From Armatimonadota bacterium (GTDB taxonomy: Bacteria > Armatimonadota > UBA5829), in the NCBI GenBank assembly GCA_012522575.1, contig JAAYKE010000129.1:1-35807 (forward strand): DNA of 35,807 nucleotides. Direction: 5' to 3'. Below are positions 1-35,807 of this stretch, piece after piece. The position numbers were made by a program, and so were the translations under genes. Position 1 is the first letter of the stretch; each line of letters begins with the position of its first letter. The notes below the pieces were generated by a model. The model was not told where the DNA came from. It saw only the letters and a list, made by a program, of their open reading frames with translations, and did not search any database.

Positions 1-7
1 AATGCCG

Positions 8-215
8 AGGTTTAGAGGTTAGAGGTTGGAGGTTAGAAGTTAGAAGGGTTATTGAGAGGGTTTGCGGTTTCCCGTATCGGACATCTGACCTCGAACTTCG
101 GACATCGAAAAAAGCAGATTTCTCACTACGTTCGAAATGACATAGTTTGTGTGGGTGGGACCCACTACAACCACTCACGAAGAGAGTTGTTACGACTCCT
201 CAAAAAGTTGTGCTA
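8..215. repeat. Composite intergenic repeat, copy A
   Basis: Positions 8-47 hold tandem heptamer-like units (TTAGAGG variants). They are followed by a shared segment, a block reading AAAAAAGCAGATTTCTC then CGTTCGAAATGACA, and a tail ending near CACGAAGAGAGTTGTTAC. The reverse complement of this order matches the block at 2166-2440, so A and B are inverted copies that bracket three genes. The open frame at 52-321 lies inside this repeat and looks non-coding. Nothing else is seen in the first 268 bases. Confidence 0.75.
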
Positions 216-268
216 TCATGTAGTATCCGACATACAGGCCAAATGCGGTATGTATATCATGAGAGCAG

Positions 269-1009
269 ATGGCCTGTGCGGGACTGAAACTATATCAAGC
301 AGCATGCGTCTATATTATTGATAGCTTCGACAGGGGTCTGCAATTGGAAAAAGCCGAAGCCTACAATTTCTCTGCAAGCAATGAGGAACTTCTGGAACTG
401 TGCAAGCGACAGGACCAGGAAGCTCTTCGGCTGCTGTTGAGAAGACACGAACGGCCTGTCTACAGCCTGCTGTATCGGATGCTGAGCAACCATGAGGACT
501 CAGAAGAGGCTCTGGCAGAGGTCTTCGTAAAGGTATGGAGAGGCGCGGCATTTTTTAAGGGGAACTCGTCGTTTACTACATGGCTATATAGAATTGCATC
601 GAACACCGCAAAGGACTTTCTGCGGTCCCGCAAAACAAGACGCGATGTTTCGATGGAAGATATAGTCATAAACGAACTCGACATTATTCAGCGAAGCAAC
701 GCCGACAGCGGCGATCCCTCGCAGAGATTGATGGAAGCTGAAGACAGAACGCAGATTCTGCGAGCTATGGAAGGGCTGTCGGAAAACGACAGGCTGCTGA
801 TTAATCTGTATCATTTTCAGGAGTGCGACTACAGTCAGCTTGCCGAAATAACCGGCATTGCGCCGAATATATTAAAGGTCAGGCTTTTCAGAGCGCGACA
901 GCGGCTGCGAAAGCTGTGTATTGCGCTGGAAGAGGGTGACAACAATGAATTGCGAACAAGTACAACCGAGTCTTCTGGATTACAGCAGAAAGCTGCTGAG
1001 TGGTCCTGA
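269..1009 (+). CDS. ECF-type RNA polymerase sigma factor
   Basis: Sigma-70 family extracytoplasmic-function sigma factor of about 246 residues. Region 2 is seen from about residue 55 to 130 (RRHERPVYSLLYRML, then TTWLYRIASNTAKDFLRSRK). Region 4 follows at about 165-215, with LSENDRLLINLYHF and a helix-turn-helix ending VRLFRARQRLRKL. The first 25 residues are not conserved in style, so a TTG at 344 preceded by AGGGG is an alternative start. The 3' end overlaps the anti-sigma gene by 65 bases, the usual sign of a co-translated sigma/anti-sigma pair. With the Spy-like third gene it resembles the CnrH/CnrY/CnrX type of envelope or metal-responsive regulation, an inference from gene order and folds. 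Confidence 0.9.
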   Translation: MACAGLKLYQAACVYIIDSFDRGLQLEKAEAYNFSASNEELLELCKRQDQEALRLLLRRHERPVYSLLYRMLSNHEDSEEALAEVFVKVWRGAAFFKGNSSFTTWLYRIASNTAKDFLRSRKTRRDVSMEDIVINELDIIQRSNADSGDPSQRLMEAEDRTQILRAMEGLSENDRLLINLYHFQECDYSQLAEITGIAPNILKVRLFRARQRLRKLCIALEEGDNNELRTSTTESSGLQQKAAEWS

Positions 1010-1394
1010 AAGCAAGAAAATCAAGGCTCATTTGAAACAATGCTCATCCTGTGAGAAGGTGTTGCGCGAAGAAGTCAGGCTATATAAGCAACTTTCTCGC
1101 CTGCCCGATGAGCAACCGCACAATGACGTGTGGGCGCTAGTGAGATCGCGCACCAGGCGAAAACGCATAAGACCGCTGGTGACGCTCCATAGCATGGTAG
1201 CAACGAGTTTTCGAAGAATTGCAACGGCGTCGGTTGCTCTGATACTGCTTACCATAGGGGCATATAACCTGGCGCTGCTGCACGTTGAGCCGCCTCCTGC
1301 ACCGACGGAACAGCAAGTAATAGCGGCGGTCTATTCTGATGATCCGATAGGCGGGCACACTGACGCGGTAATAGATTCGATTGATGGTATGTAG
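945..1394 (+). CDS. Zinc-finger anti-sigma factor (zf-HC2), single membrane pass
   Basis: The product, about 149 residues, probably binds and silences the sigma factor encoded just upstream. The N-terminus carries a putative zf-HC2 anti-sigma zinc site: C3, H29, C33 and C36 in a HLKQCSSC motif. One hydrophobic helix spans about residues 92-113, followed by a short extracytoplasmic tail rich in proline and acidic residues. The ATG at 945 was chosen over a TTG at 921 because AGAGGG lies about 8 bases before it. It overlaps the sigma gene and lies 9 bases before the Spy-like gene, so all three are likely one operon. The short tail suggests that signals are received through the partner encoded downstream rather than by its own sensor domain. 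Confidence 0.85.
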   Translation: MNCEQVQPSLLDYSRKLLSGPESKKIKAHLKQCSSCEKVLREEVRLYKQLSRLPDEQPHNDVWALVRSRTRRKRIRPLVTLHSMVATSFRRIATASVALILLTIGAYNLALLHVEPPPAPTEQQVIAAVYSDDPIGGHTDAVIDSIDGM

Positions 1395-1403
1395 AGTCCC
1401 GCG

Positions 1404-2162
1404 ATGAGAATGATAGTTCGTCACATTTTAATAACGGCAACGCTGCTGATCGCGGCAAGCGCTTGTATCGCGGCTCCTGATGAATGCCGCTTGAATATAT
1501 CGAACAGCCAGAAAGAAAAGCTCAAATCGCTGGCCACCGAGACGCGACGCAGCACAATGCGCGAACGGGAATCCATGCGTCGGGCGAGATATGATCTCCT
1601 GCAGGTCTTTTCTAGCTATACGATTGATGAGCGCAAAGCTAAGGCCGCACAGGAAAAGATAAGCTCGGCTCAGTTGAACCTGCTCAATATCCACCTCGAA
1701 AACGAACTGGCTCTGCGCGGCCTGTTTAATGCGACGCAATTTCAGCAGTTCAGAGATATGATGAAACGGCACACGCGCGACTCCCAGACGCTGGTGATTG
1801 CTCCGCCTGAGGAAGATATTCTCGACAGGCTGCCCAATAAGGAGATGCTGGACGAACTGGGTATATCAGCAGATAACCAAAAGCTATTGACGCCGTCTAA
1901 CCGCAAACTCATCCTGGAGTTGAGGAAACTGAGCGCTCAGACGCTGGAGATGTACGGCAACTACTCACTTGATGCCGCAAGTTGCCGAAAGCTCATCGGC
2001 AGCATCCACAAAAAACAGATCGAACTTCTGTCCCTCCAACATCGCCGCCAGCGGACGATTCGCACGGTACTTTCCAAAGATCAATTCCAGAGCCTGCAGC
2101 GTGAACTGGCAAAGAGCATGGCCAAACGGAATCACACCCACAGGCGCGATCAAAAACCGTGA
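1404..2162 (+). CDS. Spy/CpxP-like periplasmic protein with two LTxxQ-type units
   Basis: Secreted protein of about 252 residues. A signal peptide covers about residues 1-23 (hydrophobic core ILITATLLIAASACIAA). The rest is strongly helical and charged, with two related units. Each ends in a Spy-family style LTxxQ variant: ALRGLFNATQFQQFRDMM, and later RTVLSKDQFQSLQREL. Spy and CnrX proteins of this fold act as periplasmic chaperones or metal sensors. As the third gene behind an ECF sigma and its anti-sigma it is a good candidate for the periplasmic sensor of the system. The start is the ATG at 1404, with an in-frame ATG six bases later; neither has a strong ribosome-binding site. Metal-binding residues cannot be assigned by eye. 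Confidence 0.7.
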   Translation: MRMIVRHILITATLLIAASACIAAPDECRLNISNSQKEKLKSLATETRRSTMRERESMRRARYDLLQVFSSYTIDERKAKAAQEKISSAQLNLLNIHLENELALRGLFNATQFQQFRDMMKRHTRDSQTLVIAPPEEDILDRLPNKEMLDELGISADNQKLLTPSNRKLILELRKLSAQTLEMYGNYSLDAASCRKLIGSIHKKQIELLSLQHRRQRTIRTVLSKDQFQSLQRELAKSMAKRNHTHRRDQKP

Positions 2163-2165
2163 TGA

Positions 2166-2440
2166 TGGTAACAACTCACTCTTCGTGAGTGATTGCAGTG
2201 GCTGGCCTCTGGTCCCAGCCAAACAAACCATGTCATTTCGAACGAAGAAATCTGCTTTTCTGTAAATCGCGAAAGCCCGAAATAAGCGAAACCCAGAAAA
2301 GAGAAGGGAAAAAGCAGATTCCTCGGCATTCGCCTCGGAATGACAAAAATTGGAGGCTACGCATAACCCTCTCAATAACTCTTCTAACCCCTAACCCCTA
2401 ACCTCTAACCTCTAACCTCCAACCTCCAACCTCTAACTTC
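2166..2440. repeat. Composite intergenic repeat, copy B with heptamer tract
   Basis: This block fills most of the gap between two convergent operons. It begins with an ACTCACTCTTCGTGAGTGATTG palindromic region. Next comes a pair of inverted TGTCATTTCGAACG and CGCCTCGGAATGACA ends around about 90 bases, and it finishes in a tract of TAACCTC heptamer variants at 2383-2440. It is the inverted counterpart of copy A (8-215) and shares its middle with the patch at 8927-9170. Similar TCATTTCGAACG-type intergenic repeats are common in some environmental bacterial genomes. No protein is likely here. Confidence 0.75.
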
Positions 2441-2486
2441 AAGACCTTATCATTCGTGAGCTGTTACTGATGATGCGATCAATTGA

Positions 2487-4367
2487 CTACCACACCGGAT
2501 AGAACTCAATCGGAGGCATAGGCCCCGGGTATGGCTCCGGCGGACCTGGCGGAGGTTGAATATAATCCGGCCCATCGGGTTCATACTGCGGATAGGCAGG
2601 CTCCGTGCCCGGCTCCCCGGCAGGCTGCTGCTCGTCGGCCTCGTTTGATTCATTGTTTTCGGATGGCGTCGCTGCCGCATCCGTAGTCTCATCGGGCTGA
2701 GCTTGTGACTTATCGTCATCCTGAGAGGCAGGCTCTTGAGGCTTTTCCTCTTCAACTGTCGGCGGCCTCGGAGGAGTAACAGGCTTAGGATCGAGTTGAT
2801 GCACCGTATCAAGCTCTTTTCTGGCCTGAGAAATAAACGTGTCCGCATTTGATTTTGAGCTGTCGTTGTTGGTTTCCAGATAGTCCTGCAGGCTGGAGGT
2901 GGCTTGGGACATAAGCCCGCATACCAGGCTCAAATGCAGATTCACGGCTTTTTTACTCTCCGGAACCGTCAACACATCGAGGAACTTCGCCATCGTCTCC
3001 ACGCGATAACCAAGCCCCTTGGTAGAAGTATAGTAGCTCTCGCGAGTGATTCTTTGGGTGCGATAGTCCTCTGCATCGCGGTCGTATTGTTTTAATAATC
3101 CCGCAAATGACCTGTCGAAAACTTTGGCAAATATATCGTAGCGGTTGGCGATTATTGTGGCAGTCGGGTTAGGCTGGACCGCCTTAAGCTGCTCGACTGC
3201 TTTTCTGGCTTCTGCATACAGCGACATAGACATGTTGACCAGCGCCAGTCGCTCGTATGCGCGCCAGTCCGCAGGGTTTATTTTGATCGCCTCCCGATAT
3301 GCCTCGGCAGCCTCATCTACTTTGGATGCGCGCCAAAAACTATCCCCCTGGCTTATTTTTGCCACCGCTGATTTCACGTCCGCCTTGAGCTTTGGTTCTT
3401 GTTTGGACGCACCCTCAGGTGTCGAAGGGACTTCTGCCTTGGGCGGCTGGACCTGTATATCCTCAGGTTTTTTTGGAACTTCAGGCGCGACTTTGCCCTC
3501 TCGAGCGTTGTCCAGATTTTTTCTGGCCGCGGTTAATTGCTCCTCGTCGGCGTTCATTTTGGCCGCCTGATCGAGTTGTGAGCTTGCCTCGTCATACAAA
3601 CCCTTGAGCACGTAGGCGTGCGCCAGCTTGATCCTGAGCGATGGGTTGGAAGGGTCCGCGCTTACTGCCTGCTGGAATTGCCCGATAGCGACGGCCACTT
3701 CTCCCGACTTGAGGCTGTCCTCTGCTTTTCCCACATAATCTGCAGACGTTGGCGGAACAGGAGGAGTGATCAACTCGGCTCCTATGGCTGTGGTGTCCGT
3801 CGGAGCCGGAGGCGGCTTTTCCTCAAGGGACGGCAACCCAAGGAATCCCTGACGGGAAACGCTTATTACCGCAGCGCTGGTCGCGCTCTGCATTGCGTTA
3901 TCAAGATTTAGATCTCCGCTGCCACCCACGGATGACTGCCCGATAGCCTCCCATTGCTCGATCTTGCCGCCGGTAGATTTCGCCAGCCACACTTTGACCT
4001 GCACAATTCCGTTGTTCAGCGACACCTCCGAACTGGAGGCATACTCATAAGACAGCGCCCTGGCAACCTCGATTCGCTGCTGATGGCTGGCATAACTCGC
4101 GACCTGATCCGAAGTCAGAGCCTTTTCCATTATCGCACGCAGCACCGTCGGTGATTCCCGGTCGAACGGAAGAACGTCAGCGTGACGCGCCTCGCGCAAG
4201 TAGTTGCACAGGGCTTTAGTCGAAGAATCGGCGAGCGTTTTGTCGACACCCTCTCCATGAGTGGATGGGAACACCACCACAACCGGACGTGAAGAATCCG
4301 CCGCACCCGCTAAAGATACCAGGGCTGCAAGAAACGCTGCTATGAAGATTATCGATATAGCCTTCAT
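2487..4367 (-). CDS. Secreted TPR protein
   Basis: Exported protein of 626 residues. A signal peptide spans about 1-22. Residues 27-175 form a mixed alpha/beta domain opening with RPVVVVFPSTHGEG, which looks like the small domains that compute a stress or copy value in envelope TPR proteins but matches no family I can name. TPR units lie at about 208-285 (AIGQFQQAVSADPSNPSLRI) and 335-395 (AAEAYREAIKINPADWRAYE). The C-terminal 100 residues are low complexity, first acidic and then proline-tyrosine rich. It is the last gene of the hisG operon, 18 bases after the zinc-ribbon gene, which also carries TPR-like helices and a proline-rich region. The two probably act together at the envelope, but their function is unknown. 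Confidence 0.7.
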   Translation of the reverse strand: MKAISIIFIAAFLAALVSLAGAADSSRPVVVVFPSTHGEGVDKTLADSSTKALCNYLREARHADVLPFDRESPTVLRAIMEKALTSDQVASYASHQQRIEVARALSYEYASSSEVSLNNGIVQVKVWLAKSTGGKIEQWEAIGQSSVGGSGDLNLDNAMQSATSAAVISVSRQGFLGLPSLEEKPPPAPTDTTAIGAELITPPVPPTSADYVGKAEDSLKSGEVAVAIGQFQQAVSADPSNPSLRIKLAHAYVLKGLYDEASSQLDQAAKMNADEEQLTAARKNLDNAREGKVAPEVPKKPEDIQVQPPKAEVPSTPEGASKQEPKLKADVKSAVAKISQGDSFWRASKVDEAAEAYREAIKINPADWRAYERLALVNMSMSLYAEARKAVEQLKAVQPNPTATIIANRYDIFAKVFDRSFAGLLKQYDRDAEDYRTQRITRESYYTSTKGLGYRVETMAKFLDVLTVPESKKAVNLHLSLVCGLMSQATSSLQDYLETNNDSSKSNADTFISQARKELDTVHQLDPKPVTPPRPPTVEEEKPQEPASQDDDKSQAQPDETTDAAATPSENNESNEADEQQPAGEPGTEPAYPQYEPDGPDYIQPPPGPPEPYPGPMPPIEFYPVW

Positions 4368-4385
4368 CCTCTGCTCACGATCCCA

Positions 4386-5477
4386 TTATCTCGTTTGCTT
4401 CCAAACGGAAATCAACTTTCTGGCGTTTTCGATGCCTCGTTTTGCGGAGTCTACTCCCCTGCCATCCTGTATATCTCTGTTGAACAGGGCTATTGCATTA
4501 TTGGCCGTAATTATAGCATCGGAATTTCTACCTTGATTGTGCAGTCTTATCGCCTCGGCCAGTTGTGAGTCCCCGCTTGGCTCAGGAGCAGGCGGCTGCG
4601 GTGTCGGCGTCGGTTTTGCAGGCTCAGGCTCCGAAGTTGACGGTTGAGTTTTTTTTGCCTCCGGCACTAACGTAAGCTCCTGGTCTACTTTCGGCACCTG
4701 CACAGGCCGCACTTCCGTGCTCTGCGGTGTCTGGGTCTGCCCTGAAGGGGCCTGCTGCACAGGCTCCGCCGGCAGCGGAGGTTGATTCTGCGCGGTGGCA
4801 GATGGGAATGTATATATACTCAATGGCGGCGCGTCGGGCTGCGTGGCAGGGACAGCTACCGGCTGCTGCTCGGGCTGCACTACCTCGGAGGTCGCGGGCT
4901 GTTTTTTTGGTGCGGTGGTAAAAACAATCACTATCACCAGCATAACGATAAACGCAGCGGAAGCCGCCAACAGTGGCTTCGGCACTGCATCCATAATGAT
5001 CGCAAGACTTGTTTTCGGCTCTGGCGCGGGAGGAGTCACGGCCGCTTGTCCCATGGACTGAAGCCGAAGAGAGGCCAGTTTTTCCCGGTCGGCAGCGCTG
5101 TCCGGGTTCAGATCGATAACGGTTTCATAGCGGGCGATGGCGAGCTTCAAGAACTCCTTTGCGCGCTGCGGTTCTCCCTGCTTCGTCAATTTCTCCGCCA
5201 AACGCTCGCAAACCAGGGCTACAATGGCGTGCGCAGAGGCGCTGTCGGGGTTATCGGTTGCCAGCCTGGCTCCTTTTTCAAGGGCTGCTTCGAGATCGTC
5301 CGCATCGAGCAACTCGTGAACCGCAAACAGCTCTTCGCCCAGCTTAAGCTCCTCTTTGCGATCCTCATCAGCCTCCTGACGCGCCTCTTTTGGCACAATC
5401 ACATCGAGTCGAGTGCCGCAATCCCTACAGTATTTATTGGTTTTTCCGTTGTGAGTGCCGCAGTTGGGGCACCTCAT
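4386..5477 (-). CDS. Zinc-ribbon, TPR and single-pass membrane protein
   Basis: Protein of 363 residues. The N-terminus is a zinc ribbon of the zinc_ribbon_2/DUF7577 style, with C3, C6, C17 and C20 (MRCPNCG and KYCRDCG). Residues about 40-140 are helical with TPR character (YETVIDLNPDSAADREKLA). A strong membrane segment lies at about 168-188, followed by a long proline/glutamine/threonine-rich linker. A conserved-looking helical C-terminus (LAEAIRLHNQGRNSDAI) is again TPR-like. The expected topology is ribbon inside and C-terminus outside. It starts 70 bases after ruvB and ends 18 bases before the secreted TPR gene, so it is probably co-transcribed with both. The biological role is not evident. 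Confidence 0.7.
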   Translation of the reverse strand: MRCPNCGTHNGKTNKYCRDCGTRLDVIVPKEARQEADEDRKEELKLGEELFAVHELLDADDLEAALEKGARLATDNPDSASAHAIVALVCERLAEKLTKQGEPQRAKEFLKLAIARYETVIDLNPDSAADREKLASLRLQSMGQAAVTPPAPEPKTSLAIIMDAVPKPLLAASAAFIVMLVIVIVFTTAPKKQPATSEVVQPEQQPVAVPATQPDAPPLSIYTFPSATAQNQPPLPAEPVQQAPSGQTQTPQSTEVRPVQVPKVDQELTLVPEAKKTQPSTSEPEPAKPTPTPQPPAPEPSGDSQLAEAIRLHNQGRNSDAIITANNAIALFNRDIQDGRGVDSAKRGIENARKLISVWKQTR

Positions 5478-5547
5478 AGCTTACTCCAATCCACTTGCTC
5501 ATGCTCATGTGTTTGTCGAGTTCGAGCGTATCTTAGTTCCATTTGGC

Positions 5548-6588
5548 TTATAACAGTTCTCCTTGCGCATTACTTTTCATAGTAATACCCAGATGCTCGT
5601 ATGCCAACCTGGTTGCGACACGTCCTCTGGGGGTTCGATTCAGAAACCCGCTTTGTATCAGATATGGCTCATGAACATCCTCGATCGTGTCGCGTTCTTC
5701 ACTTATCGATGCCGCGATGGTCTCGACTCCCACCGGCCCGCCATCGAACTTTTCAATAATGGTCAGCAGCAGCCTTCGGTCGGCGTCATCAAGCCCGCTT
5801 TCGTCTATTTCCAGCATTTCCAGCCCGTCGCGTGCTACTTCCTTTGTGATTTTACCATCGGCGCGAACCATCGCATAATCGCGGACACGCCGAAGGACCC
5901 TGTTTGCGATTCTGGGCGTGCCACGGGATCGACCGGCGATTTCATAGGCTCCGTCTCGGACAATCTGCACGTCGAGGATGCGCGCAGACCTCTCTACAAT
6001 CGTTTTCAGGTTATCCACATCATAAAATTCAAAGTTGTGAACGATGCCGAACCTGCCTCGGAGCGGGGATGTGATCAGCCCTGCCCTTGTGGTCGCGCCC
6101 ACTAAAGTGAACTTCGGCAAATCAAGTTTGAGGGTGCGCGCGCTCGGCCCTTTGCCGATCACCAGGTCCAACTGATAATCCTCCATAGCCGGGTAGAGGA
6201 TTTCCTCCACAGCCCGATTGAGTCGATGTATCTCGTCAATAAACAGCACGCTGTCGGGTTCGAGGTTGGTGAGTATGGCGGCAAGGTCGCCGGGACGTTC
6301 GATAGCCGGCCCTGATGTGGAGCGCAGAGGGACATCCATCTCGTTTGCAATGATGAGCGCAAGGGTGGTTTTGCCCAATCCCGGAGGGCCATACAGCAAA
6401 ACGTGATCGAGGGGTTCGGCGCGCATTTTCGCCGCTTGAATAAATACGCTCAGGCTGTCTTTGATCTTGTCGCGCCCGATAAATTCGCTGAGGCGTCGGG
6501 GTCTCAGCGTATAGTCCAGCGCCCGATCCTCATCCCTGGGTTCCGGCGAGACAAACCTGTCATCTTGTCGAACGTCATCCTTATCCAT
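5548..6588 (-). CDS. ruvB: Holliday junction branch migration ATPase RuvB
   Basis: Motor subunit of the RuvAB complex, which drives branch migration of Holliday junctions in recombination and repair. The protein has 346 residues, a typical length. Walker A is GPPGLGKTT at about 67-75, Walker B FIDEIH at about 116-121, and sensor 1 LVGATTRAG at about 162-170. The arginine-finger region is SPLRGRFG at about 174-181. The C-terminal winged-helix part includes [12 protein letters not shown]. It lies 94 bases downstream of ruvA on the same strand, the common ruvAB order. All key residues are present, so it should be functional. Confidence 0.98.
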
Positions 6589-6682
6589 AAGATCGCCGCG
6601 CTTTATATAATAATACCGAGTTCAGGTCCGCACCTGAGCGCAATAAACCGGGAGCCAGACGCAACATAGCTGCCCGCAGGGG

Positions 6683-7279
6683 TCATTTCCCCAAAGTTTT
6701 TAATGCCAGGGTAACCACCGCTCCAGTGTCTTGTTTGTCCTTGACTGACTTCAATGCGCTTTCTGCAGCCGACCTGGCGTCGTTTCGATTGTATCCCAGG
6801 GCTACCAGCCCTTCTATGGCATCGGCAAGCAGGCTCTGGTCGGGAGTTGTCTTGCGCGCAGCCTGCGCCCATACAAGGGTAGTGATCTTCTCCCGAAGCT
6901 CCAACACAATTCGCTGAGCGATCTTTGTGCCGACTCCGGGGGCGCTGTTTAGCTCCAGAAAGCTTTCCGACGATATCGCATTGATAATAGTATCGACTTC
7001 CAGAGCGCCCAGAATACCGAGGGCGACCTTAGGTCCTACCCCGCTCACAGTCGTCAGCAGCTCGAACATACTCTGCTGAGGCTCATCAACAAAGCCGTAT
7101 AGCGTGATCGAATCCTCCCTTACAACAGTATGAGTAAGGATTTCGATCTCCTGACCGATCTCAGGCAACTGCGAGAGCACGGCGACGGGCAAAAAAACCT
7201 TGTAACCGACGCCTCGGACATCGATTACAATGCTATCGGACCCGATTCTGGCCAATTCGCCGTGCAGATGCGCAATCAA
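6683..7279 (-). CDS. ruvA: Holliday junction DNA-binding protein RuvA
   Basis: RuvA tetramers bind Holliday junctions and load the RuvB ATPase. The TTG start at 7279 gives 198 residues beginning MIAHLHGELA, which matches the family N-terminus (MIA.L.G.L), whereas longer frames run back into hisG. The N-terminal OB domain covers about 1-64 and includes VRGVGYKVFLP. Two helix-hairpin-helix motifs follow (VSGVGPKVALGIL and APGVGTKIAQRIV). The C-terminal RuvB-contact domain is at about 150-198 (GLVALGYNRNDA). The start codon is only 2 bases after the hisG stop, so translation is probably coupled to hisG. Confidence 0.97.
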   Translation of the reverse strand: MIAHLHGELARIGSDSIVIDVRGVGYKVFLPVAVLSQLPEIGQEIEILTHTVVREDSITLYGFVDEPQQSMFELLTTVSGVGPKVALGILGALEVDTIINAISSESFLELNSAPGVGTKIAQRIVLELREKITTLVWAQAARKTTPDQSLLADAIEGLVALGYNRNDARSAAESALKSVKDKQDTGAVVTLALKTLGK

Positions 7280-7281
7280 CT

Positions 7282-8151
7282 TTAATAAATTACCTTGTTT
7301 AGCGGATACTCCACTATGCCTGAGGCTCCTGCCCTTTTCAGGCACGGTATCAGCTCGCGCACAAGATTTTCCTCTACAATAATTTCCGCCGCAACCCAAT
7401 CCTTATCGGACAGCGAAGATATGGTGGGATTTTTCAGAGATGGCAACTGTGCAAGCACCTCATTGAGCTTGTCGGCAGGCACGTTCATCTTCAGCCCTAC
7501 CAACCCTTCGGCAGTAAGGGCCGCCTGCAGCAACATCGCCATGTTTTCTATTTTGTTGCGCTTCTCCTCGTCCTGCCATGCCTGCTTGTTGGCAATCAGT
7601 CGCGTGGTCGATTCGAGTAGCGTATCGATGATTTGCAAACTATGCGCTTTGAGTGTGCTGCCCGTCTCGGTTCCTTCGACTATCGCATCGACCAGATCCG
7701 GGACCTTGACTTCGGTGGCTCCCCAACTGAACTCCACGCTGACAGTCACATTATGCTTTTCGAAATATCGTTTAGTGACATTGACCAGTTCGGTGGCGAC
7801 GCGCTTGCCTTCGAGGTCTTTTGGCCCTTTGATCGGCGAATCTTTGGGGACCGCCAGCACCCACTTATATGGTTTGGCGCTTACTTTTGAATATACAAGC
7901 TCGCAAACCTCGACTACATCGGCTTCGCACTCACGAACGTTATCATAGCCTGTGATTCCGATATCGAGCACTCCCGCCTCTACATAGCGGGCTATTTCCT
8001 GTGCTCTGAGAAGCGTGGCCTCGACGTCGTCATCGTCCACGCTGGGATGATATGACCTCGAACCCACTCTGAAATCCCATCCGGCTTTTTTGAACAAACC
8101 GAAGGTCGCCTCCTGCAGGCTGCCCTTCGGCAAAGCAATCTTGAGTTTCAC
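7282..8151 (-). CDS. hisG: ATP phosphoribosyltransferase HisG, long form
   Basis: Catalyses the first step of histidine biosynthesis, joining ATP and PRPP to give phosphoribosyl-ATP. The family opening [13 protein letters not shown], the middle [12 protein letters not shown] and the PRPP-binding loop [13 protein letters not shown] are all visible. At about 289 residues it is the long form: the last 75-80 residues form the regulatory HisG_C domain, which mediates histidine feedback and does not need HisZ. The GTG at 8151 gives [10 protein letters not shown] and a 9-base spacer from AGGAG; a GTG at 8157 would add two residues but sits too close to that site. No other his genes are present; instead it heads an operon with ruvA and ruvB. 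Confidence 0.96.
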
Positions 8152-8179
8152 TGACACACTCTCCTATTTTAACCTCGAC

Positions 8180-8209
8180 ATTATACCGTGCCTATCAAAG
8201 AGCGGTCAA
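8180..8209 (-). promoter_or_regulatory. Sigma70-type promoter of the hisG-ruvAB operon
   Basis: On the minus strand a -35 TTGACC (8204-8209) and a perfect -10 TATAAT (8180-8185) are separated by 18 bases. They lie about 30 bases upstream of the hisG start, which is preceded by AGGAGAG. Confidence 0.75.
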
Positions 8210-8336
8210 ATATGATTTGCCCAATAACGGGTTAAATAGTGAGGATCAACCACAAGGGATAAAGCGCCGATATAGGGAATATAGAAGTAGCTGTTAAATA
8301 AACCAGTATGGTGATCAAAATATCTGAGGAAATGAC

Positions 8337-8897
8337 ATGAGATGCATTCTTAAGTCCAAAGTTATATTGATTTCTATCGCAGCGCTGATATGCGCCGGCG
8401 CAGCCGATGCTATGCCTTATGAGCGCGGTCGCAAAAACTTTACCGTAATCGCAGGATTCGGGCAAAACCATCAATACCCGTCCGCTACGCAAACAAAGAT
8501 AAAATTTGACGTGGCTAATCTACGGTGGGGTGAATGCAAATCTCCGCGAAAAGAAAAAGCTCTGGAGCTTGGCATTGGAAGCGCCATAAAAGGCGAGGAC
8601 AACTTTATTGTATCGACAACCGCGAGCTACAGGCGATATTTTCTGGTGCGCGACAAGGTATCCATGGCCTATGAACTCGGCGGCGGCCTCGTTTTTCTGG
8701 AGCATACATTGCCTGAACTAGGCTCCAACTTAAATTTCACGGAGCAGGTGGGAATCGTGGTGCAGCGCAAACTGAAAAACGATACTGCCCTGACGCTCAA
8801 CTACAGATTTTTTCATATATCCAACGCCGGGTTGAAAAAACCTAACATAGGACTCAATTCCACCCAGTTGACCATCGGGTTCACCAAGTTTAAATAG
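8337..8897 (+). CDS. PagL-like lipid A 3-O-deacylase (acyloxyacyl hydrolase family)
   Basis: Predicted outer-membrane beta-barrel enzyme that would remove the 3-O acyl chain of lipid A. The 186-residue product has a signal peptide (about 1-25), alternating amphipathic strands and the family hallmark HISNAGLKKPN at 160-170. The PagL catalytic dyad would be H160 and S162. In Pseudomonas PagL a glutamate 14 residues after the histidine completes the triad; here that place is N174, so the third residue is missing or differently positioned. A GAGGAA ribosome-binding site precedes the ATG. It stands alone, divergent from hisG. Its presence argues for a lipopolysaccharide-bearing diderm envelope. 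Family membership is fairly secure, activity is not. Confidence 0.72.
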   Translation: MRCILKSKVILISIAALICAGAADAMPYERGRKNFTVIAGFGQNHQYPSATQTKIKFDVANLRWGECKSPRKEKALELGIGSAIKGEDNFIVSTTASYRRYFLVRDKVSMAYELGGGLVFLEHTLPELGSNLNFTEQVGIVVQRKLKNDTALTLNYRFFHISNAGLKKPNIGLNSTQLTIGFTKFK

Positions 8898-8926
8898 TTA
8901 CCAACTCACTCTTCGTTAGTGATTGT

Positions 8927-9170
8927 AGTGGCTGGCCTATATCCCCTATGTCACTTCGAACGCAGTGAGAAGTCTGCTTTTCCGTAAATCACAAAAGTCC
9001 GAAAGAAGCGAAACCCAGAAATGGGAAGGGAAAAAGCAGATTCCTCGGCATTCGCCTCGGAATGACACTTGGCTGACGCACTCAGTGGCTGGCCTATATC
9101 CCCTATGTCACTTCGAACGAAGTAAGAAGTCTGCTTTTCCGTAAATCATAAAAGTCCGAAAGAAGCGAAA
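8927..9170. repeat. Composite intergenic repeat, copy C, with an 87-base direct duplication
   Basis: The gap 8898-9204 is filled by repeat sequence. Positions 8927-9013 and 9084-9170 are near-identical 87-base direct copies, starting AGTGGCTGGCCTATATCCCC and ending CCGAAAGAAGCGAAA. Between them lies the GGAAAAAGCAGATTCCTCGG..GGAATGACA half that also occurs in copy B. The heptamer tract of copies A, B and D is absent. No gene is seen. Confidence 0.8.
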
Positions 9171-9204
9171 TCAGGGCCGGGGCGAGAGGAATATCTGATA
9201 TAAT

Positions 9205-11373
9205 ATGTCCGTGACACCGGACATATTGAAATCTCTAAACGACCAGCAAAGAGCTGCGGTTACGCATACCGAAGGGCCTGTGCTTGTCTTTGCCGGAGCC
9301 GGCAGCGGCAAGACCCGCGTCCTCACACACAGAATCGCTCACCTGATACGCGATCTCGGCGTGCCGGCTTATAACATCCTCGCGGTGACATTCACCAACA
9401 AAGCGGCCAATGAGATGAAGGAGCGCATCGAGCGATTGCTCGGTGAAAGCGCCAAGGGTTTGTGGGCAGGCACGTTTCACGGAATCTGCGCGCGGATTCT
9501 AAGGGAAAGAGGGGACGAGATCGGCCTGGACCGCAACTATGTCATATTCGACGATTCTGACCAGATGGCGCTGGTTCGGGAGAGTATGGCGGCAAATGAC
9601 ATAGACCAGAAGACCTACAAGCCTCGCGATATCCTCAATCTGATCTCCAAGGCAAAAGAACAGCTTGTGCTTCCCGATGAGTTCAAAAAACGATTTGTCG
9701 GCGCACTCGAAAGCATCGCAGGCCGCGTATATAAAACCTACCAGCAGAGGCTGCACCTGAGCCGTGCGCTGGACTTTGATGATCTTATCATGTATACGGT
9801 GCTGCTGTTCAAAGACAAACCCGATACGCTGCAGCATTATCAGAATAAATTCCGCTATATACTGGTGGACGAATATCAGGATATTAACTTTTCTCAGTAT
9901 ATATTCGTGCGCAGCCTGGCCCAAAAGCACGGCAATATATTTTGCGTCGGGGATGATGATCAGTCGATTTACAGATGGCGAGGGGCGGATGTGGGCATTA
10001 TTCTGCAGTTTGAAAAGGACTACCCGAACGCCGCGGTTTATAAGCTGGAACAAAATTATCGCTCCACCAAAAAGATACTTGAGGCGGCGCACGCGGTGGT
10101 GCAGCGAAATGTCGACCGCGCTGCCAAAAAACTCTATACCGAAAACGACGAAGGCTGTGACATAGAGATAATCGACGCCTACAATGAGATCGACGAAGCA
10201 AACAAAATTGCTCAGTCCATACAAAATAAGGTGTCGTTTCAGGAAAAGGAATATGCTGATATCGTCGTGCTCTACCGTATGAACGCTCAGTCTCGCGTAT
10301 TTGAAGAGGCGATGATCAACGCGCGGATACCTCATAAACTTGTTGGAACCGTTCGATTCTACGAGCGCCGGGAAATCAAAGATATTTTGGCGTATTTGCG
10401 GCTGGCGGCTAACCCGCACGAATCGATCAGCTTGCGACGGGTGATAAATGTGCCGACTCGGGGCATTGGTCAGACATCTATCTCCCGCCTGGAACAGTTT
10501 GCCATCGCCGAACAGATCACGCTCTATGAAGCCTTGCGTCGAATCAGCGAGGTTACCACCCTGACGCCGCGCGCACGCGCCTTGATGGGAAAATTCTATG
10601 AGATCATTCATCATCTCAATGAAATTCATTCTCAGATGTCCGTGCACAGCCTGACCAGGGAGGTTCTGGAGGTCACCGGATATTTGTCGGCTCTTAGCGA
10701 GGAGCAAACAATGGAGGCGCGTAATCGGCTGGAAAACGTGGAGGAGTTGCTGTCTGTCACTCAGCACTTTGAGACAAGCGTCGAAAACCCTGACCTGACC
10801 GCTTTTCTGGAGCAGGTGGCGTTGATTTCCGATATCGACATACTCGACGATTCCGGTAACGCGGTTACGCTGATGACCCTGCATGCCGCTAAAGGGCTGG
10901 AGTTTGCGGTTGTATATATGACCGGCATGGAGGAAGGCCTGTTTCCTCACCGTCGCTCAATGGAAAGCCGGGAGGAACTGGCTGAGGAGCGCCGCCTGTG
11001 TTATGTGGGAATGACGCGGGCAAGGGAGGAACTGCTGCTTTCGTATGCTCATCAGAGGATGCTGATGGGACAGGTTACGGGCCTGGATACATCCAGGTTC
11101 ATATCTGAAATCCCCGAACATATCGTAGCCGATACCAAACCCAAAAGACGACGAGCCTCAGCCAGCGCTGAATGGCGCACGCGTTTTCGCCCCGGACGAA
11201 CCTCCAATACAGCCACATTCCGCCCTGCTCAAAAAGTAGAACATGACACATTCGGCTTCGGAATAGTATTGAACTGCTCCGGGTCGGGGAACGAAGAACT
11301 GGTCACGGTGGCGTTCGATAAGCACGGCGTAAAAAAACTGATGGTGTCGCTGGCAAACCTGAAAAAGGTCTAG
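9205..11373 (+). CDS. pcrA: Superfamily 1 DNA helicase PcrA/UvrD
   Basis: ATP-dependent 3'-5' DNA helicase of nucleotide-excision repair, replication restart and removal of recombinase filaments. The 722-residue length is normal. Motifs in order: Q motif LNDQQRAAV (11-19), motif I AGAGSGKT (about 30-37), Ia AVTFTNKAANEM, II LVDEYQDIN, III GDDDQSIYRWRGA, IV LEQNYRS, V TLHAAKGLEF and VI CYVGMTRARE. The C-terminal Tudor-like tail (VEHDTFGFGIVL) is present. The ATG at 9205 follows GAGAGGA at a long spacing, so the exact start is a little uncertain. It appears monocistronic. Confidence 0.97.
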   Translation: MSVTPDILKSLNDQQRAAVTHTEGPVLVFAGAGSGKTRVLTHRIAHLIRDLGVPAYNILAVTFTNKAANEMKERIERLLGESAKGLWAGTFHGICARILRERGDEIGLDRNYVIFDDSDQMALVRESMAANDIDQKTYKPRDILNLISKAKEQLVLPDEFKKRFVGALESIAGRVYKTYQQRLHLSRALDFDDLIMYTVLLFKDKPDTLQHYQNKFRYILVDEYQDINFSQYIFVRSLAQKHGNIFCVGDDDQSIYRWRGADVGIILQFEKDYPNAAVYKLEQNYRSTKKILEAAHAVVQRNVDRAAKKLYTENDEGCDIEIIDAYNEIDEANKIAQSIQNKVSFQEKEYADIVVLYRMNAQSRVFEEAMINARIPHKLVGTVRFYERREIKDILAYLRLAANPHESISLRRVINVPTRGIGQTSISRLEQFAIAEQITLYEALRRISEVTTLTPRARALMGKFYEIIHHLNEIHSQMSVHSLTREVLEVTGYLSALSEEQTMEARNRLENVEELLSVTQHFETSVENPDLTAFLEQVALISDIDILDDSGNAVTLMTLHAAKGLEFAVVYMTGMEEGLFPHRRSMESREELAEERRLCYVGMTRAREELLLSYAHQRMLMGQVTGLDTSRFISEIPEHIVADTKPKRRRASASAEWRTRFRPGRTSNTATFRPAQKVEHDTFGFGIVLNCSGSGNEELVTVAFDKHGVKKLMVSLANLKKV

Positions 11374-11733
11374 TATGCCCATCAGAACGATAATCTCTGT
11401 AGCTGGCTTACGACGGTGTTCATTAAAAGTTCATCTTGTGCGCTGCTGAAAGGTGCAGTAAAATGAGATAAGGTAAACGCAGTCGGCAGCGCAGGATTTG
11501 GACAACAATAGTATTGGTAATTCCTTTGCTTACGTATTGTCTTGTTGGATTCCAAACGAGGCTTATTGATCATTCCCTGATAATGCCTGTCCAGTCTGAG
11601 ACAACAAAGCGCCGATGGGAATGTTTTCTTCCTCACGCTGCTGAGGGTGACTTCCCTTAATTATAATGGCTCGACACTTGCAGTAAATTATAAGACTATC
11701 GGAGAAATACGATCTGTGTTTGGAGGTTGGTCT
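11374..11733. other. Intergenic region without recognised content
   Basis: About 360 bases between the helicase and the PEP-CTERM gene. There is no open frame with coding character and no tRNA-like fold. A short stem CCTCA/TGAGG at 11631-11646 is weak and lacks a T tract. The only clear signal is GGAGG at 11722-11726, the ribosome-binding site of the next gene. Confidence 0.5.
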
Positions 11734-12723
11734 ATGAGACTAAGGTTGGTAGTATCCCTGAGTGTTTTGGCGTTCTTGCTGAGCGCTCAGTTATCCCTGG
11801 CCCAGTCGTGGGAAGCACATCAGTTAGAGGGTAGTGCGTCGTGGATAGACAATCACAACCGGATTGCAGGATCGGCCTATTCTTTTGAAACCGGTACAGT
11901 TAGAGCAGTGGTTTGGAACTCCGACGGCGTTATTATCGCGAACCTTGGAGACGGTTGCGCCGATTTTATTAGCGATTCCGGTTTAGTGGCCGGCGTTTCT
12001 AATAGCAGAGCTGTTGTCTGGGATTTGAACGGAGGTCGAACGGAGTATGATCCCATAGATGGTTTTACTATGAGCAGGGCCAACTATGTTACTTCCTCCG
12101 GCCTTGTGATCGGTGTATCGTCGTATGACGATCTCTCAAGCGTGAGAGTTTATACGATATGGCAACCGGATGGAACAGCCATGACGGTGGGCGATCTTAC
12201 TGGCGACCCATCTTTCCTACTTTGGGGCATTACCGACTCCGGCGTCCTCTATGGATCAACCAAGGGATACAATGTGAACCAATACGATACCTGGACATCT
12301 GAGACCGGGTTTGTGAGTCACGACATACCAGGCTGGGTGCTGGCCATAAGCGCATGCGGGAATGTCTGCGGTTTTTTTCCTGGCTTTCGACAACTGGTAG
12401 GGGTTGACCCAACGGAATTGCTTCTGCCTGATGGCGCTGTCAGCGCCATCGGATACGGTATAAGTGACTCGGGATATGTTGCTGGAAGGGTGGATGATAA
12501 GGCAGCAGTGTGGGATCGTGACGGCCTCGTTCACCTGCTTGGCGATGGTACTGCCCGGAAGGTCAACAATCAGGGAACGGTAATCGGAAATATTCAGCTA
12601 GGCGCGGAGTACAATTATCAGGGTAAAACCGTCGTCTGGGTGATGGTTCCCGAACCGTCTTCAATTATCATTGTCTTATGTGGTTTTGGCAGTGTGGGCT
12701 TGCTGAGGCGCAAGAGGACATAA
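11734..12723 (+). CDS. Secreted HAF-repeat protein with PEP-CTERM sorting signal
   Basis: Exported protein of 329 residues, probably anchored or processed by an exosortase/EpsH-type system. The signal peptide is at about 1-23. The body repeats units of about 40-45 residues in the style of the HAF family (ISDSGLVAGVS, then ISDSGYVAGRVDDKAAVWDRDG), likely a beta-propeller. The C-terminus has the tripartite PEP-CTERM signal: VPEPSS, a hydrophobic helix, then LRRKRT. The ATG at 11734 was chosen because GGAGG ends 7 bases earlier and the signal peptide begins there; a longer frame starting at 11647 adds no plausible signal. No exosortase gene lies in this window. Function beyond surface display is unknown. 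Confidence 0.88.
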   Translation: MRLRLVVSLSVLAFLLSAQLSLAQSWEAHQLEGSASWIDNHNRIAGSAYSFETGTVRAVVWNSDGVIIANLGDGCADFISDSGLVAGVSNSRAVVWDLNGGRTEYDPIDGFTMSRANYVTSSGLVIGVSSYDDLSSVRVYTIWQPDGTAMTVGDLTGDPSFLLWGITDSGVLYGSTKGYNVNQYDTWTSETGFVSHDIPGWVLAISACGNVCGFFPGFRQLVGVDPTELLLPDGAVSAIGYGISDSGYVAGRVDDKAAVWDRDGLVHLLGDGTARKVNNQGTVIGNIQLGAEYNYQGKTVVWVMVPEPSSIIIVLCGFGSVGLLRRKRT

Positions 12724-12757
12724 GGCATACCTCCGCAAGTTTACGTGGCAGATTTAC

Positions 12758-12786
12758 TTGACATGCGGGCCGAAATGCTCTATACA
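12758..12786 (+). promoter_or_regulatory. Sigma70-type promoter of the Ubl-JAMM-LysM gene
   Basis: TTGACA (12758-12763), a 17-base spacer and TATACA (12781-12786). The start codon follows 59 bases later with GGGAGGG as ribosome-binding site. Confidence 0.7.
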
Positions 12787-12845
12787 TATCCTTAACGGTT
12801 AACTCAGTCTGGTTTGTGCTGTCGGGTCCTCAGGGAGGGCGGATA

Positions 12846-14129
12846 ATGGAAATAGCTGCCACGATTAGCGATGCTGCAGATATCCGTGCTTACGATTGCC
12901 TGCTGCCGGATTTCGTGAAAGTATCTTGCCTTGCTTTGCGCCTGGCAGAGCTTATGCATCTGCCGAAGCACGATTCCAACGGACGTCAGATTGTGTATGG
13001 CCTGATATCCAAAGATGAAGGCTTGCTCGACCAGAACTCTTCCCTGGCCGAACTGGCTCTTCCCAGTCCGATGTCGCTGCGTCTTGTGCCGGAAATCTTC
13101 GCCGCAGCAGATGGCGCAAAAATCCCCGGCCCGACCGAAGCCACAGAGCCTTGCGAAAAACCCACAGATGAGAACCCGACCGATTGGGATATCATCATCG
13201 GGGAGCCGGTGGCGCTGATCCATGATGATCGGCTTCGCGCAAAACTGGACGTGCATATTGACGCGGAGGTGCACAGGCAGATCGCCCGGTTCGCAAAAGC
13301 CAGCCACGGCAAAGAATGTGTCGGTATGCTGTTGGGCGCGATAGAACCTGAGGCAAACGCCCGTGTAATTCACATTTCAGCCGCTGCGCCAGCCAAATGC
13401 GCGGCAGGGGATAGCGCAAGTATCCGGATTTCGCTGGAAGCATGGGAGGAGATGCTTGCCATCCGCGATTCCCAATACCCGAAATTGAGGGTGCTGGGAT
13501 GGTTTCATTCGCACGCCGGATGGGGATTTTTTATGTCCGATGCGGATATGTTCATCCACCGGCACTTCTTTCCACACCCGAATATGGTGGCCTATGTGCT
13601 GGACCCAACTACCGGACGAGACGGGTTTTTCTATTGGCATGAAGGCAGGATAAGCATCTGCCCGAATTATGGAGTAGTTGGATCGTCGGCGGAACTGAAA
13701 TCCTATGGGCTGCGTCAAAAAGCGGCTAAAAGAGTCGCATCTCGGCAGAATATGAAGGCGTGCAAGTGGATTGCGGCCGCGCTGGCCGCTGCTTTGTTAT
13801 ATGTCGCATTTGCAGGATCATCTTCTCTGAGGCATTCAAAGGAACCTGAAACTCCGAAACCGGCTGCCGTCGCAGTCTCCCCTCCTGCCGCAGTGCCTGC
13901 CAGCCAACAGCCGACTCCGCCCAAAGCTGCGCCTGCCTCGAAGGACGGGGAATATGTGATAGGCAAACACGATAATCCGTGGGGCATCTGCAACAAGGTT
14001 TATAAAGATGGCGACCTTGCGGGCGCGCTGATGCGATATAACGGACTCAAAAGCGCCACCGGACTGCAAGTGGGGCAAAAAATAAAACTGCCGCCCAAAG
14101 AAACGCTCCGCAAGCTAAGAAAACGCTGA
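12846..14129 (+). CDS. Ubiquitin-like, JAMM peptidase, membrane helix and LysM fusion protein
   Basis: A 427-residue protein with four parts. Residues about 12-84 resemble YukD/EsaB-type ubiquitin-like beta-grasp domains (LPKHDSNGRQIVYGLISKDE, LAELALPSPMSLRLVPE). Residues about 135-275 form a JAB/MPN+ metalloprotease with the full JAMM signature: E157 (GKECVGMLLG), H221 and H223 (GWFHSHAGWG), S231 and D234, followed by a VLDP strand as in Rpn11 and CSN5. A membrane helix lies at about 308-324, with basic residues before it (N-terminus inside). After a proline-rich linker, residues about 368-415 are a LysM peptidoglycan-binding domain. I infer a cytoplasmic isopeptidase-like module tethered to the wall. 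It has its own promoter, the ATG has an excellent ribosome-binding site, and no E1 or E2-like gene is nearby. The substrate is unknown. Confidence 0.85.
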   Translation: MEIAATISDAADIRAYDCLLPDFVKVSCLALRLAELMHLPKHDSNGRQIVYGLISKDEGLLDQNSSLAELALPSPMSLRLVPEIFAAADGAKIPGPTEATEPCEKPTDENPTDWDIIIGEPVALIHDDRLRAKLDVHIDAEVHRQIARFAKASHGKECVGMLLGAIEPEANARVIHISAAAPAKCAAGDSASIRISLEAWEEMLAIRDSQYPKLRVLGWFHSHAGWGFFMSDADMFIHRHFFPHPNMVAYVLDPTTGRDGFFYWHEGRISICPNYGVVGSSAELKSYGLRQKAAKRVASRQNMKACKWIAAALAAALLYVAFAGSSSLRHSKEPETPKPAAVAVSPPAAVPASQQPTPPKAAPASKDGEYVIGKHDNPWGICNKVYKDGDLAGALMRYNGLKSATGLQVGQKIKLPPKETLRKLRKR

Positions 14130-14169
14130 TACAGGTGACGAGTTTGTGCGCAGTGGGCGGCCACTCCAG

Positions 14170-14230
14170 TTTAGAGGTTAGAAGTTAGAGGTTAGAAGAG
14201 TTATTGAAAGAGTTCGCGATTTACAGAAAA
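14170..14230. repeat. Composite intergenic repeat, copy D (short)
   Basis: TTAGAGG-type heptamers (14170-14199) followed by the segment GAGTTATTGAAAGAGTTCGCG also found beside the heptamer tracts at copies A and B. It is a fragment of the same family in the orientation of copy A. Confidence 0.7.
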
Positions 14231-14290
14231 GGGAGTAAGTGTGCCGCCGTCGGAACATGTCCGTATGGCGGCACAGTTTGTTGGAGGCGT

Positions 14291-14635
14291 TTACTTATCG
14301 GCAGTATCGTCCTGCTCGATCTCGCTCAGGCGCGCCTTTATGGACGCCAACTGTTGTTCAAGTGCTGAGACCTGAGATTTCAGGACCGTTTCTTCATCCT
14401 GCATCGCCATTGGCGGCGCGCCGACGAAAGGGGGCATAAACCCGAACCCGCCTCCGCCTCTTCGCATCGCCATACCGCGACCTCCGCCGCCTCCGCGCCC
14501 ACGGGCCATTCCGAGGCCAAATCCGCGACCTGCCGGATTAGCAAACCCCGGTGTGCGATATCCCGCACAATATCCCATTCCGCGCCCGGTCATCGGCCCC
14601 ATTCCTGCAGGACCTGTTCTATCACCTCTAGGCAT
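14291..14635 (-). CDS. DUF5320-like glycine/methionine-rich small protein
   Basis: Small protein of 114 residues. The opening MPRGDRTGPAGMGPMTGRG is typical of DUF5320 proteins. A glycine/arginine/methionine-rich middle and a short coiled coil of about 30 residues at the C-terminus (VSALEQQLASIKARLSEIEQ) follow. The ATG at 14635 is preceded by AAAGGAG, a strong ribosome-binding site; the longer frame upstream is not needed. In other genomes DUF5320 genes often sit near iron-molybdenum-cofactor or Mrp-like ATPase genes, but none is seen here. A perfect palindrome over the likely transcription start suggests repressor control. The molecular function is unknown. Confidence 0.8.
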   Translation of the reverse strand: MPRGDRTGPAGMGPMTGRGMGYCAGYRTPGFANPAGRGFGLGMARGRGGGGGRGMAMRRGGGGFGFMPPFVGAPPMAMQDEETVLKSQVSALEQQLASIKARLSEIEQDDTADK

Positions 14636-14704
14636 TTCGATCTCCTTTCCGCCGCCGACTTTCGGCGACCGATTATTAAAGTTTTGCTTAGGTGCATTTG
14701 TTGC

Positions 14705-14753
14705 TATGTGTATGTTACACATATAGTCTACCGTAGTTCTCGTAGTAAGTCAA
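14705..14753 (-). promoter_or_regulatory. Promoter and palindromic operator of the DUF5320 gene
   Basis: On the minus strand TTGACT (14748-14753), a 17-base spacer and TAGACT (14725-14730) form a plausible promoter. Just downstream, 14705-14723 is a perfect inverted repeat with 8-base arms (TATGTGTA/TACACATA) and a 3-base centre. Its position over the start site fits a repressor operator, though no cognate regulator gene is adjacent. Confidence 0.6.
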
Positions 14754-14837
14754 GCGGTTATTTTATATATTTTGGATATTTCCGATTGGCGTCCGATATT
14801 GCTAGAACAGGGTGTCTAATGGTAGCATGAAGCACCG

Positions 14838-15887
14838 ATGAATGCTCAGCAATTGCTCGAAGCTTATATAAACACGCCAGGCAAAGAGGGTGATCAGTAT
14901 TGGGAGCCGCTTTCCGAAGCGGTGACCGGTCTGGTCAGCCAGGCTTCCTCAAGACGCCAGATCGCGGATCTGGAGGATTTTGAGGAAGATTGCGTGCTGT
15001 CAATATGGACGCGCATAAACGCGCTCAAGTTCGGCGAGGTGGAAGGCACGATAGACAATATCGAGGCATTCATTCGAAGGGCGGTGCACAATCGCTATTG
15101 CGATGCCATACGCCGAAAGAGGCCGACGTGGTATAACCTGAAGCTCGAAATGATGGAGCTTTTTTCCGGCAAGAGCAACGTTGAGGGGTTTGCATTGTGG
15201 CAAAGCGCTGATGGCAGGACAAGATTGTGCGGCTATGCCGAATGGGAGGGTCGCACGACATCAGGTTCGGAGAGGCTCAGCGCACTGTCTGCCAATGAAT
15301 CGGAATTCCGCGAAAAGCATTTGCATAATCGTGATCCCGGAGAGCTTGCCAGACACGAGCTGGCCGCTGCGGTGCTGGACTATTGCGGCGCTCCGGTAAA
15401 TATAGACGAACTGACAAGCAGCCTTACGGAGATGTTGCAGCTATACTCCGCCGAACCTCTTTCCCTCGATTCGCAGCCGGCGGATTCCGGGGAGGACTCC
15501 GATTCGCCCGTCAATTGGCTGGTCTCCCCTGACACCGACATAGAAAAGCAGATCATAGATTCGGAGTGGTTCAACCACGTAATCGAGTGGTTTTGGGGTG
15601 AATTTGTCGAGCTTTCCCTCAAACAACGCAAAGCTCTGATCTATGGAATGAGCGGCGATCAGGTGATGGCGATAGTCGCCAGCATTGGGCTGAAAGAAGT
15701 TGCGAGCGCATTGGAAATAGAGCGTGGTCAACTTGCGTCTTTAATAAATAGACTGCCTCTTGCGGATATGGTTATTGCGGAGGAGCTTGATATACCGCCG
15801 AGAGCGGTTCCGAGCGTAAGATTCAAAGCCTGGGGACGAATCAGAAGAAGAACCAAAAAGTCATCGCTGACCGATGAAGACGACTGA
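14838..15887 (+). CDS. Divergent sigma-70-family protein with large insertions
   Basis: Protein of 349 residues that looks like an ECF sigma factor stretched by insertions. Residues about 45-95 match region 2 (DFEEDCVLSIWTRINALKFG, then AFIRRAVHNRYCDAIRRKR). A middle of about 130 acidic residues has no recognisable fold. Near the C-terminus LSLKQRKALIYGMSGDQ resembles the start of region 4. After a 30-residue insertion come IAEELDIPPRAVPSVRFKAW and GRIRRR, which resemble its helix-turn-helix. The gene is followed by a two-zinc-finger membrane protein, as a sigma/anti-sigma pair would be. Start ATG 14838; no strong ribosome-binding site. I am fairly confident of the superfamily, less of promoter-recognition activity. 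Confidence 0.68.
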   Translation: MNAQQLLEAYINTPGKEGDQYWEPLSEAVTGLVSQASSRRQIADLEDFEEDCVLSIWTRINALKFGEVEGTIDNIEAFIRRAVHNRYCDAIRRKRPTWYNLKLEMMELFSGKSNVEGFALWQSADGRTRLCGYAEWEGRTTSGSERLSALSANESEFREKHLHNRDPGELARHELAAAVLDYCGAPVNIDELTSSLTEMLQLYSAEPLSLDSQPADSGEDSDSPVNWLVSPDTDIEKQIIDSEWFNHVIEWFWGEFVELSLKQRKALIYGMSGDQVMAIVASIGLKEVASALEIERGQLASLINRLPLADMVIAEELDIPPRAVPSVRFKAWGRIRRRTKKSSLTDEDD

Positions 15888-15994
15888 TAGTGCGATATTA
15901 CTGAAGATGCGAGCAGTTGTTGCCGAAATATGCATTGCGTGAGGCAATACGCGGGCATAGATTGCGTCTGAGATCAGCGAAAGAAGTGTGCACT

Positions 15995-17296
15995 ATGGAT
16001 TGCATTGATAAAATCGAATTGGGACGGTTTCTCCAAGGAACATTGCCGCCGGACAGGATATTGGCGATTGATGAGCACCTGAGCGAGTGCAAAAGCTGCC
16101 GGGCGGCTCTGAGGCGTTCTCCTGTGGTGGCCGGTTTTGCCGCTGATGTGACGGGTTCTAACGACTGTCCTGAATATGAAGATTTGTCGGCTTATGTCGA
16201 TGATACTCTGGATGTGGCACGCGCCGCGTCGATACATGCGCACGCCAATCTTTGTGAAATATGCGCCAGGGATATAGATCGCATTCGTGAACTGAGATCG
16301 CATGCGCTATTGCGGGAAACCGTGGTTGTGAGACCGGGTATGAGCAGAGAGTCCCGCAGAGGCTTTTTCGTCTACTGGCGACAGGCTGTTGCCGCTTTGT
16401 CTCTTGGCGGATTGATCGCCGTGGCGATGTTGTTTGGCAATTCAGGTGATCAGGGAGCCAACAAAGTGCCTCAGATGGTGCATATGCCGCCGATTACGAT
16501 GGCGCTTCCCGCTGTTGAGCCTGAAAAATCTCCCGAACCGACTCAGCCGGAGAGCAATGTAGCTGTTCCCGCACCGCCTCCTTCTGCGGTCAACATAGCG
16601 GAAGATAAACCGAAGCCCGCGCCGGTTGTCACAACCGTCCTGCGGGATGGCAACTATACGGTGACGCGCAGCAACGGCAAGCTGGTGTTTGCCAGAAGCA
16701 ATGGAGCCGATTTGCGAGGCGGAGCCAGGGTCGTTGCGCTTATAGATGAGAAACTGCGCACAGGCAAGATCAAGCCCGCTCAGTCCCTGAAGATCGCCGT
16801 TGCCTCGATTGCGATGCGCAACAGCCATGCGTATGAAGCTCCTCCGAGCGCGCCTCAGTTGGTTTTTCCCGCTGAAAAGATGCTGATTGAGCAGACGCCG
16901 ACTTTCAAATGGTCGCCGGTCGAGTTGGCCGAGGACTATAGAATAAGAATTTTTGATACGTCCGGCCATTTGGTAGCGGAACAGATTGTCACGGACAACA
17001 CCTTCACTGCTGCCGCTCCATTGACAAGAGGACAGGTCTATAGCTGGCGTGTCGGCGTTCGGTTCAGCGAAACCGATCAATGGACGGAATCGGCGGCTGG
17101 CGGATTTGCGATATTGTCAGCGGAGGGTTATGAGACGATAAGCCGCGCTCAAAAGGACTTTGCCGGCTCCCATCTCGCTTTAGGGGCTGCTTATGAATCG
17201 GCAGGGCTTTATGACGAGGCTGCGTCTGAGTATCGATCGCTTCAAAAATCTAACCCGGATTCGAGTCTGGCAAAGAAGCTGCTGGCAAATATGTAA
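15995..17296 (+). CDS. Double zf-HC2 anti-sigma-like membrane protein with extracytoplasmic repeat domain
   Basis: Protein of 433 residues, the presumed partner of the divergent sigma factor upstream. Two zf-HC2 units are visible: C3/H28/C32/C35 and C58/H83/C87/C90, each with HxxxCxxC. A membrane helix covers about 131-147 and is followed by a proline-rich linker. The outer part contains a fibronectin-III-like segment (QTPTFKWSPVELAEDYRIRI, later VYSWRVGVRF). The end is a TPR-like helix pair (LALGAAYESAGLYDEAASEY). The ATG at 15995 follows GAAAGAAG and is chosen over a TTG at 15917, because the zinc site begins there. A terminator follows at 17331. Sensing of an envelope signal through the outer domain is an inference. 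Confidence 0.78.
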   Translation: MDCIDKIELGRFLQGTLPPDRILAIDEHLSECKSCRAALRRSPVVAGFAADVTGSNDCPEYEDLSAYVDDTLDVARAASIHAHANLCEICARDIDRIRELRSHALLRETVVVRPGMSRESRRGFFVYWRQAVAALSLGGLIAVAMLFGNSGDQGANKVPQMVHMPPITMALPAVEPEKSPEPTQPESNVAVPAPPPSAVNIAEDKPKPAPVVTTVLRDGNYTVTRSNGKLVFARSNGADLRGGARVVALIDEKLRTGKIKPAQSLKIAVASIAMRNSHAYEAPPSAPQLVFPAEKMLIEQTPTFKWSPVELAEDYRIRIFDTSGHLVAEQIVTDNTFTAAAPLTRGQVYSWRVGVRFSETDQWTESAAGGFAILSAEGYETISRAQKDFAGSHLALGAAYESAGLYDEAASEYRSLQKSNPDSSLAKKLLANM

Positions 17297-17330
17297 GTTT
17301 ACTGACCATTCTTCTCCTCCCACTTGCAGA

Positions 17331-17370
17331 GAGGTCGGGCCGAGCGCGGTTCCGGCCTCCTTTTTTATTT
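17331..17370 (+). terminator. Rho-independent terminator
   Basis: GAGGTCGGGCC (17331-17341) pairs with GGTTCCGGCCTC (17348-17359), allowing one G-U pair and a loosely paired top, around a GAGCGC loop. The run CTTTTTTATTT follows. It closes the sigma/anti-sigma operon. Confidence 0.75.
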
Positions 17371-17474
17371 AGCCGGGCTGTCGTGGAGCTTAATGAACGT
17401 CTGCCGGGAGGAAAATGCGCAGAGGTTGGCGAAGGGGGATGTACTCCGGCATAAAGCGAGAGGAGCTGAGCCAG

Positions 17475-17960
17475 ATGGTTGAGATCATTGTAGCCCCGGA
17501 GGATCGGCGCGACGAGATTTGGACGCTGTTTCTGGAATACTGCGATGACTTGTCGCAATATGACGGCGAGAAGCGTCCGCAGACTCGCAAGCGATACCCC
17601 TACTTCGACCGCTATTGGGAAAATACAGACTGCGTTCCGTTCCTGGTCACCTACCACAGCGAACCGATCGGCTTCTGCCTTATGTGCGATACGGGAGTTA
17701 GCTATCGAGTTGATGAGTTTTATATCAGGCCGTTGCAACGCAGGCGGGGATTCGGCAAACTGGTGGTAGACTTTGTTAAAGAATACTGCCGCAAACTTGG
17801 ACGGCACGATGTGATGGCAGCTAACGTCTACGTGAACAACGACCCCGCCATAAGATTCTGGCAGTCTGCAGGCTTCAGGGATACGGGGCGACGCATGCGA
17901 ATCAAGAATCTTAGAATGATCGAGACAGAGGCGGATTTGGAGGAGGCCGGACAGCCATAG
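17475..17960 (+). CDS. GNAT-family N-acetyltransferase
   Basis: Acetyl-CoA dependent acetyltransferase of 161 residues. The GNAT core is recognisable: strand FLVTYHSEPIGFCLM, then VDEFYIRPLQRRRGFGKLVV, whose R-R-R-G-F-G-K (about 89-95) is the acetyl-CoA pyrophosphate loop. Motif B-like VYVNNDPAIRFWQSAGF follows at about 118-134. The ATG at 17475 has AGGAG 9 bases upstream; ATGs at 17439 and 17415 would add up to 20 basic residues and have poorer spacing. The acceptor substrate cannot be told. It is convergent with the DUF2961 gene. Confidence 0.88.
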   Translation: MVEIIVAPEDRRDEIWTLFLEYCDDLSQYDGEKRPQTRKRYPYFDRYWENTDCVPFLVTYHSEPIGFCLMCDTGVSYRVDEFYIRPLQRRRGFGKLVVDFVKEYCRKLGRHDVMAANVYVNNDPAIRFWQSAGFRDTGRRMRIKNLRMIETEADLEEAGQP

Positions 17961-17996
17961 CGTCATCGCATGTCAGCCCAGCCTCGGATTGAACCG

Positions 17997-19073
17997 TTAT
18001 ATTTTTTGCCGCCTGTAACCTTCCTCGTAAGGCCTTTTGTCCAGAATATCGGCCACCCTTTCTTCATAAGGAGGCATAGGCTCCAGCGGCTGTCCCGGAG
18101 TTTGATACCAGAACGCCGCAACCGACCAGTCATCGGAGCGTTCATATACATTGATAGAGCCATCCGGCAGGAATCCGCCGCCTATCTGCTGCATATCCAC
18201 CCTGATATCCTGCGCAAAAAAGATGGGATCGGCTATGTGGAAGCGATAGAAACTCGCCAGGGTCTGCCATTTGGAGTTCGGGTCGCAGGCGATATATGGC
18301 GCGCCTGAGTAGAATGAGTAGTGCTCTCCGACGCCCCAGGCAGAGCCTAGATAGTCCTCGGTTCCGGTTCCGCAGATTGTAGGCAGGTCGGTATCGCCAT
18401 CGAGATAGACTTTGAATTCACCCTCTCCCCACCACTGCGGGGATTTGTTGCGAGCACCGATGACACAGCCCAGGAATCTTCCCCTGCCGCGTCTGGTTGG
18501 CAAAATGACGAAGTCGCGAGTCATCTGAGTTGGGTTCTCGCGTCGGAATGCGCAGTGAAAATAGAGCGTATCGTCGGTGATTTGATCACCGATGGTGTAG
18601 TCTGCGCTGTAGTAGAGAGAACCCATCGTGTCCGGCGTTTCATTGGTGAACGTGATTTTGGCGTGTTTGGCAAAGGGCATCTGGAAATAGCTGTTCAGCC
18701 CCACCCCTTCCTGCATGGCCTGCAGGGCGTTGAAGAAATGGTTGGTTCTTCCGTGAGCTATGCCGAAAAAATCGCCTACCGGGCATTCGATCGCCGGTTG
18801 GTCTGCTCCATCCCAGTAAGCTCGAATCACACAGCCTCGGAGCATTTTCGGGCTGAGGTCCATTGTCATCCAGATATGTCTGATCATCCCCGGCCCGTCT
18901 GCATCGAGCAGCGTAGCCGTTTCGCCCGCGTGTATCGTGTGCCAGGCCGCACCTTTTCTGCCGGGGCCAAGATGCGAGGCAGCGGAGCCTGCTTTGCCTT
19001 TGTCGCCCTTTGGGTTTTCAAAAGAAGCAGACCTGCTCCGGATGTCGCAGTATTGCGTCAGGTTTGGCAGCAT
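17997..19073 (-). CDS. DUF2961 / GH172-type glycoside hydrolase
   Basis: Protein of about 358 residues in the DUF2961 family, which includes GH172 enzymes acting on fructofuranosyl and arabinofuranosyl linkages. Typical segments are LLDADGPGMIRHIWMTMD, VGDFFGIAHGRTNHFFNALQ, GEGEFKVYLDGDTDLPTICG and GTEDYLGSAWGVGEHYSF. No signal peptide is evident, so it is probably cytoplasmic and would act on imported oligosaccharides. The ATG near 19073 is preceded by GGAGG; a TTG at 19112 would add 13 residues. A promoter with a perfect -10 lies upstream. It is divergent from the candidate selenoprotein gene. Confidence 0.87.
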   Translation of the reverse strand: MLPNLTQYCDIRSRSASFENPKGDKGKAGSAASHLGPGRKGAAWHTIHAGETATLLDADGPGMIRHIWMTMDLSPKMLRGCVIRAYWDGADQPAIECPVGDFFGIAHGRTNHFFNALQAMQEGVGLNSYFQMPFAKHAKITFTNETPDTMGSLYYSADYTIGDQITDDTLYFHCAFRRENPTQMTRDFVILPTRRGRGRFLGCVIGARNKSPQWWGEGEFKVYLDGDTDLPTICGTGTEDYLGSAWGVGEHYSFYSGAPYIACDPNSKWQTLASFYRFHIADPIFFAQDIRVDMQQIGGGFLPDGSINVYERSDDWSVAAFWYQTPGQPLEPMPPYEERVADILDKRPYEEGYRRQKI

Positions 19074-19097
19074 AACCACCTCCGTAAATCGGTTTTG

Positions 19098-19125
19098 ATT
19101 ATAATGACACAATCCGCGTGTTCAA
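19098..19125 (-). promoter_or_regulatory. Promoter of the DUF2961 gene
   Basis: Minus strand: TTGAAC (19120-19125), 16 bases, TATAAT (19098-19103), about 25 bases before the start codon. Confidence 0.6.
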
Positions 19126-19178
19126 TCAAGTGAATGGCGGGTATATATGAGGCAGTTTTTAATATGGAGGTATATGAA

Positions 19179-19754
19179 ATGATCGAGCAATTGATCTGGC
19201 ATTCGTCGCTCGAAGAGGCCAGAGTCGAAGCGCAGGAAACGAACAAGGATCTATTTATCGACCTGTACAACCCCGGGTGATATGGTTGCCGGTATATGGA
19301 AGCCTACACATATCCGGACCCGCGCGTGTCGCGGTTAATCAACCAGCATGTAGTTGCAGTACAGATCAACGTCAAGGAAAACCCGGATGCCCCGGCCAGA
19401 TATCACGCTCAGTGGACTCCGGCGATAATGTATCAGGACGCCACAGGAAGAGAATTCCGCCGATCTTTTGGGCCGTTGAACGCGGATCAGTTTTTGGCGG
19501 AGTTCGCTATGGCTCACGCGCTGCGTCATTATCATGACTCACACTTTGAGAAGTCGATAGCTCTCCTTGAGAACGCGCTGGAGTACACAAAAATCGACCC
19601 GGAACGCCACGCCGAGAACCTGTATTGGATCGGCCCGGCAAAATATGAACACTCCGGCGATGTCGACGAGCTTATCGCAGGTTTCAAAGTTCTTCAGAGG
19701 ACTTATTCAAACAGCGACTGGGCCAAAAGGTCGAGACAACTTAAAACCAGTTGA
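19179..19754 (+). CDS. Candidate thioredoxin-fold selenoprotein (in-frame UGA in a UxxC motif)
   Basis: Read from the ATG at 19179 (GGAGG at 19166-19170), the frame runs 33 codons, meets TGA at 19278-19280, then continues open without a break to 19754, 191 codons in all. Around the TGA the protein reads DLFIDLYNPG-(UGA)-YGCRYMEAYTYPDPRV. This aligns with thioredoxin-like proteins where a CxxC motif follows the first long strand, so the UGA takes the place of the first redox cysteine (U34-Y-G-C37). The cis-proline loop is present (QWTPAIMYQD, P81). The C-terminal third is helical and TPR-like (KSIALLENALEYTKIDPER). A stem-loop with bacterial SECIS features starts 8 bases after the UGA. Gene finders would instead start at the internal ATG 19296 and lose the active site. 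Alternatives are a recent nonsense mutation or a sequencing error. No sel genes are in the window. Confidence 0.75.
19289..19317 (+). promoter_or_regulatory. Candidate bacterial SECIS hairpin
   Basis: CCGG (19289-19292), a single bulged U (19293) and AUAUG (19294-19298) pair fully with CAUAU and CCGG (19309-19317). That makes nine pairs with no mismatch, closing a 10-base loop GAAGCCUACA. The loop opens with G, 18 bases after the UGA. A bulged U, an apical-loop G and this spacing are features of bacterial SECIS elements such as that of fdhF. Confidence 0.65.
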
Positions 19755-19820
19755 CAAATAAATCGGTCGCCTCGGTCTATTAGCGGGCGTGTTTGTCGAG
19801 GATGCAGGGTTGGCGTGATC

Positions 19821-19849
19821 TTGACTTGACGCATAGCGGATGATAACCT
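19821..19849 (+). promoter_or_regulatory. Possible promoter giving a leaderless methyltransferase mRNA
   Basis: TTGACT (19821-19826), 17 bases and TAACCT (19844-19849) with an upstream TG (extended -10). Only six bases separate the -10 from the ATG at 19856, which has no ribosome-binding site, so the transcript may begin at or beside the start codon. Confidence 0.4.
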
Positions 19850-19855
19850 AATCGC

Positions 19856-21895
19856 ATGCCAAGATCAAACAGCCCGGGACGCCTAGCGACACGCCTTGCT
19901 ATAGTTGCGCGGGATATCGCGGAAGTGCATGGAGATCTCCGCGCGCAGACCGCCGCGTATGCGCTGTTGATGTGTCGCTGGGACACGGCGACCGATGTTT
20001 GCGGACTGCTGGATGGCTTCGATGATACTCAGGCCATAAGCCGAATTGAGAATGCACTGGACTGCCGCGAAGTCGATGAAACCCGGTTGTTTTACGAGGA
20101 CTCCGGTCGAGACGCGGCAGTCTATTTTTATGAGAGTTTTCTGAGGGCCTATGACCCGGAGCGATCAAAAAAACGCGGGGTTGTCTATACGCCGCCGGAA
20201 GTGATCGGTTGTATGGTTGATGGCGTAGAGGTGATTCTGCGCGACAGTTTAGGCGTGGGAATTGAAGAGGCAAAGGTTATCGACCCTTGCTGCGGAGTTG
20301 GAGCTTTTCTGCGATTCATCGAGCTTCGAGAACGTCAGCCACATAAGATGGTCGGAGTGGAGCTTATGCCCGCGGCGTGCGCGATTGCCCAAACTTTGCT
20401 TAAAAAGGCGGAGATAAGGCAAGTTGACTGGCTTTCGGAAGCATTCGACTATGATACAGGCGGCCCTATCGTTATACTCGGCAACCCGCCTTACTCCGGC
20501 CACTCCTCAAACGCAGGCAAAATTGCCGATCTGATGCGCAACTACCGCGAGGGAATTGCGGAAAGAAATCCCAAGTGGCTCCAGGATGATTATGTAAAGT
20601 TCATTCGAATGGCCCAGCATCATATCGAGAAAGCCGGGCGCGGCATTGTGGCCTTTATAACCAACCACAGCTACCTTTTCAATCCCACTTTCAAAGGGAT
20701 GCGATCGAGTCTGGCGGCGACCTTTGACGATATCCGCATTATCGACCTCGGCGGCAACATAAAGCAGCGGGGAGCCGCTGAAGAAAACGTTTTTCCGATC
20801 CAAGTTGGTGTTGCCATCGCTTTCTTCGTCAGAACCGGCAGGGGAGGATCTTCGATTCGATATGCGAACGTGACCGGAAGCCGGGAGGAGAAACTTAGGG
20901 CGGTGGAATCTTTTGATGTTCGAAACGGGACGTGGTCGGAGGTGTCGCCGATTGAACCCTTTCATTTGTTCATCGCACAGGATAGCAACCTGGCGCAGGA
21001 ATACTACGGCTTTTGTTCGATGTTCGAAATATATCTGACCAGCGTCATCGGGTTCGTCACCTCGCGAGACAAATTCGCGATTGGGCTCAGTCGACAGGAA
21101 GTGCTGGATCGCATAGGGCTGCTGAGAGATGGGGACGTGAGCGATGAGGAGCTTCGTGAAAAATACGGCGTCGGGGACCTCGATATTGACGCCGCACGCA
21201 GCCTGCTGAGAGATGATCCCGATTGGGAGATGCGGGTTGTCGAGGTGTTGTATCGTCCGTTTGATTACAGGTGGGCATATCATTGCCCTGTGATTATGGA
21301 AAGGCCGAGGCTGCCATTGATGGGGCTTATAAATGCCGAATACCCTGCGATTGCGGTCGGTCGCGCCGGTCGAGTGACGGGATCGGATGAATGGGATGTA
21401 GTATTCGCTGCGGATCGTCCGACTGATCTGAATTTGTTCAGACGCGGCGGGGCCAGGCTGTTTCCCGGATATATTGATAACTGCGGTCAGCGTCAATCGA
21501 ATGTGAAAATGCCCTGCGACGATCCGACTGCGCTGACATCGTTTATATATGCAATACTGCACAGCGGCAGATATCGAGCGCGCTATGCGGAGTTTTTGCG
21601 TGCGGACTATCCGAGAATTCCCATCCCTGAGGATCAATCTAAACTCCAGGCGTTGGCGCATCTGGGCAGCAGGCTATTTGATGTGCATTTGATGCGCGAA
21701 GGCGTCGATTTGGGCGTATGGGAAGCCGATGAAAAGGTGCGCATCGGAGGCTATGTGCTGCCTGATAAATATATAAATGACAGGGCGGCGGCAGGCTCCG
21801 ATCGGCAAATAGACAGGCTAAAATCGCTGATCAGAGAGAGTTTAATTATCAGGAAACAAATCGATGACGCGGTGGCGGAGGTCGGATTGTGGTAA
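19856..21895 (+). CDS. Orphan type ISP-like N6-adenine DNA methyltransferase
   Basis: Protein of 679 residues with the methyltransferase and target-recognition parts of type ISP (LlaBIII-like) restriction-modification enzymes. Seen in order: a helical N-terminal segment, KKRGVVYTPPEVIGCMV at about 106-121, SAM-binding motif I VIDPCCGVGAFL (about 141-152) and the catalytic NPPY motif in ILGNPPYSG (N210-Y213). Further on come AFITNHSYLFNPTFKGMR and the family-typical VLYRPFDYRWAYH. The last 200 residues would recognise DNA. The nuclease and helicase domains of a full ISP enzyme are absent and no restriction gene is adjacent. It may be a solitary regulatory methyltransferase or the modification remnant of a system. 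The methylated sequence cannot be predicted by eye. Confidence 0.85.
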   Translation: MPRSNSPGRLATRLAIVARDIAEVHGDLRAQTAAYALLMCRWDTATDVCGLLDGFDDTQAISRIENALDCREVDETRLFYEDSGRDAAVYFYESFLRAYDPERSKKRGVVYTPPEVIGCMVDGVEVILRDSLGVGIEEAKVIDPCCGVGAFLRFIELRERQPHKMVGVELMPAACAIAQTLLKKAEIRQVDWLSEAFDYDTGGPIVILGNPPYSGHSSNAGKIADLMRNYREGIAERNPKWLQDDYVKFIRMAQHHIEKAGRGIVAFITNHSYLFNPTFKGMRSSLAATFDDIRIIDLGGNIKQRGAAEENVFPIQVGVAIAFFVRTGRGGSSIRYANVTGSREEKLRAVESFDVRNGTWSEVSPIEPFHLFIAQDSNLAQEYYGFCSMFEIYLTSVIGFVTSRDKFAIGLSRQEVLDRIGLLRDGDVSDEELREKYGVGDLDIDAARSLLRDDPDWEMRVVEVLYRPFDYRWAYHCPVIMERPRLPLMGLINAEYPAIAVGRAGRVTGSDEWDVVFAADRPTDLNLFRRGGARLFPGYIDNCGQRQSNVKMPCDDPTALTSFIYAILHSGRYRARYAEFLRADYPRIPIPEDQSKLQALAHLGSRLFDVHLMREGVDLGVWEADEKVRIGGYVLPDKYINDRAAAGSDRQIDRLKSLIRESLIIRKQIDDAVAEVGLW

Positions 21896-21982
21896 GACGG
21901 CGCGTATATGGCCGAATATATTTTTCGGCGACGGTTGCATAGAACCGGGGCTGCTAGTAAGATGAGGAGGAGAATTTCGCAG

Positions 21983-24442
21983 ATGGGGGACGTTGTGAAA
22001 ACATTTACAGTAGCTATTGTGATGGCGGTTTTATTACTGCCTGCCCTGCCAGGCTTGGGACAGGAGGCGCAAATGCAATGGAAAGATGATTTCAAGCGAC
22101 AGCCTTTGGCATCCAGGCCAAAGATTGAGGCTCGATATTCGAGAGCAGCCCGCGACCGCGCAGAAATAGAGGCGCAAAACTATGTAATAGCCCTGGATTT
22201 GAAAGCCGAATCCGGCCAGCGTATGCGCGAATTCAAGCCAATGCCGAGTTTGGGCAGCGTGAACTTGCTAAAAAGCAACGGAGCTTATCTTCGCCTCACA
22301 GATTCCGCCGGCGACGTTTTCACATCATTGAATACAAAAACTCCATCACGCATAAATATATACCGTCGAGGGCCGTATTATATCGAGACTCACTGGCTGG
22401 ATGTGCAGTTGACAAATGACCGCGGCGATGTTGCGCCTGTTAAGGGCGAGGTGGTCTTTTATTCGTATCCTGAAAAAACGCACGTCGGCGTGATTTTGCA
22501 TGTTGTTGAACCCATTGAAGTGAAAAGCGCGGGCATGGTATTTGACTTTAATGCGGTGACGTGCGCGACTCCCTCTGAAAATTCCGTGTGCCCGACCAGT
22601 TTCTTCCTGCTTAAACGGGACGATAAGTCCCCGAGTTGCGCTCTGCTGTATCCTGTGCCGTCCGGGGTCGATGATGTCACGGTGGAAAAAATCGATCAGG
22701 GAGTGCGGGTGTGCAACTTTGTGTATAACGGTGAGCTGCACGATGGCGCTGCCGCACAATGGGGTGAAGGGGATAAGACGACGGCGTATTTCGAACTGTT
22801 CCCTCTGGCGAAAAGTCAGACATCTGAGGAGTTGGAAGCCGAGCTAAAGCCCTTGATCTCAACTTCGATAACCGCGACAAACGGCAGGTCTCTTGGCTAT
22901 GATCCGATTCGCGGCTGCTATACGCTGCAGACAGATAACCCGGGTGACTTTAATTATCATTTTTATGAAAATAAGAACGACTACGAAACTGCGTCATTCG
23001 GCATTGAGAATAATAATATAGACCGCAAAGTCTATGTATTGCACGAGACGCGCAAACAAGCAGGCTCTGTGGAATGCGGCGTTTTGCTGGACGAGCAGGG
23101 ATATAAGCTGCCTGTGACCGTGCAAATCTCCAAAAACTTTTCATGTGAGGTCGAGGAGCCATTTTATAACCCCAAGGATACGCCGTTTTCCGAGACCATT
23201 TTCCCGCTGTATTTGAAGGCCGGGGAAAATCGCAAACTGCACAGCCTGCATCTTTATCAGAACTGGGGCGCGCATCCGCTGAAGCAATTCTCCTCGCTGG
23301 GCGCGTGGATGGATTATTTTCACATGTCAACAGGGGTGACGGAGACCACGTGTTACGTGCCGTTCCTGTTCGCGGGGCTGCCGGGGGTTACAATAGCCGA
23401 CTTTCGCCCTATGAGCCAGATAATGTGGGACAGCCAGCCTCAGCACGACAACATCGCGGGTCACAGTTTTCTGAGATATCTGGACGCGGAAAACAAGTGG
23501 CATTTCATTGAATATACGGGGACCACTTTCCGCAGCACCGGGCCGAACTGGGCGGATATGAGCATGAGCTATCTCTCTGATGATGGCAGGGCCAAGGTAA
23601 ATATAGACGTATTCGAAGCGCCGCAGGCCGATGAATTGCGTAACTTTGTCCATCTTCGAGTTGATTTCTTGGACACCATTGCGCCCAAGGACGGCAATAT
23701 TGCGGAGAATGTGCGCCTGTTGATGATCGCGTCCTGGGTGCAGGGCATGCGTTATACCAACGTGGCTTTTGGCGGCCCGACGGGCAATGCGACGGTGACG
23801 CCGATCAAGCTAAATGATCTGTTCACCGTAAACGCAGCGCCGATACCGGCGGAAAACGGCTGGGCGGCGGCGTATCCTGACGTGCGAGGCGCGAACGCAT
23901 ATATCGTGCGCAGATTCGAAGGCAAAATTGCAGGCAAGCCAGTCAAGCCCGGGGTGTCGCTGATCGGCAAAAAAGACGGCAACACGGAGCTGTATCTCGT
24001 CCCGATTGCTGATGCAAAGGAGATTGTCGCGGGGGATTATCTGGATATCGACCTGATTTTGATGCCCTATGGCGGAGGAACTCAGGACGAAAAACCTGCT
24101 CAGAAGTGCGCCAATGATTTCGGAGCCAACGCTCCAAAAATCACATCAGTCACCACAGGAGCTAAAATCAGCGATTTCCCGACTCGTATCGCGCTGGATT
24201 CAAAAGGGCGCGCTGAGTTCAGCGTGACAGGCGGCGTTGACTGCATCCCGATTATTGTGGAGGGCGCGAAGGACTACGCATCGCTGCGGCTATACAACGC
24301 GGATGGCGCAAAGAAAATCATCGAACTTTCGCGTGAAGGTGAGAAGGACGGCTATCAGGTTTTCGCCAAAGAAGACGGGACGTTCGGGTATGTGTTTCTG
24401 GTAGAATCGGACGGCAAAGAGCATAAATATGTAGCGGAGTAA
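21983..24442 (+). CDS. Large secreted protein of unknown family
   Basis: Exported protein of about 819 residues. The ATG at 21983 follows GAGGAGGAG and opens a signal peptide (about 1-30); a GTG at 21995 is nearly as good. The body is beta-rich, with segments such as YYIETHWLDVQLTNDRGDVA, VGVILHVVEPIEVKSAGMVF and a tryptophan-rich middle (YQNWGAHPLKQFSSLGAWMD). It reads like the multi-domain beta-sandwich proteins that accompany polysaccharide lyases or hydrolases, but I recognise no catalytic motif or named domain. It ends 27 bases before the GH106-like gene on the same strand, so the two probably form an operon for glycan use. Confidence 0.75.
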   Translation: MGDVVKTFTVAIVMAVLLLPALPGLGQEAQMQWKDDFKRQPLASRPKIEARYSRAARDRAEIEAQNYVIALDLKAESGQRMREFKPMPSLGSVNLLKSNGAYLRLTDSAGDVFTSLNTKTPSRINIYRRGPYYIETHWLDVQLTNDRGDVAPVKGEVVFYSYPEKTHVGVILHVVEPIEVKSAGMVFDFNAVTCATPSENSVCPTSFFLLKRDDKSPSCALLYPVPSGVDDVTVEKIDQGVRVCNFVYNGELHDGAAAQWGEGDKTTAYFELFPLAKSQTSEELEAELKPLISTSITATNGRSLGYDPIRGCYTLQTDNPGDFNYHFYENKNDYETASFGIENNNIDRKVYVLHETRKQAGSVECGVLLDEQGYKLPVTVQISKNFSCEVEEPFYNPKDTPFSETIFPLYLKAGENRKLHSLHLYQNWGAHPLKQFSSLGAWMDYFHMSTGVTETTCYVPFLFAGLPGVTIADFRPMSQIMWDSQPQHDNIAGHSFLRYLDAENKWHFIEYTGTTFRSTGPNWADMSMSYLSDDGRAKVNIDVFEAPQADELRNFVHLRVDFLDTIAPKDGNIAENVRLLMIASWVQGMRYTNVAFGGPTGNATVTPIKLNDLFTVNAAPIPAENGWAAAYPDVRGANAYIVRRFEGKIAGKPVKPGVSLIGKKDGNTELYLVPIADAKEIVAGDYLDIDLILMPYGGGTQDEKPAQKCANDFGANAPKITSVTTGAKISDFPTRIALDSKGRAEFSVTGGVDCIPIIVEGAKDYASLRLYNADGAKKIIELSREGEKDGYQVFAKEDGTFGYVFLVESDGKEHKYVAE

Positions 24443-24469
24443 GCAAACGCTGCTCAGGAAATATAGAAT

Positions 24470-27376
24470 ATGAAGAGGATCCACCCATTGATTAACGAAA
24501 AACTCAACAATCTCAGCAAACAGATATCTTCTCCGGTGCCATTCTGGTTTTTGAACGGGCATATCGAGGAACGGCATGTGGTGCACGAGTTCGATTTGAT
24601 GGCCGAAAAAGGGGTCATCGATGTGATAGTTCACCCGCGCTATGGGATGCAGTGCGAGTATCTCTCCGATGAATGGTTCGAGATTTTTGGCTGGTGCGTG
24701 CGCGAGGCAAAAAAACGCGGGATGTGGGTGTGGATCTATGATGAATTGAACTGGCCCAGCGGCACTGCGGGGATGACCGTAATGGAAGCTGATCCGAATT
24801 ATCGCGGCAAATATCTTGCTGTCGAGCAAGTCCGCCTCAGCGAGATCGACTTCGACGCCTTTGAGCCTGGAATGTATATGATAGCGGCTAACATCGAAGG
24901 GGAAGAGATCACCAAAACGCGCATAATCGAGGATATCGCGTCGGCAAAAGCGCTTAACGGCAACTGGATGCTGTTCAACTGCACGCTCAAATATGATGAG
25001 TTTTATATCGATACGCTGTCTTACGATGCTGTAAACTACTTCAAGCGCGTCACCTATGACGAATACTTCAATCGATATGGAGATGAGTTTGGAAAGTCGA
25101 TCAGGGCCATATTCACGGACGAGCCGTCTATATACTGGGTGAGCGTGGGTTACGACGACTGGAACCTGCCCTATACAGAAGATTACTTCTCAACCTTTGA
25201 GGCCAAATATGGCTATAGCCCGATATCAATGATCCCTCATCTGTTCTATCCGGGAGCCAAAGGGACCGCGTTCAGGGCGGATTATTGGGAACACGCCGGT
25301 TTTCTGTTGAACGAGCGCTATCACGGCAATCTGGGGGGATGGTGCAGGGAACACGGGATAATTTATACAGGCCATAATAATCACGAGGAGCCGCTGCGGT
25401 ATCAGATTCGTTATCAGGGAGATGCGTTCGGGCTTATGCGTGAACTCGATATCCCCGGAGTGGATCATCTCGAAAAGGCCACGCTGGGCAACAGGTGGAT
25501 CTCCATTATCGGGCATAAGATTTGTTCGTCGGCTGCTCACTTTGACGGCAAAGCCAGGTGTATGAGCGAGAGCTTCGGCCTGACGGAGTGGGATGCTACT
25601 TTCGAGAACTTCAAACGAATCACCGACTGGCAGTATGCTCTGGGCATAAACCTGCTCATCCCGCACGCCGTATTTCATACTATTTCGTCCATGACCAAGC
25701 GGGAAAGCCCTCCGAGCATCTTCCGACCATCCCCTCTCTGGGCGGATTTCGACTATTTTTCTGAGTATGTTCGCAATCTGGAGTCGATGCTGTGCGGCGG
25801 ACGACACCTGTGCAAGGTGGCGGTGATGTTCCCGTCAAGCGGGCTGTGGGCGAGCTATCAATCGGATCGAAAGACCTCTGAGTTCGAATATATGGACAAC
25901 TTCCTCAATTCCCTGTGTCTGGAGTTGGTGAAAAACCAGATCGACTTCGACCTGGTGGATTATACAGCCCTGACCTATGCCGGTCTTGACGATGGCAAAC
26001 TCAGACTGGCCGATGAGGAGTATGAATATCTGATCGTGCCGCCTACCGCATATATTCGTCCCAATGAGATCGAGAGACTGATTGAGATTGTGGAATCGGG
26101 AGTGCATACCACGCTTTTCCATCAGGCGATGGAGCCATTGCGTGAAAATTTGCCGGAGAAAATGCGCGGAGCGAGCTTTGTGCGCAGCGAAGAACTGGAG
26201 GCGTTCGTCGCCCGGATCAAAAAGCAGCTTGATGAAGATATACAGATATCAGGAGGCGGCGCGGAGGATATAATGCTATATCGTCGCGCCCTCAGATTCG
26301 AGGAAAACGGCCCGGAACATAAAGTAACGTTTATGCTCAACAGGTCAGAGAAACATCGCAAGGTGTCCGTGACGCTCGAAAACTACCCAGTCCCGGCGGT
26401 CTTCGATCAGGAGACGGGGATATTCACAAAGCTCGACGCCAGAAATATGGGCAAAAAGAGTATGTGCCAATTGCGTTTCCAGCCTAATCAGAGCTATTTC
26501 ATCGTGAGCGGAATCACCGAAGCGGAAGAGCCTAGGCAGATCAATGACGAGGCCGTGCCGATTGATATTCGTAACCTGAAGCTCGATATTCCGCATAACG
26601 TCGCCTCGCTGTATTCGTTCGTATATACAAAGCCCGGCGGAGAGGTGCAGGAGGTCGATGTGCGCGCCTATCCACGCTATATTCCGGTCAACTGGGACCC
26701 CAACAAGCCGGACTTTGATTCTTTCGCGGGGACGTATGAGACTACGGTGTTTCTGGACTTTGCGCCGGGCGATGAAGGCTCTATCGCGATGATGGTGGAC
26801 AGGGATTTTGCCGAGTGTGAGGTCTTTATCAACGAGCAAAAAGTCGACCTTAAACCTGCTAACGCGCTAACCGAGGGAGCATTTCTGACGGATCCTGAGG
26901 ATATGGTGGCAGGCGTCGGCGGGCTGATGAAACAAGGGCTGAATCGGCTGAAGGTGGTATCTCCCACCAAGCTCAGCGAACCTTTGCGGCTGGTCGGTGA
27001 TTTTTGCGTGGGCATAGCCGGAAAACACGTCAGGCTATCGTCGTCGGCGCAGACAGACCCGATGCGCGTGGAGGAAACCTATCCGTTCTATTCGGGAGTG
27101 ATGACCTATCGCGCAGAGTTCGAACTAAACGAGCCACACGAGCGGCTTACGCTTAATCTGCATACGGTTAACGACGCTGTGAGGCTGCGGGTTAACGGGG
27201 AAGATGCAGGAAGACGTCTATGGCAGCCCTATGTGTTTGAGATAGCGAAGTTTGCACGGCCCGGCGTAAATGTGGTGGAGATCGAGGTGCGCAACAATAT
27301 GGCGAACCTGATCCACGGCAACCCGCGACCGATGGGATTGAGGCAGATGCCGAGTCTGGCGGGGGATGGGGGGTAG
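24470..27376 (+). CDS. GH106-like glycoside hydrolase (alpha-L-rhamnosidase family)
   Basis: Protein of 968 residues without a signal peptide. The N-terminal half is a TIM-barrel of the GH106 style: SPVPFWFLNGHI (21-32), VIDVIVHPRYGM (49-60), MWVWIYDELNWPSGTAGM (85-102) and AIFTDEPSIYW (about 213-223), which carries acidic catalytic candidates. The C-terminal 300 residues are beta-sandwich, ending in a GH2-like sugar-binding domain with LNLHTVNDAVRLRVNGEDAG. Known GH106 enzymes release L-rhamnose from plant or bacterial glycans; substrate here is an inference. It is the second gene after the large secreted protein. A related unclassified barrel family cannot be excluded. Confidence 0.72.
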   Translation: MKRIHPLINEKLNNLSKQISSPVPFWFLNGHIEERHVVHEFDLMAEKGVIDVIVHPRYGMQCEYLSDEWFEIFGWCVREAKKRGMWVWIYDELNWPSGTAGMTVMEADPNYRGKYLAVEQVRLSEIDFDAFEPGMYMIAANIEGEEITKTRIIEDIASAKALNGNWMLFNCTLKYDEFYIDTLSYDAVNYFKRVTYDEYFNRYGDEFGKSIRAIFTDEPSIYWVSVGYDDWNLPYTEDYFSTFEAKYGYSPISMIPHLFYPGAKGTAFRADYWEHAGFLLNERYHGNLGGWCREHGIIYTGHNNHEEPLRYQIRYQGDAFGLMRELDIPGVDHLEKATLGNRWISIIGHKICSSAAHFDGKARCMSESFGLTEWDATFENFKRITDWQYALGINLLIPHAVFHTISSMTKRESPPSIFRPSPLWADFDYFSEYVRNLESMLCGGRHLCKVAVMFPSSGLWASYQSDRKTSEFEYMDNFLNSLCLELVKNQIDFDLVDYTALTYAGLDDGKLRLADEEYEYLIVPPTAYIRPNEIERLIEIVESGVHTTLFHQAMEPLRENLPEKMRGASFVRSEELEAFVARIKKQLDEDIQISGGGAEDIMLYRRALRFEENGPEHKVTFMLNRSEKHRKVSVTLENYPVPAVFDQETGIFTKLDARNMGKKSMCQLRFQPNQSYFIVSGITEAEEPRQINDEAVPIDIRNLKLDIPHNVASLYSFVYTKPGGEVQEVDVRAYPRYIPVNWDPNKPDFDSFAGTYETTVFLDFAPGDEGSIAMMVDRDFAECEVFINEQKVDLKPANALTEGAFLTDPEDMVAGVGGLMKQGLNRLKVVSPTKLSEPLRLVGDFCVGIAGKHVRLSSSAQTDPMRVEETYPFYSGVMTYRAEFELNEPHERLTLNLHTVNDAVRLRVNGEDAGRRLWQPYVFEIAKFARPGVNVVEIEVRNNMANLIHGNPRPMGLRQMPSLAGDGG

Positions 27377-27464
27377 GATTAAGCAGAGGTAGTGTGGGGT
27401 TGGTGGTGTGATGACGAGAGCATCTTGCGTATAGATAGGGCGGAGATGCGGTGGCTCCGGCGGT

Positions 27465-27641
27465 ATCGGGAAAGGGGGAAGCTGTCTCATAAGTCCCTGA
27501 ACAGGTTATTCTGGTCAGGATCTGGACGTTCCGGAAGTCCAAAAAGTCGCGAAAGGCCACTTCTCGACCATTTTCGCAAGTCGTTTTCAGAATGTGCTTA
27601 CGCCAAATGACTTTTGGGACAGCTTCAGGGTTTCCCGAAAC
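27465..27641 (+). mobile_element. MITE-like element, copy 1
   Basis: The core 27481-27623 begins GCTGTCTCATAAGTCC and ends GACTTTTGGGACAGC, imperfect terminal inverted repeats. Outside the core, TATCGGGAAAG on the left mirrors CTTCAGGGTTTCCCGAAA on the right, so the full element may be about 175 bases. It shares about 85-90 percent of its core with the copies at 29315 and 32344. There is no transposase. The rest of the 27377-27698 gap holds nothing recognisable. Confidence 0.8.
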
Positions 27642-27698
27642 AACAGAAGGCTAGTAGCAGCCTAACGTATCTCTTTTGTTCAACCATTTCTACGGTAC

Positions 27699-29024
27699 CT
27701 ATATCGATGAAGCGCATAAGAAAGGTCGGGCGATTTTGACTTCGATCTCCGATCCATTTGCATCCACCAATTCCACAGCGAACTGAAAATCAATGTACGT
27801 CTTGAGTCCTTCCTGCTTCACTAGAGACAGCGATGCTCCTCTGACGAGATCATCAATCATCTGGCGCTGTGCCGCCGTGAGCTGATCGCGTGACAAACGC
27901 ATCTCATGATCATAGAGTATCCGCCTTTGCTCCTCGGTGAGAGAGTCTAGCAGATCGGCTAGCTTCTTCACGTCAGCGGCAACCTCAGCCCAGCCGGATG
28001 TCTCCGGAAGTTCCTCTGCCTTGGGAGCCGCCAGGTTCCGCTCCGCCAACACTGATCCAAACAGCCGTAGTTGCAGATCCGGGTGGCCGCCTTGAATAAC
28101 CCTGATCTGGCTTGCTAATAGATCGTCTTTTAGGCCACCAAAATCTACTATGTATGATCGAGAAGATGCAGCGCATACAATACACCATTCTTTCTGTCTG
28201 GCGACCTCTTCGTACCACGTGTGCAACTGCATTCGCTCCCGCTTGATGACAAGCGATAGATTATAAGCGAGGTTCGTAGACGTCAAAGAAGTGTCAGCAT
28301 CGCTATCATCCGTCGGCGCATAGGGTACCACTGGTAGGATGAAGACCCGTGATTGGTCGCTGATGGACGGGCGATAGATGCCAAGATTGCTGCCGACAAC
28401 GAAACGCACCCAGACTCCTGGAGCTATCTTGCCGTCACGCAAGACATCTGCCCCCAGATGCTTCGTCGCATCGGCCTCTGTGACGGCCTTGCTCACAAAA
28501 GCCCTTTGAGCTTCAGTCAGCGTCTCAGCCCTTCGGAAGCCAGCAAGAAGATCCTCCGCACACAATGGAGGAACCTCTTTGAGGCGATTCATACCGTGAT
28601 ACCGGCTCAGAGTAGTCACTGCGAATTGTGCCCATTTGAATGCCTCGCGTCCAGACTGACGTTGAGCCGCTAGAGCACGACCAGTGACTACCGATTTCAG
28701 ATAGCCGCCACCCGCTGGTGCCAGGAATTGAGTCCCGTCTGCGAACTTTCTGAGGCTCCAACCGGCAGAAAAAGCCAGCGCTCGCAGCAAGTCATCAGCC
28801 CTGCATGTGTCGTCTGTCAGCAGAGAAATGTCAGTTGCAGTCAACTGCTTAGAGCAATCCACCTTCGCAGAAGGGTTTGCTGACCGAATCTGCGCAAGGA
28901 GATCGTCAGTAGTAGTGATGTTTTTCCAGACTGGCACTGCTATCTCAGCGGCCGCAGTCGATGCCTCAGCACAGCATGTGATCAACAGCACAAACAGAGA
29001 CAAGTGAAGAGCATATAATCGCAT
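27699..29024 (-). CDS. Secreted protein of unknown function
   Basis: Exported protein of 441 residues. A signal peptide covers about 1-24 (MRLYALHLSLFVLLITCC, possibly a lipoprotein-like cysteine pair). The N-terminal 100 residues resemble a substrate or secretin-like small domain (TTTDDLLAQIRSANPSAK, then LLTDDTCRADDLLRALAFSA). A helical C-terminal portion has two LTxxQ-like motifs (DSLTEEQRRILYDHE, DQLTAAQRQMI). I recognise no enzyme motif. The ATG at 29024 has an AAAGGCAGG site before it and lies two bases after the stop of a truncated upstream frame. Two same-orientation MITE copies bracket the gene, about 58 bases beyond its 3' end and about 290 bases before its start, which suggests the neighbourhood has been rearranged. 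Confidence 0.7.
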   Translation of the reverse strand: MRLYALHLSLFVLLITCCAEASTAAAEIAVPVWKNITTTDDLLAQIRSANPSAKVDCSKQLTATDISLLTDDTCRADDLLRALAFSAGWSLRKFADGTQFLAPAGGGYLKSVVTGRALAAQRQSGREAFKWAQFAVTTLSRYHGMNRLKEVPPLCAEDLLAGFRRAETLTEAQRAFVSKAVTEADATKHLGADVLRDGKIAPGVWVRFVVGSNLGIYRPSISDQSRVFILPVVPYAPTDDSDADTSLTSTNLAYNLSLVIKRERMQLHTWYEEVARQKEWCIVCAASSRSYIVDFGGLKDDLLASQIRVIQGGHPDLQLRLFGSVLAERNLAAPKAEELPETSGWAEVAADVKKLADLLDSLTEEQRRILYDHEMRLSRDQLTAAQRQMIDDLVRGASLSLVKQEGLKTYIDFQFAVELVDANGSEIEVKIARPFLCASSI

Positions 29025-29026
29025 GG

Positions 29027-29314
29027 CTATCTTGCCTGCCTTTCTCCGGTTAATCCAGTCCCTGCTAGATGCAGGTTCCTAAGTGCGTGCTCACAGTAGA
29101 TCAAACTCCGTAGGTACGGACACGGCGTGCCATCTACAGGAGTGAGAGCATCCGTGCATGGATCCCATTCCTGATCCAGATAAAACTCCTTGTTCTTAAC
29201 CTGGTACGTCACATCTGACTTTGTCTTGATGTATGTCTTCCCATCAGCAGGATCTGTCTGCGATTCCTCTGCGATGACTGTCAGCGTGCCGGACGCCTCT
29301 TGGTTCTTTCGTTG
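29027..29314 (-). pseudogene. 3' remnant of a gene cut by MITE copy 2
   Basis: The minus-strand frame is open from the MITE edge at about 29314 to a TAG at 29027 and has coding character, including ESQTDPADGKTYIKTKSDVT and KEFYLDQEWDPCTDALTPVD. Upstream the same frame enters the MITE and meets a stop there, and no good start codon or ribosome-binding site exists. The most economical reading is that the 5' part of the gene was lost when the element inserted. It is positioned as the upstream member of an operon with the secreted 441-residue protein. Family not recognised. Confidence 0.55.
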
Positions 29315-29491
29315 TTTCGGGAAACCCTCAGGCTGTCTCAGAAGTCCCTGAACAGGATATTCTGGTCAGGATCTGGACGTTCCAGGAGTCCAAAAAGTCG
29401 CGAGAGGCCACTTCTCGGCCATTCTCGCAAGCCGTTTTTCAGAATGCGCTTCCGCCAATGACTTTTGAGACAGCTTCCCCTTTCCCGAAAC
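29315..29491 (+). mobile_element. MITE-like element, copy 2
   Basis: The core 29332-29473 runs from GGCTGTCTCAGAAGTCCCTG to GACTTTTGAGACAGC. The outer arms TTTCGGGAAACCCT and TTCCCCTTTCCCGAAA are inverted, supporting a longer terminal repeat than the core alone. It lies in the same orientation as copy 1. Confidence 0.82.
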
Positions 29492-29570
29492 GGCGAACCA
29501 CAGGAATACCCTGCGCCAAATAATCATCATCCTGCATAAACAATTACTGTCATCCTGCCCTACCTTTTAT

Positions 29571-29647
29571 GTCATCCTGCGCGAAGTCGCAGGATCACCC
29601 TCCGCCTGTACTCTCTCGTGGATTCCGCGACTGCGCGCGGAATGACA
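29571..29647. repeat. Palindromic GTCATCCTGC repeat
   Basis: TGTCATCCTGCGCGAAGTCG at the left and GCGCGCGGAATGACA at the right form inverted ends of a 77-base unit. Two more partial CATCCTGC units precede it (from about 29528 and 29549). The ends resemble those of the TCATTTCGAACG repeats elsewhere in the window, so this is probably a distant member of the same family. Confidence 0.65.
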
Positions 29648-29664
29648 AAGTTGTACAGTACGGC

Positions 29665-29719
29665 TTGCTTCGCAATCGTGACCTTCGGTCACGCTCCGGT
29701 TGCGTGCAATCCGAAGCAA
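29665..29719. other. Nested hairpin in intergenic DNA
   Basis: TTGCTTCG (29665-29672) pairs with CGAAGCAA (29712-29719), and inside it GTGACC-TTC-GGTCAC (29678-29692) forms a second stem. There is no T tract. It may be a structured repeat or small RNA; nothing else is visible between 29720 and 29900. Confidence 0.45.
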
Positions 29720-29906
29720 CCAATATAGTATAGACTTCACATTTAGAGACGATTGTTCCTCCTGTTAATCGCCATTGTGTGTAATTTTTTTTGAGTTGTT
29801 GTCACGTTGCTTTGAACTACTTCGGATACGCCTTGCATTGTCAGTTGTCACTATCATAAAACATTTACACGACGCATAAGAAAGCTGTGTGAGTCTGGGT
29901 TGGGCG

Positions 29907-29935
29907 TTGACAGACTAAAATTATGTGTGCATAAT
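29907..29935 (+). promoter_or_regulatory. Sigma70-type promoter of the tandem FGE-fold gene
   Basis: Perfect -35 TTGACA (29907-29912), a 17-base spacer and -10 CATAAT (29930-29935), 80 bases before the GTG start at 30016. Confidence 0.72.
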
Positions 29936-30015
29936 ACAAGAGTTGGCAATAGAAACGCTACAATGACGCCAAAGTGAGCCACTCTCGCCGTAATCTGCAT
30001 TGGAGGGGATGTGTT

Positions 30016-32307
30016 GTGAAAAATATTCTACTTGCACTCACAATTGTGGGCATCATCGTTATAAGCGGCATTGCTTATGCCGATGTGAACCCTTGCGAGA
30101 TGATCTACATTCCCGCTGGTTCCTTTTTAATGGGCAACATAGGCAACGAGCCATTCAGTCTTCCCGATGAATTCCCGTTGCATTCCGTATATATGTCTGC
30201 ATATTACATCGGCAAATATCCGGTGACGCGAGGCGAATATCGTCAGTTTATTGAAGCAGGCGGCTACTTTAACCCATCTTATTGGTCAGCTGATGGCTGG
30301 CTCCAGAAGGAATTTCGCGGCTGGACACAACCTCTGTATTGGGCTGCGGAACAACAGTGGAGAACTGGATGGCCCTTCACCCAAACGGACGATCACCCTG
30401 TGGTTGGTGTAAGTGTCTACGAGGCTGAAGCTTTCTGCAACTGGGCTGGCGGACATTTGCCCACGGAGGCACAGTGGGAAAAAGCAGCCAGAGGAACTGG
30501 CAATCCGCCGAATATATATCCCTGGGGCGACGTATGGGATGCGGAAAAATGTAACAATCTGCGTGATAACAATCCCGCTGGCGGCGGATATGACGCCTGG
30601 TGTACGTCTCCGGTAGGCAGCTATCCGGACGGGGCGAGTCCTTACGGATGCATGGATATGGCAGGCAATGTTCATGAGTTCTGCAAGGATGCGTACCAGT
30701 ACGATTATTATTCTCAAACACCCGTTGGCGGCTGGATTGACCCCCTGGCGACTGCAACAGGCGTTCCGGTAGTAAGAGGGGGAAGTTTCCTGGGCAGTGA
30801 TCTAAACACCCGCTGTTCTTGTCGCGGACAATCTATGTATGATCGATGGTACCATTATGGCTTCCGCTTAGCCCGCCAGTCCGATTCGCCTTCCGACTAT
30901 GTAAGCATTAGCGAAGCTAAAAAGATGCCTGATGAATCAACGGTATACGTGAGCGGCATTGTTACATTAACCCAGGATACCGGCTACATATATATTGAAG
31001 ACGAGAACCGTATAAGCGGGATTCGCATTCAAACTCCCAATCAAGACATACTGCCAGGCGACAAAGTATACGCGTGGGGCGTTGTGAGGACCGATGCCAA
31101 TGCGGAGCGCTATCTCGAAAAACTGGTTATCAGCACATCGGGCAAAGGAGTTGTCGCGCCGCTTTGTTTAACAAATAAATCTCTTGGCGGAGGCGCTTTC
31201 GGCAATGTATCGGAGGGGAAAGGTCAGCGTGGGGTAACTGGAGGAACCGGGCTTAACAATATCGGCCTGCTGGTGCGCACTACGGGTGTCTGCAGCTTCA
31301 TCAACGAGCACAAATTTAGATTGAACGATGGGTCAGGGGTCGTTGTGCTTTGCGAAACACCTCCGGGAATCACTGTAAGCCCGGCCTGGCAGCATGTAGT
31401 CGTTACTGGAATCAGCTCAATACAAAAGAATGGGGATAATTACGAGCGCCTGCTCAAAGTTCGCTCAATTGACTATAACATCGAAATGATCGACATCCCG
31501 ACAGGCTCTTTTTTAATGGGCAACAACGGCTCTGAGTCTTATAGCTATCCCAGCGAACTGCCTCAACATTCCGTATATCTGTCCGAATATTCTATCAGCA
31601 AATATCAGATTACCAGGGGGCAGTATCGTGCATTTATGGACGCAGGCGGTTACACCAACCCTGCTTACTGGTCGCTTGATGGATGGAATTGGAGGTTGTC
31701 TGCAAACTCCTTCTATCCGGAAGTCGGCCCGCCTCGTATACAGCCAAGCTATTGGGCAGCAAGGCAGTCTTGGGGCGGCGGCGGGGTATTTAGTCAAACC
31801 GACGACCATCCCGTTGTTGGGGTGAGTTATTACGAGGCTGAGGCTTTTTGTAACTGGGCTGGAGGCTGCCTGCCAACAGAAGCCCAGTGGGAAAAAGCGG
31901 CCAGGTGGACTGGAAGTAGCCCGAATGTATATCCCTGGGGCAACGTATGGGATGCTGAGAAATGCAATAACTACTATGACCACAATCCGGCTGGCGGGGG
32001 TTATTTTAGATTTCAGACCGCCCCAGTTGGCAGCTATCCAGCGGGGATAAGCCCATACGGTTGTCACGATATGGCAGGCAATATTTGGGAGTGGTGTAAA
32101 GATTGGTACAGCGATAGCTATTATTCTGAGAGTCCAACGGGCGGTTGGGTGGATCCTCGGGGACCGGAGTCCGGCAGTTCCCGAAGTCACCGCGGTGGCT
32201 ACTGGTATGGCGATGAAAACGACTGCCGTTGCGCATATCGTCGGTATAATGATCCGGATTACTCCTATTACTCTCTGGGGTTCCGCTTAGCCCGTAAGGC
32301 CCGATAA
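30016..32307 (+). CDS. Secreted protein with two FGE/SUMF1-fold domains and a central OB-like domain
   Basis: Exported protein of 763 residues. The GTG at 30016 has GGAGGGG 7 bases upstream and opens a signal peptide (about 1-22). Domain 1 (about 28-290) and domain 2 (about 490-763) are both of the formylglycine-generating-enzyme/sulfatase-modifying fold and very alike. Each has IPAGSFLMGN, a TDDHPVVGVS segment, EAEAFCNWAGG, LPTEAQWEKAAR, YPWG, GC.DMAGN and a final GFRLAR. Between them, residues about 295-480 contain OB-like strands (VSGIVTLTQDTGYIYIEDEN). The paired active-site cysteines of true FGE are not evident, so a binding or structural role is more likely than sulfatase activation. 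Domain duplication is obvious; the ligand is unknown. Confidence 0.85.
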   Translation: MKNILLALTIVGIIVISGIAYADVNPCEMIYIPAGSFLMGNIGNEPFSLPDEFPLHSVYMSAYYIGKYPVTRGEYRQFIEAGGYFNPSYWSADGWLQKEFRGWTQPLYWAAEQQWRTGWPFTQTDDHPVVGVSVYEAEAFCNWAGGHLPTEAQWEKAARGTGNPPNIYPWGDVWDAEKCNNLRDNNPAGGGYDAWCTSPVGSYPDGASPYGCMDMAGNVHEFCKDAYQYDYYSQTPVGGWIDPLATATGVPVVRGGSFLGSDLNTRCSCRGQSMYDRWYHYGFRLARQSDSPSDYVSISEAKKMPDESTVYVSGIVTLTQDTGYIYIEDENRISGIRIQTPNQDILPGDKVYAWGVVRTDANAERYLEKLVISTSGKGVVAPLCLTNKSLGGGAFGNVSEGKGQRGVTGGTGLNNIGLLVRTTGVCSFINEHKFRLNDGSGVVVLCETPPGITVSPAWQHVVVTGISSIQKNGDNYERLLKVRSIDYNIEMIDIPTGSFLMGNNGSESYSYPSELPQHSVYLSEYSISKYQITRGQYRAFMDAGGYTNPAYWSLDGWNWRLSANSFYPEVGPPRIQPSYWAARQSWGGGGVFSQTDDHPVVGVSYYEAEAFCNWAGGCLPTEAQWEKAARWTGSSPNVYPWGNVWDAEKCNNYYDHNPAGGGYFRFQTAPVGSYPAGISPYGCHDMAGNIWEWCKDWYSDSYYSESPTGGWVDPRGPESGSSRSHRGGYWYGDENDCRCAYRRYNDPDYSYYSLGFRLARKAR

Positions 32308-32343
32308 TCCGCTGAAAATATTGGTTGCTTCGGTTGTTGGGGA

Positions 32344-32506
32344 GGCTGTCTCAAAACTCATTTGGCGGAAGCGCATTCTGAAAAACGGCTTGCGAAAATG
32401 GTCGAGAAGTGGCCTCTCGCGGCTTTTTGGACTTCTGGAACGTCCAGATACTGGCCAGAGTATCCTGTTTAGGGACATCTTAGACAGCTTCAGGGTTTCC
32501 CGAAAG
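32344..32506 (-). mobile_element. MITE-like element, copy 3 (inverted)
   Basis: The core 32344-32488 is the reverse complement of copies 1 and 2, running from GGCTGTCTCAAAACTCATTT to TTAGACAGC, with CTTCAGGGTTTCCCGAAA beyond. It starts about 36 bases after the FGE-fold gene and fills most of the gap before the next gene. No transposase. Confidence 0.8.
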
Positions 32507-32585
32507 AACTAAGCACTTGGCCTAGATACCTCTTCGGCCTGCAACAACGGTTTTCCGACAGGACCATGGTTCAAATAGGTGATGC

Positions 32586-33083
32586 ATGACGAAACAAGGA
32601 GAATACAACATCCTTAGTCGGGCGGATATGATCGCCATGACTGTAATAATGGCCTTGTTCGCCGCTCTTTCTCTGGCTTTAATTCTTGCCAGGTGGTCCT
32701 GGATTTCTTCTACAATCGGAGCCCTTGTCCTGCTTGGGACTCTTATGCTTGCGGACACACTGAAGCGAGTGCTTCATATAGCGGACGACGGTTTGTCTGT
32801 AACCACGCTCTTTCATCAACGGGGAAAGTTGCTTGCATGGGATTCCATTGAGAGAGTACTAGTGAGTCGCAAAAGAGGTGGCCATACCGTCAGAAGAGTT
32901 CTTATCGTCAGTCGCAATCCAAAACTGCCGCTGGAGTCAGTGTACGATGAGAGGCGAGGAACTCTGCATGAACCACTTGGTCGACGAATAATCGCGATTC
33001 CCGGAAATGCACCTGACTTGCTCGCAGTGTTGCAGCATCTGCAAGACCGAGTTCCCAATGCATTCTCGAGTGGCGCAAGATGA
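32586..33083 (+). CDS. Two-pass membrane protein with PH-like cytoplasmic domain
   Basis: Protein of 165 residues. Two hydrophobic helices lie at about 15-35 and 40-57 (MTVIMALFAALSLALILARW, IGALVLLGTLMLADTL). A beta-rich domain follows whose pattern (ISSDGLSV-like IADDGLSVTTLFHQRGKLLA, W-D-SIERVLVSRKRG) resembles bacterial PH domains of the DUF304/bPH2 type. The protein encoded at 34402 has the same plan. The ATG has AGGTGA just upstream. It overlaps the next small gene by four bases (ATGA), so they are co-translated. It is the first of a series of small membrane proteins; function unknown. Confidence 0.6.
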   Translation: MTKQGEYNILSRADMIAMTVIMALFAALSLALILARWSWISSTIGALVLLGTLMLADTLKRVLHIADDGLSVTTLFHQRGKLLAWDSIERVLVSRKRGGHTVRRVLIVSRNPKLPLESVYDERRGTLHEPLGRRIIAIPGNAPDLLAVLQHLQDRVPNAFSSGAR

Positions 33084-33229
33084 ATGCTGAGAAGATTCTT
33101 TTGGCATCAGCATCTGTATGTGCTGTCTGGCTTGCAATGTTGATGCGGCGCAAGGGAGATAGGCTGGGTGCTATTGAGCATGTTTTGCTCGCATTGGGTT
33201 TGCAGACCTTTGGAGTTCCCCCGAAATAA
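33080..33229 (+). CDS. Small protein of 49 residues
   Basis: The ATG at 33080 overlaps the stop of the previous gene as ATGA, which indicates translational coupling. The product has a hydrophobic N-terminal half (KILLASASVCAVWLAMLMRR) followed by a short amphipathic tail ending FGVPPK. The last bases (CCCCCGAAATAATGGACACC) resemble the outer end of an IS3-type insertion sequence, so the original C-terminus may have been altered. Function unknown. Confidence 0.45.
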   Translation: MNAEKILLASASVCAVWLAMLMRRKGDRLGAIEHVLLALGLQTFGVPPK

Positions 33230-33278
33230 TGGACACCCCAAGTATAATGGACTGTAAGGCTCACGAAAGGAGATTAGG

Positions 33279-33827
33279 GTGTTGTTACAACCTCGACAGC
33301 TAGCATCGTTGGCTTTCTTGGCTGGAGTTTTCATATACCTAGTGTCGTGGGGATTATTACCGACACTAGTATCCAGCCGTTGGTACAGCCTCGACGTGCT
33401 GCATATGGCAGTGCTTACCGGCGCTATGGTCTCATATGGCCGGGCTATAGGCGTAATAGCATGGCTGCTCGGTGTCATGGCTGCGGCTGCGGGAAACAGC
33501 GTCGTACGCCTGATTGAAGGAGGGGGGAGTGGATCCGTAAGATCCTGCTGCTTGCTAGCCATTGTGATCGTGACAGTGGCATGTCTCGTTTGCTGCTTGA
33601 TGCGCCGATGGCCTTGCGGAAGGATCCTGGTGATGACGTGCGTGGTTGCAGTTGGCACGGGAATCACGGTTGGCCAATATCTTTGTCAGACGTCATTCTG
33701 GATACGCATTGGGGAAGCACCCGTGCGAGTACTTCTATCTTGGTTTGTTGCGCTTGTTGCCGGCGCAGTCATAGGACACGCCTTTTTGCTTATTCGGGGG
33801 CTAGGACCTCGACGCGGTGCGGGTTGA
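33279..33827 (+). CDS. Multi-pass membrane protein
   Basis: Protein of about 182 residues with roughly five hydrophobic segments (LASLAFLAGVFIYLVSW, VLHMAVLTGAMVSYG, VIAWLLGVMAAAAGNSV, LLAIVIVTVACLVCCL, VALVAGAVIGHAFLLI). The GTG at 33279 follows AAAGGAGA with a good spacing. I recognise no family. Its size and layout are like those of the protein at 35035, which occupies a matching place in the second half of the cluster. Confidence 0.62.
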   Translation: MLLQPRQLASLAFLAGVFIYLVSWGLLPTLVSSRWYSLDVLHMAVLTGAMVSYGRAIGVIAWLLGVMAAAAGNSVVRLIEGGGSGSVRSCCLLAIVIVTVACLVCCLMRRWPCGRILVMTCVVAVGTGITVGQYLCQTSFWIRIGEAPVRVLLSWFVALVAGAVIGHAFLLIRGLGPRRGAG

Positions 33828-33939
33828 TAATGCTCTGTATCTCAGTCTCTCGAGATTTGCGCTTGACACAAACTGAGATATGCGAAGAATGGGATAGCGA
33901 CGTTTCTCATCTGTCAAGTAGACTGAAAGGAGAATCACA

Positions 33940-34381
33940 TTGAAACCAAGAACATTGAAGAGCTTGATTGCTCTTGTGTGTGTAAAGCGTCGTCTCTATC
34001 TGCGGGACGGTCTGGGCGTTGGACGAGGCGGTCCTAACGCCCACTCCTGAACGATCAGCCACGAGCCTAAGTGCCGAGGTACAGAAACAAGACCAAGCGG
34101 ATGCGGAGAATGAATTCAGCGCCGCAATGTCCGTTTGGTTCAAGCATCGCTATAGAGAAGGTGAGAAGCTGCTTGGTGAGTTTGCCAGGAAGAATCCCAA
34201 TAGCCGATGGCGAACCTCGCCCTACTGCATCTTGGCTGGAGCGGTAGCAGGCCTAGCGGGTTGCTTACTGGACTGGATCGGCAAAGAGGTAACTAAGCCG
34301 ATAGAGGACTGGATCGGCGGTGTCATCGGCGGAGTTGTTGGCAATCTTGGCGGCCAGGTCTGTGGCGAGTTATCCAAATAA
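33940..34381 (+). pseudogene. Secreted glycine-zipper protein with a frameshift in its signal peptide
   Basis: A TTG at 33940 with AAAGGAG seven bases upstream opens MKPRTLKSLIALVCV, the first half of a signal peptide. Near 33982-33987 (GTAAAG) the frame is off by one. Removing one A gives a continuous leader, VSVVSICGTVWA, then LDEAVLTPTP and the open body to 34381. The neighbouring small protein at 34894 has the same leader plan (SVSICSMNVWA-MDE), which confirms the intended frame. The corrected product is about 147 residues. Residues about 50-90 are charged and helical, and the last 50 are a glycine-rich hydrophobic region with repeated GxxxG spacing (LAGAVAGLAGCLLDWIG, IGGVIGGVVGNLGGQ), as in membrane-active peptides. 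It may be a genuine frameshift, a programmed shift or a read error. Confidence 0.6.
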
Positions 34382-34401
34382 TGCAAGGAATTGAGGCTAT
34401 C

Positions 34402-34863
34402 ATGGACAATGAGTGGTATCGGAGGAACGACATCAGAGACGTCGGGGCAGTGTGTCGAGCAATAGTGGTTCTGTTTGTCGCGCTTGATGCTCTGTATGTG
34501 CTGGTAAGTCTGATTGCAAAAGGAAACCCCGGATCGCTCGGTGTAATATTGCTGGGATTGGTTTTCGCCGGGGCATCCGCTGGAGTGTTATTCCTCCACT
34601 TCAGTAACGATACAATACGTATCTCTGAGTCTGGAATCGAGAAAAAGGGATGCGGCAATATCGAGTGGCAGGATGTCAGCAGGGTCACGATCACAAGCCG
34701 AGCACATGCTGGATCCGGACGCGTGGATACGATAATCTGTATCTTTCACGGGCGCAGGGGAGTGTTCAAAATATCCAGTAGCCCTGAAGACACGGCTCAG
34801 ATCCTTCTTTTGTTGAAGCGATACGTTGAGGATAGACTCTTCTTCGACGAAACGCATGCTTAG
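34402..34863 (+). CDS. Two-pass membrane protein with PH-like domain, second copy
   Basis: Protein of 153 residues. Two membrane helices (AIVVLFVALDALYVLVSLIA and LGVILLGLVFAGASAGVLFL) precede a beta-rich domain with IRISESGIEKKGCGNIEWQD and VSRVTI, again of the bacterial PH/DUF304 style, so it parallels the protein at 32586. The ATG at 34402 follows GAGG with a five-base spacer; an ATG at 34381 overlapping the previous stop would add seven residues. In bacteria such proteins accompany secretion or membrane-stress functions, and some sit with bacteriocin genes. Here the adjacent gene encodes a glycine-zipper secreted protein, but immunity is only a guess. Confidence 0.6.
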   Translation: MDNEWYRRNDIRDVGAVCRAIVVLFVALDALYVLVSLIAKGNPGSLGVILLGLVFAGASAGVLFLHFSNDTIRISESGIEKKGCGNIEWQDVSRVTITSRAHAGSGRVDTIICIFHGRRGVFKISSSPEDTAQILLLLKRYVEDRLFFDETHA

Positions 34864-34893
34864 CAAGACAACGTCAATGAAAGGATGCGCGAT

Positions 34894-35031
34894 ATGAGAA
34901 CGAGATTAGTACTCTGCATGTTAGTGGCTTGTTCTGTCTCTATATGCAGTATGAACGTATGGGCGATGGACGAAGACGACTTTGGACTCATCAAAGATTG
35001 CTGGTGCAAGCACATGAGTGGAAAGGAGTGA
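34894..35031 (+). CDS. Small secreted protein of 45 residues
   Basis: The ATG at 34894 opens MRTRLVLCMLVACSVSICSM, a signal peptide ending NVWA, followed by a mature part of only about 21 residues (MDEDDFGLIKDCWCKHMSGK). Two close cysteines (C-W-C) may bind metal or form a disulfide. The leader is related to that of the frameshifted protein at 33940. The ribosome-binding site of the next gene, AAAGGAG, lies inside its last codons. Too short for automatic gene calling, but the leader homology supports it. Confidence 0.5.
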   Translation: MRTRLVLCMLVACSVSICSMNVWAMDEDDFGLIKDCWCKHMSGKE

Positions 35032-35034
35032 CCA

Positions 35035-35655
35035 ATGGCCGCACATCCCTTGGACTATAGAAGAATCGCAGATTGCGCTTTGCTCGTAATAATACTGGCA
35101 ATGCTGTTCGAAGTTCCGCTTGCCTTGCGCGCTACCATAGGCAATGCCCTGTTACGGGAGGTCATTGATCTACTCATTGCATCGATTGTGCTCGCCGTCT
35201 CGGTCACGTGGATTTCTTGCCGATGGGTCCCATATTCCACATTGCAGCCCTGCAGATGGGCGCACCGACTCTACTACGGTCTAGTGACGAGTGTCTTTGT
35301 AGCTTGCACCCTGGGCGGACTTCAAGTTGCTGCGGAAGTACTTTCGGTTCGCATTGATATTTCCAATGTAGCGTTCATGTTGCTGGGGTTCGCTGCTGCG
35401 ACGGCGAGTGCTTCAATGGTGCTGCCATTCGCAGCTGTCAAACGATCGATACTTTTTGTTGTCTCAAGGAGAGGTGTCGCGGCGTTGCTCATCATGTTTG
35501 GTGCGGGAGGCATAATAGGTGCAGTGCTGGGACTTTTGTCACCCCCAGTCAATTCTCTGCTCTCGCGCGCGCTAAAGGCGCTGATTCCCGCTGCGGCCTC
35601 TGTTTTTGTAGGTGTTCTGGTTCTACAGCAGTCCAGAGCGACGCAGCAGGTTTGA
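35035..35655 (+). CDS. Multi-pass membrane protein, second copy
   Basis: Protein of 206 residues with about six hydrophobic segments (CALLVIILAMLFEVPLALR, EVIDLLIASIVLAVSVTWIS, LVTSVFVACTLGGLQVAA, VAFMLLGFAAATASASM, VAALLIMFGAGGIIGAVLGL, LIPAAASVFVGVLVL). The ATG at 35035 starts three bases after the previous stop, with AAAGGAG seven bases upstream, so the gene is tightly linked to the small secreted protein. No family recognised; its place mirrors that of the protein at 33279. Confidence 0.65.
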   Translation: MAAHPLDYRRIADCALLVIILAMLFEVPLALRATIGNALLREVIDLLIASIVLAVSVTWISCRWVPYSTLQPCRWAHRLYYGLVTSVFVACTLGGLQVAAEVLSVRIDISNVAFMLLGFAAATASASMVLPFAAVKRSILFVVSRRGVAALLIMFGAGGIIGAVLGLLSPPVNSLLSRALKALIPAAASVFVGVLVLQQSRATQQV

Positions 35656-35744
35656 GTCGCCGATGGTCCGGGATTGAAGTCTGGAAAGATTGGGACTAGT
35701 AACTCCTCCCAGAATACGTGCGCCCAGATGATGAGGTATACAGG

Positions 35745-35807
35745 ATGAAGCGAAACGCTATATGGATATCCTTTGCTGTAACTTGGTTTTTGCTTGGCAT
35801 AGTCATC
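35745..35807 (+). CDS. Start of a membrane or secreted protein, cut by the window edge
   Basis: The ATG at 35745, with GAGG eight bases upstream, opens MKRNAIWISFAVTWFLLGIV, a lysine/arginine start followed by a hydrophobic stretch as in a signal peptide or first membrane helix. Only 21 codons are in the window. It continues the run of small membrane proteins. Confidence 0.5.
   Translation, partial: MKRNAIWISFAVTWFLLGIVI

Follow-up and report, generated by a model that had tools for sequence, protein, structure and literature searches.

An in-frame UGA in an Armatimonadota thioredoxin-fold gene and a predicted UxxC protein family in which selenocysteine predominates

Does a TGA codon that interrupts a thioredoxin-like reading frame in an Armatimonadota draft genome end translation, or is it read as selenocysteine (Sec)? 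The question arises at positions 19179-19754 (+ strand) of the window, the whole 35,807-nucleotide stretch of DNA analysed here, where the initial annotation had proposed a candidate selenoprotein. That proposal is supported by the presence of sel machinery in the genome and by the retention of TGA in 28 of the 30 homologs, and the three checks by which the initial annotation could have been refuted were all run and did not overturn it. The reading favoured here, with a probability of about 0.93, is that the gene encodes a cytoplasmic UxxC thioredoxin-fold oxidoreductase with a TPR-like tail, in which the UGA at 19278-19280 would be decoded as Sec by SelB with a bSECIS hairpin.

Results

The gene consists of 191 codons and a stop (19179-19754), with the putative Sec at codon 34, and homologs align over their whole length, several of them from residue 1. 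As the initial annotation had described, the frame is open except for the TGA at 19278-19280. It starts at an ATG with the Shine-Dalgarno sequence GGAGG 8 nt on its 5' side (19166-19170, + strand) and closes with an ordinary terminating TGA (19752-19754), where homologous sequence ends at about the same place. In the translation, the single internal TGA is U34 in ...DLYNPGUYGCRYMEAYTYPDPRV..., which is the first position of a UxxC motif (U-Y-G-C), confirming that NPG-U-YGC occupies the CxxC position and that the QWTP cis-proline loop (within QWTPAI) is intact. The listing of open reading frames under translation table 11 holds only a 152-aa ORF from ATG 19296, 117 bases downstream of the ATG at 19179, so that gene calling with table 11 would lose the active site; the earlier claim that the true start lies 117 bases before the frame of automatic callers is thus borne out.

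The source genome, a 3.06-Mb Armatimonadota draft estimated to be 100% complete, encodes all of SelA, SelB, SelC and SelD, the genes that the initial annotation had singled out as a check, and so has the complement expected where a bacterial selenoprotein is made. SelA scored 556 bits; SelB, at 386.6 bits over profile positions 1-579, is complete down to the winged-helix region at its C-terminus; and the tRNA-Sec, with anticodon UCA, scored 72 bits. SelD (380 bits) has an in-frame TGA of its own at its catalytic position (GAG-U-ACK), where this enzyme usually carries Sec, and the genome therefore contains at least one other selenoprotein of classical type.

A protein search of 300 related genomes and a profile search of 291 Armatimonadota genomes recovered the same 11 full-length members, separated from other thioredoxins by a wide gap in score (199 vs 96 bits). 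The active-site codon is TGA in nine of these members, TGT in one (L029, KCVSC) and TTG in one (L025, NPTLVGS), the last having lost the partner cysteine along with the first active-site residue. The homolog searches were not conditioned on U or C at site 34; in a scan of 84,980 species genomes, the query was masked with X at the site and the patterns did not cover it. That scan, which was the sole sampling of Cys forms outside Armatimonadota, extended the family to Acidobacteria, Verrucomicrobia, Eisenbacteria, Deltaproteobacteria, Gemmatimonadetes, Bacillota and Proteobacteria, and every non-Armatimonadota member spanning the site had TGA there. A search of viral contigs found no relative, and a search of plasmids gave one partial match (31%), to a Prevotella record and covering the thioredoxin domain only.

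Alignment of the window sequence with 30 full-length homologs from about eight phyla gave a column of 29 TGA, one TGT and one TTG. TGA is present in 28 of the 30 homologs, the same-genus ortholog among them, and Sec or Cys, the residues looked for at position 34, in 29 of the 30. Across these 31 sequences, therefore, a UGA is conserved at the redox position and a cysteine stands there in the non-Sec form, the pattern by which selenoproteins are recognised. W79-T80-P81 is almost invariant across the family alignment. Judged by this comparison, the UGA at 19278-19280 is neither a chance occurrence nor a sequencing error, since the codon recurs in register in the same-genus ortholog, at 72% identity, and in another 27 full-length homologs.

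The distribution of the Sec form follows that of the machinery in Armatimonadota, with selA over the cut-off in eight of the nine Sec-form genomes and the ninth (G290) being 73% complete. Searches for tRNA-Sec and SelB agreed with selA apart from the gaps expected of draft genomes: G001 has selA and tRNA-Sec with no SelB match at the strict limit, and G043 has selA and SelB with no tRNA-Sec match. In the only Cys-form genome (G069, 91% complete), the searches found no selA, SelB or tRNA-Sec. Its TGT homolog, in a genome with no selA, selB or selC match, is the one exception to the absence of TGC and TGT from the relatives, which had been raised as a further check on the proposal. Among the draft genomes, G050 has two tRNA-Sec genes over the Rfam cut-off (G050:C7:75217-75307 and G050:C22:52032-52122, scoring 78.3 and 55.9 bits).

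Both the Cys form and the dead form branch within a supported clade of Sec forms in the tree, so that Sec looks ancestral in the family on the simplest reading. The dead form, L025 (G011:C85:45671-46225, - strand), belongs to the taxonomic family of the window; it reads NPTLVGS at the site, keeps the rest of the protein, and is a dead or repurposed form. The Sec machinery is still present in its genome, G011. The gene is missing from most genomes of this same taxonomic family, which, together with the G011 protein that has neither Sec nor Cys, suggests that the function can be dispensed with in this family or is in part non-redox.

The bSECIS hairpin predicted downstream of the UGA (CCGGUAUAU-GGAAGCCUAC-ACAUAUCCGG region, 19289-19317, + strand) has 9 bp with one bulge and a 10-nt apical loop that opens with G and lies 18 nt after the UGA. 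It is near the published bSECIS model, in which a stem of 4-16 bp bears a loop of 3-9 nt with G in the first two positions at a spacing of 16-37 nt (PMC13188914), its own loop being one nucleotide longer than that range. Taken alone, the hairpin is unexceptional (shuffle z -0.71; synonymous z -1.04). In 15 sequences of one group, synonymous sites hardly vary across codons 4-9 past the UGA (GCT CGG CTG GAT GCC GAG), which form a perfect stem with the loop UGGAU; in the other group, ATGGRTGCCGTGACGTAYCC folds as a second hairpin type. Among pairs with the same residue, the share of identical codons was 0.69 following the UGA and 0.48 elsewhere in the first group (0.59 and 0.41, respectively, in the second), and the family-wide mean z against synonymous shuffles was -1.01 after the UGA and -0.07 elsewhere. 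Compared with 1157 control positions, the region following the UGA gave bSECIS-like hairpins of greater stability (P about 1e-7, which serves only as a guide because the sequences share ancestry). The bSECIS signal is weak in the window sequence alone and stronger, indeed clear, family-wide.

Residues 1-118 (19179-19532, + strand) form a thioredoxin-fold domain of the Thioredoxin_7/DsbD-gamma-like type, over which Pfam PF13899, PF13098 and PF03190 exceeded their cut-offs and which includes the cis-proline loop W79-T80-P81. In the AF2 model (pLDDT 95.7), residue 34 lies at the start of helix 2, giving a thioredoxin fold with the redox pair at that point and the cis-proline loop in place. A C-terminal helical domain follows at approximately residues 120-185 (19536-19733, + strand), modelled as helices 123-137, 141-159, 162-175 and 180-185; it is TPR/YbgF-like by family matches to YbgF/CpoB/TPR profiles and has conserved E-x-x-Y-W and W-A-K motifs. 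The 191-residue protein shows no evident signal peptide and no membrane domain. Its thioredoxin domain already starts near residue 6, too early for a signal peptide to precede it, so the protein is probably cytoplasmic.

The upstream neighbour is a DUF2961 gene on the other strand and is unrelated, as is the type ISP restriction-modification protein (N6 methylase and Type_ISP_C domain) encoded directly 3' of the selenoprotein gene at 19856-21895 (+). No gene neighbourhood is conserved among the relatives beyond near-identical Bacillota contigs, and the context therefore points to no pathway. Further along the window, positions 29974-32307 (+) encode a 777-residue protein with a C-terminal FGE-sulfatase domain (formylglycine-generating-enzyme-like).

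Two longer thioredoxin proteins of other Armatimonadota, each from a genome with selA, also have TGA first in CxxC: L050 (G246:C1:57413-57745, - strand; DFYTDW-U-GWCKRLE) and L052 (G039:C1:767868-768209, - strand; DFYTDW-U-GYCKKLE). They probably represent a second Sec-thioredoxin type in this phylum.

Discussion

What was observed is that the UGA lies in frame, that it is conserved and that the genome has every machinery gene; on this basis, SelB and Sec-tRNA would read the UGA at 19278-19280 as selenocysteine, steered by the bSECIS hairpin just downstream. The fold and the UxxC motif suggest a cycle in which Sec34, placed at the N-terminal end of helix 2, would attack disulfides or other oxidised groups of a substrate, Cys37 would then resolve the resulting selenenylsulfide, and electrons from the cell's thioredoxin-type supply would return the oxidised enzyme to its reduced state. 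The small TPR-like tail may pick the partner or substrate, which is the weakest step of the proposal. Strong comparative evidence thus points to the Sec step, the fold suggests the catalytic cycle, and the role given to the tail is a guess.

An alternative, which seems unlikely, accepts Sec insertion and makes the protein chiefly a small chaperedoxin in the manner of CnoX, with a tail that would hold oxidised or unfolded clients and a Sec/Cys pair that would protect their cysteines. The order of domains, an N-terminal thioredoxin and a C-terminal TPR, is that of CnoX (PMC6282202), yet the present protein, at 191 residues against about 282, has a far shorter tail. E. coli YbbN/CnoX was the top Foldseek match by E-value in structure searches of solved structures, but its whole-length overlay was poor (rmsd 11.6, TMq 0.41) and the thioredoxin domain is nearer to DsbD-gamma than to CnoX. 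The tail gave TPR/YbgF matches, and a holding role could explain why L025 persists with its tail intact and neither Sec nor Cys.

A wider form of this idea, in which the proteins would make up an undescribed 'seleno-chaperedoxin' family of about eight phyla, is likewise doubtful; a Sec thioredoxin with a mini-TPR would protect or repair clients, Sec would be ancestral and near-obligate, and Cys and dead forms would arise only by loss.

It is very improbable that the UGA goes undecoded, whether as a true stop or nonsense mutation ahead of a 152-aa protein from Met 19296 or within a decaying pseudogene. Automatic gene callers would report exactly this 152-aa ORF, but the frame is open on both sides of the UGA with homology upstream to residue 1, 28 of the 30 homologs, which come from about eight phyla, share the TGA, Sec machinery co-occurs with the Sec-form genes, and synonymous sites are constrained directly 3' of the UGA. 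Least probable of all is a genome-wide reassignment of TGA (for example to Trp or Gly), which exists in other lineages and found no support in this analysis, where TGG encodes the conserved tryptophans of this protein, its gene terminates at a TGA, Cys is the only other redox residue at the column and a tRNA-Sec with the UCA anticodon is present, in agreement with the earlier claim that the codon is not globally reassigned.

With decoding of the UGA as Sec retained as the preferred reading, the family is a Sec-dominant one of a known kind, the UxxC thioredoxin-fold selenoproteins. The 'Thiol:disulfide interchange protein' selenoprotein (PF13098, UxxC; PMC13188914, first proposed in its ref. 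12) shares the Thioredoxin_2-type domain and has Sec first in UxxC; as this protein (representative WP_011366075.1) was compared by the inventory's domain label only, the present family may be partly known already. The 2026 inventory of 119 families includes UxxC proteins with PF00085 and PF13098 domains, none of which, judged by labels, is described with a TPR tail (PMC13188914).

The DsbD gamma domain has the same fold, provides the closest solved relatives (1vrs and 2fwh, Z about 15.5, 29-31% identity) and gave the best NCBIfam match. It differs in having CxxC and in forming the periplasmic end of a membrane protein with three domains, whereas the protein described here has UxxC, a helical tail and no membrane domain. 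CnoX/YbbN has a thioredoxin domain followed by TPR in common with the family, but the CnoX tail is much longer, its motif is SxxC or CxxC, and the thioredoxin domains are not mutually closest. Membership of CnoX was considered and not adopted; the domain order matches and the tail is much shorter, and in view of the poor whole-length overlay on YbbN no such membership is claimed.

The VPGUxxT, Trx7/PDZ thioredoxin-like (seleno)proteins and TsoB (NF041383, NF041199 and NF045694) have the broad Thioredoxin_7/DsbD-like domain in common, some with Sec, but differ in architecture or in the position of Sec. Matches to these three models were local, with scores far below the curated cut-offs (at most 37 vs 275, 28 vs 300 and 54 vs 805 bits), and no NCBIfam model (June 2026) reached its cut-off for any of the 11 members tested.

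Selenoproteins are routinely mis-annotated as truncated, and in this case gene callers drop the active site and the family's library entry is missing. Review and prediction papers describe Cys homologs as numerous for almost every selenoprotein. In this family the situation is nearly inverted: 28 of the 30 homologs have Sec, and the sole Cys form comes from a genome in which no Sec machinery was detected. The family therefore offers a clean opportunity to ask which chemistry prevents the replacement of Sec by Cys. The family also adds a marker for Sec use to three phyla on which the literature searched is nearly silent, namely Armatimonadota, Gemmatimonadota and Acidobacteriota.
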